From an uncultured Methylophilaceae bacterium (lineage in GTDB: Bacteria; Pseudomonadota; Gammaproteobacteria; Burkholderiales; Methylophilaceae), in the NCBI GenBank assembly GCA_903863255.1, contig CAIPBJ010000053.1, positions 1 to 35,584 on the forward strand: 35,584 nt of DNA. Direction: 5' to 3'. This document shows, in pieces, positions 1 through 35,584 of this stretch (positions are counted from its first letter, which is position 1; every line of letters starts with the position of its first letter). Under the pieces are notes generated by a model. It saw only the letters and a list, made by a program, of their open reading frames with translations, made no database searches and was not told where the DNA came from. The position numbers were made by a program, and so were the translations under genes.

Positions 1-138
1 ATGGTGATGCCAGGCGATAACGTATCAATAACAGTGACATTGATTGCTCCGATTGCGATGGAAGAAGGTTTGCGCTTCGCTATCCGTGAAGGCGGTCGTA
101 CTGTTGGTGCCGGTGTCGTAGCAAAAATTATTGAATAA
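1..138 (+). CDS. tuf: Elongation factor Tu, C-terminal fragment (cut by window edge)
   Basis: This is the last 45 codons of a reading frame that begins before the window. The fragment runs from [12 protein letters not shown] to the terminal [10 protein letters not shown] and matches the end of domain 3 of EF-Tu, the GTPase that delivers aminoacyl-tRNA to the ribosome. The ATG at position 1 is an internal methionine codon, not the start. The gene lies 62 bases upstream of rpsJ, the usual junction of the str and S10 operons in proteobacteria. Recognition is confident despite the short length because this C-terminus is highly conserved. Confidence 0.95.
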
Positions 139-157
139 TTATTGAAGTTAAACTTAT

Positions 158-178
158 AACGGCGGTAACCCCGCCGTT
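158..178 (+). terminator. GC-rich hairpin between tuf and rpsJ (possible attenuator)
   Basis: AACGGCGG, a 5-base loop TAACC and CCGCCGTT form a perfect 8-bp stem. It is followed by a broken T tract (TTTCGCTCTTT) rather than a continuous one. It sits midway between the tuf stop and the rpsJ Shine-Dalgarno. It may be a partial terminator that lowers S10-operon expression relative to tuf, or an mRNA processing or stability element. The imperfect U tract makes full termination doubtful. Confidence 0.5.
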
Positions 179-200
179 TCGCTCTTTAGAAAGGCAGTAT

Positions 201-509
201 ATGCAAAGTCAAAAAATCCGTATTCGTCTTAAAGCGTTTGATTATCGTCTTATTGATCAATCTGCTCAGGAGATTGTAGAAACTGCCAAACGTACAGGGG
301 CTGTTGTTAAGGGACCTGTGCCATTGCCAACGAGAATTGAACGTTTTGATATTCTTCGTTCACCTCACGTTAATAAAACATCGCGTGACCAATTTGAAAT
401 TCGCACGCATCAACGCTTGATGGATATTGTTGATCCTACAGACAAGACTGTCGATGCGTTGATGAAATTAGATTTGCCAGCGGGCGTGGATGTAGAGATT
501 AAGTTGTAA
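201..509 (+). CDS. rpsJ: 30S ribosomal protein S10
   Basis: This 102-residue protein begins [20 protein letters not shown] and carries the S10 signature region [20 protein letters not shown] (about residues 53-72). S10 is part of the 30S head, and as NusE it also joins the NusB antitermination complex. The ATG follows an AAAGG Shine-Dalgarno-like stretch at 189-193. It lies between tuf and rplC. A good candidate promoter overlaps its stop codon, so rplC may begin a separate transcription unit. Length is within one residue of typical orthologues. Confidence 0.97.
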
Positions 510-532
510 TTTTTTTTGAGGTCGGGTATAAT
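504..532 (+). promoter_or_regulatory. Candidate sigma-70 promoter for rplC onward
   Basis: TTGTAA (504-509), a 17-base spacer and a perfect TATAAT (527-532) lie across the end of rpsJ and its downstream spacer. Transcription would start near 539, leaving a leader of about 57 bases before rplC. That leader contains a hairpin at 550-571. The spacing and the -10 element are both optimal; the -35 matches 4 of 6 positions. It is inferred from sequence alone. Confidence 0.55.
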
Positions 533-549
533 CCGCCCTCTTTTGCCGA

Positions 550-571
550 GGCTGGTCAATTGTAATCAGCC
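550..571 (+). promoter_or_regulatory. Attenuator-like hairpin in the rplC leader
   Basis: GGCTGGT (550-556) pairs with ATCAGCC (565-571) as a 7-bp stem with one G-U pair and an 8-base loop, followed directly by TTTTAATTATT. The form is that of a weak intrinsic terminator 25 bases before the rplC start. In E. coli ribosomal protein L4 controls the S10 operon through a leader attenuator upstream of rpsJ. A functional parallel here is only an inference. Confidence 0.4.
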
Positions 572-596
572 TTTTAATTATTATAAGGAATCGATC

Positions 597-1244
597 ATGA
601 GCTTAGGGCTTATTGGTCGCAAGGTTGGAATGACCCGCATTTTTACTGAAGATGGCGAAAGCATCCCAGTAACAGTGCTTGAAGTCGTTCCAAACCGAGT
701 GACACAAATCAAAACTATCGAAAGCGATGGCTATACAGGCCTTCAAGTTGCTTTTGGTGAGCGCCGTGCTAGTCGCGTAAACAAAGCACTGACAGGGCAT
801 TATGCCAAATCAGGTTCATCTGCCGGCACTGGTATCAAAGAATTCTCAGTAGGTAATGATGTACTTTCCGCCTATGCTGCTGGAAGTGAAATTACTGTGC
901 AAATTTTCCAAGAAGGTCAAATGGTCGATGTGACTGGAACTTCTCTTGGTAAAGGCTTTGCAGGCGCAATTAAACGTCACCATTTCAGTTCGAATCGTGC
1001 ATCTCACGGTAACTCAAGATCACATAATGTGCCAGGATCGATCGGTATGGCTCAGGATCCAGGTCGTGTATTCCCTGGTAAACGTATGCCTGGCCACCTT
1101 GGATCAGTAAAGGTAACCACTCAAAATCTGAAAGTGGTGAGAGTTGATGTTGAGCGTAACTTGCTTTTGATCAAGGGTGCCGTACCAGGATCTAAGGGTG
1201 GTGATGTGGTTGTTCGCCCCGCAGTTAAGGCAGGTGCAAAATGA
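597..1244 (+). CDS. rplC: 50S ribosomal protein L3
   Basis: This 215-residue protein starts [20 protein letters not shown]. An early-assembly protein, it binds the 3' end of 23S rRNA. The loop [20 protein letters not shown], with conserved glycines and a glutamine probably equivalent to the one methylated by PrmB, reaches toward the peptidyl transferase centre. The frame stays open further upstream, but the ATG at 597 is preferred because TAAGGA precedes it at 584-589 and the protein then has the family N-terminus. The stop overlaps the rplD start as ATGA, indicating coupled translation. Confidence 0.96.
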
Positions 1245-1867
1245 AATTAAAATTAATCGATAATAATGGCAAGGCTGCTAAATCTGGACTGGAAGTTTCT
1301 GATTTAACGTTTGGTCGTGAATTTAATGAGTCATTGGTTCACCAAGTTGTAGTGGCTTATATGGCAAATGCACGTACTGCAACACGTGCTCAATTAGGAC
1401 GTGGAAACGTGAGTCATACAACTCACAAGCCTTGGAACCAAAAGGGTACAGGTCGCGCTCGTTCAGGTATGAGTTCTAGCCCGATATGGCGTGGAGGTGG
1501 TCGTGCCTTCCCAAATAGTCCAGATGAGAATTTCAGTCACAAGGTGAATCGTAAAGTGTATCGCGCTGGTATGCGTTCCATTCTCTCTGAGTTGGTTCGT
1601 CAGGATCGCTTGAATGTAATTGAAGAGTTCAGTATTGATACACCAAAGACTAAGAGTCTTGTCGAAAAGATTAAGGGTCTGGGATATGCAGAAGGCTTGC
1701 TCGTATTGGTTGATGGATTCAATGAGAATCTTTATTTGTCATCACGTAACTTACCAAATGTTTTAGTTGTCGAGGCGCAATATGCCGACCCAGTCAGTCT
1801 GGTACGCTTCCCTAACGTGATTGCAACAACAGCGGCAGTTAAACGTCTTGAGGAGATGCTGGCATGA
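1241..1867 (+). CDS. rplD: 50S ribosomal protein L4
   Basis: This 208-residue L4 has the long exit-tunnel loop around residues 45-95 ([20 protein letters not shown], then [13 protein letters not shown]). L4 lines the nascent-chain tunnel with L22. In enterobacteria it also represses its own operon at transcription and translation. It overlaps rplC by ATGA at its start and rplW by ATGA at its end, so the three genes are probably translationally coupled. Whether this L4 acts on the hairpin upstream of rplC is unknown. Confidence 0.96.
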
Positions 1868-2184
1868 GTACGAATATGAATATTGCACAAACTCAAGAAC
1901 GTTTGTTCCAGGTAATCCTTGCTCCGCAAATCACTGAAAAGGCTACATATATTGCTGATAAGTATCAGCAAATCGCTTTTAAGGTTCGTACAGATGCTAC
2001 GAAACCTGAAATCAAGGCCGCAGTTGAGTTGGTCTTCAAGGTTGAGGTTTTGAGTGTTTCGGTTGCTAATGTAAAAGGAAAGACAAAACGTGCGGGCCGT
2101 ATTATGGGTAGCCGTAAAGACTGGAAAAAGGCCTATGTAAGCCTCAAGCCAGGTCAAGAAATTAACTTCGCAGCGGGCGAATAG
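1864..2184 (+). CDS. rplW: 50S ribosomal protein L23
   Basis: This 106-residue L23 has the core [20 protein letters not shown] and the terminal [19 protein letters not shown] typical of the family. L23 sits at the tunnel exit and is the docking site for trigger factor and SRP. The first ATG overlaps the rplD stop (ATGA). The protein has a longer N-terminus than minimal L23 forms ([17 protein letters not shown]); a second ATG at codon 5 is possible but would lose the overlap. Confidence 0.95.
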
Positions 2185-2192
2185 GAGAGATC

Positions 2193-3026
2193 ATGGCATT
2201 AGTTAAAGTTAAGCCAACTTCCCCAGGTCGGCGCGCCGTATTGAAGGTGGTAACACCTGAACTACATAAGGGTAAGCCCCATGCGCCGTTGTTGGAAAAG
2301 CAAAGTAAAAAAGCGGGCCGCAACAATAATGGCCATATTACGACACGTCATCAAGGCGGTGGTCACAAACAACATTACCGTATTGTGGATTTCAGACGAA
2401 ATAAGGATGGGATTGCAGCAAAAGTAGAGCACCTCGAATACGATCCAAATCGTAGTGCTCACATCGCGCTTCTTGTCTACGCGGATGGAGAGCGTCGTTA
2501 TATTATCGCTCCACGCGGAATATCTGCAGGCGCACAGTTAATAAGTGGTTCCGATGCTCCAATCAAAGTTGGAAACGCACTGCCACTTCGAAATATACCT
2601 GTGGGTAGCACGATACATTGTATCGAGTTGCAGCCAGGTAAGGGGGCACAGTTGGCTCGTTCAGCAGGTACGTCGGTTCAGTTGCTTGCACGAGAAGGAA
2701 GCTATGCGCAGCTACGTTTGCGTTCGGGTGAAGTAAGGCGTGTTCATGTTGATTGCAAGGCGACGATTGGCGAAGTTGGAAATGAAGAACATTCACTTCG
2801 TTCAATTGGTAAGGCTGGTGCAATGCGCTGGCGCGGTGTTCGTCCAACGGTCCGTGGTGTTGTGATGAACCCGGTTGACCATCCACATGGCGGCGGTGAA
2901 GGTAAGACTGCTGCTGGTATGAATCCAGTTAGCCCATGGGGTACGCCAACTAAAGGCTACCGTACTCGTGCTAACAAACGTACTGATAATATGCGCGTCA
3001 GTCGTCGTCCAGCGAATAAGAGGTAA
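2193..3026 (+). CDS. rplB: 50S ribosomal protein L2
   Basis: This 277-residue L2 has an N-terminal OB-like region ([14 protein letters not shown]-type core at about residues 60-75), a central SH3-like RNA-binding domain, and the invariant C-terminal motif [13 protein letters not shown]. The histidine of that motif corresponds to the one implicated in peptidyl-transferase function. L2 is a primary 23S rRNA binder needed for subunit association. A GGAGAG Shine-Dalgarno stretch lies a few bases before the ATG. The gene follows rplW by 8 bases and precedes rpsS by 5. Confidence 0.97.
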
Positions 3027-3031
3027 TATAA

Positions 3032-3307
3032 ATGGCACGTTCAATTAAAAAGGGCCCGTTTATTGATGGGCATCTGGCAAAAAAAGTAGAAGTGGCAGTA
3101 GCAACCCGCGATAGAAAGCCAATTAAAACATGGTCACGTCGCTCAACAATATTGCCAGACTTCATTGGTTTGACTATAGCAGTACACAATGGTAGGCAAC
3201 ACGTACCTGTGTTGATTTCAGAAAACATGGTTGGCCATAAGCTCGGCGAATTTGCATTGACTCGTACTTTTAAGGGTCATGCAGCCGATAAGAAGGCTAA
3301 AAAATAG
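3032..3307 (+). CDS. rpsS: 30S ribosomal protein S19
   Basis: This 91-residue protein begins [20 protein letters not shown] and carries the family core [20 protein letters not shown] and the tail [21 protein letters not shown]19 pairs with S13 in the 30S head, near the A-site finger of the large subunit. The spacer after rplB contains AAGAGG just upstream of the ATG. Length and order match S10 operons throughout the proteobacteria. Confidence 0.97.
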
Positions 3308-3317
3308 GAGTATGACG

Positions 3318-3647
3318 ATGCAAGTAACTGCAATTCTAAAAGGCGTACACCTATCACCGCAAAAAGCAAGATTGGTGGCTGACCTTGTTCGTGGAAAGAA
3401 AATTGATCATGCACTTAACATTCTAAATTTCACACCGAAGAAAGGTGCTGAAATTATTAAGAAGGTAGTTGAGTCTGCAATTGCAAATGCCGAACATAAT
3501 AATGGAGCTGATATCGATGAGTTGAAGGTTACTTCGATTTATGTTGATAAAGGCATGGTGTTGAAGCGCATTCGTGCTCGCGCTAAGGGTCGAGCAGGAC
3601 GTATAACTAAACCAACTTGTCACATTACAGTGACGGTCGGTAACTAA
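3318..3647 (+). CDS. rplV: 50S ribosomal protein L22
   Basis: This 109-residue L22 begins [20 protein letters not shown] and has the extended beta-hairpin region ending [20 protein letters not shown], which reaches into the peptide exit tunnel beside L4. Two nearby ATGs exist at 3312 and 3318. AGGAG at 3306-3310 is 7 bases from the second and only 1 base from the first, so 3318 is preferred. The frame is also open upstream into rpsS, but those residues do not resemble L22. Confidence 0.95.
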
Positions 3648-3657
3648 AGGATTTATT

Positions 3658-4371
3658 ATGGGTCAGAAAATTCATCCAATTGGTTTCCGCCTAAGTGTCC
3701 AAAAGAATTGGACATCACGTTGGTATGCCAATAGCAAAAACTTTCCAGCGATGTTGAATAGCGATATTAAGGTTCGTGAGTTCCTTAAGAAAAAGCTATC
3801 CCATGCTGCCGTTAGCAAGATCATTATCGAGCGTCCTGCAAAGAACGCAAAAATCACGATTTACAGCGCAAGACCTGGCATTGTGATTGGTAAAAAAGGT
3901 GAGGATATCGAAACATTACGTTCAAGTCTTCAAGGTTTGATGGGTGTGCCGGTACATTTGAATATCGAAGAAGTGCGCAAGCCTGAAATTGACGCGACGC
4001 TTATTGCTGAGAGCATTGCCCAGCAGTTGGAGAAACGCGTTATGTTCCGTCGTGCCATGAAGCGTGCCATGCAAAATGCCATGCGACTGGGTGCTCAAGG
4101 TATTAAGATCATGAGCTCAGGCAGATTGAATGGGATTGAAATTGCTCGTACCGAATGGTATCGCGAAGGACGTGTTCCATTGCATACTTTGCGTGCAGAT
4201 ATCGATTATGGTGTAGCAGAAGCAAAGACCACATACGGTATTATTGGTATTAAAGTGTGGGTATTCAAAGGTGAGGTTTTCGATAATAAAGGAGAGCAAG
4301 TAGCTGCTCCAGTTGTCGAACCAGAAAAGAAAGTAAGAAAGGCAGGGGCGAAAAATGCTACAGCCAGCTAG
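3658..4371 (+). CDS. rpsC: 30S ribosomal protein S3
   Basis: This 237-residue S3 has an N-terminal [12 protein letters not shown], a type II KH domain with the loop [13 protein letters not shown] at about residues 76-88, and the C-terminal domain with [21 protein letters not shown]3 lines the mRNA entry tunnel and contributes to helicase activity there. The lysine- and alanine-rich tail is a common species-specific extension. The last 17 bases overlap rplP in another frame, implying coupled translation. Confidence 0.97.
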
Positions 4372-4771
4372 ACAGAAATTCCGCAAACAGCAAAAGGGAC
4401 GTAACAAAGGAATCGCTACAACTGGTAACAAGGTTAGCTTTGGTGACTTTGGACTTAAGGCGGTTGGTAGAGGACGTTTGACTGCAAGGCAAATTGAAGC
4501 AGCTCGTCGCGTTATGACAAGACATATCAAGCGTGGCGGTCGAGTATGGATTCGTATCTTTCCTGATAAGCCGATATCAAGCAAGCCTGCAGAGGTTCGT
4601 ATGGGTAATGGTAAGGGTAGTCCAGAGTACTTCGTTGCTGAGATCCAACCAGGAAAAATGCTTTATGAAATGGATGGAGTGAGTGAAGTTTTAGCGCGCG
4701 AAGCTTTTCGCCTGGCAGCAGCAAAATTGCCTATTGAAACCACGTTCACTACCCGTCATGTAGGGAGTTAA
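4355..4771 (+). CDS. rplP: 50S ribosomal protein L16
   Basis: This 138-residue L16 begins [19 protein letters not shown], very close to the canonical start, and includes the conserved [20 protein letters not shown] segment. L16 organises the A site and binds tRNA elbow and 23S rRNA. Translation starts 17 bases inside the end of rpsC. The start is fixed by homology. The stop is followed after two bases by rpmC. Confidence 0.97.
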
Positions 4772-4773
4772 AG

Positions 4774-4968
4774 ATGAAGGCTACTGAATTAAGAAGTAAG
4801 ACGGTTGAAGAGTTGAATAATGAATTGGTGGAATTGCGTCGTGCTCAGTTTTCTTTACGCATGCAACTCGCTACTCAGCAACTCAATAAAGTTGATCAAG
4901 TAGGCAAAGTTCGCCGCGATATAGCGCGAGTTCGCACTGTGCTTGCTGAAAAATCCAAGCAAGCTTAA
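4774..4968 (+). CDS. rpmC: 50S ribosomal protein L29
   Basis: This small 64-residue, two-helix protein begins [20 protein letters not shown] and has the core [17 protein letters not shown] and the tail [15 protein letters not shown], all typical of L29. It sits at the tunnel exit next to L23. GGGAG at 4763-4767, inside rplP, is placed correctly for the ATG. Five or more tandem family landmarks make the call secure despite the length. Confidence 0.96.
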
Positions 4969-4979
4969 TCGGAGTGAAT

Positions 4980-5252
4980 ATGAGTAGCGAAATACAATCA
5001 AAAGTCGTACGTAGTTTTAGCGGACGAGTAGTAAGTGACAAAATGGATAAGACCGTTACCGTGTTAGTGGAGCGTAAAGTTAAGCATCCGCTTATTGGTA
5101 AGGTTGTAAGCCGTTCTAACAAATTTCATGCTCATGATGAAAATAATGAGTGCAAAGAAGGTGACCTTGTTGTAATTGAAGAAAGCCGTCCGCTTTCTAA
5201 AACAAAGACTTGGCGTGTTAGCAAGATCGTTTCTAAATCAAGTGGTGTTTAG
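4980..5252 (+). CDS. rpsQ: 30S ribosomal protein S17
   Basis: This 90-residue S17 has the OB-fold core [20 protein letters not shown] and the conserved [20 protein letters not shown]. It binds helix 11 of 16S rRNA early in assembly. A GTG at 4974 is also in frame, but GGAG at 4971-4974 overlaps it and is 5 bases from the ATG at 4980, so ATG is chosen. It is the last gene of the S10-operon portion; a spacer of about 158 bases then precedes rplN. Confidence 0.95.
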
Positions 5253-5410
5253 GTATTGCATACTAAGTGTATGTGATATAGAATGTTTGGTTTTTCGGCG
5301 CCCAAACCGATTTCGGTGAAGCTGGCGCCCCAATACTGACCGTATTGCTGTCGGCCGTGTTTGACAAGCGGCTGGTGTTGGATTAACGGATTAAGTTGGA
5401 GATTATTCTC
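5253..5410 (+). promoter_or_regulatory. Structured spacer between S10 and spc operons, with candidate promoter
   Basis: This 158-base gap is the longest in the first 11 kb. It holds three consecutive short hairpins: GTTTGG/CCAAAC (5285-5290 with 5302-5307), a tight ACCG/CGGT stem (5306-5317) that shares two bases with the first, and CAATAC/GTATTG (5331-5347). A perfect -35 TTGACA follows at 5361-5366, but the -10 at suitable spacing (TAACGG or TTAACG near 5384) is poor. It probably contains the spc-operon promoter and a leader. The exact start cannot be given. Confidence 0.4.
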
Positions 5411-5779
5411 ATGATACAAATGCAATCTCGGCTAGATGTAGCCGATAATACTGGTGCACGTTCCGTAATGTGCATTAAAGTGTTGGGTGGATCCAAGCGT
5501 CGTTACGCTGGGATCGGTGACGTTATTAAGGTCAGCATAAAAGATGCTGCGCCGCGTGGTCGCGTCAAGAAAGGCGAAGTCTATAGCGCTGTAGTTGTGC
5601 GTACAACAAAAGGTGTTCGTCGTCCTGATGGTTCCCTGGTTAAGTTTGATGGCAATGCGGCAGTGCTCTTGAATAATAAGCTTGAGCCTATTGGAACTCG
5701 TATTTTCGGACCAGTCACACGTGAACTGCGTGGTGAGCGTTTCATGAAAATCGTTTCATTAGCACCAGAAGTATTGTAA
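5411..5779 (+). CDS. rplN: 50S ribosomal protein L14
   Basis: This 122-residue L14, the canonical length, begins [20 protein letters not shown] and contains [20 protein letters not shown] and the [15 protein letters not shown] tail. It contacts 16S rRNA at bridge B8 and is the site where the silencing factor RsfS binds. GGAG at 5398-5401 is 9 bases before the ATG. A TTG at 5396 is in frame but lies inside that site and would add an atypical N-terminus. Confidence 0.97.
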
Positions 5780-5790
5780 GGAGTGATGGA

Positions 5791-6108
5791 ATGAATAAGA
5801 TTCGCAAAGGCGATGAAGTTGTTTTGAATGCAGGCAAGGATAAAGGTAAGCGTGGTACCGTTCTGCAGGTTCTGGATACAGGTCACGTTCTTGTTGAGGG
5901 AATTAATCTCGCAAAGAAGCATACTAAGCCTAATCCTATGAAGGGTGTTTCAGGTGGAATTATTTCAATGGAAATGCCCGTTGATATTTCTAATGTTGCT
6001 TTGTTTAACCAAGCTACTCAAAAGGGTGATCGAGTTGGCTTTAAGTTGCTTGAAGATGGACGCAAGGTACGCGTCTTCAAATCAAGTGGCGAAGTTGTTG
6101 ACGCATAA
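5791..6108 (+). CDS. rplX: 50S ribosomal protein L24
   Basis: This 105-residue protein starts [20 protein letters not shown], which is the KOW motif of L24, and contains [19 protein letters not shown]24 is an assembly initiator that binds the 5' region of 23S rRNA near the tunnel exit. AAGGAG overlapping the rplN stop supplies the Shine-Dalgarno. The gene ends 9 bases before rplE. Confidence 0.96.
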
Positions 6109-6117
6109 GGGTGAATC

Positions 6118-6657
6118 ATGGCTCGTTTAAAAGAATACTATAACGATAAAGTGGTCAAAGAGCTTACTGAGAAGTTTGGATATACTTCAGTAATGCAAGT
6201 GCCACGTATCGAAAAAATAACACTCAATATGGGTGTTGGTGAAGCCGTTGCTGATAAAAAGGTAATGGAAAATGCTGTTTCTGACATGGAAAAAATTGCA
6301 GGTCAGAAGCCTGTAGTTACCAAAGCGAAGAAATCGATCGCTTCTTTCAAAATTCGTGATGATTATCCAGTGGGTTGTAAGGTTACATTGCGTCGTGAAC
6401 GTATGTATGAGTTCCTGGATCGCTTGGTAACAATCGCAATACCTCGTATCAGGGATTTTCGTGGCATTTCTGCAAGATCTTTTGATGGTCGTGGAAATTA
6501 TAATATGGGTGTTAAAGAACAGATCATATTTCCTGAAATTGAATACGATAAGATAGATGCGTTGCGTGGTATGAATATTACTATAACAACGACTGCTAAA
6601 ACTGATGAAGAAGCGCGTGCATTATTAACTGCATTTAGCTTTCCATTTAGAAACTGA
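6118..6657 (+). CDS. rplE: 50S ribosomal protein L5
   Basis: This 179-residue L5 has the conserved [19 protein letters not shown] segment near residues 35-55 and the C-terminal [13 protein letters not shown]5 binds 5S rRNA in the central protuberance and contacts S13 across the subunit interface. Length equals that of the E. coli protein. Position between rplX and rpsN is standard. Confidence 0.97.
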
Positions 6658-6664
6658 GGGTCTC

Positions 6665-6970
6665 ATGGCTAAAACATGTATGATTGAGCGCGAACAAAAG
6701 CGCGCAGAAACAGTTAAAAAGTATGCTGAAAAGCGTTCAGAACTATTTGCTATTATCAACAATAGTAAGGCGTCCAATGAAGAACGACGTGAAGCTCGTT
6801 TGAAATTGCAGGCACTTCCACGCAACAGCAGTCCAGTTCGCCAACGTAACCGTTGTGCATTGACTGGTCGCCCACGTGGTGTTTTCAGCAAATTCGGTAT
6901 TGCGCGAAGCAAGTTGCGTGATTTAATGATGCGTGGCGAAGTGCCAGGTATCACAAAAGCTAGTTGGTAA
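6665..6970 (+). CDS. rpsN: 30S ribosomal protein S14, long zinc-independent form
   Basis: This 101-residue S14 begins [20 protein letters not shown] and ends with the signature [35 protein letters not shown]. It lacks the paired CxxC motifs of the short zinc-binding type, so it is the long form usual in Gram-negative bacteria. S14 is a late-assembling head protein next to S3 and S10. GAGG precedes the ATG closely. Confidence 0.97.
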
Positions 6971-6984
6971 CGGAGGAATAAAAG

Positions 6985-7380
6985 ATGAGTATGAGTGATC
7001 CGATTGCCGATATGCTTACCCGTATCCGTAACGCACAAAGTGTAAATAAACTTTCAGTTGCAATGCCTTCTTCAAAGTTGAAGTGTGCAATAGCAAACGT
7101 ATTGAAGGATGAGGGATACATTGATGATTTCGCAGTTAGCGACGTCGATGGAAAGCCTCAATTAAATATTAGCCTTAAGTATTATTCTGGCCGTCCGGTT
7201 ATTGAGAAGATTGAGCGTGTCAGTCGTCCTGGTCTACGTATCTATCGCGGAAGCCAAGATATACCTAAGGTAATGAATGGCCTTGGTGTGACCATCGTGT
7301 CAACATCAAAAGGTGTAATGACTGATCGCAAAGCTAACGCTGCCGGTATCGGTGGTGAAGTTCTTTGTATAGTGGCTTAA
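6985..7380 (+). CDS. rpsH: 30S ribosomal protein S8
   Basis: This 131-residue S8 begins [20 protein letters not shown] and ends [33 protein letters not shown], with the conserved STSKG and GGE elements. S8 nucleates the 30S platform on helix 21 of 16S rRNA, and in E. coli represses the spc operon at the rplE start. CGGAGG precedes the ATG at 6971-6976. No obvious S8-site copy was traced here. Confidence 0.96.
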
Positions 7381-7390
7381 GGAGAAAAAT

Positions 7391-7924
7391 ATGTCTCGTG
7401 TAGCTAAAAACCCGGTCGCTATCCCCGCAAAAGTCGAGATAGTTTTAAGTTCGGCTTCAATTTCGGTTAGTGGACCGTTAGGTAAGCTTTCGCATCCACT
7501 TACAGATGCTGTCAGCTTAAATCGCGATGGAGAAACCATTACGTTCGCTGCAGCAAATGATTCTCAGCACGCCAAAGCCATGTCAGGCACGATGCGTGCC
7601 TTGGTGGCAAATATGGTGCAAGGCGTGTCGCAAGGGTTTTCTAGAAAACTAACTCTTGTTGGAGTTGGATATAAGGCACAAGCTCAAGGTACAACATTGA
7701 ATCTTGAATTGGGTTATTCCCATCCAATCAATCACAAGATGCCCGAAGGTGTTACCGTTGAGACGCCAACCCAAACAGAAGTCATTCTTAAGGGTGTGGA
7801 TAAGCAGGTTGTAGGACAAGTTGCCGCTCAGATTCGTGCGTATCGATCACCAGAACCATACAAAGGTAAGGGTGTGCGTTATGCTGACGAAGTGGTCATT
7901 ATTAAAGAAACCAAGAAGAAGTAG
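7391..7924 (+). CDS. rplF: 50S ribosomal protein L6
   Basis: This 177-residue L6 has two duplicated RNA-binding domains. The first starts [17 protein letters not shown]; the second carries [20 protein letters not shown] and the signature [19 protein letters not shown]. It binds near the sarcin-ricin loop and helps factor binding. GGAG at 7381-7384, directly after the rpsH stop, gives the ribosome site. Length equals that of E. coli L6. Confidence 0.97.
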
Positions 7925-7934
7925 GGTTTAAACC

Positions 7935-8288
7935 ATGAAAATTGAAAATTCACGCCTGCGCAGAGCACGTAAAACCCGTGCCAAAATCGCTGAATTGAAA
8001 AAAACAAGACTCTGTGTGCATCGCAGCAATGGACATATTTATGCCCAAATTATTGCTGAAACAGGTGATAAGGTATTGGCAAGTGCTTCCTCTCTGGAAG
8101 TAGAGGTTCGTAAAGATTTAAAAAATGGTGGCAATGTTGCCGCTGCAGCAATTATTGGTAAGCGTATAGCGGAAAAGGCTATAGCAGCTGGAATCAGTGC
8201 TGTTGCTTTTGATCGTTCAGGCTATAAGTATCATGGTCGTATCAAGGCGTTAGCCGATGCTGCGCGTGAAAACGGATTGTCCTTCTAA
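7935..8288 (+). CDS. rplR: 50S ribosomal protein L18
   Basis: This 117-residue L18 has a basic N-terminus ([19 protein letters not shown]) and the core [10 protein letters not shown] to [26 protein letters not shown]18 binds 5S rRNA with L5. Length matches the E. coli protein. It sits between rplF and rpsE with 10- and 15-base gaps, in the expected order. Confidence 0.97.
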
Positions 8289-8303
8289 TAGACGAGGTTG
8301 ATG

Positions 8304-8816
8304 ATGGCAAGAGATAAAGAAGTAGAACAACAGCAGACCGATGGTCTTCGTGAAAAAATGATTGGTGTCAATCGTGTAACCAAGGTCGTTAAAGGTGGAC
8401 GCATCATGAGTTTTGCAGCGCTTACTGTTGTAGGTGATGGTGACGGTGGTGTTGGTATGGGCAAAGGTAAGGCACGTGAAGTTCCGGTAGCGGTTCAAAA
8501 GGCTATGGACGAAGCGAGGCGTGGCATGCTTAAGATCAGTTTGAACAACGGTACGTTGCATCATGCTGTAACAGGTGTTCACGGAGCTGCTAAGGTTTTT
8601 ATTCAACCGGCTTCTGAAGGTACCGGTATTATTGCTGGCGGCGCAATGCGTGCGATTTTCGAAGTGATGGGTGTAACCAACGTGTTGGCCAAATGCATAG
8701 GTTCAACCAACCCTTATAACGTTGTAAGAGCAACATTGAATGGCCTTCAGTCGATGAATACCCCTGCTGAAATCGCAGCCAAGCGTGGCAAGACTGTAGA
8801 AGAAATTAGAGGTTAA
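8304..8816 (+). CDS. rpsE: 30S ribosomal protein S5
   Basis: This 170-residue S5 has the N-terminal double-stranded RNA-binding domain ([20 protein letters not shown], then [20 protein letters not shown]) and the C-terminal domain ([20 protein letters not shown]). It affects decoding accuracy together with S4. TTG 8298, ATG 8301 and ATG 8304 are all in frame. GAGG at 8294-8297 is 6 bases from 8304, so the third is chosen; 8301 would add only one methionine. Confidence 0.95.
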
Positions 8817-8818
8817 TA

Positions 8819-9016
8819 ATGGCTAAAGCAAAAAAAGATACTGGCATGATTAAGGTTACGCTTGTTAAAAGTACGATAGGCAGAATCGAATCGCATCGTG
8901 CATGTGTACGTGGACTTGGTCTTCGTCGCTTACATCATACAGTCCAATTGCAGGATACTCCTGCAATACGCGGCATGATCAATGCCGTTAGCTATCTATT
9001 GAAGGTAGAAGCATAA
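8819..9016 (+). CDS. rpmD: 50S ribosomal protein L30
   Basis: This 65-residue protein has the L30 core [42 protein letters not shown], spread over residues 12-53. It binds 23S rRNA helices near 5S. Its start lies two bases after the rpsE stop, and its TAA shares one base with the rplO ATG (TAATG), so translation is tightly coupled. L30 is absent from some bacterial groups; its presence here fits proteobacteria. Confidence 0.96.
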
Positions 9017-9450
9017 TGAAATTAAATACAATTAAGCCCGCAGAAGGGGCAAAGCATTCTAAACGTCGTGTTGGACGTGGTATTGGTTCCGGTTTAGGCA
9101 AAACAGCTGGTCGTGGACATAAAGGACAAAAGTCAAGAACGGGCGGATTCCATAAGGTTGGTTTTGAGGGTGGTCAGATGCCTTTGCAACGTCGTTTACC
9201 TAAACGCGGTTTCGTCTCTTTGACTAAGGATGACACAGCACGCGTTCGCACAAGCGACTTGGCTTCAGTAAAGGTGGATGTAATTGATTTGCTAGCATTG
9301 AAAGCTGCAAACGTTATTTCTACATCCGCTAAAAATGTTAAGGTTTACCTATCGGGCGAGCTTAAGTCACCGCTTACGATCCAAGGTTTGCAGTTAACCA
9401 AGGGTGCCCGTGCAGCTGTCGAAGCAGCTGGCGGTAAGATAGTTGAGTAA
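9016..9450 (+). CDS. rplO: 50S ribosomal protein L15
   Basis: This 144-residue L15 has a glycine- and arginine-rich extended N-terminal part ([20 protein letters not shown]) that threads through 23S rRNA, and a globular C-terminus ending [16 protein letters not shown]. It joins late in 50S assembly. The start overlaps the rpmD stop by one base. The stop is five bases before the TTG start of secY. Confidence 0.97.
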
Positions 9451-9455
9451 TTACC

Positions 9456-10778
9456 TTGGCAAACGATAGCATTTTAGGAGTGGTAGGAAAATCCGGCGAA
9501 TTAAAAAGTCGCTTGATGTTCGTGTTGGGTGCATTGATTGTTTACCGATTGGGAGCGCATATACCGGTTCCTGGCATTAACGCAGATGTATTAGCGAAGC
9601 TTTTCGAGTCTCAAAGTGGTGGCATATTGGGTATGTTCAATATGTTCTCAGGTGGTGCCTTGTCAAGATTCACTGTGTTTGCGCTTGGAATCATGCCGTA
9701 TATCTCATCTTCGATCATCATGCAATTGCTTACAGTGGTTTCGCCACAAATGGAGCAATTGAAAAAAGAGGGTGAGGCAGGCAGGCGCCAGATAACAAAG
9801 TACACTCGATATGGTACGGTCGTGCTCGCTACTTTTCAAGCTTTAGGTATTGCAATTGCATTTGAACATCAGCCAGGTCTGGTGCTTGATCCAGGGTTTA
9901 TGTATAGGCTAACTGCAGTCGTAACGCTTGTCGGTGGAACAATGTTCTTGATGTGGTTAGGAGAACAAATCACCGAGCGTGGAATAGGTAATGGTATATC
10001 GATAATAATTTTTGCTGGTATCGTTGCTGGTCTGCCTAGGGCTGTATTTGCAACATTGGATCTGGCAAGCACGGGAGCATTTAATCCTGTATTTGTTTTG
10101 TTGCTCTTTGCAGTCACGATGTGTGTAACCGGATTTGTTGTGTTTGTTGAACGTGGACAACGTAAAATTACGGTCAACTATGCAAAAAGGCAGGTAGGAA
10201 GAAAGATAATGGGTGGGCAGACAAGTCATTTGCCTCTTAAGCTTAATATGGCAGGTGTGATTCCGCCGATTTTTGCATCCAGTATCATTTTATTCCCTGC
10301 AACATTAGCGGGTTGGTTTGGTAGTAACGATCGTTTGTCATGGTTAAAGGACGTTGGTACAACGTTATCTCCCGGACAACCTTTGTACATTATATTTTTT
10401 GCAAGTGCGATTATATTTTTCAGTTTCTTCTATACGGCTCTGGTGTTTAACCCGAAAGAAACTGCAGATAATCTCAAGAAGAGTGGGGCATTTGTACCTG
10501 GAATCAGGCCAGGGGATCAAACTGCTAAATACATTGATAAAATTATGGGTCGCTTAACCTTGGTGGGTGCGCTGTATATCACCATAGTTTGTTTGTTGCC
10601 GGAGTTTTTAATTTTGAAGTTTAATGTTCCTTTCTACTTCGGTGGCACTTCTTTGCTGATTATCGTTGTAGTGACCATGGACTTTATGACACAAGTGCAA
10701 GCTCATTTGATGTCGCATCAATATGAAGGTTTGCTAAAGAAGGCTAATTTTAAGGGCGGTGCGGGTTTACCGCGTTGA
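9456..10778 (+). CDS. secY: Protein translocase subunit SecY
   Basis: This 440-residue channel subunit of the SecYEG translocon has about ten membrane segments. Recognisable parts are [12 protein letters not shown] near residues 31-42, the [20 protein letters not shown] region after the plug, [19 protein letters not shown], and the cytoplasmic [20 protein letters not shown] loop that contacts the ribosome and SecA. The start is a TTG giving [10 protein letters not shown]. No strong Shine-Dalgarno precedes it, and no ATG lies in the first 20 codons, so expression probably relies on coupling to rplO five bases upstream. Confidence 0.95.
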
Positions 10779-10793
10779 TAGACTAAAAAGTAC

Positions 10794-11012
10794 ATGGCAA
10801 AAGAAGACAGAATTGAAATGCAAGGTGAGGTTTTGGAAAACCTCCCTAATGCGACTTTTAGGGTTAAATTAGAAAACGGTCACGTAGTATTGGGTTATAT
10901 ATCAGGCAAGATGCGTATGCACTATATACGTATTCTTCCAGGCGACAAAGTAACTGTAGAAATGACCCCCTACGATTTGTCCCGTGCACGGATAATATTC
11001 CGTGTTAAGTGA
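10794..11012 (+). CDS. infA: Translation initiation factor IF-1
   Basis: This 72-residue single OB-fold protein begins [20 protein letters not shown] and ends [12 protein letters not shown]-1 blocks the A site during initiation and strengthens IF-2 and IF-3 action. Its location between secY and rpmJ, rather than elsewhere as in E. coli, is typical of betaproteobacteria and of Gram-positive spc operons. Only 15 bases separate it from secY. Confidence 0.97.
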
Positions 11013-11033
11013 GTTTTTTGGCGAGAGGTTAAA

Positions 11034-11147
11034 ATGAGAGTTCGTGCATCAGTAAAGGCGTTATGCCGTCATTGTAAAGTTGTGCGTCGCCGCGGTGTAG
11101 TCCGTATTATTTGTACGGATCCACGCCATAAGCAACGTCAAGGATAA
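11034..11147 (+). CDS. rpmJ: 50S ribosomal protein L36, zinc-binding form
   Basis: This 37-codon gene starts [20 protein letters not shown] and ends DPRHKQRQG. Cys11, Cys14, Cys27 and His32 form the zinc site of the C+ type L36. L36 stabilises 23S rRNA near the factor-binding region. GAGAGG at 11023-11028 is the Shine-Dalgarno, 5 bases before the ATG. It is the last gene before the promoter-bearing gap that precedes rpsM. Confidence 0.97.
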
Positions 11148-11184
11148 TTGTTTGTATTTAGTGGTAAGTATTGTGTTTAACCGA

Positions 11185-11213
11185 TTGTTGAAATCAAGTT
11201 AAACTGTTAAAAT
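11185..11213 (+). promoter_or_regulatory. Candidate promoter of the alpha operon (rpsM-rplQ)
   Basis: TTGTTG (11185-11190), a 17-base spacer and TAAAAT (11208-11213) lie in the 130-base gap between rpmJ and rpsM. Transcription would begin near 11220, giving a 57-base leader that contains an ACGATA/TATCGT inverted repeat (11228-11233 with 11247-11252). The spacing is optimal and each hexamer matches 4 or 5 of 6 consensus bases. Confidence 0.5.
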
Positions 11214-11277
11214 CTATGGCTTTTTTGACGATACGTTATATTAATTTATCGTTGCGCCATTATTTTGGAGTAGTGAC

Positions 11278-11640
11278 ATGGCTCGGATAGCAGGGGTTAA
11301 TATCCCAAATCATAAGCATACAGAAATAGCGCTAACTTCCATTTATGGAGTTGGACGTACAACAGCTAAGCAGATATGTTTGGCTGCAGGAGTCTCTGCA
11401 ACAGCTAAGATCAAAGATCTTAATGATGCAGAAGTTGAGAAACTACGCGATGAAGTTGCGAAACTAAAGGTTGAAGGTGACTTGCGTCGTGAAGTTACTA
11501 TGAACATTAAACGTCTGATGGACTTGGGCTGCTATCGTGGTGTAAGACATCGTCGTGGCTTGCCTGTTCGTGGTCAGCGTACAAAAACCAATGCACGCAC
11601 ACGCAAAGGCCCAGTTAAAGCGATTAAAGCATCCAAGTAA
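11278..11640 (+). CDS. rpsM: 30S ribosomal protein S13
   Basis: This 120-residue S13 has the N-terminal [20 protein letters not shown], the helix-two-turn-helix region, and the basic tail [20 protein letters not shown] that contacts tRNA in the P site. It forms the B1 bridges with L5. GGAG at 11267-11270 precedes the ATG. It is the first gene of the alpha operon portion. Confidence 0.97.
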
Positions 11641-11649
11641 GGAATAAAC

Positions 11650-12039
11650 ATGGCAAAAGCAAACGTACGAGTACGTAAAAAAGTTAAGAAGAACATTGCT
11701 GAGGGCATAGCCCACGTGCATGCTTCATTTAACAACACAATTATTACGATCACTGACCGTCAGGGTAATGCGCTTTCATGGGCAACCTCAGGCGGCGCAG
11801 GGTTTAAAGGTTCTCGTAAGAGTACTCCCTTTGCAGCACAGGTGGCAGCAGAAGCTGCTGGTAAAGCTGCTCAGGAATGTGGTGTAAAAAACCTTGAAGT
11901 TCGTATCAAAGGTCCAGGTCCTGGACGTGAGTCTGCGGTTCGTGCTTTAAACGCCGTGGGTTTTAAAATAACCAGCATTTCAGATGTTACGCCAGTTCCA
12001 CATAATGGCTGCCGTCCACCTAAAAAGCGTCGCATTTAA
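11650..12039 (+). CDS. rpsK: 30S ribosomal protein S11
   Basis: This 129-residue S11 carries the family core [20 protein letters not shown] and the C-terminal [15 protein letters not shown]. It lies on the platform and binds S18 and S6. AAGGAA just upstream of the ATG serves as ribosome site. The asparagine-glycine in PHNGCRP matches the isoaspartate site known in E. coli S11. A 38-base gap precedes rpsD. Confidence 0.97.
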
Positions 12040-12077
12040 TGCAACGCATTTGTAGCAAGATATAATAGGAGAACACC

Positions 12078-12707
12078 TTGGCTAGAAATCTCGATCCTAA
12101 GTGCCGTCAGTGCCGCCGTGAAGGCGAAAAGCTCTTCCTCAAAGGGGAAAAGTGCTTTACTGATAAATGCGCTATCGAAAAACGTAATTTCCCACCTGGT
12201 CAGCATGGACAAAGACGTAACCAGCGCTTGTCTGACTATGGCGTTCAGTTGCGCGAAAAGCAAAAATTACGTCGTATATACGGCGTACTTGAAGCTCAAT
12301 TCCGTGGTTATTATGCTGAGGCAGACCGCCAAAAAGGTATTACTGGTGAGAACCTGCTTCAAATTCTTGAATGCCGACTGGATAATGTCGCTTACAGAAT
12401 GGGTTTGGGAGCATCACGAACCGAGGCTCGTCAAGTTGTAAGGCATAATAGTATTCTGGTTAATGGAAAACGTGTAAATATTCCCTCTTACCAAGTTAAG
12501 CCCGGTGATGTAGTTCAGGTTACTGAAGCCGCTAAACAACAACTTCGTATCAAAGGTGCGCTGGCAGCTGCTGAACAACGCGGTTTTCCGGAATGGCTGG
12601 ATGTAGATGTTAAAGCTTTAAAAGGTACATTCAAGGCTAAGCCACAACGTGACGAATTGCCATCAACAATCAATGAATCGCTCGTTGTCGAGCTGTATTC
12701 TAAGTAA
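12078..12707 (+). CDS. rpsD: 30S ribosomal protein S4, four-cysteine form
   Basis: This 209-residue S4 has an N-terminal cluster Cys9, Cys12, Cys26, Cys31 suited to zinc, and the S4 RNA-binding domain around residues 97-150 ([21 protein letters not shown], split here from a longer stretch). S4 starts 30S assembly at the five-way junction, and in E. coli represses its own operon. The start is TTG: AGGAG at 12067-12071 is 6 bases upstream and the family N-terminus [12 protein letters not shown] follows. E. coli S4 does not keep the same complete cysteine set. Confidence 0.95.
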
Positions 12708-12734
12708 TCTAATTTAGGGCGGTAAGGAAAGTTT

Positions 12735-13718
12735 ATGCAAAACAGTCCGACTGAGTATTTAAAGCCACGTGTGGCTGATGTTGAAGTAGTATCACCTCTA
12801 CGTGCTCGTGTTACACTCGAGCCAATGGAAAGAGGTTTTGGTTACACATTGGGTAACGCATTGAGACGTGTCCTGTTGTCATCAATTCCAGGCTTTGCTA
12901 TTACTGAAGTCAAGATTGATGGTGTTGTTCACGAATATTCCACCTTGGATGGTGTGCAAGAAGATGTTGTTGATATCCTCCTCAACCTTAAAGGTGTAGC
13001 ACTTAAGTTGAACAGTAAAACGGAAACCATCCTTTCACTGAACAAATCAACCGAAGGAGTGGTTACTGCAGGCGATTTCGAAACAGGCCATGATGCTGAA
13101 ATTGTAAATCCTAATCATGTTATCGCTCACCTAACTAAGGGCGGAAAGATTAATCTTGAAGTTAAAGTTGAGATGGGTCGCGGTTATCAACCTGTTCCAG
13201 TAAGACAAAAGGTTGATGAAGACCGGGTTCTTGGTTTTATCATGGTTGATGCATCATTCAGTCCGATCAACAAAGTAAGTTATTTTGTTGAAAGTGCTCG
13301 TGTTGAGCAACGTACTGATTTGGATAAACTGGTGATGGACGTTGAAACGAATGGCATTATTGAACCTGAGCAAGCTATTCGTGATGCTGCACGCATATTA
13401 ATGGGTCAATTGTCGGTTTTTGCTGACTTGGAAGGCATGCCAACTGAAGTTGAAGTCAAGCATGCTCCTCAAGTCGATCCAATATTGCTCCGTCCAGTTG
13501 ATGATTTGGAATTGACGGTTCGTTCTGCAAATTGCTTGAAGGCAGAAAACATCTACTACATTGGTGATCTGATTCAACGTGGTGAAAACGAACTTCTTAA
13601 AGCGCCTAATTTAGGTCGCAAGTCCCTTAATGAAATCAAGGATGTATTGGCTTCAAAGGGCTTGACTTTAGGTATGAAATTAGAAAATTGGCCACCAGTC
13701 GGCCTAGAAAAGATGTGA
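12735..13718 (+). CDS. rpoA: DNA-directed RNA polymerase subunit alpha
   Basis: This 327-residue alpha subunit has the dimerising N-terminal domain ([20 protein letters not shown] at about residues 25-44; [14 protein letters not shown]-like core) and the C-terminal domain from about residue 250 ([20 protein letters not shown], then [19 protein letters not shown]) that binds UP elements and activators. GGTAAGGAAAG precedes the ATG. It lies between rpsD and rplQ as in the alpha operon of most proteobacteria. Confidence 0.98.
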
Positions 13719-13728
13719 GGAAATCACT

Positions 13729-14118
13729 ATGCGTCATCGCAATAGCAATCGTAAATTAAATCGTACAAGCAGTCACCGTCAGGCCATGCTTCGTAACATG
13801 GCAACGTCGTTGTTGCGTCATGAAATCATAAAGACAACTTTGCCTAAAGCAAAGGAACTGCGTCGTGTTGCAGAACCTCTTATCACTTTAGGAAAGAATG
13901 CAACACTAGCAAACCGCCGGCTAGCATTTAGCCGTTTGCGTGATCGTGATATCGTAGGAAAGCTTTTTGGTGAGCTTGGTCCACGCTATCAGGCACGTAA
14001 TGGCGGCTATTTGCGTATATTGAAGTGCGGGTTCCGAAATGGAGATAATGCTCCTATGGCTTTAGTCGAATTAGTAGACCGACCTGACCTCACCACAGAA
14101 GCCTTACTGGCTGAATAA
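13729..14118 (+). CDS. rplQ: 50S ribosomal protein L17
   Basis: This 129-residue L17 begins [20 protein letters not shown] and has the core [20 protein letters not shown] and the terminal [15 protein letters not shown]. It sits near the tunnel exit. GAGG at 13717-13720, at the rpoA stop, is the Shine-Dalgarno. It is the final gene of the ribosomal block and is followed 6 bases later by a strong terminator. Confidence 0.97.
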
Positions 14119-14124
14119 TAAAAG

Positions 14125-14149
14125 AAACCAGCTATGCTGGTTTTTTTTT
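14125..14149 (+). terminator. Bidirectional intrinsic terminator after rplQ
   Basis: AAACCAGC, loop TAT and GCTGGTTT form an 8-bp stem followed by an unbroken T run to 14149. Read on the minus strand the hairpin is followed by TTTCTTTTATT, so it can also end the convergent glutaredoxin-like gene, whose stop codon lies inside the stem at 14132-14134. Confidence 0.85.
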
Positions 14150-14395
14150 ATTCATTAAACTCGATAAGATGAATTGCTCTAGGTCCGAACCAGCAAATGG
14201 CCAAAAAAGCATTTCATCAGAATATGGGTCCAATAAGACAGGTATGCTTGTTTCAAAACGATCAAGCATATTTTGATCGTCTAGAATATCCACGTAGTCA
14301 TAGTCAAAAGCATGCATACGTTTTGCATTTTCCACTAGCGTCTTAGCTTCATCACATAAGTGACAACCATGGGTTCCATAAAGTAAAAATTTCAT
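14132..14395 (-). CDS. Glutaredoxin-like protein (DUF836 type)
   Basis: This 87-residue thioredoxin-fold protein begins MKFLLYGTHGCHLCDEAKTL. The active-site motif is CHLC at residues 11-14, followed by a VDI strand and a cis-proline loop (SIPVLLD). That pattern matches the glutaredoxin-like DUF836 family found beside housekeeping genes in many proteobacteria. Its substrate is unknown. It faces rplQ, and its last codons lie within the shared terminator. A role in cytoplasmic thiol reduction is likely but inferred. Confidence 0.85.
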   Translation of the reverse strand: MKFLLYGTHGCHLCDEAKTLVENAKRMHAFDYDYVDILDDQNMLDRFETSIPVLLDPYSDEMLFWPFAGSDLEQFILSSLMNKKKPA

Positions 14396-14607
14396 ACAAT
14401 CAAAAGCAAAATTCCAGCTTTCCTGATAAATGTTTATTTGTAAATTAAGCTTATACTAAGGATGAATAGTAGCAACATTTAAAGTCAATTGGCAGAAACA
14501 AACTTATTTGTGATAATTAATCTGAGCTAATTGGAATTAAGACTAGATAATTAGAGCTTGATAAATGTACAACATTTAATGTCCTTTAATTTTAAAATTG
14601 GAAATCA

Positions 14608-15882
14608 ATGAAAAACGAAATGCAATACACATGGTATGAGTTAATGGGTGACCTTGCTACCAAGGAGTTCCTTTGGCAGTTTATGATCCTATTTGCTGCA
14701 ATTATGTTTGCATGGTCGATAAACGGATTGCTCAGAAATTATGTGTTGAAGAATGCACCTGAATCTTGGAAGGTGGGTATTTCTGGGATAAATAGGATTC
14801 TATTCCCTCTAACGTCTCTTTTACTTATTGCCATTTCCAAGTTGATAATACAGAGATGGCATCATACCAGTCTGCTGAAATTATCAATTACGCTTCTTTT
14901 TGCTATGGTTTTAATAAGATTGGCTGTATATGCACTTCGATTCATATTTAAGCCTAGCTCGTTGCTTAGGACCATGGAAAATGCCATTGCGACAGCAATA
15001 TGGATTTTATTCGCGTTAGACCTCAGCGGATTACTTCCAGAAATTCTGGATTCCCTAGAATCTATCAGCTTTATGATAGGGAAAACCGAGTTCAACCTAC
15101 TGATTTTGATACAAGCCATATTAACTGTTGTAATAACCATGTTTATTGCACTTTGGATTAGTCGATTGATTGAAAATAAAATCATGGCGACTGAACAAAT
15201 CAATAAAAATATGCGTGTTGTTTTAAGCAAGATATTAAGAATCGCGTTAATGTTTGTCGCAATCTTAATGTCCTTATCTGCAGTTGGTTTGGATATAACA
15301 TTCTTATCAGTTTTTGGAGGTGCAATCGGGGTTGGCATTGGCTTCGGACTACAAAAAATAGCGAGCAACTACATAAGTGGATTTATTATTCTTGTTGATG
15401 AGTCGATGCAATTAGGTGATGTAGTAACAGTTGAAACACACTATGGTGTAGTTTCAGATATGAGATCACGGTATATGGTTCTAAAGAAACTAGATGGTAC
15501 CGAAGTCGTGATCCCAAATGAGACATTAATCACAAACCTCGTGATTAACCATTCCTCCAACAATAGAAAAGCAAAAGTGGTCATTCCAATGTCCATTAGC
15601 TATGAAAGTGACTTGGAGTTAGCTATGAGTCTAATGAAAGACATAGCAAAAGTGCACAAACGTGTCATAAGCGATCCTGAAACAGTAGTAATTATCAATA
15701 ACTTTGCTGAGAGTGGTATAGAATTGTATTTAAATGTATGGATTGCCGATCCAGAAGAGGGATCAGCCAATCTGAAATCAGAAATATACCTGGAAATATG
15801 GAAATCATTTAAAGCAAACCAAATAACAATACCATATCCACAAAGAGAAGTTCGCTTAATTGAAACGGCGAATAATAAATAA
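14608..15882 (+). CDS. MscS-family mechanosensitive ion channel
   Basis: This 424-residue membrane protein has several predicted membrane helices in the first 230 residues. The MscS pore helix follows at about 233-262 (GGAIGVGIGFGLQKIASNYI), then the beta domain (LGDVVTVETHYGVVSDM) and a cytoplasmic alpha-beta domain containing VVIPNETLITN. Members open under membrane tension to release solutes in osmotic downshock. It is longer than E. coli MscS (286 residues) because of extra N-terminal helices. The preceding 212 bases are AT-rich and non-coding. The desaturase gene follows after 20 bases, so the two may be cotranscribed. Confidence 0.9.
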   Translation: MKNEMQYTWYELMGDLATKEFLWQFMILFAAIMFAWSINGLLRNYVLKNAPESWKVGISGINRILFPLTSLLLIAISKLIIQRWHHTSLLKLSITLLFAMVLIRLAVYALRFIFKPSSLLRTMENAIATAIWILFALDLSGLLPEILDSLESISFMIGKTEFNLLILIQAILTVVITMFIALWISRLIENKIMATEQINKNMRVVLSKILRIALMFVAILMSLSAVGLDITFLSVFGGAIGVGIGFGLQKIASNYISGFIILVDESMQLGDVVTVETHYGVVSDMRSRYMVLKKLDGTEVVIPNETLITNLVINHSSNNRKAKVVIPMSISYESDLELAMSLMKDIAKVHKRVISDPETVVIINNFAESGIELYLNVWIADPEEGSANLKSEIYLEIWKSFKANQITIPYPQREVRLIETANNK

Positions 15883-15902
15883 ACATCGGGGGAAGTAAAG
15901 AA

Positions 15903-17084
15903 ATGCATGGACTAATAAGTCTCCAATGGTGGGGCTATATCGCCATTACCTTGTTATTAACTCATATGACGATTGCATCGGTGACGATTTATCTTCATCG
16001 TTGCCAAGCCCATCGTGCATTGGATCTTCATCCCATAGCAAGTCATCTGTTTAGGTTCTGGCTTTGGTTCTCAACTGGAACGGTAACTAAGCAATGGGCA
16101 GCAATCCACCGAAAGCATCATGCCCACTGTGAGACTGAAGATGATCCACATAGCCCTCAAATTCTTGGTATTAAAAAAGTGCTGTTTACAGGATATGAAC
16201 TTTACAAGAAAGAAAGTTATTGCAAGGAAACTTTAGAGAAATATGGCAAAGGTACCCCAGACGACTGGGTAGAAAGAAATGTCTACAGCAGGCGAACCTA
16301 CCTTGGGATATCGCTGATGTTTCTAATCGATGTCGTATTATTCGGCCCAATCGGGATAACGATGTGGGCAGTTCAAATGGCATGGATACCTGTAACGGCA
16401 GCAGGAGTGATTAATGGAATAGGACATTACTGGGGATATCGAAATTTTGAAGCTAACGATTCGAGCACCAATATCATTCCCTGGGGTATTTTAATCGGCG
16501 GTGAGGAGTTACATAACAATCATCACGCATACGCAAGTTCAGCAAGATTGTCGAATAAATGGTATGAGCTTGATATTGGGTGGCTTTATATTCGATTATT
16601 GGCATCATTGAAGCTCGCTAAAATTAAAAAAGTTGCACCGAAGATAAAATTCGACTGGGCAAAAAAGCAATGCGATTTGGATACGCTTCAAGCGGTCATT
16701 ACACATCGTTTTGAGGTGATGAAGACATATGGGCATGTTCTGCGAAAAGCTTATCGTAATGAAATAGGAAAGATACATAACGCGATTTATCAGCATGGTG
16801 TTTCTAACTTCTCAATTAAGAGTCTTAAGGAGTGGTTGCATATCGACGCAAATGAACTAAAGGAGAAAGAGCTATTATTGGTTAATAAGGTTCTGGAAAA
16901 TGCTCATCAACTAAAGACGGTCTATCATTTCAAGCAAGAGTTGAATCAAATATGGATGCGCTCATCCATAAGTCAGGATCAATTACTAAAGAATCTTGAA
17001 GATTGGTGCCATCGGGCTGAACGTTCAGGAATTGAAGCCCTGGAAGAGTTTTCCCGTCGATTGCGTTGCTATAAAATGGCTTAG
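15903..17084 (+). CDS. Fatty acyl desaturase (delta-9 type) with C-terminal extension
   Basis: This 393-residue membrane di-iron enzyme has three histidine boxes: HRCQAH at 32-37, HRKHH at 69-73 and HNNHH at 204-208, plus GHYWGYRNFE at 174-183. It should introduce a cis double bond into an acyl chain at the membrane to adjust fluidity. The core ends near residue 245. About 130 further residues (ending LEDWCHRAERSGIEALEEFS and a basic stretch) are shared with DesA-type enzymes of pseudomonads as I recall them. It lies in tandem behind the MscS-like gene and ends before a strong terminator. Substrate, free or lipid-bound acyl, is not decided by sequence. Confidence 0.9.
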   Translation: MHGLISLQWWGYIAITLLLTHMTIASVTIYLHRCQAHRALDLHPIASHLFRFWLWFSTGTVTKQWAAIHRKHHAHCETEDDPHSPQILGIKKVLFTGYELYKKESYCKETLEKYGKGTPDDWVERNVYSRRTYLGISLMFLIDVVLFGPIGITMWAVQMAWIPVTAAGVINGIGHYWGYRNFEANDSSTNIIPWGILIGGEELHNNHHAYASSARLSNKWYELDIGWLYIRLLASLKLAKIKKVAPKIKFDWAKKQCDLDTLQAVITHRFEVMKTYGHVLRKAYRNEIGKIHNAIYQHGVSNFSIKSLKEWLHIDANELKEKELLLVNKVLENAHQLKTVYHFKQELNQIWMRSSISQDQLLKNLEDWCHRAERSGIEALEEFSRRLRCYKMA

Positions 17085-17090
17085 GGACAA

Positions 17091-17118
17091 AAAAAACCCC
17101 GCAATTGCGGGGTTTTTT
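17091..17118 (+). terminator. Bidirectional terminator between desaturase and rpmG
   Basis: CCCCGCAATTGCGGGG is a perfect palindromic stem flanked by six A on the left and six T on the right. It serves both the desaturase transcript on the plus strand and the rpmB-rpmG transcript on the minus strand. Confidence 0.93.
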
Positions 17119-17129
17119 ATACTGAAAGA

Positions 17130-17285
17130 TTATTTCAGTTTTGTTTCTTTATACATAACATGCTTACGAGCAACCGGATCAAATTTCTTTATTTCCATTT
17201 TCTCTGGCATTGTGCGTTTGTTCTTGGTCGTAGTGTAAAAATGACCCGTACCTGCACTTGATTCCAATTTAATTTTTTCACGCAT
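17130..17285 (-). CDS. rpmG: 50S ribosomal protein L33, cysteine-free form
   Basis: This 51-residue L33 starts [20 protein letters not shown] and ends [17 protein letters not shown]. It lacks the CxxC pairs of zinc-binding L33, so it is the C-minus form, in contrast to the zinc form of L36 in the same window. L33 contacts tRNA at the E site. It follows rpmB by 15 bases, as in most bacteria, with AGAAGGG as its Shine-Dalgarno. Confidence 0.96.
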
Positions 17286-17300
17286 GATAAACCCTTCTAA

Positions 17301-17537
17301 TTAGATCTTTTCGCCGTTTGCACGCAAATCGGCAAGAACAGAGTCAATCCCATTCTTGTCAATAGTACGCAATGCAGCGTTTGTAATGCGAAGACTTATC
17401 CAACGATTTTCACTTTCAACCCAAAACTTGCGATTTTGCAGATTAGGTAAAAAACGACGTTTAGTCTTATTGTTTGCGTGAGAAACATTATTCCCCACCA
17501 TCGGCTTTTTGCCGGTTACCTGACATACGCGTGCCAT
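17301..17537 (-). CDS. rpmB: 50S ribosomal protein L28
   Basis: This 78-residue L28 begins [20 protein letters not shown] and has [18 protein letters not shown]. An in-frame ATG four codons earlier exists, but GGAG lies 6 bases before the ATG at 17537 and the family N-terminus starts there. The gene forms a two-gene unit with rpmG. A promoter with an extended -10 is visible just upstream, so it need not depend on coaBC-dut transcription. Confidence 0.96.
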
Positions 17538-17565
17538 GGCATACTCCAAAATTCGAAAGACCGCA

Positions 17566-17595
17566 TTTATACCATGAAAATACGATTTAACTCAA
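17566..17595 (-). promoter_or_regulatory. Candidate extended -10 promoter for rpmB-rpmG
   Basis: On the minus strand TTGAGT (17595-17590), an 18-base spacer and TATAAA (17571-17566), preceded by TGG, form an extended -10 promoter. The start would fall near 17559, about 20 bases ahead of the rpmB ATG. It lies in the gap after dut. Confidence 0.6.
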
Positions 17596-17616
17596 GTAAA
17601 TTTGTATTATTTTCCA

Positions 17617-18069
17617 TTAATGTTTACCTGTGCTGCCGAATCCACCCTCGCCCCGATCACTTGAGTGAAATTCATCTACTATCTTAAATGAAGCATGCAT
17701 AACGGGTAGTATTACCAGTTGAGCAATACGTTCCATTGGGTTGAGCATAAAAGATTCTTTACTTCGATTCCAGCAAGAAACAAGCAATTGTCCTTGATAG
17801 TCTGAATCTATTAACCCGACCAGATTGCCAAGAACGATTCCGTGTTTATGTCCAAGACCCGATCTTGGTAAGATCATGGCAGCATAATTAGGGTCGGCTA
17901 AATGGATTGCCATTCCTGTAGGAATAAGTGTGGTCTCCCCTGGATGTATGATCTGGGTATGTTCAACACAAGCTCTTAAGTCCAGTCCTGCTGAACCAGA
18001 AGTCGCATAATTGGGCATATGGTTTTTCAAGCGGTCATCTAGAATTTTCATTTCTACGTTTAGGCTCAT
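17617..18069 (-). CDS. dut: Deoxyuridine 5'-triphosphate nucleotidohydrolase (dUTPase)
   Basis: This 150-residue trimeric-type dUTPase has all five motifs: AGLDLRA (27-33), [10 protein letters not shown] (68-77), [10 protein letters not shown] (85-94, with catalytic Asp90), RIAQLVI (114-120) and the glycine-rich [12 protein letters not shown] at the end. It converts dUTP to dUMP and pyrophosphate, keeping uracil out of DNA and feeding dTMP synthesis. It starts 7 bases after the coaBC stop, a pairing common in proteobacteria. Confidence 0.97.
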
Positions 18070-18076
18070 TTTGATC

Positions 18077-19261
18077 TCAATCTGATAGTTGAAGTTTATG
18101 ATGTATGAAGTCTAGTAATTCTCTGGCAAGATCGATCTTAAGTGCGGGTGCCAATGAGTGTGTTCCTTCGTCATCGAGAATCGTAATCTGACTATGATCC
18201 TGACCCATTACACTAGTGTGGTTTACCACAATAACAGGCAATTTCTTCTTTTGCCTTTTTTCCTCGGCATGAACCATAATGTTCTCACTTTCTGCAGCGA
18301 AGCCAACGCAGAAAGGAGGATTGGAAAGTCCTGCCACATAAGCCAGAATATCCGGGTTCTCAATTAGATCAATGGTTAGGACCTTGCTATTCTTTTTAAT
18401 TTTCTGGAGACTGGGGTTTGCAGGGCGATAATCCGCTACGGCTGCAACGCTAATAAAGATATCCTGATCAGCTAGGTTATTCTTGACCTCATTAAACATG
18501 TCCTGAGCCGATCTGACATGCACTAGCTTACAATTTGAGGGTGGCTCAAGCGAGGTTGGACCGCTAATTAATGTTACTTCCGCGCCGACCTCAAGCGCGG
18601 CCTGGGCTAGGCAATATCCCATTTTTCCAGAACTGAAGTTAGTAATCCCACGAACAGGATCGATCGACTCGATAGTTGGTCCAGCTGTAATAAGAATCCT
18701 TTTATTTTGAAATAACTTGGGCTGATTTAATGCAGTAAGAATGGACATGATAGCCAAAGGATCTAGCATTCGCCCTGGTCCGTTTTCTCCGCAAGCCTGG
18801 TCTCCAGAATCAGGACCTAGTACTAATATATTATCATTAACCAGCTGTTGAATATTTCTTTGGGTGGCTGGATTTTCCCACATGTGTTTATTCATTGATG
18901 GAGCAATTAATAAGGGGCAGTTTCTAGCCAAACATAATGCCGAAAGTAGATCATTAGCAGAACCATGCGCAATTTTAGAAATAAAATCAGCACTTGCAGG
19001 TGCGACCAATATCGCATCCATGTTTCGGGAAAGATCGATATGGGGCATGCCATTTGGAACATTACCCTCCCACTGTGAGGTAAAAACAGGCTTGCCCGAT
19101 AAGGCTTGCATGGTAGCAGGAGTAATAAACTGACAGGCAGCCTCAGTCATCACAACTTGAACACTGATTCCCTTGCTGGTAAGAAGACGTAAGAGTTCTG
19201 CCGACTTATAGGCAGCGATGCCACCTGTAATGCCTAACAATAAATGATTTAATTTTTGCAT
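18077..19261 (-). CDS. coaBC: Bifunctional phosphopantothenoylcysteine decarboxylase / phosphopantothenate-cysteine ligase
   Basis: This protein of about 394 residues catalyses two steps of coenzyme A synthesis. The N-terminal flavoprotein CoaC domain has [11 protein letters not shown] (10-20), His74 in PHIDL, the PSMNKHMW clamp and Cys157 in [10 protein letters not shown]. The C-terminal CoaB domain has [20 protein letters not shown] (191-210), AAVADYRP and the lysine pair at 289-290. A GTG three codons upstream is in frame, but ATG at 19261 gives the usual start and neither has a strong Shine-Dalgarno. It heads a likely operon with dut. Confidence 0.96.
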
Positions 19262-19326
19262 TCTAACCACGTATTATGTAATGCTTTCATTTTAATACGA
19301 AATTGAAGATAAAAGATTGAATATCA

Positions 19327-20088
19327 ATGTGGCGTAAAATCAGAATCACTATTTTATTGTTTATTTTGCTTACGGTTGCTCAAGAAGCATGGAACCATGA
19401 TGGTGCTCCTCATTGGAAAAGAACACTCTATGTGAATCTTTATCCAATCAATGCTGACGGCAGTCTAGCCTCGACCCTCATGATTGCCAATCTGAAAAAC
19501 GAACAATTTAACGAAATCAAAAGTTATATGGAAGAACAGTCTGCCCATTATAAACTTTCAATTGAAATGCCATTTGAATTCCATCTTGAGAATGAAGTCA
19601 AAATTAGACCTCCTAAACAGTTAGATAACAATTTGCTATTCAATATATTATGGAGTTTGCAATTTCGTTTCTGGTCTTATGTAAATACACCCAAGTCTGA
19701 CGTTAAGCCTGATATCAAGTTATATCTTTTATATTTCGACCCAAAGACCAACCCCTTATTAAGACATTCAACTGCACTTAGCAAGGGCAGGTTAGGTCTA
19801 GTTAATCTTTTTGCCAATCGCATATATCTTAAGCAGAACAACGTGATTATTGCGCATGAGTTACTTCATACTGTTAATGCAACCGATAAATATAATCTTT
19901 CAAATACCTTGCCTTATTTCCCAATTGGATTTGCCGAACCAGAAAAGATACCGCTATACCCGCAGGAGTATGCAGAGTTAATGGCTGGTAGAATACCAAT
20001 AAGTGAATCTAGTGCAGAAATCCCTCTGGGGTTGGAAAATACGTTAATAGGGGAATTAACAGCCAAAGAGATTGGCTGGACTAAATGA
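19327..20088 (+). CDS. Uncharacterised membrane-anchored protein with HExxH zinc-protease motif
   Basis: This 253-residue protein has an N-terminal hydrophobic segment (ITILLFILLTVAQ, about residues 7-19) that could be an uncleaved anchor or a signal peptide. HELLH at 177-181, followed by NATDKY, is the zinc-binding pattern of metallopeptidases. Glu214 or Glu217 in YPQEYAEL could be the third ligand. Most of the molecule would be outside the cytoplasm. It is divergent from coaBC and 121 bases ahead of cstA. I cannot assign it to a named family with confidence, and its substrate is unknown. Catalytic activity is inferred from the motif only. Confidence 0.7.
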   Translation: MWRKIRITILLFILLTVAQEAWNHDGAPHWKRTLYVNLYPINADGSLASTLMIANLKNEQFNEIKSYMEEQSAHYKLSIEMPFEFHLENEVKIRPPKQLDNNLLFNILWSLQFRFWSYVNTPKSDVKPDIKLYLLYFDPKTNPLLRHSTALSKGRLGLVNLFANRIYLKQNNVIIAHELLHTVNATDKYNLSNTLPYFPIGFAEPEKIPLYPQEYAELMAGRIPISESSAEIPLGLENTLIGELTAKEIGWTK

Positions 20089-20209
20089 GAATAGGTGCTA
20101 AAAGCTAGTTCGAGTGGTTGAAAGTAATTTATGACCAATCGATTAATAAAGTTAAAATATTTTCCAATTACGCATACCCATTTGTTTAAGGAAGGGAAAG
20201 AACGAGAGT

Positions 20210-22243
20210 ATGAATAAACAAGTTAAGATTCTTTTTTGGATCCTAGTTGTGATTCTAGGTGTATATGCTATCGCTGCAATTGCCGTCAGCCGTGGGGAGA
20301 GCATCAATGCACTTTGGTTTATTACTGCTGCCCTATGTGTATATTCCATAGGCTATCGCTTCTATGCGGCATGGATTGTATCGAAGATACTTGTATTTGA
20401 TGACGAGAGGCTGACTCCCGCTCTCAGAATAAATAATGGAAAGGATTTTATTCCTACTAATCGGTGGGTTGTTTTTGGGCATCATTTTGCTGCTATAGCA
20501 GGTCCTGGGCCATTAGTTGGGCCAACTCTGGCAGCTCAGTTCGGGTTCTTGCCTGGAACATTGTGGATTCTTATAGGGGCAGTTCTTGGTGGCGGGGTTC
20601 AAGACATGGTCACCTTATTTTTCTCTACGCGAAGGGATGGCAAAAGTCTTGGTCAAATGGCTCGTGATGAAATTGGCCCTTTAGGAGGTACCGCAGCACT
20701 TGTTGGAACGTTCTGTATCATGATCATTCTGATAGCTGTCCTTGGACTGGTCGTTGTGAATGCTATGAAACATAGTCCTTGGGCGACTTCAACCGTTGCC
20801 GCAACGATTCCTATTGCCATGATTGTTGGCATTTACATGCGATCTATTCGTCCGGGTCGTGTATTGGAGGCTTCTGGGCTTGGTGTGCTTCTCCTACTGC
20901 TTGCGGTGATACTTGGTGGTTGGGTTGATCATCAAGAAACAATGCATGCTTTTTTTGATCAAGAAGGCCTCACACTGGCATATTGCATTATTGCCTATGG
21001 GTTTGCAGCTGCAATTATGCCCATATGGCTTCTATTGGCACCTCGAGACTATCTTTCAACGTTTGTAAAACTGGGTACGGTTATCCTGCTTGCCATTGCG
21101 ATTTTGCTGATGCAGCCAAATGTGAAAATGCCGGCATTGACACAATTCATAGATGGAACGGGCCCAATTTTTGGAGGGAAATTATTTCCTTTCGTTTTTA
21201 TAACGATAGCTTGTGGGGCTATATCAGGATTTCATGCGCTAATTTCATCTGGAACGACACCCAAGCTTCTGACTAGAGAGAAAGACATACGGATGATCGG
21301 ATATGGCGCTATGCTTTTGGAATCATTTGTTGCCATTATGGCGATGATTGCTGCAACGGTACTGGAACCGGGAGTCTATTTTGCTATAAACAGTCCGAGT
21401 GGAGTCGTTGGGAAAGAGGCCTTGGATGCCGTGAACAAAATCACTTCTTGGGGATTTCCGGTTACGGTTGACCATATGCAGAACCTTGCTCACGAAATGG
21501 GTGAGAAATCACTTTTTGCTCGGACTGGCGGAGCCCCATCGCTCGCAGTGGGTATGGCAAGCATATTTGGCAGTGCTTTTGGTCGAGGGCTGTTAGCTAT
21601 TTGGTACCATTTTGCAATTATGTTTGAGGCGATATTTATTCTTACAACCCTTGATGCTGGAACACGTGTTGGTCGATTCATGCTTCAGGATATACTTGGA
21701 AATATCTGGCCAAAGATGGGTCAAACATCCTGGTGGCCATCTGTCCTGATCTCAAGTGCTCTCGTTGTTATGAGTTGGGGATATTTTTTGTATATAGGTG
21801 TTATCGACCCAAATGGTGGCGTCAATATTCTCTGGCCATTGTTTGGGATTGCCAATCAAATGTTGGCAGCTATCGCCTTAAGTGTTGCTACTGGAATCTT
21901 AGTTAAATCGGATAAACTTAAGTACGTTTGGGTTACCGCTTTACCGCTTGCATGGTTAACCTTGGTCACAACCTCTGCGGCTTGGCAGAAATTGTTCAGT
22001 CAAGATATTCGGGTAGGTTTCTTTGCCTCCGCCAGAGATATGTCACAAAAACTTGCAGAAGGGCTGTTGCCGGTTGATAAGGCAAAAGTGGCACCCCAGC
22101 TAATTTTCAACCAGCAACTGGATGCTTACTTAACGCTCTTTTTTGTGATCGTGTTATGGTTGGTTATATTGGACATGATCTACATGAGTGTTAACTATTT
22201 AAAAAATAAAAAGCTTGTTCCATTATCCGAATTAAGGATATAA
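20210..22243 (+). CDS. cstA: CstA-family carbon starvation protein / pyruvate-type transporter
   Basis: This 677-residue polytopic membrane protein has the CstA landmarks: RWVVFGHHFAAIAGPGPLVG at about residues 85-104, GAVLGGGVQDMVTLFFSTRR, and SGFHALISSGTTPKLL. Homologues CstA and BtsT of E. coli import peptides or pyruvate. The N-terminal CstA domain spans about residues 10-390 and a C-terminal CstA_5TM-like part follows. It is slightly shorter than E. coli CstA (701). The small YbdD-family gene follows at 22334, as in E. coli. The symbol is by family; the substrate cannot be read from sequence. Confidence 0.92.
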   Translation: MNKQVKILFWILVVILGVYAIAAIAVSRGESINALWFITAALCVYSIGYRFYAAWIVSKILVFDDERLTPALRINNGKDFIPTNRWVVFGHHFAAIAGPGPLVGPTLAAQFGFLPGTLWILIGAVLGGGVQDMVTLFFSTRRDGKSLGQMARDEIGPLGGTAALVGTFCIMIILIAVLGLVVVNAMKHSPWATSTVAATIPIAMIVGIYMRSIRPGRVLEASGLGVLLLLLAVILGGWVDHQETMHAFFDQEGLTLAYCIIAYGFAAAIMPIWLLLAPRDYLSTFVKLGTVILLAIAILLMQPNVKMPALTQFIDGTGPIFGGKLFPFVFITIACGAISGFHALISSGTTPKLLTREKDIRMIGYGAMLLESFVAIMAMIAATVLEPGVYFAINSPSGVVGKEALDAVNKITSWGFPVTVDHMQNLAHEMGEKSLFARTGGAPSLAVGMASIFGSAFGRGLLAIWYHFAIMFEAIFILTTLDAGTRVGRFMLQDILGNIWPKMGQTSWWPSVLISSALVVMSWGYFLYIGVIDPNGGVNILWPLFGIANQMLAAIALSVATGILVKSDKLKYVWVTALPLAWLTLVTTSAAWQKLFSQDIRVGFFASARDMSQKLAEGLLPVDKAKVAPQLIFNQQLDAYLTLFFVIVLWLVILDMIYMSVNYLKNKKLVPLSELRI

Positions 22244-22304
22244 GTGAATGAGATGGATTCATAACGAGAAGCCATATTGGATAATATCATTGAAGTTACG
22301 ATTC

Positions 22305-22347
22305 ATGCCTGATGTCGTCAAGAGGGTTGCGTGATGACATCAGGCAT
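22305..22347 (+). promoter_or_regulatory. Long hairpin embracing the ybdD translation start
   Basis: A 16-base left arm (22305-22320, ATGCCTGATGTCGTCA) pairs with a right arm (22332-22347, TGATGACATCAGGCAT) at every position, one being a G-U pair. The 11-base loop AGAGGGTTGCG contains the GAGGG Shine-Dalgarno, and the ATG start codon (22334-22336) is in the right arm. There is no T tract, so it is not an intrinsic terminator. It could gate YbdD translation or protect the cstA mRNA end. Confidence 0.75.
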
Positions 22348-22513
22348 TAAGCGAATTTGGAAGGTTGTAAGGCAACTTTCGGGTGATGACGCGTATGAAC
22401 GTTATATAGAGCATCACAAAGAGTTTCATCCAGATGAAGAACCGCTTTCTCGGGAAGACTTTTTTAAGCAATGGCAGGAAAATAAATGGAAAGGCGTGAA
22501 ACGTTGCTGCTAA
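22334..22513 (+). CDS. ybdD: YbdD/YjiX family small protein, CstA partner
   Basis: This 59-residue protein starts MTSGIKRIWKVVRQLSGDDA, has YERYIEHHKEFHPDEEPLSR and ends with a double cysteine (KGVKRCC), as in the YbdD/YjiX (DUF466) family that accompanies CstA-type transporters. The exact role is not settled; a transporter accessory function is an inference from linkage. GAGGG at 22322-22326 is 7 bases from ATG 22334; a GTG at 22331 is in frame but closer than ideal. The start codon lies inside a 16-bp hairpin. Its TAA directly abuts the lgt stop on the other strand. Confidence 0.92.
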   Translation: MTSGIKRIWKVVRQLSGDDAYERYIEHHKEFHPDEEPLSREDFFKQWQENKWKGVKRCC

Positions 22514-23296
22514 TCACACCTTGGTTCTTCCGGAGCGGTAGACCATCCAAATTCCTGCCAGAACCATTGGAAGACTTAGCCATTGACCCATGCTCATGCC
22601 CAGTTGAAGTAGACCCAAGAAACTATCCGGTTCGCGGGTAAACTCAACCATGAATCTGAATGTCCCATAAAAAATCAGGAAAAGACCTGACACGCTGCCT
22701 GCATTTCTTGGTTTTTGTGAATAGATCCACAGTATAAGGAAGAGAACGACGCCTTCCAGGAAGAATTCATAGAGTTGCGAGGGATGACGGGGAATCGAGT
22801 CAACTTTCGGGAATATCATGCCCCAGGGTAAAGTAGTTGATCTACCCCAAAGCTCACCATTAATAAAATTTCCGATCCGTCCTGCTCCTAATCCAATAGG
22901 AACAAGTGGTGCCAAGAAATCCATGATGGTAATCCATGACTTGTCGTATTTTCTTGAAATGAATGTCATGGCGGCAAGTACACCAAGAAATCCGCCATGA
23001 AAGGACATGCCACCCTGCCAAATTGCAAATATTTCTATAGGATGCTGAATGAAATAGGTTGGCTGGTAGAAGGTTACATACCCAATTCTTCCTCCAAGAA
23101 TGACACCCAATGCACCATAGAAGAGCGCATCATCCAGCATCTTAAGCGTCCATTCATTCCATGCCTGGTGTGTTATTCGCCACTTTCCAAGCCATAAGAA
23201 TGCCATAAAGCCAGTAAGGTACATTAAGCCATACCAGTGGATGCCAAAAGGGCCAAGATGGATTGCAACGGGGTCAAATTGTGGATGTATGTACAT
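22514..23296 (-). CDS. lgt: Prolipoprotein diacylglyceryl transferase
   Basis: This 260-residue inner-membrane enzyme has about seven membrane helices. It transfers a diacylglyceryl group from phosphatidylglycerol to the lipobox cysteine of prolipoproteins. Landmarks are GGMSFHGG at 95-102, the Lgt signature [16 protein letters not shown] at 137-152, and [15 protein letters not shown]. His100 and Arg140 match functional residues of E. coli Lgt by position. It is convergent with ybdD with no base between the two stop codons, and divergent from ilvD across 62 bases. The lipoprotein at 30503-30907 is one plausible substrate. Confidence 0.96.
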
Positions 23297-23358
23297 ATTT
23301 AGTTTTCATATTGCGGTAAAATGAAACATTATACGTTTTATTTGCATCGAGGATTACT

Positions 23359-25206
23359 ATGCCAGTCTATCGTTCTAGAACAACCACTCACGGTCGTAAC
23401 ATGGCAGGTGCACGCGCTTTGTGGCGAGCTACCGGTATGAAGGAAGAAGATTTTACAAAGCCCATTATCGCTATTGCCAATTCCTTTACACAATTTGTTC
23501 CCGGTCATGTCCATCTTAAGGATCTTGGACAATTAGTCGCCCGAGAGATCGAGCGCTCAGGCGGTGTTGCGAAGGAATTCAACACTATTGCCGTTGATGA
23601 CGGCATAGCAATGGGGCATGGAGGCATGCTTTACAGTTTGCCGAGCCGCGATCTGATTGCAGATAGTGTCGAGTATATGGTTAACGCTCATTGTGCAGAT
23701 GCGCTTGTCTGTATATCGAATTGTGACAAGATCACCCCGGGAATGTTGATGGCAGCGTTACGCCTTAACATACCAGTAGTATTTGTTTCAGGGGGACCAA
23801 TGGAGGCAGGTAAAGTGAATTGGGCCGGGAGTGTTCATAAATTAGATTTAGTCGATGCGATGGTTGCTTCAGCAGATGCCAAAGTATCGGATGAAGAGTC
23901 GGAGGCAATTGAACGTTCAGCTTGTCCAACGTGCGGATCTTGTTCGGGTATGTTTACAGCAAACTCAATGAATTGCCTGACAGAAGCTCTAGGGCTAAGC
24001 CTTCCTGGAAACGGATCCACATTGGCTACTCATGCTGCTCGAAAGAATCTATTTCTTGAGGCGGGCAGACTTATCGTAGAGATTACGAAACGTTACTATG
24101 AACAGGATGATGATTCAGTGCTCCCTCGTTCCATAGCGAATAGTAAAGCTTTCGCAAATGCTATGAGCCTTGATGTAGCAATGGGTGGATCCACAAATAC
24201 CGTATTGCATCTTCTTGCTGCAGCCCATGAGGCAGGTGTTGATTTTACAATGAAGGATATTGACCGCATTTCTCGTCATGTGCCTTGCCTATGCAAGGTA
24301 GCGCCTGCTACCGCAAAATATCATATGGAAGATGTCCATCGTGCTGGTGGTGTTATGGGAATATTGAGTGAATTGAATCGTGCGGGTGTGATTGATTGCG
24401 AGACGCCAACCGTACATAGCCCGACATTGGGTGCGGCATTGCAGAAGTGGGACATAACAAGAACGCATGATGAAGAGGTCAAGAAATTTTATAGAGCTGC
24501 CCCGGGCGGTATTTCAACTACCATCGCTTTTAGCCAATCCATGCTCTGGCCTGAATTAGACCTGGATCGTTCTGAAGGATGCATCCGTGATAAGCAGCAT
24601 GCTTATTCACTGGATGGCGGTCTGGCAGTTTTATACGGTAACATAGCTAAGGACGGTTGTATTGTCAAGACTGCGGGAGTCGACGAGAGTATTTTGGTCT
24701 TTAACGGGCGAGCAAGAATTTTTGAATCCCAGGAGTCTGCCGTCGAAGGGATACTTTCAGATAAGGTAATATCCGGTGATGTGGTTGTCATTCGATATGA
24801 GGGTCCGCGCGGAGGGCCTGGCATGCAGGAAATGTTGTACCCCACTTCCTACCTAAAGTCGAAGGGTCTTGGCAAGGAATGTGCTTTAGTCACAGATGGA
24901 AGGTTTTCTGGGGGTACATCAGGACTGAGTATTGGACATGCATCGCCTGAAGCTGCGGAAGGAGGGGCTATCGGTCTCGTCGAAGAAGGGGATACGATTG
25001 AAATCAATATTCCAAATCGAACCATAAACCTCAAGATATCGGATGAGGAGCTTGCAAGAAGGCGTGCTGCAATGGAAGCCAAAGGCAATCTTGCTTGGAA
25101 ACCCCTTAATCGAGAAAGAGTTGTAAGCCCTGCACTAAGGGCGTATGCAGCGATGACTACAAGTGCTGCTAATGGCGCGGTGAGAGATGTATCGCAAATT
25201 GAGTAA
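23359..25206 (+). CDS. ilvD: Dihydroxy-acid dehydratase
   Basis: This 615-residue iron-sulfur enzyme dehydrates 2,3-dihydroxy-isovalerate and its methylvalerate homologue in the penultimate step of valine and isoleucine synthesis. Cluster-region cysteines are Cys122 (NCDKITPG) and Cys195 ([11 protein letters not shown], 189-199). The C-terminal [20 protein letters not shown] is typical. Length is within one residue of E. coli IlvD. GAGG at 23348-23351 precedes the ATG. It stands apart from other ilv genes in this window, and the mutarotase-like gene follows after 50 bases. Confidence 0.97.
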
Positions 25207-25256
25207 TTTTAAATATAATATCGACAGAACTGTTATTTGAGCTAAAAAAAGACAAT

Positions 25257-26192
25257 ATGAAAAGAACACAGACAGCCGAAGTAAATTTTGATAGCAAATA
25301 TCCATCAACGCATGTTGCAGAAGATGATGTTAGATTTATAAAAGACGAGAACGGGCTAGATTATATAGAAATCGAAAATAGGTTTGCTACCGCGAAACTT
25401 GCGCTTCAGGGTGGTCATGTGATGCTATGGCAACCCAAGCACACTTCTGAACCCGTCTTGTGGCTTTCCAAGCAGTCTCGTTTCGAACCTGGCCGTTCAA
25501 TTCGCGGCGGCATACCACTTTGTTGGCCTTGGTTCGGTGCGCATCCTACAGACAGTTCACTTTGCATGCATGGATTCGCCCGGGTTACTCCGTTTACTGT
25601 TATTGATGTTGGACAGATGAATAACGGTTATACCCGTGTTATTTTGCAAATGACAAAAACCGAGAATGCACAAAGGCAGCTTTCATACCCATATACGCTC
25701 GTACTTACTATAGAGATTGGCTCAACCCTTTCTATTAAACTTGCAACAACTAACCGTGCTTCTCAACCTTTCTTCATGGGGGAAGCATTTCACACCTATT
25801 TTAACGTTGGCGATATTGAGGCAGTAACCATCACCGGACTGGAGCAGACTGAATATGCCGATAAATTATTGGATTATTTCCGGGGTACTGAAGAAAAGGA
25901 ACTGACTTTCCACAATGAATTTGATCGGGTGTATGTAAGTACAAAGTCTGACGTAGTCATACATGACGAAAAATATAAAAGAAAAATCACTTTGTCTAAA
26001 AGGGGTAGCAATACAACCGTAGTATGGACGCCCTGGGAGAAAAAAGCGCATCAAATGGCTGACATGCCCAAGGACGATAGCTGGCGTCATATGGTGTGCG
26101 TGGAAACAGCGAATGCTATGGAAAACCTGGTGATGATAAATCCTGGATATACACATGTTCTGGCTGTGGAGTATGTGGTTGACGAACTTTAG
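25257..26192 (+). CDS. Hexose-6-phosphate mutarotase-like protein (YeaD / aldose 1-epimerase fold)
   Basis: This 311-residue beta-sandwich protein resembles YeaD. Landmarks are [12 protein letters not shown] (49-60), [15 protein letters not shown] (80-94), [14 protein letters not shown] and the late MVCVETAN, which supply the usual arginine, histidine and glutamate of the mutarotase site. YeaD interconverts alpha and beta glucose-6-phosphate. The N-terminal 25 residues are not recognisable. No strong Shine-Dalgarno precedes the ATG. It is 2 bases upstream of the DUF255 gene, so those two are probably coupled. Confidence 0.88.
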
Positions 26193-26194
26193 GC

Positions 26195-28204
26195 ATGGCA
26201 AACAAACTTGCTTCCGAAACCAGTCCCTATCTTCTGCAGCATGCGGACAATCCTGTTGAATGGTATCCCTGGGGTGAAGCAGCACTAGAGCTCGCCAGAA
26301 AGCTTGATAAACCCATCCTGCTTTCTATTGGCTATTCAGCATGCCACTGGTGTCATGTAATGGCACATGAGTCTTTTGAGGATTCAGGCGTCGCTTCAAT
26401 CATGAACGAGAACTTTGTCAATATCAAAGTTGACCGAGAAGAGCGCCCAGATCTCGATCAAATCTATCAAACTGCCCATGGGATGCTTTCTCAAAGAAGC
26501 GGAGGATGGCCACTAACCGTATTTCTTACACCTCAGCAAGAACCCTTTTTCAGCGGCACTTACTTTCCAAAGACCCCAAGATACCAACTTCCAGGATTTG
26601 GGGATTTGCTTCTTGGAATCGCTGAGTTCTATAGAAAAAGAAAAGGTGACCTAGTCGATCAGAATCGGCAATTAATGAAGGCGTTTGCCAGTACAACACC
26701 CAGTCCAAATACTGTTGTAACCGCTAATTTCAAAACAATTCATGAAGCTTTCGAGGAATTAAAGTCTTCTTTTGATTTCAAGCATGGTGGATTTGGTAAC
26801 GCACCTAAATTCCCTAATCCATCAGATATTAATTTTCTTTTACGGCGGGCCTATTTTGGTAATCACGAAGCTGGTGAGATGGCATCTAAAACGCTCGAGT
26901 CTATGGCGCTCGGAGGAATTTTTGATCAAATAGGAGGCGGATTTTGCCGATACAGTGTTGATGAGCGTTGGAATATCCCGCATTTTGAAAAAATGCTCTA
27001 CGACAATGGTCAGCTTCTGTGCCTCTACGCTGATGCATATCAGATCACTTCCAATATCCTTTTTTCTGAAGTCATCTTCTCGACTATTTCCTGGTTGTTG
27101 AGGGAGATGCTTTCAGAACAGGGGGCATTTTACTCATCGCTTGATGCAGATTCCAAGGATGAAAACGGTCATAACGAAGAGGGTGCTTTTTATGTTTGGC
27201 AACCCGAGCAGGTCAAGAAACTTCTCACCGAAGAAGAATTCATTGTTGCAAGTCAAGTTTATGGGTTTGAACGAGCGCCAAATTTTGAGAGTCAGTCCTG
27301 GCATCCATATATAGCAAAGGCAGTATTCCAAGAGGATATGCCACTTTTAATAAATGCGAGGGAAAAACTTTTCATTGCTCGCCAAGAACGACCTTATCCC
27401 GGCCTTGACGATAAGATTCTCACAGCCTGGAATGCTCTGGTCATCAAAGGTATTGCAAGGTCCGGAAGAATTCTTAATCGAATGGATTGGGTAAAAACAG
27501 CTCAGAACGCCATGGACTTTATTTATGATCGACTATGGACCGGTGAAGGGTTGTTGGCTACTTGTCGTGGCGACGTTGCGCATATTAAGGCTTATCTGGA
27601 TGATTATGCTTATTTGCTGGATGCGTTGCTTGAATTGATGCAATCGGATTTCAGGTCAAGAGATCTAAGATTTGCCAAAGAGATTGCCGAAAAATTGTTG
27701 CGGGATTTTGAATCGGAAAAAGGAGGATTTTATTTTACTAGCCATGACCATGAAGTTCTTATTCATCGACCCAAAACAGCTTTTGACAACGCAACGCCAA
27801 ATGGGAACGGAATAGCTACGTTATGTCTTCAAAGACTAGGTCATCTAATTGGAGAAATGCGATATCTTGATTCAGCTGAAAGATCTCTCAAGGCGTTTGA
27901 TAAGGTCTTGATCTCAAGGGGCGCAGGATGCCCGAATATGCTCGTAGCATTGGAAGAATACAAGACTCCGCCAACGATCATAATTATCAGAGGCGACAAG
28001 GAAGGTCTAAAGGATTGGCAAGAGCGAACGAGGATGTTTTTTTGTCCAGATACACTTATATTACCTATTGAAAGTTCGATTAATGACCTACCTGCTGTCT
28101 TGAATAGAATTCCTAAACAAAATGTCAACGCGTGGGTATGTCAAGGCGTTGAATGCTCACCACCAATCAATAACGTTGATGAGTTAATAGAACGGTTGTC
28201 CTGA
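26195..28204 (+). CDS. YyaL/DUF255 protein: thioredoxin-like domain plus alpha/alpha toroid
   Basis: This 669-residue protein begins [20 protein letters not shown], the signature opening of the YyaL family (spermatogenesis-associated protein 20 in animals). The N-terminal thioredoxin-like domain has CHWC at 50-53. The remainder resembles the six-hairpin barrel of N-acylglucosamine 2-epimerases and glycosidases ([40 protein letters not shown]). The biochemical role is not established. It starts 2 bases after the mutarotase-like gene. Coupling with a sugar-phosphate epimerase hints at a carbohydrate substrate, which is inference. Confidence 0.9.
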
Positions 28205-28226
28205 TTTGCAATTTATAGTTTATCTT

Positions 28227-28256
28227 TTACCTCTAAGCGCGATTTTTTGGTAGAAT
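28227..28256 (+). promoter_or_regulatory. Candidate promoter of the cytochrome pair
   Basis: TTACCT (28227-28232), an 18-base spacer and TAGAAT (28251-28256) lie in the 94-base gap before the first cytochrome gene. This would give a leader of about 35 bases. Both hexamers are moderate matches, so the call is tentative. Confidence 0.35.
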
Positions 28257-28298
28257 TTTTAGGTTATGCTTATCAAGAGAGGTAGCCAAGGAGAATCG

Positions 28299-28619
28299 AT
28301 GAAATCTCTCTTTAAAATAGTGTCAGTGGCTTTATTAATTATTGTTTCGGCTGATGTAAATGCCGAGGATGGTAAGGGTTTAGCGCTGAAGTATGGCTGT
28401 TTTGCTTGTCATGCAACAAATGAGGGTGTGATAGGTCCTTCTTTTAAAGCTATTGCTGAAAGATATAAAGGCGATACTGGTGCCAAAAGTACCTTAATCG
28501 CTAAGCTGAAAAATGGCGGGACAGGCGTTTGGGGAAGAAAGCTCCAGCCAAAATATAAAGATGAAATAAAAAATGAGCAGGATTACTCAGTGCTTATAAA
28601 CTGGGTTTTATCACAATGA
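28299..28619 (+). CDS. Small periplasmic c-type cytochrome lacking an evident distal methionine
   Basis: This 106-residue protein has a signal peptide cleaved probably after VNA (residue 22) and one CFACH haem site at 34-38. GPSFKAIAERYKG and GGTGVWGR match small class I cytochromes c551/c552. The mature protein has no methionine at all: the position of Met87 in the next gene is occupied by Gln83 (KLQPK). The haem therefore has a different sixth ligand or is open. AAGGAG at 28288-28293 is 5 bases from the ATG; an upstream in-frame start at 28266 would spoil the signal peptide. It is co-directional with a second cytochrome 19 bases on. Confidence 0.9.
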   Translation: MKSLFKIVSVALLIIVSADVNAEDGKGLALKYGCFACHATNEGVIGPSFKAIAERYKGDTGAKSTLIAKLKNGGTGVWGRKLQPKYKDEIKNEQDYSVLINWVLSQ

Positions 28620-28638
28620 TTATTTTAGGAGATTAGAG

Positions 28639-28968
28639 ATGTCTAAGAAATTTTTAGGTTTGGTTTTGCTTGCATCAACATCATTGCTTTCAACACAAAG
28701 TTTTGCCGATGCTAAGGCTGGTGAAGCAGTTGTTAAAGCAAGTGATTGCTTATTGTGCCATCAGGTCGATAAAGCTGTAGTAGGACCAGCTTTTAAAGAC
28801 GTTGCAGCTAAATATAAAGGTGCTGACAGCGCAACGATTGCAAAGTTGGCTGAAAAGGTTAAAACAGGTGGCAGCGGTGTTTGGGGCAAAACTCCAATGG
28901 CTCCGCATCCAGCACTCAGTGATGCAGACCGTATCAATGCAGTTGAATGGGTACTTTCACAAAAGTAG
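28639..28968 (+). CDS. Class I cytochrome c (c551/c552 type)
   Basis: This 109-residue periplasmic electron carrier has a signal peptide ending SFA at residue 23, haem motif CLLCH at 37-41 and the distal ligand Met87 in KTPMAPHP. The core GPAFKDVAAKYKG and C-terminal EWVLSQ match small cytochromes that feed terminal oxidases or other acceptors. AGGAG precedes the ATG. It is probably a diverged tandem duplicate of the preceding gene, since both share VGPxFK, GVWG and WVLSQ. A strong terminator follows. Confidence 0.93.
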   Translation: MSKKFLGLVLLASTSLLSTQSFADAKAGEAVVKASDCLLCHQVDKAVVGPAFKDVAAKYKGADSATIAKLAEKVKTGGSGVWGKTPMAPHPALSDADRINAVEWVLSQK

Positions 28969-28986
28969 ACTTTGCAAAATTGCAGG

Positions 28987-29014
28987 AAAAAAGCCAGTTT
29001 TGCTGGCTTTTTTT
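28987..29014 (+). terminator. Bidirectional terminator between cytochrome and potassium-channel genes
   Basis: AAAAAAGCCAG, loop TTTTG and CTGGCTTTTTTT form a stem flanked by A and T runs. It ends the cytochrome transcript on the plus strand and can end the convergent channel gene on the minus strand. Confidence 0.9.
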
Positions 29015-29042
29015 ATTTTTCATTCACGGACTAATCTGGATT

Positions 29043-29930
29043 CTAAGTTTCCAAAGTGTCTTCAACGATATTATGAAATTTTGTTAGATTGATTATTCTT
29101 TGTCCATCAGATGTGATGTTTAATATATCTACAAATCGATAATCAAAGGCCAAGTCTTCAGCTTCGTATATTTTACTTGCAAAGACTGGTGCAGCCATTG
29201 TTTCATCTTGTCCAGTCACGTTCAGTGTGATGCGCGAGTAAGTTTCTGCTAGCATTTCCGGTTCCTGACCAAACAGAGGGCTGCTAGTATCTATGGTATG
29301 GATGAGTGTCCAAGTAAGCCGAAATACTGGACTACGTTCACGAACCAGCGGTAAATCGTGAATTCGAAGAAACCGTTCTCCTTGAGTATTAATTTCCATT
29401 CTTACCAAGTTAAGTTTTGCTGTAGCTTCAACAATCTGATTGTATCGCTCGTTTGCAATTCGAATCATTAAAACTCGATTGCCTTCGAAATTCCTTATAA
29501 CAGCGACATCACTGAAAAGTATACGCGCCGTGGGTTTTGAAAACCTTACAAAAACAATTCCTGTTACCAATGCTACTGCAACCATACCGGATAGAATCTC
29601 GAATGAAGCGACGATATGACCAGCAAGGTTTGCAGGGGACATTACGCCGTAACCCACCGTAGCAAGTGTCTCTATGCTAAAAAAGAAATAATTCAGGAAG
29701 TTTTCGTGAGACGTGTTTACAACACTTCCTGGAATTAACCAGTAAATCGTCCCAAAAAACATATTCACAACAAAAAAGGCAAATAACAAAAGGATAAAGA
29801 ACCTAGTCCAGCTCAATGTTAAAACGGTGTGATAGGGATCATGAAGTTTTAATGGGTGTGTTTTATGGGTTAGTATCTGTGCATTACCCACATTTAGGGT
29901 GTCGAAAGCGGTTTTTTTTGACTTATTCAT
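29043..29930 (-). CDS. Inward-rectifier potassium channel (KirBac type)
   Basis: This 295-residue channel has two membrane helices (about 43-65 and 105-129) around the pore loop with selectivity filter TVGYG at 91-95. FSKPTARILFSDVAVI follows, then the cytoplasmic immunoglobulin-like Kir domain with DLPLVRERSPVFRLTWTLIH. It should conduct potassium and be gated by lipids or cytoplasmic ligands. An AGGAG is present but 15 bases before the ATG, longer than usual. It is convergent with the cytochromes and divergent from the small gene at 30038. Confidence 0.93.
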   Translation of the reverse strand: MNKSKKTAFDTLNVGNAQILTHKTHPLKLHDPYHTVLTLSWTRFFILLLFAFFVVNMFFGTIYWLIPGSVVNTSHENFLNYFFFSIETLATVGYGVMSPANLAGHIVASFEILSGMVAVALVTGIVFVRFSKPTARILFSDVAVIRNFEGNRVLMIRIANERYNQIVEATAKLNLVRMEINTQGERFLRIHDLPLVRERSPVFRLTWTLIHTIDTSSPLFGQEPEMLAETYSRITLNVTGQDETMAAPVFASKIYEAEDLAFDYRFVDILNITSDGQRIINLTKFHNIVEDTLET

Positions 29931-30003
29931 TGCGATGTTAGAATTCTCCTGTCCACTAAAATGATTATTGGCAAGTGTTTATTTTGTCTGATTATAAGTG
30001 CAT

Positions 30004-30009
30004 TATAAT
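30004..30009 (+). promoter_or_regulatory. Perfect -10 box ahead of the small unknown gene
   Basis: TATAAT at 30004-30009 stands 28 bases before the ATG at 30038, in the divergent gap between the channel gene and this gene. The -35 region at 17 bases (ATTTTG) is weak, so an activator may be needed, or the promoter may be low level. Confidence 0.4.
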
Positions 30010-30037
30010 TCTTCTAGTTAGACTTTAAGGGAAGTAT

Positions 30038-30370
30038 ATGATCAATCCAAAAAACTACAGTTCATGCAAGGAGTTTCTTGAAAGAGAAATGTCGGTGGAG
30101 TTGGTTCACTTTTTCAAGGGGCAAGAGAGAAGATTCAGGATTGACGCACTTTACGATCACCGAACTTGTATGTATACAACCTCCGCCTATATACAGGAGG
30201 ATTTTAGATTGGAGGCTAGTAACCATAATGGGGGCGGGAGCGTTACATCAAGTTCGATCTTCACGATATGGGTCAAGTTCAATGAAAATGGATGGACGAA
30301 TAGAGAAACATCGGAGGCTGCAATAGATCAAGCACTGGAGTTCCTGACAAATGCTTTGGATCAAAGCTGA
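30038..30370 (+). CDS. Hypothetical small protein
   Basis: This 110-residue protein was not recognised. It starts MINPKNYSSCKEFLEREMSV and has no signal peptide or membrane segment. A central stretch reads as alternating strands (AYIQEDFRLEASNHNGGGS, then SIFTIWVKFNENGW), and the C-terminal part looks helical (AAIDQALEFLTNALD). AAGGGAAG at 30026-30033 is a suitable Shine-Dalgarno. An overlapping +1 frame from 30078 is also open, but its composition is less protein-like. The gene is divergent from the potassium channel. Confidence 0.65.
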   Translation: MINPKNYSSCKEFLEREMSVELVHFFKGQERRFRIDALYDHRTCMYTTSAYIQEDFRLEASNHNGGGSVTSSSIFTIWVKFNENGWTNRETSEAAIDQALEFLTNALDQS

Positions 30371-30502
30371 ATGCTTGTCTGATTGTTTACAAAAGTGGAC
30401 GTGCTAGCTACGGCGGCTTCATATTCCAATATCATTAAATGAGCGATTGAACAATTAAATAGCACGATCAAATCTCCTTGAAATCATATTGTTAGTTTCA
30501 AG

Positions 30503-30907
30503 TTATCGATCCATGGGAACATCAGGAACATAATCTTGTGGTGAAACAGGTTGGTCGCTTGGAGGATGCCCTGCTGACTTTAGAGAAGGGTCATTCTGAT
30601 TGTTTGGTCGTTCATTGCCTGAAACACGATTCCCTTTCGTATGCATGCATTGAGTATAAGTAATATCATAACGATTCTTAGACTGATAAAAAGATGCATT
30701 AGCCTCATTATCAGATTGATCTGCTGCTTTTTCTCCAGATTCATTTTGGGCACGTTGTCTGCAGTATGTGTCATCCGCCCTAAACGCCTCCACACTTTTA
30801 TCCGTGCCAGGAAATGCCATACGGCTTGGCCCTCCAGGCAAATTTGTGCAGGAGCTAAGGAAAACCCCTAGTAAAACTGTCATGGCAAAAATGCTTGTCC
30901 GGATCAT
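30503..30907 (-). CDS. Small outer-membrane-type lipoprotein, unknown function
   Basis: This protein of about 134 residues has a signal peptide and lipobox LSSC (the cysteine near residue 20), so it should be lipidated by Lgt. The mature part is polar. A two-cysteine region runs from DDTYCRQRAQNESG to YDITYTQCMHTKGN. This spacing, with Gln and Gly-Asn after the second cysteine, recurs in small envelope proteins of proteobacteria as I recall. The tail is rich in Pro, Asn and Asp. The ATG at 30907 is preferred over a TTG one codon before. It lies 14 bases downstream of a secreted protein gene. Confidence 0.75.
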   Translation of the reverse strand: MIRTSIFAMTVLLGVFLSSCTNLPGGPSRMAFPGTDKSVEAFRADDTYCRQRAQNESGEKAADQSDNEANASFYQSKNRYDITYTQCMHTKGNRVSGNERPNNQNDPSLKSAGHPPSDQPVSPQDYVPDVPMDR

Positions 30908-30921
30908 CAAATTTAATCGAT

Positions 30922-31299
30922 TTATTGTTGTGGCGGTGGGGTTGGGACAACTTTAACCCATCCGCCAGGACAATCCTTAACGTAGGGGTAATACCCGTCC
31001 GGATTGTTACAGTGATACCAATAATTATTCGATTGCGGTGCAGTCGGGGGCTCGATTTGTGGCTGCGGACTTTGTTCTATATAGACCGGAGGTTGGGTCT
31101 GAACCGGAGGGTAATAATAAGGGTCAGGGTATGTATAATATGGATAAGGATAATACGGACCAATGGGAACCCCGAAATACAGCCCGAAGTGACCGCCGTG
31201 TTCGTGACCTTCCCAATGGCCATGATCTGCCATGGCTTGTCCACTAAGGGCAACGCCCAGCGCTAATAAAATAACTGAAATGAATCTGGAATTCTTCAT
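30922..31299 (-). CDS. Secreted Tyr/Pro-rich protein with His-rich N-terminus
   Basis: This 125-residue protein has a clear signal peptide (cleavage after QAMA, residue 24). The mature protein starts with a His-rich stretch DHGHWEGHEHGGH and continues with a Tyr/Pro-rich run (PYYPYPYY and similar). The end has the two-cysteine motif WYHCNNPDGYYPYVKDCPGG followed by WVKVVP, seen in many small uncharacterised periplasmic proteins of proteobacteria. GAGGAAGCC precedes the ATG well. Metal binding by the His cluster is possible but unproven. It probably forms a two-gene unit with the lipoprotein. Confidence 0.8.
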   Translation of the reverse strand: MKNSRFISVILLALGVALSGQAMADHGHWEGHEHGGHFGLYFGVPIGPYYPYPYYTYPDPYYYPPVQTQPPVYIEQSPQPQIEPPTAPQSNNYWYHCNNPDGYYPYVKDCPGGWVKVVPTPPPQQ

Positions 31300-31510
31300 G
31301 ATGGCTTCCTCAATTGATGCTATCCCTACCTTATTTAGTCATTGTTTGTATTTGACAACATCCAAGTATCCTAGTTTTTTCTTAACAGGATCGTTTTGTA
31401 ACGTCATGTATCCGTCCCAAAAACGTTCTAATTGACAGCGTACAATTTTGTGAGATCTACATAATGATACAAATCAAGTAAAGTCGGAAATAATTGAGAT
31501 ACCTGAACAT

Positions 31511-31606
31511 GGCCTAATAATGCCTGATTATTGGTCATTGCCAATAACTTGCGCTTACCCCTTGGCGCAATGGATTGGGCGGGGGAGACCCCCGCCCGTT
31601 TTTTTT
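31511..31606 (+). ncRNA. Putative structured leader or small RNA upstream of the mlaC-like gene
   Basis: Four elements follow each other on the plus strand. Hairpin A at 31511-31536 has about 10 bp with one bulged T and loop GCCTG. Alternative hairpin B pairs TTATTGG (31528-31534) with CCAATAA (31541-31547) and excludes A. Hairpin C pairs TTGCGC (31549-31554) with GCGCAA (31565-31570). The terminator follows at 31577-31606. Mutually exclusive helices before a terminator 24 bases from an ATG fit a riboswitch-like attenuator. A free-standing small RNA is the alternative. No known riboswitch class was recognised. Confidence 0.45.
31577..31606 (+). terminator. Strong intrinsic terminator directly upstream of the mlaC-like gene
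   Basis: GGGCGGGGG, loop AGA and CCCCCGCCC form a perfect 9-bp all-GC stem followed by G and eight T. It points along the plus strand, yet the nearest upstream plus-strand gene ended about 1.2 kb earlier. It must therefore end an unannotated short transcript or attenuate the gene that starts at 31630. Confidence 0.9.
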
Positions 31607-31629
31607 ACTGAATAGGGTACATAAACATC

Positions 31630-32241
31630 ATGAACATGAAGAAATATTTATTTGGAACGGCATTCCTACTTTTTACGTCGACGTTTGGGATTGCAAGTGC
31701 AGAAGCGATTGCCCCGGATGAAATGGTTAAAAATACCGCAAACGAAGTGATTGAAGTTCTCAAGGAGAACCAATCAAACAATGGTGCGATGGATATTAAT
31801 CAAGTTGGAAAATTGGTTGAAGATAAAATTGCCTCAAAATTCGATTTTGAACGTATGTCTCGTATGGTGCTTGGAAAAAATTGGGTATTGGCTTCCAAAT
31901 CTCAGCAGGACCAATTTGTAATTGAGTTCCGTTCACTTCTTGTTCGAACATATTCTTCCGCGCTTCAAAAATTCAAAGGCCAGACGATAGAATATAAACC
32001 GATGATGGTTGGGGCGACCGAGAATGAGGCTAATGTAAAGACGCTGGTCAGCCAGCCTGGATCAACACCCATACCAATTGAATATGCATTGGAGAGAAAA
32101 GCTGACACATGGAATCTGTATGACGTAAGGATTGATGGATTAAGTTTGGTAACCTCGTATCGTGGTCAATTCTCAGAAGAAATAAGGAAAAATGGAATTG
32201 AAGGCGTGATTCAGAAACTTACGGAAAAGAATAAGGGTTAG
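31630..32241 (+). CDS. MlaC/Ttg2D-family periplasmic phospholipid-binding protein
   Basis: This 203-residue protein has a signal peptide ending IASA (residue 24) and the MlaC (Tgt2) pattern: KIASKFDFERMSRMVLGKNW, SQQDQFVIEFRSLLVRTYSS and LYDVRIDGLSLVTSYRGQFS. MlaC proteins shuttle phospholipid between the outer-membrane MlaA complex and the inner-membrane MlaFEDB transporter. No other mla gene is in the window, so this is an orphan here. A second ATG at codon 3 (31636) is possible. AGGG lies 13 bases before 31630. Its expression must pass the terminator that ends 24 bases upstream. Confidence 0.9.
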   Translation: MNMKKYLFGTAFLLFTSTFGIASAEAIAPDEMVKNTANEVIEVLKENQSNNGAMDINQVGKLVEDKIASKFDFERMSRMVLGKNWVLASKSQQDQFVIEFRSLLVRTYSSALQKFKGQTIEYKPMMVGATENEANVKTLVSQPGSTPIPIEYALERKADTWNLYDVRIDGLSLVTSYRGQFSEEIRKNGIEGVIQKLTEKNKG

Positions 32242-32308
32242 AAGTATAAATCTGGCTATAGGAAATAAGACAAGGCCAATTGTATCTTCATTTGTTATCG
32301 CAACCCGA

Positions 32309-32980
32309 CTAGGCGTTAGTGCTGATGATATTTCCTGAAGCGGTAGCCCCTTGAAGGTCTTTGGATAATGTCTGCAGGAAGTTGCTCAAAGAGGAATGGT
32401 TCCCTGCAATTCCATTAGCGTTCAAAAGATCGCTGAAGCTTTGCTGCAGAACGCCTGACGAATTTGCTGAAGGTTGCAATGTGCCTGATGTTGTTGAGGT
32501 TGAATTGCTGTTGCTTGCATTGGAAGTATTTAACTGTTGAATCAGACTTTGTAGATTTTGTTCTACCTTACTGGCTCCCATTCCGTGGGAATGTCTTCCT
32601 CCATGTGAGACACCTCCAGTCGACTTGATGCTTGTCTCGTTGTCATCATCTACGTTCTTGCCAATGCCAGATTGACTTGAGGCGCTTCCATGTAATGCAC
32701 TTAATAGGTTCTGCATGAAAGAAGCCAATGCCTGTTGAGGGTCCTGATTTGAACTTGGATCGGTTGTTGAAGAGTTAGTGGGTTTTGAACCCGCACTTGA
32801 AACACCAAGTTCTGATAATGCTTGATCAATCGCAGAAGCAAATCCTCCGCGACCCTGAGAGCCGCTTGATGACTTAAGGTCAAGCTTGTCTCCATCCACG
32901 TCTTGTATCAAGGACTTCATGGAGGATGTATGGGAACTGCCAACGCTCTGATTGCTGCTGTTTATTCCTGAGATTGACAT
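32309..32980 (-). CDS. Ser/Asn/Gly-rich low-complexity protein, unknown
   Basis: This 223-residue protein begins MSISGINSSNQSVGSSHTSS and has no signal peptide or membrane helix. It is dominated by Ser, Asn, Gly and Thr, with two short helical patches (QQALASFMQNLLSALHG and SKVEQNLQSLIQQL), a histidine patch (GGRHSHGMG) and a C-terminal FLQTLSKDLQG. Comparable Ser-rich proteins starting MSISGI are known as hypotheticals in proteobacteria as I recall. An AAAGG site precedes the ATG. It is downstream of a sensor kinase on the same strand, across 144 bases. Confidence 0.7.
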   Translation of the reverse strand: MSISGINSSNQSVGSSHTSSMKSLIQDVDGDKLDLKSSSGSQGRGGFASAIDQALSELGVSSAGSKPTNSSTTDPSSNQDPQQALASFMQNLLSALHGSASSQSGIGKNVDDDNETSIKSTGGVSHGGRHSHGMGASKVEQNLQSLIQQLNTSNASNSNSTSTTSGTLQPSANSSGVLQQSFSDLLNANGIAGNHSSLSNFLQTLSKDLQGATASGNIISTNA

Positions 32981-33124
32981 TGAAAGACCTTTCGATGGAA
33001 GTAGCGTTATCTAATGATTAATTGAAATAACTTTACCATGCAAATCAATCACTGATTCTGTCGAGCTAAGTTGGAAAAGTCCTTCAATTCTGGCCTAGGT
33101 GGCAACTTATGAAGAAATATGAAC

Positions 33125-34474
33125 TTAACTGATGGGAAGTTCCAGGGTTGCAATTAGTCCAGATTGACCGTTATCTTTGTTTTCCAGTTTAATTGTTCCT
33201 CGGTGTCTTCCAGCAATAATTCTTGCTATCGTTAAACCTAAGCCAGTTCCCCCAGTACTGCGAGACCTTGAATCCTCAATGCGCTTGAAAGGCTCAAATA
33301 CTGATTCCAATTGATCCTTGGGAATACCTGAACCTCCGTCAACGATTGAAATGATGACCATTGATTTTTCCTGCCTGACATGGATTTCTGCATATTTCCC
33401 ATACTTAACGGCGTTATCAACGAGATTGGAAATACATCTTCGAAGTGCACCTGGCGAAGCCATGATAGTTCTTCCTATCCTGCCTTTATGGGTTACTTGG
33501 CATCCGGCATCTATAGCATCGTTGCATATTGCCTCGACAAGGGAGTCTAGATCAATTGACTCGAAAGGTTCTTCTTTATTCATGGTTTGAGCGAAGTCCA
33601 GACCTTCTTTTACCATGTTTTGTGTTGCAGCCAGATCTGAAATCAGCATTGAACGTAATTCAGTATCCTTGACTTTCTCCAACCTTAATCTTAAACGCGT
33701 GAGGGGAGTTTGCAGGTCGTGTGCAATGGCTGCAAGCATGTAAGTCCTCTCCTGGATATGGTTGCGAATGCTGGTTTGCATGGAATTAAAGGCAATGGAA
33801 GCTTCTCGGACCTCTCTGGATCCATGCTTTGTCGGAAGAGGATGGTGTTCAATATTCCTTCCAAGATCCCTTGCGGCTTGTGCCAGTCTTCGTAATGGTT
33901 TTGTTGCTATATGCGCAACAATTAAAGCGAGGATGCTGATGATCAACAAAAAAGCCAGGACGTTGAATGGAAAGGGTCCGCGAAAAGGAGGAGGTGGCAG
34001 ATCCCGGAAAGCAATGTCCAGACGAATCGGCGTGCCGTCTTTCAGAGACGTGAACACGGTTTGACAATGTTTAATTTCATTTGGCGGGAATTCTTCCGGA
34101 TGCCTTATCGGGCAATCTGCTCCCCAGCGTTCAAAGGCGCTGATGGTTCGATCATCACCCAATATGTGCTTAAGTGCCTCAGAAAAGTCAGAACTGGTAG
34201 GTGTTCCTATTATAGTAGACGAATTGGTGAGGTCCGTATGGATGCCAGAATGTTCATTGATCGCAATGATGGAACCTCTGGAGTCCTTAGGAACAGCTTC
34301 CAACGAGAGAATCAGTTGTTGTACCCTTTCTGCAGCATGACGAGACCGTATCTGTAAAGCTAGGTCCTTTCGCTCATATTCCGCAAGTGTAAAGACCAGT
34401 GCTCCGGAAATCACTGTTCCGCCAACCAAAATAAGAAAAATCCTGCTGGTCATCGAACTGAAAAATTGATTCAT
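33125..34474 (-). CDS. Sensor histidine kinase (EnvZ/QseC-like)
   Basis: This 449-residue membrane kinase has TM1 at about 11-31, a periplasmic domain at 32-168 with two cysteines (Cys121 and Cys137), TM2 at about 171-190, HAMP at 191-243, a dimerisation domain with phospho-acceptor His252 (AHDLQTPLTRLR), N box NLVDNAVKYG (350-359), G1 DGGSGIP (379-385) and G2 GGTGLGL (408-414). The stimulus is unknown. The start overlaps the regulator's stop as ATGA, so the pair is cotranslated. A proline run (LPPPPFRG) marks the membrane re-entry. Confidence 0.93.
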   Translation of the reverse strand: MNQFFSSMTSRIFLILVGGTVISGALVFTLAEYERKDLALQIRSRHAAERVQQLILSLEAVPKDSRGSIIAINEHSGIHTDLTNSSTIIGTPTSSDFSEALKHILGDDRTISAFERWGADCPIRHPEEFPPNEIKHCQTVFTSLKDGTPIRLDIAFRDLPPPPFRGPFPFNVLAFLLIISILALIVAHIATKPLRRLAQAARDLGRNIEHHPLPTKHGSREVREASIAFNSMQTSIRNHIQERTYMLAAIAHDLQTPLTRLRLRLEKVKDTELRSMLISDLAATQNMVKEGLDFAQTMNKEEPFESIDLDSLVEAICNDAIDAGCQVTHKGRIGRTIMASPGALRRCISNLVDNAVKYGKYAEIHVRQEKSMVIISIVDGGSGIPKDQLESVFEPFKRIEDSRSRSTGGTGLGLTIARIIAGRHRGTIKLENKDNGQSGLIATLELPIS

Positions 34475-35220
34475 GATTGTCGCTCTACGTTGATCGTTGT
34501 TGCCAATACGTAACCTTCATTTCGGACGGTTTTTATTATAGATGGCGCTTTCGGATCCTCTTCTATTCTCTGTCGGAGGCGACTAACCTGAAGATCGATG
34601 GATCTATCAAAAGGGGTTGTGTCACGTCCATGGATATAATCCATGAGTTGATCCCTGCTGAGGATGCGATTGGCATGATCAAGAAAAATCTTTAAGAGTC
34701 TGAATTCCGCTCCAGATAGAGAAACGATGACACCTTGATCATTTATGAGATGCCTCGCGGTTATATCTAAGGTCCAGTTTGCAAAACTTATTCTAACCGG
34801 TTCCATCGTTTCTTTGGCTGTCTTGGCTGTCATGCTGGAGCGTCTCATGACGCTTCTGATTCTCGACAAAAGCTCAAGAGGCTCAAATGGCTTGCAAACA
34901 TAATCATCCGCGCCTGATTCTAAACCAATCACACGATCGAGAGGATTGGATTTCGCTGTCAGCATAATGATAGGTAAACTCGTCTCGGATCGTAATTGTC
35001 TGCAAAGGGAAAGACCGTCAATTTCCGGAAGATTCAAGTCTAGGATGATGATATCGACTCTCTGGGTTTTTAGGATATCCCACATAACTTTACCATCTTC
35101 TGCCTGGCGTACCTTCAAGCCGTTATTTTCAAGGATATCTGAAAGTAAGGAACGAATGTCGTTGTCGTCATCGACTATAAGAACGTGAATTTCATTTTCG
35201 AAACTTAACGGATTATTCAT
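34471..35220 (-). CDS. Response regulator, OmpR/PhoB family
   Basis: This 249-residue protein has a receiver domain with acidic residues Asp17 to Asp19, phospho-acceptor Asp61 (IIILDLNLPEIDG), Thr88 and Lys110. A winged-helix DNA-binding domain follows from about residue 145 (LSGAEFRLLKIFLDH; DRSIDLQVSRLRQRI; IKTVRNEGYVLA). It is transcribed first, with the kinase overlapping by 4 bases. Its target is unknown. Candidates are its own upstream region, which holds repeats, and the neighbouring Ser-rich gene. Resemblance to OmpR-type regulators of porin or envelope genes is only at family level. Confidence 0.94.
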   Translation of the reverse strand: MNNPLSFENEIHVLIVDDDNDIRSLLSDILENNGLKVRQAEDGKVMWDILKTQRVDIIILDLNLPEIDGLSLCRQLRSETSLPIIMLTAKSNPLDRVIGLESGADDYVCKPFEPLELLSRIRSVMRRSSMTAKTAKETMEPVRISFANWTLDITARHLINDQGVIVSLSGAEFRLLKIFLDHANRILSRDQLMDYIHGRDTTPFDRSIDLQVSRLRQRIEEDPKAPSIIKTVRNEGYVLATTINVERQS

Positions 35221-35389
35221 TATGCATTCGCTTTCTTAGGAGGATAATTCGTATTGGCACCACAACAAATACATCTCCGATTTACTTTCTCTTGGTTAAT
35301 TCAAACCTTATTGCATACCCTGATTTTAGAACTATGTTAGTTAACGTGTTCATTTAAGCAAAAAAAAGTATCATGTATTTATCATTAGC

Positions 35390-35487
35390 TTTCTAACTTG
35401 TACCAAATTGTATCTATCTATCAACTATCGATAAATGAAAAGTATGTTTTCATTTATTCAAAATGTCGTATAGCGTTTCTAACTTGT
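35390..35487. repeat. Two 12-base direct repeats, TTTCTAACTTGT
   Basis: TTTCTAACTTGT occurs at 35390-35401 and again at 35476-35487, 86 bases apart start to start. Both copies are preceded by AGC, the second with one extra G. They flank the inverted repeat. Such an arrangement could be paired regulator sites. Chance cannot be excluded in AT-rich sequence. Confidence 0.45.
35431..35457. repeat. Perfect 11-bp inverted repeat with 5-base loop
   Basis: ATAAATGAAAA (35431-35441), GTATG and TTTTCATTTAT (35447-35457) match exactly. No T tract beyond the arms suggests a terminator. It lies about 210-240 bases upstream of the response-regulator start and is a candidate operator. Confidence 0.6.
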
Positions 35488-35584
35488 TTGAATCGATGCA
35501 CTTATTACGGTTACGATGTAAACTTTAATTCTAATCGTGCGTTAATGGATCATGTACTTTTTTATCTATCATTCATCAGGAAAT

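Follow-up and report, generated by a model that had tools for sequence, protein, structure and literature searches.

OmrA and OmrB are enterobacterial small RNAs (sRNAs) that are tied to an OmpR-class regulator and to the envelope. In Listeria, the LhrC sRNAs depend on LisRK and are induced by envelope stress, and the accessible sections of their description report binding of the target mRNA through CU-rich motifs that lie in a stem-loop, in a single strand, and in the terminator (PMC4132741). The Bae envelope-stress regulon of E. coli includes spy and the mdt-bae operon, as given in the available part of its source (PMC2731931). The RstA box, TACANNNNNNTACA, is presented in the portion of its report used here as a TACA-N6-TACA direct repeat (PMC4117788). 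In literature coverage from which subscription journals are mostly absent, no small-RNA study was found among the matches listed for Methylophilaceae, Methylotenera, or Methylophilus. Likewise, no OmpR envelope-stress sRNA was found for betaproteobacteria, and no MlaC-linked sRNA unit was found by title or abstract start.

The window, the whole stretch of 35,584 nucleotides analyzed here, contains a structured region in front of a stand-alone mlaC gene. An earlier note had offered two readings of it, attenuation of mlaC by a signal or a short RNA encoded at this position. Our analysis points to positions 31458-31606 as a small-RNA gene that is driven by a response regulator and is probably trans-acting, a reading to which we give a probability of about 0.72. 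Because its promoter signature recurs before stress genes and sRNA-like units, the RNA is probably switched on by the nearby membrane-stress sensor system. The features of the locus are as follows.

30922-31299, minus strand: secreted 125-aa HGH/YPYP-rich protein without a Pfam family, predicted regulon member
31349-31410, minus strand: second promoter copy, before the secreted-protein gene, without the TG of the extended -10 (47.8 bits, leave-out matrix)
31458-31471, plus strand: predicted distal response-regulator box, TACATAATGATACA (TACA-N6-TACA), placed by site alignment and of the RstA-box form
31486-31503, plus strand: proximal box, GGAAATA-N4-AGATACC, with the spacing of the G007:C11 leader and aligned in other genomes
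31510-31518, plus strand: predicted extended -10, TGG-CCTAAT (TGGCCTAAT), consensus TGNTNNAAT, with C for T in the window copy
31511-31536, plus strand: first helix of the earlier note, its 5' arm over the predicted -10 (site alignment, folds)
31525-31606, plus strand: predicted small RNA of about 82 nt, promoter to terminator, 5' end predicted to +/-3 nt (z -4.84 for 31527-31607)
31528-31547, plus strand: hairpin 1 of the RNA (pair probability 0.993-0.997 for starts 31520-31528)
31549-31570, plus strand: hairpin 2 (pair probability 1.0), with the C-rich apical loop UACCCCUU at 31556-31563 as candidate pairing site
31577-31606, plus strand: intrinsic terminator, 9 G-C pairs and 8 T (sequence and folds)
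31630-32241, plus strand: stand-alone mlaC paralogue (PF05494, 3.7e-51)
33125-34474, minus strand: sensor histidine kinase, EnvZ/CpxA-like (HATPase_c, HAMP)
34471-35220, minus strand: OmpR-class response regulator, likely an activator (PF00072 and PF00486)
about 35350-35412, minus strand: third promoter copy, before the response-regulator gene (37.5 bits, leave-out matrix; E 0.009 with the model R2)

The signature upstream of the RNA covers 63 bp and consists of a TACA-N6-TACA box, a GAAAWA-N4-GATAC box, and an extended -10. Among 23 aligned sites, TACA-N6-TACA is exact in 16 and its second TACA is present in 22. The extended -10 is reached by 22 aligned sites and carries AAT in all of them (22/22), TG in 17, and the whole consensus in 16. 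The initial guess of the start had used a promoter of TTGAGA at 31494 and AATAAT at 31516; it was rejected when the 23-site alignment placed the -10 at 31513-31518. Sigma-54 and ECF promoter readings were weighed by eye and dropped. Three copies of the signature lie in the window, before the RNA, the divergent secreted-protein gene, and the response-regulator/histidine-kinase pair (33125-35220), and autoregulation of the response regulator is predicted from the third. At the level of sequence, the predicted RNA has its own promoter with putative regulator boxes, as a two-component-controlled sRNA would.

A blastn search of 31480-31640 against 41 genomes gave, beyond the window itself, only short chance-size matches, and a plasmid search found none. 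Reading upstream of the MlaC homologues of the family revealed one orthologous leader, in another genus (G007:C11), which also precedes a stand-alone mlaC. The stem sequences of the two leaders differ, while the order of hairpin, hairpin, and terminator is kept. The block that they retain with identical spacing, ACAAATCA-N9-GGAAATA-N4-AGATACCTGAA, lies upstream of the predicted RNA; when up to 3 mismatches are allowed, 2 of 187 family genomes carry it. A long inverted repeat, seen by eye after a flagellin-like frame (L065, 2904-2945), immediately precedes the G007 RNA unit and is probably the terminator of that flagellin-like gene.

Three models were used to search for the signature. R1, which was built from the two blocks at 2 sites and used sequence only, matched copies in other genomes as well as a weak minus-strand copy in the window (E 0.058), before gene 30922-31299. 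Most of its matches beyond about E 0.01 were AT-rich, and this weaker set was left out apart from two members, G004:C59 (0.014) and the minus-strand copy in the window, which were retained because they align without gaps. R2, a 6-site model, gave two further copies in this genome, on contigs C54 and C37, and the response-regulator copy in the window. R3, a 23-site model, found 74 sites at E <= 1e-3 in 41 of the 187 family genomes, 23 of them training sites and 51 not; 146 of the 187 genomes had no site at this threshold. Circularity was controlled with a weight matrix from 18 sites, none from this genome, although the alignment that placed the sites did include them. This leave-out matrix scored the window copies at 47.8, 43.2, and 37.5 bits, with the next best window position at -2.5 bits and the best score on 100 dinucleotide-shuffled windows at 16.3 bits. 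When the G007 sites were also removed (13 sites), the copies scored 43.2, 39.4, and 36.1 bits and the shuffles at most 10.3.

An order-wide search at E <= 1e-5 had positives in 12 of 379 genomes, 2 of these being family members. The sites outside the family number 13, in 10 of the 379 genomes searched, and precede LTXXQ genes (5), EF-hand-type protein genes (4), a response regulator (1), and others (3). In family f15 of the order, this promoter type stands before an EF-hand-type protein in four genomes (L228, L230, L232, and L233; one Pfam-tested, the rest assigned by likeness).

The genes downstream were inspected for 64 of the 74 R3 sites, and 5 more sites were inspected separately. Spy-like genes follow 19 of the 64, and in 17 of these cases a regulator gene comes next, no more than 1200 nt from where the site begins. 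Five sites stand directly before a regulator, and in 22 of the 64 an OmpR-class regulator gene lies at most 1200 nt downstream. Secreted HGH/YPYP proteins (the window's or homologues) follow nine sites, Skp/OmpH proteins two (both Pfam-confirmed), and RND adaptors two, one of which was tested and belongs to the MdtA family with 423.2 bits against a cut-off of 391; 14 sites are sRNA-like units. Eight are upstream of other frames, and the seven of them checked by coordinates are all divergent from an OmpR-class gene. Two of these divergent regulators (G010 and G046) were tested with the OmpR model and score 366.1 and 351.9 bits against its cut-off of 331. Five sites precede frames not tied to the regulon (G062:C35, G205:C46, G007:C6, G206:C170, and G134:C154:498). 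The R1 match on G205:C227 precedes a Spy-like gene.

The five sites of this genome precede the RNA with mlaC, the secreted protein, the regulator pair, a Spy-like LTXXQ protein, and MdtA. This set is, as predicted from its genes and sites, a Bae-like envelope-stress regulon, which fits the earlier note's hint at envelope stress. Two further arrangements were observed. On G134:C154 (L203), divergent promoter copies stand back to back as in the window (432-485 minus, 498-559 plus), flanked by a regulator gene on one side and, on the other, by a frame that was not linked to the regulon. Near the regulon genes of the window, 29043-29930 encodes an inward-rectifier-type potassium channel (IRK_C, Ion_trans_2).

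The best NCBIfam model for the regulator at 34471-35220 is OmpR, with 239.6 bits, below the cut-off of 331. The BaeR model gives 166.8 bits against a cut-off of 380, which does not identify a BaeR orthologue, and the RstA model gives 159.2 against 330. For the kinase at 33125-34474, the best model is EnvZ, with 190.4 bits, below its cut-off of 415. A second OmpR-class regulator of this genome is encoded on C44. In all 8 genomes of genus g20 with the RNA, a single regulator passes E 1e-45 and is 43-44% identical. Sites are present in G004, G062, and G205 with no regulator above 46% identity, and G001, conversely, lacks a site at E <= 1e-3 but has a regulator at 61%. Since regulator and sites do not always co-occur, the safe claim is control by the OmpR class and not by one given regulator.

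The terminator is built from the arms GGGCGGGGG (31577-31585) and CCCCCGCCC (31589-31597), which enclose the loop 31586-31588 and are followed by eight T at 31599-31606. On its own it folds with -21.9 kcal/mol versus a shuffle mean of -10.9, and the perfect 9-bp GC stem with eight T described in the earlier note is thus confirmed. The other elements of that description were also recovered. The helices 31511-31536 (-6.7 kcal/mol) and 31528-31547 (-6.6 kcal/mol) are mutually exclusive and near-equal in energy, and a stable third hairpin occupies 31549-31570 (-9.1 kcal/mol, computed on 31550-31571). There is no upstream gene to terminate, because the neighbor 30922-31299 is on the minus strand and runs divergently from the leader. 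The 81 bases 31527-31607 fold with -38.8 kcal/mol (z -4.84), and 31440-31640 has z -3.04; in both cases 0 of 200 shuffles were as good.

In partition-function folds from eight 5' ends, the terminator has P 0.999 and hairpin 31549-31570 has P 1.0, whichever 5' helix is favored. For an RNA starting at 31507, helix 31511-31536 is dominant (P 0.57 versus 0.38), and from 31511 onward helix 31528-31547 is dominant. As the RNA is predicted to start near 31525, the 5' arm of helix 31511-31536 sits in the predicted -10 element and is probably not transcribed. The predicted product is a short RNA that ends at an intrinsic terminator, as is expected of a two-component sRNA.

The same combination of promoter and terminator was found elsewhere. 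A strict terminator was defined by at least 7 perfect pairs (G-T allowed), four G-C, and six T of eight, and it lies 127-179 nt after the site start at 14 of the 64 sites. The same search on 50 dinucleotide shuffles gave a mean of 0.04 and a maximum of 1, and on the reverse strand 0. Eight of the 14 units are outside the model training; the 14 are not independent, as several are close relatives. Only this window and G007:C11 have mlaC behind the unit, and the other 12 have none within 1200 nt of the site start. Downstream of the G017:C3 unit is a porin, and downstream of 5 of the 6 genus-g20 units is CTP synthase by reading frame (one Pfam-tested). The sixth has no frame in the part read, and the remaining strict units have no common downstream gene. 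Four further such units were found among 5 of the ten R3 sites outside the 64. The recurring promoter and these units support the short RNA that the earlier note had proposed as one of its two options.

The CTP-synthase-linked form, with 9 units from two genera (8 from one), has 14 adjoining invariant columns, AGTTATCTCCTTGT, the last nine of which (UCUCCUUGU) are unpaired in the predicted fold and would be compatible with a pairing region. Its second hairpin and terminator are variable, and its covariation is weak, with changes on both sides in 2 of 26 predicted pairs and a covariation term of -0.13. C-rich tetramers occur in 18 of 18 RNA bodies versus 14.4 of 18 when shuffled (maximum 18), which is no excess beyond composition. 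The body of the window RNA has the architecture of the other units in common with them and not the sequence, and its tie to them therefore rests on the promoter. At gathering score, an Rfam search of 8 related loci gave only tRNAs.

The promoter signature, its copies, the terminator, and the recurrence of promoter-plus-terminator units were established by computation, and from them we infer how the small-RNA gene would work. A phosphorylated OmpR-class regulator, most likely that at 34471-35220, encoded about 3 kb away, and possibly that of C44, would bind the two tandem boxes and activate the extended -10. Transcription would begin near 31525 and stop at the terminator, giving a product of about 82 nt. 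It would probably be made under envelope stress, since the same promoter type stands before the regulator pair, the secreted protein, the Spy-like chaperone, and the MdtA-type adaptor. The RNA would probably act in trans by pairing of its C-rich loop with envelope mRNAs at Shine-Dalgarno-like sequences; this action is suggested by analogy of kind with LhrC, and the pairing role of hairpin 2 by CU-rich stretches in other units. The confinement of the C-rich stretch to a short hairpin loop in the window counts against the small-RNA reading. More speculatively, cis pairing of the loop with the ribosome-binding region of mlaC can be imagined (UACCC 31556-31560 with GGGUA 31615-31619), a match of five pairs that is at chance level. 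The downstream mlaC would be reached via read-through or an unrecognized promoter; read-through is possible since no other promoter was recognized before the gene.

The gene behind the terminator was called MlaC-family in the earlier note, and Pfam agrees (PF05494, 173.6 bits versus a cut-off of 26). Against the NCBIfam equivalog for E. coli-type MlaC it scores 66.9 bits, below the cut-off of 195. The genome has 3 MlaC homologues, and the copy on C93 lies behind an MlaD-like reading frame (by eye). One scan of genome contigs gave a single distant MlaC. The closest intact orthologue of the window gene, G064:C42, is 59-60% identical and has no leader of the window type upstream. In a tree of MlaC sequences, G064:C42 and the fragment G145:C5 share a group with the window gene (99/96), and G007:C11 lies elsewhere (98/85). 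On G022:C152 (L069, 3204-4674), homologues of three window genes, those for the secreted protein, the lipoprotein, and MlaC, are clustered in the same orientation, which suggests an older linkage of the three; G022 has no R3 site at E <= 1e-3.

A different role for the same elements is a regulated mlaC leader, in which the regulator drives an mRNA that mostly ends at the terminator, a factor, a ligand, or translation controls read-through, and the short RNA is a by-product. We consider this unlikely, though it accounts for several observations. The gap from terminator to mlaC is short, 23 nt here and, according to which start codon is taken, 44 or 71 nt in G007:C11, and between them no other sigma-70-like or regulon promoter was recognized, so that the separate promoter whose presence was to speak against a leader did not appear. 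A leader function would likewise suit the two units that are followed by mlaC, and a single clade of all four stand-alone mlaC genes is not rejected by the AU test (p 0.19). The minus-strand G145:C5 (L086) carries a degenerate stand-alone mlaC fragment related to the window gene, with two in-frame TAA; about 46 bases in front of it, a terminator-like hairpin was noted by eye, and R3 found no site in G145 at E <= 1e-3. However, the helices 31511-31536 and 31528-31547 are not an antiterminator, because the terminator and the third hairpin form regardless of the 5' helix, and no structure competing with the terminator appeared in the folds from eight 5' ends. Moreover, the closest intact orthologue is leaderless, and 12 of the 14 strict units lack a nearby mlaC. 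The stems have diverged in the sole orthologous leader, where conserved pairing had been anticipated.

It is still less probable that the unit is a promoter with a terminator that merely shields mlaC from transcription started upstream, with a functionless RNA. Such a role would suit the window unit, whose body sequence is not conserved and whose target pairing is hypothetical, but it does not explain why promoter-plus-strict-terminator units occur at 14 of the 64 sites, before different genes, nor why the CTP-synthase-linked form keeps its invariant columns across two genera. A ligand-binding riboswitch of a new class, with the two about equally stable and mutually exclusive 5' helices as its switch, is very improbable. 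Part of the first helix falls within the predicted promoter, and in 8 of 8 folds the terminator has P 0.999, with neither helix competing against it. The stems of G007:C11 reveal no conserved aptamer, and what is conserved is a block in front of the RNA that is also present before genes of unrelated kinds.

Rfam had no family at gathering score in the window, in line with the earlier note's failure to recognize a riboswitch class. On 31440-31640 it gave 17 matches, all subthreshold, with the highest at 23.8 bits versus a cut-off of 79; AniS reached 18.1 bits versus 50, and the RNA was not assigned to OmrA, OmrB, or any other Rfam sRNA family. Of the two options in the earlier note, the short RNA is supported by the recurring promoter and the 14 terminator units, and attenuation of mlaC or a riboswitch is not supported by the folds, Rfam, or the relatives.

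The small-RNA gene may have a wider meaning. A bolder and doubtful extension would be a dual output under envelope stress, in which the trans-acting sRNA lowers outer-membrane protein synthesis and read-through supplies extra MlaC to clear misplaced phospholipid; more widely, one fixed response-regulator promoter would yield sRNAs with unrelated bodies beside mlaC, porin, and CTP synthase. Sequence data alone thus lead to a predicted envelope-stress regulon of a regulator pair, a chaperone, an efflux adaptor, a secreted protein, and a small RNA. This would link stress signaling to a second, stand-alone MlaC, and it comes with promoter positions predicted to the nucleotide.

Comparing the locus with the described systems, the window RNA resembles LhrC as an envelope-stress small RNA under a two-component system. 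It differs in phylum, regulator, and sequence, and binding and a target are demonstrated for LhrC in the accessible sections of its description, whereas those of the window RNA are proposed (PMC4132741). Similar to OmrA and OmrB, the window sRNA is tied to an OmpR-class regulator and to the envelope, but no sequence relation to them was found by Rfam in the window and the 8 related loci. As in the Bae regulon, Spy-like and MdtA-family genes (423.2 bits, cut-off 391) and the regulator pair appear to be under one promoter type. However, the window regulator scores best as OmpR and not as BaeR, and the BaeR targets named in the available part of that source include neither a secreted HGH/YPYP protein nor a small RNA (PMC2731931). 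The distal box of the window has the identical TACA-N6-TACA form of the RstA box as presented in the portion of its report used here (PMC4117788), whereas the window promoter adds a second box at a fixed distance and an extended -10.
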